The notes: generated by a model from the letters alone, not told the origin. DNA of 6,788 nucleotides from a bacterium (GCA_025774865.1 JALGZO010000550.1:1-6788), one strand, 5' to 3'; positions 1 through 6,788 are shown, numbered from the stretch's first letter. Numbers and translations are program-made.

Positions 1-502
1 AGTGCGCGGAGTAGTCTCCCGACACGAGGCCGGGCAGACGATTCACGGCCCGGAAGACGTCCTCTCCGATCTGAGGCACGGACTCGATCTCCTCGCGCGA
101 CATCGTCTGGCGTCCGCTCGTCCCGGTCCCCATGAAGGAAAAAGCGCTGGGCGTCACGGTGACTTCCTCGAGTGGACGCGATCTCCGGTCCATCGACAGC
201 TCGATCGCGGGGGTCCCGCCCGTCTCGACGCGGAGGTTCTCCCGCCGGATCTCCTCGTACCCGAGGCGCGTGGCGCGCAGCGTGTAGGTGCCGGCGGCGA
301 CGTCGGGAAGGATGAAGCGGCCGTCGTGGTCGGTCGTGCTGCGATGACCGGTTCCCGTCAGAGTCACCTCCACCAGGTACAGGGGATCCCGGGATACCGC
401 ATCGAGGACGCGACCCTGAACTTCCTCCGCCTGGGCGGGGGGCGCGGTGAGCACGAACAGCGAGATGACGATCAAGAGGAGGGAGAGGGCCGGGCGGTTC
501 AT
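1..502 (-). CDS. TonB-dependent receptor with N-terminal carboxypeptidase-regulatory-like domain (partial, N-terminal 167 residues)
   Basis: Reading leftward from the ATG at 502-500, the frame stays open to the window edge, so only the N-terminus is present. Residues 1-25 form a Sec signal peptide (hydrophobic core LLLIVISLFVL, cleavage after AQA). Residues about 28-105 form a beta-sandwich of the CarboxypepD_reg type, with the typical GRV.D, DGRF.LPDV.AGTYTL and RLGYEE pattern. A TonB-box-like segment, LEEVTVTPS, lies at 111-119. The plug domain starts at about 133 (SREEIESVPQIGEDVFRAV) and reaches RLPGLVSGDYSAH at the edge. The barrel lies outside the window. This family takes up large ligands through the outer membrane using TonB energy; the ligand here is unknown. 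A short AAGG at 511-508, five bases before the ATG, can serve as ribosome binding site. The 189-base gap upstream suggests its own promoter. Confidence 0.88.
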   Translation of the reverse strand, partial: MNRPALSLLLIVISLFVLTAPPAQAEEVQGRVLDAVSRDPLYLVEVTLTGTGHRSTTDHDGRFILPDVAAGTYTLRATRLGYEEIRRENLRVETGGTPAIELSMDRRSRPLEEVTVTPSAFSFMGTGTSGRQTMSREEIESVPQIGEDVFRAVNRLPGLVSGDYSAH

Positions 503-560
503 CGTTGCCTTGAATGACGGGTTCGATCAGTGCGTTCGGTGGGGTTGCAAGCGTCTCATT

Positions 561-580
561 GTGACACAGGTCATTGTCAC
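561..580. promoter_or_regulatory. Inverted repeat GTGACA-N8-TGTCAC, candidate operator
   Basis: Six-base perfect arms at 561-566 and 575-580 form a 20-base dyad about 60-80 bases upstream of the receptor gene that starts at 502. The outer TGTGA/TCAC look recalls half-sites of CRP/FNR-type regulators, although the spacing is not canonical. On the minus strand a weak sigma-70-like pair overlaps it (TTGATC at 587-582 and CACAAT near 562-557, spacer 19, too long to be convincing). A regulator site is inference; the dyad itself is seen directly. Confidence 0.3.
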
Positions 581-642
581 GAGATCAAGCGGAAGTTTGC
601 AATGGAGCCAGAATCTGCAACGATGTGCAAGTCACGCGTGGA

Positions 643-679
643 GATCGGCGGGCCCCGGGGTCGAGCCCCGGGGCCGATC
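643..679 (-). terminator. GC-rich hairpin downstream of the 692-2892 receptor gene, possible terminator without U-tract
   Basis: A perfect 10-bp stem (GGCCCCGGGG at 651-660, CCCCGGGGCC at 666-675) encloses a 5-base loop. An alternative fold pairs GATCGGC at 643-649 with GCCGATC at 673-679 and CCCGGGG at 654-660 with CCCCGGG at 666-672, giving 14 bp with one 4-base bulge. It begins 13 bases past the TAG at 694-692, the expected place for a terminator. No run of T follows on either strand, so it is either an atypical terminator or an mRNA 3'-end stabilising hairpin. Confidence 0.5.
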
Positions 680-691
680 GCAGGGATCCGC

Positions 692-784
692 CTAGAATCT
701 GCTGCGCACCTCGAGGCCGAAGAACGCCGGATCGTTGACGAAGCCGGTCAGGTTGTTGAAGTCGATTCCGCCCGTTCGGGAGAG
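692..784 (-). pseudogene. Out-of-frame C-terminal tail of the TonB-dependent receptor
   Basis: Thirty codons read from 784 in a frame different from the main receptor frame give LSRTGGIDFNNL, then a short stretch, and end in FGLEVRSRF before the TAG at 694-692. The GIDFNNLTG segment and a terminal aromatic residue are what TonB-dependent receptors of this type carry as their last beta-strands and C-terminal assembly signal. No start codon or ribosome site belongs to this piece, so it is the displaced end of the adjacent gene. The main frame reaches codon 703 (GGC, 786-784) exactly where this frame becomes receptor-like. The cause could be a true deletion in the genome or a sequencing or assembly error. 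Confidence 0.75.
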
Positions 785-2892
785 CCTCCCTCGACGAGAT
801 AGGCGTCCTGGAACTCCTCGGACTCGTACAGGAAGAACTGGACCTTGCTCCGGTAGGCCCAGTCCGTGTGAAGGAACCCCTCGCCGGCCGAGCCGATCGG
901 CAGGCCGTAGCGCGCGGTGGCGTTGATGACCCACTCTGGTGCGTTCGGTAGCGAGTTGCCGTTGATGGACACGACGCTCGAGCCCGTTTCGATCGGGGGA
1001 TCCAGGACGGTCAGACTGTCGGCGTTGCCCGGAACGGTTCCGAGATTGGGATCGTCGATCTCCGTCTTGTTGTAGCTCAGCCCCGCGGTCAGAAGTAACT
1101 GAGGCGTGGCCAGGTACTCCAGGTCCGCTTCGAAACCCGCACCCGTGGTCTTGTCCGCGTTGAGCAGAGTATTGACGTTCGTGGCCCCGCCCACGGCCGT
1201 GAGCTGCTGATCATCCATCGTGTAGTAGAAGACGCTGACATTGGTGCGGGCGCGACTACCCATGAGGTTGGTCTTCACCCCGATCTCGTACGAGAGAATC
1301 TTCTCGGTGTTGGCGACCGAGACCGTGTCCGAGTTGGCGAGGAAGAGGGAGTCGGCGAACAGGAGCCGCCCCTGAATACTCGGGGCCCGGAAGCCCTTCG
1401 CCACCCGGCCGTAGACGTTGACGTCCTCGTTGGCCGCGTAGAGAGCGCTCACGTCCCAGCTCACCTCCGAGTCGCTGGGGTTTCGAGTGACTTCCGGGAG
1501 TGGGCCGACTCCCCCCAGGAAACCGGGGAGTGGGTCCTGGGTCCGCTCCGCACTGAACTTCTTCTCGTCGTCCGAGTAGCGGACGCCGCCCGAAAGACGA
1601 AGCTGGCTCGTGGCGTCGAAGTCCACAGTCCCGAAGAGAGCCCATGCGTTCGTTTCTTGCTTCTGGGTGGCGAAGCCGTTCTGGGGCGACCCCGGGACGG
1701 TGGTGTCGTAGCTGAAACTCTCGATGTTGAGGTCCTCCCAGAAGTAGAAGAACCCGGCCTGGAAGTTGGTCTTGACCCAGCCGTTGCTGGCGACGCGGAT
1801 CTCCTGGGTGAACTGATCCATGTCCGGGATGGCATCCGCCGTTTCCGAAGCGAACGCGACGGGTCCATTCGGACCGGAAGGAGGAGTGAAGGCGCCCCCG
1901 AAGCCGCCATCGATGTCGCCCCGGCTGAAGATCTCGGCGCTCTCGTAGCCGGTGACGGAAGTCAGCGTGACGGGCTCGAACTCGTAATCGAGCTTCGCGA
2001 CGCCGCCGATCGTCTTCACCTCCTGGCTGTTCGCTGCGTCATGAAAGACCTTCTCGCGGTCGAAGCCGTCTCTGATCTCGTCGGTGCCCGATTTGATCAT
2101 GTTCCCCTGGAACACGCGCGCCGTGCCGTCCAGGTCGCGACCGTGCACGTTGAGGAGCGCACTGAACTCGTTGCCCGGCGTGAGAAGCAACTGCGCCCGC
2201 CCCGCGAACTCCTGATAACCTTCCAGCTCGTTGTCCTTCCCGGTGAACGAGTTGTCCACCCAGTCGCTGCGACCCTGGTACAGGATGGACGCTCGCCCGG
2301 CGACCACGTCCTTCGAGAGCGGCCCCCCGACCGCGCCTTCGAACTGGGTCTGGTTGTACCGGCCCCAGGAGAGACGTCCGAAGCCTTCGGTCTCGTAGGT
2401 CGGCTTTCTGGATTCGAACTTCACGATGCCGGCGGGAGTGTTGCGCCCGAACAGGGTCCCCTGCGGCCCGCGGAGCACCTCGATCCGGTCGAGATCGAAC
2501 GCGGGAAAACCCTTGAGGATCGGGCTCTCCAGGACCACTTCGTCGTAGATCAGAGAGACCGGTTGCGACGCGTTCAAATCGAAGTCGGTGTTGCCGAGCC
2601 CGCGGATGTAGAAGCGGGGGAAAGTGCGCCCGAAGGACGACTCGACGTAGAGGCTCGGAACTCGCGCGGACAGCAGTCGAACATCCGCGCCGGCGGCGGT
2701 CATTGCGTCGAGATCCTCGTCGCGGAGTGTCTCCACCGACGAAGGCACGTCCCGCACGTCCTGCTCGCGCTTCTGCGCGGTGACGATGACCTCTTCCAGA
2801 GTCTCCGGGGGTCCGCTTTGTGCGTACGCGGCGACGCTCATCGTGAGGGTCAGGAGCAGGGTGCTCGAACTGACCCGCCATATCCGTCTCAT
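748..2892 (-). CDS. TonB-dependent receptor, 3' end disrupted by frameshift or small deletion
   Basis: The open frame has 714 codons. The ATG at 2892-2890 has AGGA nine bases upstream (2905-2902). Residues 1-24 are a Sec signal peptide cleaved after AYA. The TonB box is EEVIVTAQKR at 33-42. The plug domain covers about 45-165, with FYIRGLG (94-100) and the signature IEVLRGPQGTLFGRNTPAG (137-155). The rest is a porin-like barrel with repeated alternating strands, such as LRLSGGVRYSDDEKKFS and VYGRVAKGFRAPS. The wider family imports siderophores, vitamin B12, sugars and other ligands; the substrate here is not identifiable. After VEGG (residue 703) the frame leaves the family pattern and ends in 11 unrelated residues (SPERAESTSTT). 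The true C-terminus lies in another frame at 784-692, and an expected strand segment of about 25 residues appears absent. As encoded, the protein lacks the last strands and terminal Phe, so correct outer-membrane assembly is doubtful. It is probably transcribed separately from the upstream molybdoenzyme gene. Confidence 0.88.
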   Translation of the reverse strand: MRRIWRVSSSTLLLTLTMSVAAYAQSGPPETLEEVIVTAQKREQDVRDVPSSVETLRDEDLDAMTAAGADVRLLSARVPSLYVESSFGRTFPRFYIRGLGNTDFDLNASQPVSLIYDEVVLESPILKGFPAFDLDRIEVLRGPQGTLFGRNTPAGIVKFESRKPTYETEGFGRLSWGRYNQTQFEGAVGGPLSKDVVAGRASILYQGRSDWVDNSFTGKDNELEGYQEFAGRAQLLLTPGNEFSALLNVHGRDLDGTARVFQGNMIKSGTDEIRDGFDREKVFHDAANSQEVKTIGGVAKLDYEFEPVTLTSVTGYESAEIFSRGDIDGGFGGAFTPPSGPNGPVAFASETADAIPDMDQFTQEIRVASNGWVKTNFQAGFFYFWEDLNIESFSYDTTVPGSPQNGFATQKQETNAWALFGTVDFDATSQLRLSGGVRYSDDEKKFSAERTQDPLPGFLGGVGPLPEVTRNPSDSEVSWDVSALYAANEDVNVYGRVAKGFRAPSIQGRLLFADSLFLANSDTVSVANTEKILSYEIGVKTNLMGSRARTNVSVFYYTMDDQQLTAVGGATNVNTLLNADKTTGAGFEADLEYLATPQLLLTAGLSYNKTEIDDPNLGTVPGNADSLTVLDPPIETGSSVVSINGNSLPNAPEWVINATARYGLPIGSAGEGFLHTDWAYRSKVQFFLYESEEFQDAYLVEGGSPERAESTSTT
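778..790. repeat. Short perfect inverted repeat GGGAG-AGC-CTCCC at the receptor breakpoint
   Basis: Five-base arms with a 3-base loop lie exactly where the receptor frame is lost (codon 703, 786-784). Such hairpins can promote replication slippage and deletions and can also cause sequencing or assembly errors. The coincidence is seen directly; the causal link is inference. Confidence 0.45.
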
Positions 2893-2951
2893 TTGTTCTC
2901 ATCCTGTGAGAGGTGTCAGCGATCGGGCCTACTCGCCCTCGTCCGCGCGTC

Positions 2952-2979
2952 AGCCTAGCAGGCCTTCGGGGCCGGTCAA
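2952..2979 (-). promoter_or_regulatory. Candidate sigma-70-type promoter of the receptor gene at 748-2892
   Basis: On the minus strand a -35-like TTGACC (2979-2974) is followed after 16 bases by a -10-like TAGGCT (2957-2952), which keeps the key T, A and final T of TATAAT. Transcription would start near 2945 and leave a leader of about 50 bases before the ATG at 2892. The spacer contains the dyad GGCC-N5-GGCC (2961-2973). The match is modest and the genome is GC-rich, so this is a candidate only. Confidence 0.35.
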
Positions 2980-3048
2980 CGGCATTGACGCCGATGGTCG
3001 GGGGCGCGGTGGCCGCCGCCGGCCTCTTCCTCGACAACCTGTTGATGA

Positions 3049-3074
3049 GGAGTGGCTTAGAGCCGAGCCGCTCC
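3049..3074 (-). terminator. Imperfect hairpin just after the molybdoenzyme stop codon, weak terminator candidate
   Basis: In minus-strand reading, GGAGCGGCT (3074-3066) can pair with AGCCACTCC (3057-3049) around an 8-base loop, with one C-A mismatch. It begins 7 bases past the TAG at 3083-3081, where an operon terminator is expected. There is no clear U-tract after it, so it may only mark the transcript end or act with Rho. Confidence 0.3.
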
Positions 3075-3080
3075 GTGCCG

Positions 3081-5321
3081 CTAAACACCCCGGCGGCGCA
3101 TGTCCCGCCGCCGGGCCTTCCGGACCGACACCCTGACTTGCAGGCCCGTGGGCGAGCCGACCCCGGGCACGAGCTCGCTCGAGGTCACGAGGTGCGCGAG
3201 CCCCTCGGGCTCCTTCTGCGTCGAGCTTCCCCCTTGAAGGTCCGAGAGAAAACCGAAGTGTTCGGGGAGGAAGACGACTCCAGGGATCACGCGGTCGGTC
3301 GCCCACAAGCGGGCCGTGACGGCCCCGACTTCCGATTCGACCGTGATCCAGTCACCATCGGCGAATCCGAGAGCGCTGGCGTCGCCCGGATGCATCTCGA
3401 GTTTCGCGACCGGCGCCTCGTAATGCAGCTCGGACGCGCGACCGGTACGGACACGCGATCGGAGATGCTCACGCAGAGGACCCGTCACCAGGAGAAGCGC
3501 GTCGTCGTCAGCCATCTGACCGACGAGTGGGGTGGGCACGAAGACAGGGGACGCAGCGCTCGACGCGTCGATCCGCGCGGTTCCGGGTTCGTCCTCGCCC
3601 GCGCACGGCCACGGTACATCGAGCTCCTGGCTCAAGCGGAAGGGGGGGATTCCATCTGCGTCGAACGGCGTCCCCTGCGCGAGGCCCCGCCAACGGTCCC
3701 ACTCGGTCGGTACATCCGAGAAGGAGCGCGCCATTGAATCGGCATCGAGAACGGTTCGGGCGAGCTCGACGAGGATCTGTTCCGCCGGTTTCGCCACCCC
3801 GGGAGGCGTCGCTTCCGCTTGCAGGCTCTGACAGCGACGGTCGAGCGTCATCATCGTTCCCGACGACTCTCCGGACACGAGCGCGAGTGGCAGCACGACG
3901 TCGGCGAACACCGTGGTCTCCGTGGGAACGTGGGTCGAGGAAGCGACGGTGAACGCCTGCGTAAGCGCCCGTCTCCAGGCTCCCGCGTCCGGCATCTCCG
4001 CCGCGAGGTTCGTGCGGAGGACGAGCATCGCCCCGAGCGTCTCGTTCTCGATCGCGGCCGGCCACTCGAGAAGCGGGAGGCCGGGGCGCTCGGGCAGGCC
4101 GCTCGGCTCGGTTCCCCAGGCGGCGGCCGTCTTGTCGCGTTCCGTTGGCTCCGTCAGTCGCCCGCCCGCCGGAAGTCGTCCGGGCCGGATTCCAAGGGCG
4201 ACAGCGCCCGTCGCGTTCGCGCCGCGGGGGAGGAACAGACACGTCCGTCCGGGTCCGCCCCACTGACCCGTGGCGTGGTGCAACTGGGCGACGGCCCGCG
4301 CGAGCGCGGCGCCGGAGGCAGCGCCCAGCGCCGTCGGACCGACGAGAGTCACGATGTTTCTCGCCTCGCGCCAGGTGTGAGCGACGGCTTCGACGTCGCG
4401 AGCCCCCAGACCACCGGCCCGCACGGCCGCGGCGATCGTCGCTCGCTCCGTCCGCAGCCACGCCCGCCAATCCTCGGAGGCCGGATCATCTGACGGGCTT
4501 GCGAGCTCCGCCGCCAGCGAGTTGACCACGGCGAGCTCGTGGCCCGGCTTGACGCGCAGGTGCAGGTCCGCGACGGCCGCGGCGACCGTCCTTCGCGAAT
4601 CGAGAAGAACGACTCTCGCGCGCCCGGTTCGCCGCGCATCGAGCACACGGTAGTAGAGACCGGGATGGCTCTCGGCGACGTCACCGCCGACGAGGAGAAT
4701 CAAACCCGCGGCATCCACGTCTTCCACGGACCCCGGGTTCGCTTCCGTTCCGAACACTTGCCGGCAAGCGTCGTACGCGTGCAGAGCGTCGAGTCGCGCC
4801 GGGGTATCCAGGTGATCGGTGCCCAGGCCGGCGCGGGCGAGGCGAGCCAGCAAGGAATACGTCTCGCAGGTCTCTCCGTCCGAAGAGGCGATCGCCACCC
4901 CTCCGGGTCCGTGCCGCTCGTGCGTCGATCGAAGTCCGTTCGCCACCGCCGCCCAAGCCTCCTCCCACGACACGGGCTCGAGTCCGTTCAACGTCCCCTT
5001 CGTGGAACGGTCGCGCCGAAGGAGCGGCTCGATCGCGCGATCCTCGGTCGTCGCCGCCTCGACGATCGCTCGCGCGCGGGGACAAAGGCGTCCGAAGCCC
5101 GTTCGCGATTGCACGATCCCCTTGACGTCCACCGGACGTCCTTCCCGCGTGCGGATGAAGACCGGCTCCCCGAGTCCGCAGAGATCACACACCGAGCGAG
5201 TCCAGCGCTCCACATCGGCGCCTTCCGGCTCGGCGCCGAGGGAGCGGGACAGGAGCCCCGAGAGCGGAAGCGCGAGAGCGCAGCGGCCGCACTGCCCCAA
5301 GAAGCGTCGCCGGCTGATCAT
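3081..5321 (-). CDS. Tat-exported periplasmic molybdopterin (bis-MGD) oxidoreductase, NapA/NasA-like
   Basis: 746 residues, slightly shorter than typical NapA. The N-terminus carries a twin-arginine signal (SRRRFLG, 3-9; likely cleavage near SLGA, 27-30), so it is exported folded with cofactors. An N-terminal Fe-S region has C45-x2-C48-x3-E52-x27-C80, where the third Cys of the usual C-x2-C-x3-C-xn-C is Glu; the relay Lys two residues after the last Cys is Arg82. Next come molybdopterin-binding domains: LDTPARLDALHAYDACRQVFG (from 171) and GGDVAESHPGLYYRV (212-226) match NasA/NapA without gaps, placing Asp178 at the molybdenum-ligand Cys. THVPTETTVFADVVLPLALVS (from 463) and GTMMTLDRRCQ are typical core motifs. 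The C-terminal molybdopterin dinucleotide-binding barrel spans about 605-735. The family catalyses two-electron oxo transfer or dehydrogenation; the substrate is unknown. Its ATG overlaps the stop of the upstream seven-haem cytochrome (ATGA), which is the likely redox partner. Confidence 0.9.
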   Translation of the reverse strand: MISRRRFLGQCGRCALALPLSGLLSRSLGAEPEGADVERWTRSVCDLCGLGEPVFIRTREGRPVDVKGIVQSRTGFGRLCPRARAIVEAATTEDRAIEPLLRRDRSTKGTLNGLEPVSWEEAWAAVANGLRSTHERHGPGGVAIASSDGETCETYSLLARLARAGLGTDHLDTPARLDALHAYDACRQVFGTEANPGSVEDVDAAGLILLVGGDVAESHPGLYYRVLDARRTGRARVVLLDSRRTVAAAVADLHLRVKPGHELAVVNSLAAELASPSDDPASEDWRAWLRTERATIAAAVRAGGLGARDVEAVAHTWREARNIVTLVGPTALGAASGAALARAVAQLHHATGQWGGPGRTCLFLPRGANATGAVALGIRPGRLPAGGRLTEPTERDKTAAAWGTEPSGLPERPGLPLLEWPAAIENETLGAMLVLRTNLAAEMPDAGAWRRALTQAFTVASSTHVPTETTVFADVVLPLALVSGESSGTMMTLDRRCQSLQAEATPPGVAKPAEQILVELARTVLDADSMARSFSDVPTEWDRWRGLAQGTPFDADGIPPFRLSQELDVPWPCAGEDEPGTARIDASSAASPVFVPTPLVGQMADDDALLLVTGPLREHLRSRVRTGRASELHYEAPVAKLEMHPGDASALGFADGDWITVESEVGAVTARLWATDRVIPGVVFLPEHFGFLSDLQGGSSTQKEPEGLAHLVTSSELVPGVGSPTGLQVRVSVRKARRRDMRRRGV

Positions 5322-6289
5322 GGGCGTACCTCCGGAAGGCCCTGGCTCGTCGTGGAAGGTGGGCGCCGACGCACTTCGCCCGTCATTCCCAGCGGGGTCC
5401 AGTGCCGGATCAACGGATTGCTGTGTTCCAGACGATAGCGAGCATTTCGCTCACTGTGACAGGTGGCGCAGCGTTGAGCGAGATAGTCGATCGTCTCGGG
5501 GGCCAGGCGGTCCGGGTCGTCTTCGTGTCGCGCAACCGTGACGCTCGGGTCATGCAGCGTGACCGGGTCGTTCCGGAAGTCGCCCGTCTCGAGAAGAACG
5601 GCCGATTCGGGAGCGTGGCAGTACGCGCAATCCGCCGCGCGCAGCGTGCCTTCCGGATCTGGAGGATGCTCGGCCAGCACGAGCCCCATGCGTGAGCCTG
5701 GAAACCCCTGCACGTGGTCGGAGTCGAGATGACATCCGATGCAGACCGAGATCGCTCCCGCCAGGCCGCGGTCAGTCGCGTGCGCCTCGTGGCACGATAC
5801 GCATCGCATGCCCGGAGCGTTCTCTGGACCGTGCTTGGAGGTCAGAAACTCCTCCACTTGCTGAGCGTGGCAAAGGAGGCACCGGTCAGGGCCGGGCTGG
5901 GGTACGAACGTCGCTTCGTGCGTGCCGTGACAGCTGGCGCACAAGACTCCGGCCCGGGCGTGGAGACTCTCCTGCCAGTCCGTGACCGCGAACGAGGTCT
6001 GGCTGACCGAGTGACAGCTCAAGCAGCGGGATCGGTACGTCGGGCCCTGATCGGAAGCCCAAGCGTCGCCGACGGGAAGGGCTCGCGTCAGTTGTCCGGG
6101 GGGCAGGTCCATCTGCTTGTATTCCTCGGATTGACCCGGGACGGTCGGTGGCGTCACGGCCGCCGCGGTCATCGGATCGATCGAACGGTCCCGTTCGGGC
6201 AGGGAGGGAGCATCGCTCTGGCAGGCTGCGACGAGAACGGCGAGGGTCGCGAACCATGCGAACCCCCGGCCTCGCGCATCGCTACTCAT
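5318..6289 (-). CDS. Seven-haem c-type cytochrome lipoprotein
   Basis: 323 residues. The N-terminus is a lipoprotein signal: hydrophobic stretch FAWFATLAVLV, then VAAC with the lipidated Cys at 23, followed by Gln-Ser, which in proteobacterial rules favours the outer membrane. Residues 24-85 form a Ser/Pro/Asp-rich linker. Seven CxxCH haem-binding motifs follow, with first Cys at 89, 117, 137, 163, 183, 221 and 274. Further His residues that could be distal ligands include 110, 124, 153, 170, 192, 208, 246, 255, 289 and 296. The layout recalls multihaem cytochromes with bis-His haems and faintly HAO-like ones, but I cannot assign a named family. The start at 6289 is supported by the lipobox and by GGAG six bases upstream. 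It overlaps the preceding cytochrome gene by 8 bases and the following molybdoenzyme gene by 4. The likely role is electron transfer between the c554-type cytochrome and the molybdoenzyme, or between membrane and periplasm. Confidence 0.87.
   Translation of the reverse strand: MSSDARGRGFAWFATLAVLVAACQSDAPSLPERDRSIDPMTAAAVTPPTVPGQSEEYKQMDLPPGQLTRALPVGDAWASDQGPTYRSRCLSCHSVSQTSFAVTDWQESLHARAGVLCASCHGTHEATFVPQPGPDRCLLCHAQQVEEFLTSKHGPENAPGMRCVSCHEAHATDRGLAGAISVCIGCHLDSDHVQGFPGSRMGLVLAEHPPDPEGTLRAADCAYCHAPESAVLLETGDFRNDPVTLHDPSVTVARHEDDPDRLAPETIDYLAQRCATCHSERNARYRLEHSNPLIRHWTPLGMTGEVRRRPPSTTSQGLPEVRP
5329..5333 (-). promoter_or_regulatory. Ribosome binding site GGAGG of the molybdoenzyme gene
   Basis: GGAGG lies seven bases before the ATG at 5321-5319 and inside the last codons of the seven-haem cytochrome gene. 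It fixes the start choice and, together with the ATGA stop-start overlap, suggests translational coupling. Confidence 0.75.
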
Positions 6290-6788
6290 CGTTCGCTCCG
6301 ATCACCACGTCGGACCTCTCCCTCTCCAGGATTCCCGGCCCCACGTCGCGGTGGCGTCGAGGATGGTGACATCCGACGCAGACGTTCATCGCTCCGGCGT
6401 CCCCGGGCACGGTTCTCCGACTCACCGCCTCACGGGCCAGCCGCGACGAATGATCGAGAAGCGCCCGGGCCCGGGTCTCCTCGCCCCGCCCGAGCAGCTC
6501 CTGCCCCACGAACATCATCTCGTCGTAACGCTCGCCCGGCCCGTGGCACCCCTCGCACGTGACGCCAGGCTCGGCGTAGGTTCCGGTCGCGGGATCCCAT
6601 CCGGTCGTGTGGCAGGGGAAACAGGGCTTCGGATCGTCGACGTCCACGAGGCGCTCGATGCTCCGCGACTTCGTCGCGAGCCAGCGTCGAGAGTGCTCTC
6701 GATGCTGGACCTCGTGGCAACCGAGACACTTCTGGGACCCGACGTAGCGAAGCGGCCGGCCGCGGGCCGAGAAGATCCACGGGTCGAT
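6282..6788 (-). CDS. Cytochrome c554-like four-haem c-type cytochrome (partial, C-terminal 168 residues)
   Basis: The frame is open from the right window edge to the TAG at 6284-6282, so the start and any signal peptide lie outside; an internal GTG at 6647 is not the start. The 168 visible residues hold four CxxCH motifs, CLGCH, CFPCH, CEGCH and CVGCH, with first Cys at 21, 56, 78 and 137 of the fragment. The lead-in RYVGSQKCLGCHE, the CHTTGWDP stretch and CEGCHGPGERY are hallmarks of the cytochrome c554 family, first known as the electron acceptor of hydroxylamine oxidoreductase but widespread as a domain of periplasmic electron carriers. The C-terminus is charged (ILERERSDVVIGANDE) with no membrane segment. 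More haems or another domain may lie upstream. The gene overlaps the next by 8 bases, so both are probably on one transcript. An electron-carrier role in the same chain is inference from context. Confidence 0.85.
   Translation of the reverse strand: MDPWIFSARGRPLRYVGSQKCLGCHEVQHREHSRRWLATKSRSIERLVDVDDPKPCFPCHTTGWDPATGTYAEPGVTCEGCHGPGERYDEMMFVGQELLGRGEETRARALLDHSSRLAREAVSRRTVPGDAGAMNVCVGCHHPRRHRDVGPGILERERSDVVIGANDE
6296..6299 (-). promoter_or_regulatory. Ribosome binding site GGAG of the seven-haem cytochrome gene
   Basis: GGAG sits six bases before the ATG at 6289-6287, within the 3' end of the c554-like gene whose stop (6284-6282) lies beyond the ATG. This supports the chosen start and coupling of the two cytochrome genes. 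Confidence 0.65.

Follow-up and report, generated by a model that had tools for sequence, protein, structure and literature searches.

A molybdoenzyme-like protein and two multihaem cytochromes probably encoded in the 3′ half of a b6-type Rieske/cytochrome b operon

We found that three overlapping genes in a 6,788-nucleotide stretch of bacterial DNA (the whole of which we call the window) probably make up the 3′ half of a longer operon, one that encodes a b6-type Rieske/cytochrome b complex of the kind with multihaem c and an NAD(P) oxidoreductase. The three genes encode a c554-type cytochrome, a heptahaem lipoprotein, and an exported molybdoenzyme-like protein. The quinol-oxidising Rieske/cytochrome b module is known, as in anammox bacteria; what is new is that it has its own unusual molybdoenzyme-like partner. 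The original prediction had seen in the trio an undescribed periplasmic respiratory chain: the chain of multihaem proteins and a molybdoenzyme with odd residues stands, but its quinol side is a complex of a known kind.

The window makes up all of contig C554, from a genome bin of 785 contigs, and all three genes lie on its minus strand. The 3′ part of the c554 gene (6282..6788; 168 amino acids, four CxxCH motifs, Pfam match Cytochrome_C554) overlaps by 8 bases (6282-6289) the lipoprotein gene (5318..6289; 323 amino acids), whose product has a lipobox (...LAVLVAAC, with Cys23 at 6221-6223), seven CxxCH motifs, and Pfam matches to Cytochrom_c3_2/C7. This gene in turn overlaps by 4 bases (5318-5321) that of the Tat-exported MopB protein (3081..5321; 746 amino acids, start MISRRRFLGQ), which is matched by the Pfam families Molybdopterin (122 bits), Molydop_binding (76 bits), and Molybdop_Fe4S4 (24 bits). 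Coordinates and Pfam matches agree with the overlapping trio as it was originally described. The right-hand end of the window is the contig end and falls inside the c554 gene, leaving its 5′ end open. The four haems that had been ascribed to this cytochrome are present in the fragment but are a minimum, since the gene is truncated there and its intact relative (P0004; 549 amino acids) has six CxxCH motifs. The partner genes are absent from the window because the contig stops inside this gene.

A search for relatives gave one close match, G002:C18 (which is JALGZR010000080.1; locus L018), from a genome in the same family but a different genus. There the operon is whole, the trio being contiguous with the Rieske/cytochrome b genes: genes that touch or overlap, with families assigned by Pfam, encode a GltD-like protein, a Rieske protein, cytochrome b6, subunit IV, the hexahaem c554, the heptahaem lipoprotein, and the molybdoprotein. 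In the window's own genome the same genes are split between two contigs that leave a gap. On contig C732 (4330 bases) lie the GltD-like, Rieske, cytochrome b, and subunit IV genes and residues 1-191 of a c554, after which the contig ends; its gene products are 55-77% identical to those of G002. The c554 fragment of the window resumes at about residue 386 and matches the hexahaem P0004 (residues 386-549) with 78% identity. The GC contents are alike (0.675 for C732 and 0.668 for the window contig), the contig ends have no terminal overlap, and the approximately 190 c554 codons between them were found in no contig. We infer from synteny with this one relative that C732 and the window, both from a bin rated 8.3% contaminated, belong to one operon.

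Downstream of the molybdoprotein gene, on the same strand, the window holds a TonB-dependent receptor with a siderophore-type profile (2892-748) and then the first part of another outer-membrane receptor-like gene, which has a carboxypeptidase regulatory domain (502-2). Since the 3′ neighbour in G002 is instead an Hmc-like set on the opposite strand, with no receptor genes at that place, we leave the two receptors out of the system. The Hmc-like set (L018:12540-15484) consists of an HmcC-like NrfD protein, an HmcB-like iron-sulfur protein, and a small multihaem cytochrome, and scores below the Hmc cut-offs. The same locus encodes two response-regulator receiver proteins adjoining a histidine kinase (L018:15241-16203 and 16457-17341); the C-terminal halves of both resemble, by eye, glycine-cleavage H-type lipoyl domains.

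The proteins of the upstream half have the features of a b6-type complex. Both Rieske cluster motifs (CTHLGC...CPCHG) are present in the C732 protein, and its G002 counterpart is matched by Pfam Rieske. Cytochrome b (Cytochrome_B, 151 bits) has four helices, His pairs spaced 14 and 15 residues apart, and the Cys of a YCMGG motif, a spacing and a Cys that we take to be b6-type features. Subunit IV, the petD-like C-terminal part, is a gene of its own; its Pfam match is weak (18.8 bits), but the ExtQ and cytb6_f_IV profiles match it. P0004 begins with a hydrophobic stretch (a membrane anchor) followed by a coiled coil, and its N-terminal part resembles the 7-8-haem proteins that adjoin other Rieske/cytochrome b genes. 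We propose that this c554-type cytochrome stands in for cytochrome f/c1 as a subunit of the complex. The NAD(P) oxidoreductase is GltD/NfnA-like, with Fer4_20 and FAD/NAD domains and two 4Fe-4S clusters, and its gene in the window's own genome lies on C732. In G002 the GltD-like gene is preceded by two more (L018:1210-2337 and 2376-3539), for a porin-like protein with one CxxCH motif and for a protein with a transglutaminase domain and a haem-like CCKCH motif; the porin-like protein has no relative in the window's genome.

The trio keeps its order in G002, with 62-78% identity and dN/dS of 0.13-0.25 (rough values, dS being high at about 1). Because order, identity, and constraint are all kept in a second genome, the arrangement goes beyond chance. 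Gene by gene, the dN/dS figures between the two genomes, rough for the same reason, are 0.13 for the C-terminal part of c554, 0.25 for the lipoprotein, about 0.24 for the molybdoprotein (66% identical to P0016 of L018), 0.19 and 0.24 for the cytochrome b parts, 0.35 for the Rieske protein, and 0.39 for the GltD-like protein. By this comparison all seven operon genes are constrained (0.13-0.39), and the molybdoprotein is under purifying selection. All seven CxxCH motifs and the lipobox Cys of the lipoprotein are kept in G002; the +2 residue is Gln in the window and Gly in G002. By the rule established in enterobacteria, a lipoprotein whose +2 residue is not Asp is sorted to the outer membrane, and since neither residue is Asp the heptahaem lipoprotein may be located there.

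In an alignment of the molybdoprotein with Nap, Nas, Fdh, and NuoG proteins its N-terminal cluster motif reads C45-x2-C48-x3-E52-x27-C80, followed by R82 (5082..5189, minus strand). Glu52 replaces the third cluster Cys, which is Cys throughout the aligned proteins, the fourth Cys is kept, and Arg82 occupies the position of the CxKG Lys. Asp178 (4788..4790, minus strand) stands where the alignment places the Mo/W-ligand Cys/Sec (FdhH residue 140). All three residues are kept in the G002 relative, so that the exchanges of Cys for Asp and for Glu bear out the unusual active-site residues noted originally. Also changed are the positions of R581 and Q335 of FdhH, which are conserved in catalytic homologues; the MGD-binding C-terminal domain, R366 (Arg333 of FdhH), H219/P220, and R243 are kept. 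An AlphaFold2 model from five sequences has a pLDDT of 50, too poor to bear on the fold or the cofactor. To judge from the residues present, Asp178 could be a Mo ligand as in NarG, and with three Cys and a Glu the cluster could be a high-potential [3Fe-4S] or be ligated by the Glu. A high-potential [3Fe-4S] cluster is reported for ActB and IdrA (PMC10100899), and a putative one in the molybdoprotein would fit a high-potential chain. Alternatively, with the Mo ligand, one cluster Cys, the CxKG Lys, and several residues of catalytic homologues lost, the protein may be redox-inert.

The best full-length matches of the molybdoprotein are NapA, NasA, and FdhA, at 25-30% identity overall, and we compared its profile scores with the family cut-offs. 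Formate dehydrogenase alpha (TIGR01591) gives 235.5 bits against a cut-off of 666.25, with Asp at FdhH position 140; NapA gives 165.6 against 930.55 and 168.6 against 904 (NCBIfam), with Asp178 and Glu52 instead of Cys; and NasC gives 207 against 1100. The NarG/DMSO reductase type II lineage (TIGR03479) scores 36 bits against 984.75, with no match to narG; NuoG/Nqo3 scores 95.3 against 470, and QrcB 85.9 against 440. Nor is it an ortholog of the Nap-like enzymes in loci L144 and L147 (only 66-86 bits), which group with NapA. In two trees the molybdoprotein and its relative form a fully supported long branch outside Nap/Nas and Fdh/NuoG (1.93 and 1.57 changes per site). By sequence, then, it is a separate MopB lineage outside all curated families, a claim that we limit to these words because the branch is long and its neighbours differ between the two runs. 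The original statement that no known set fits is correct in that no curated Nap, Nar, Dms, Psr, or Fdh family suits this protein.

The exact trio is rare. We found it in two of 386 genomes (approximately 250 families), both in one small family and together two of the five genomes of their phylum, which is not the recurrence across several phyla that had originally been named as support. Three further phyla, each with 4-8 genomes in the sample, showed no trio at E 1e-68, and a contig scan, which reaches close relatives only, returned the same G002 relative and nothing else. The wider arrangement does recur. We searched for cytochrome b in the 386 genomes and read up to 20 kb around the 69 loci with a matching cytochrome b. 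A molybdoenzyme gene lies on the same strand in seven of 25 loci with a GltD-like gene, compared with four of 44 Rieske/cytochrome b loci without one; these counts come from a modest sample in which contigs frequently stop early, and "adjacent" does not mean "in complex". The seven GltD-bearing loci with an exported molybdoenzyme (L135, L137, L141, L142, L143, L144, and L147) come from G102, G147, G351, G046, and three genomes of a single family, G028, G175, and G313; the four without a GltD-like gene are L066, L096, L099, and L101. Together these loci are spread over several unrelated families. All seven have the gene order of the window operon: GltD-like, Rieske, cytochrome b, multihaem c, molybdoenzyme.

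The enzymes in these loci are heterogeneous. P0020 is Nxr A-like (952 bits to anammox Nxr A, 7b04), as is P0022, judged by a similar family profile; P0019 is of the Nar/DMSO-reductase-II type; P0017 and P0018 fall in a NapA-sister group in the tree; and P0021, from the loci without a GltD-like gene, is ethylbenzene-dehydrogenase-like. Since the seven loci share their order but carry different kinds of enzyme, the version in the window is, as far as gene order indicates, one case of a recurrent Rieske/cytochrome b, multihaem c, and molybdoenzyme arrangement in which the enzyme is swapped.

In Rieske/cytochrome b chemistry, quinol is oxidised near the periplasm and its electrons are split between the Rieske and the cytochrome b paths (PMC12954380). 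From the gene content, order, conservation, and motifs observed, we infer the direction and path of the electrons, the contacts between the proteins, and any redox activity of the molybdoprotein, which most likely exchanges electrons with the Rieske branch as its partner in the periplasm. Menaquinol would be oxidised at the periplasm-side quinol site, and one electron would pass from the Rieske [2Fe-2S] cluster to the membrane-anchored hexahaem c554, in the place of cytochrome f, then to the heptahaem lipoprotein, the molybdoenzyme-like protein, and a high-potential acceptor, for which an oxyanion (for example nitrate, chlorate, or selenate) would be our first guess. The other electron would cross through cytochrome b to the cytoplasmic side and there reduce quinone (Q-cycle) or reach the GltD-like FAD/FeS protein, which would reduce NAD(P)+, a path proposed for anammox complexes (PMC12954380).

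It is quite possible, if short of probable, that the molybdoprotein is instead a cofactor-free scaffold, like NuoG/Nqo3, ActB, or FhcB, that organises the complex or relays electrons, with the terminal acceptor elsewhere, for example at the outer membrane via the lipoprotein and a porin. Mo-free MopB members are known in respiratory complexes (PMC10100899), and the loss of the Mo-ligand Cys, the third cluster Cys, and the CxKG Lys points the same way; however, the Asp in the ligand place is itself a possible ligand, the cofactor-binding domain and residues listed above are retained, and the protein has a Tat signal, as do proteins that fold with their cofactor. Of 92 columns conserved in catalytic Nap, Nas, and Fdh proteins it keeps 56, on a par with the cofactor-free NuoG of S. 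meliloti (58; 43 in another cofactor-free NuoG), yet two divergent homologues with all the usual ligands keep still fewer (49-50). An outer-membrane route would suit the +2 residue of the lipoprotein and the upstream porin-like gene of G002, a gene that lacks a counterpart in the window's genome.

Electron flow might also run in reverse, as in lithotrophy, with electrons taken from a periplasmic substrate by the molybdoprotein and pushed uphill through the haem chain and the Rieske/cytochrome b module to quinone or NAD(P)+. The Nxr-like enzymes of the surveyed loci, which oxidise nitrite, and the GltD-like NAD(P) oxidoreductase of the operon are consistent with this, but the window enzyme is not Nxr-like by its narG and DMSO reductase type II results, and known Rieske/cytochrome b systems with Nap or Nar act as quinol oxidases (PMC5317091, PMC4683180, PMC6195509); we regard reverse flow as unlikely. 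Far less credible is a stand-alone periplasmic chain with no membrane quinol dehydrogenase and the lipoprotein in that role, which is what the original prediction had favoured on finding no other partner gene within the 6.8-kb window. The contig stops inside c554, and the Rieske protein, cytochrome b, and subunit IV, together with the NAD(P) oxidoreductase, are encoded directly upstream in G002 and on C732 (to c554 residue 191); the G002 operon refutes the strong form.

Beyond the assignment to a Rieske/cytochrome b operon, we put forward a more specific reading, speculative and as a whole rather doubtful. The molybdoprotein would found a new MopB family of Nap/Fdh-like descent, in which Asp became the Mo ligand independently and three Cys and a Glu hold a high-potential cluster, and it would be a constant subunit of a Rieske/cytochrome b-NAD(P) oxidoreductase complex that bifurcates electrons. 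Complexes of this sort would have taken up exported molybdoenzymes time and again, as a downhill partner whose reaction could cover the cost of reducing NAD(P)+. One anammox complex of this kind lacks a proposed favourable partner reaction (PMC12954380), and the related operons in several families, with an exported molybdoenzyme in the partner position, offer a testable candidate for the driver. This recurrence in other families is a more interesting result than the window's own version. The window molybdoprotein would show an altered ligand set on a molybdoenzyme scaffold, whether as a new active site or as a further loss of cofactor within a respiratory complex.

Within the open-licence literature we found no description of a GltD-Rieske/cytochrome b-multihaem-molybdoenzyme operon. 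The closest systems are the anammox Rieske/cytochrome b complexes of Kuenenia with an NAD(P) oxidoreductase, Kustd1480-1485 and Kuste4569-4574 (PMC12954380). Compared by description, they share with the window operon a b6-like cytochrome b, subunit IV, a Rieske protein, a hexa- or octahaem c replacing cytochrome f, and the NAD(P) oxidoreductase. In contrast to the window operon, no molybdoenzyme and no separate heptahaem lipoprotein are described for them (PMC12954380), and Kuste4569-4574 has an HAO-like octahaem protein in the molybdoenzyme's stead. The Geobacter ext cluster (ExtO Rieske, ExtP cytochrome b, ExtQ, multihaem ExtM/N/S, and porin ExtI; PMC5877670) provides the best curated family for cytochrome b (265.1 bits) and subunit IV (56.1 bits), but both fall below the NCBIfam cut-offs for ExtP and ExtQ (290 and 150). 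It resembles the operon in its Rieske/cytochrome b genes and multihaem lipoprotein, and shares a porin with G002, but by the published gene list it is without a molybdoenzyme or a GltD-like gene (PMC5877670).

On the enzyme side, NapA, NasA, and FdhA share the fold family of the molybdoprotein, which lacks their ligand Cys and third cluster Cys. Rieske/cytochrome b genes are found in the Nap cluster of Caldithrix abyssi (PMC5317091) and in haloarchaeal nar clusters (PMC4683180), and C. jejuni requires its Qcr to reduce nitrate and TMAO via Nap and Tor (PMC6195509). As proposed for the window, a Rieske/cytochrome b complex in these organisms supplies an exported molybdoenzyme from the quinol side, in place of NapC/NapB-type routes. 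Their enzymes, however, are true NapA or NarG, whereas that of the window is a MopB protein outside the curated families, with Asp and Glu replacements.
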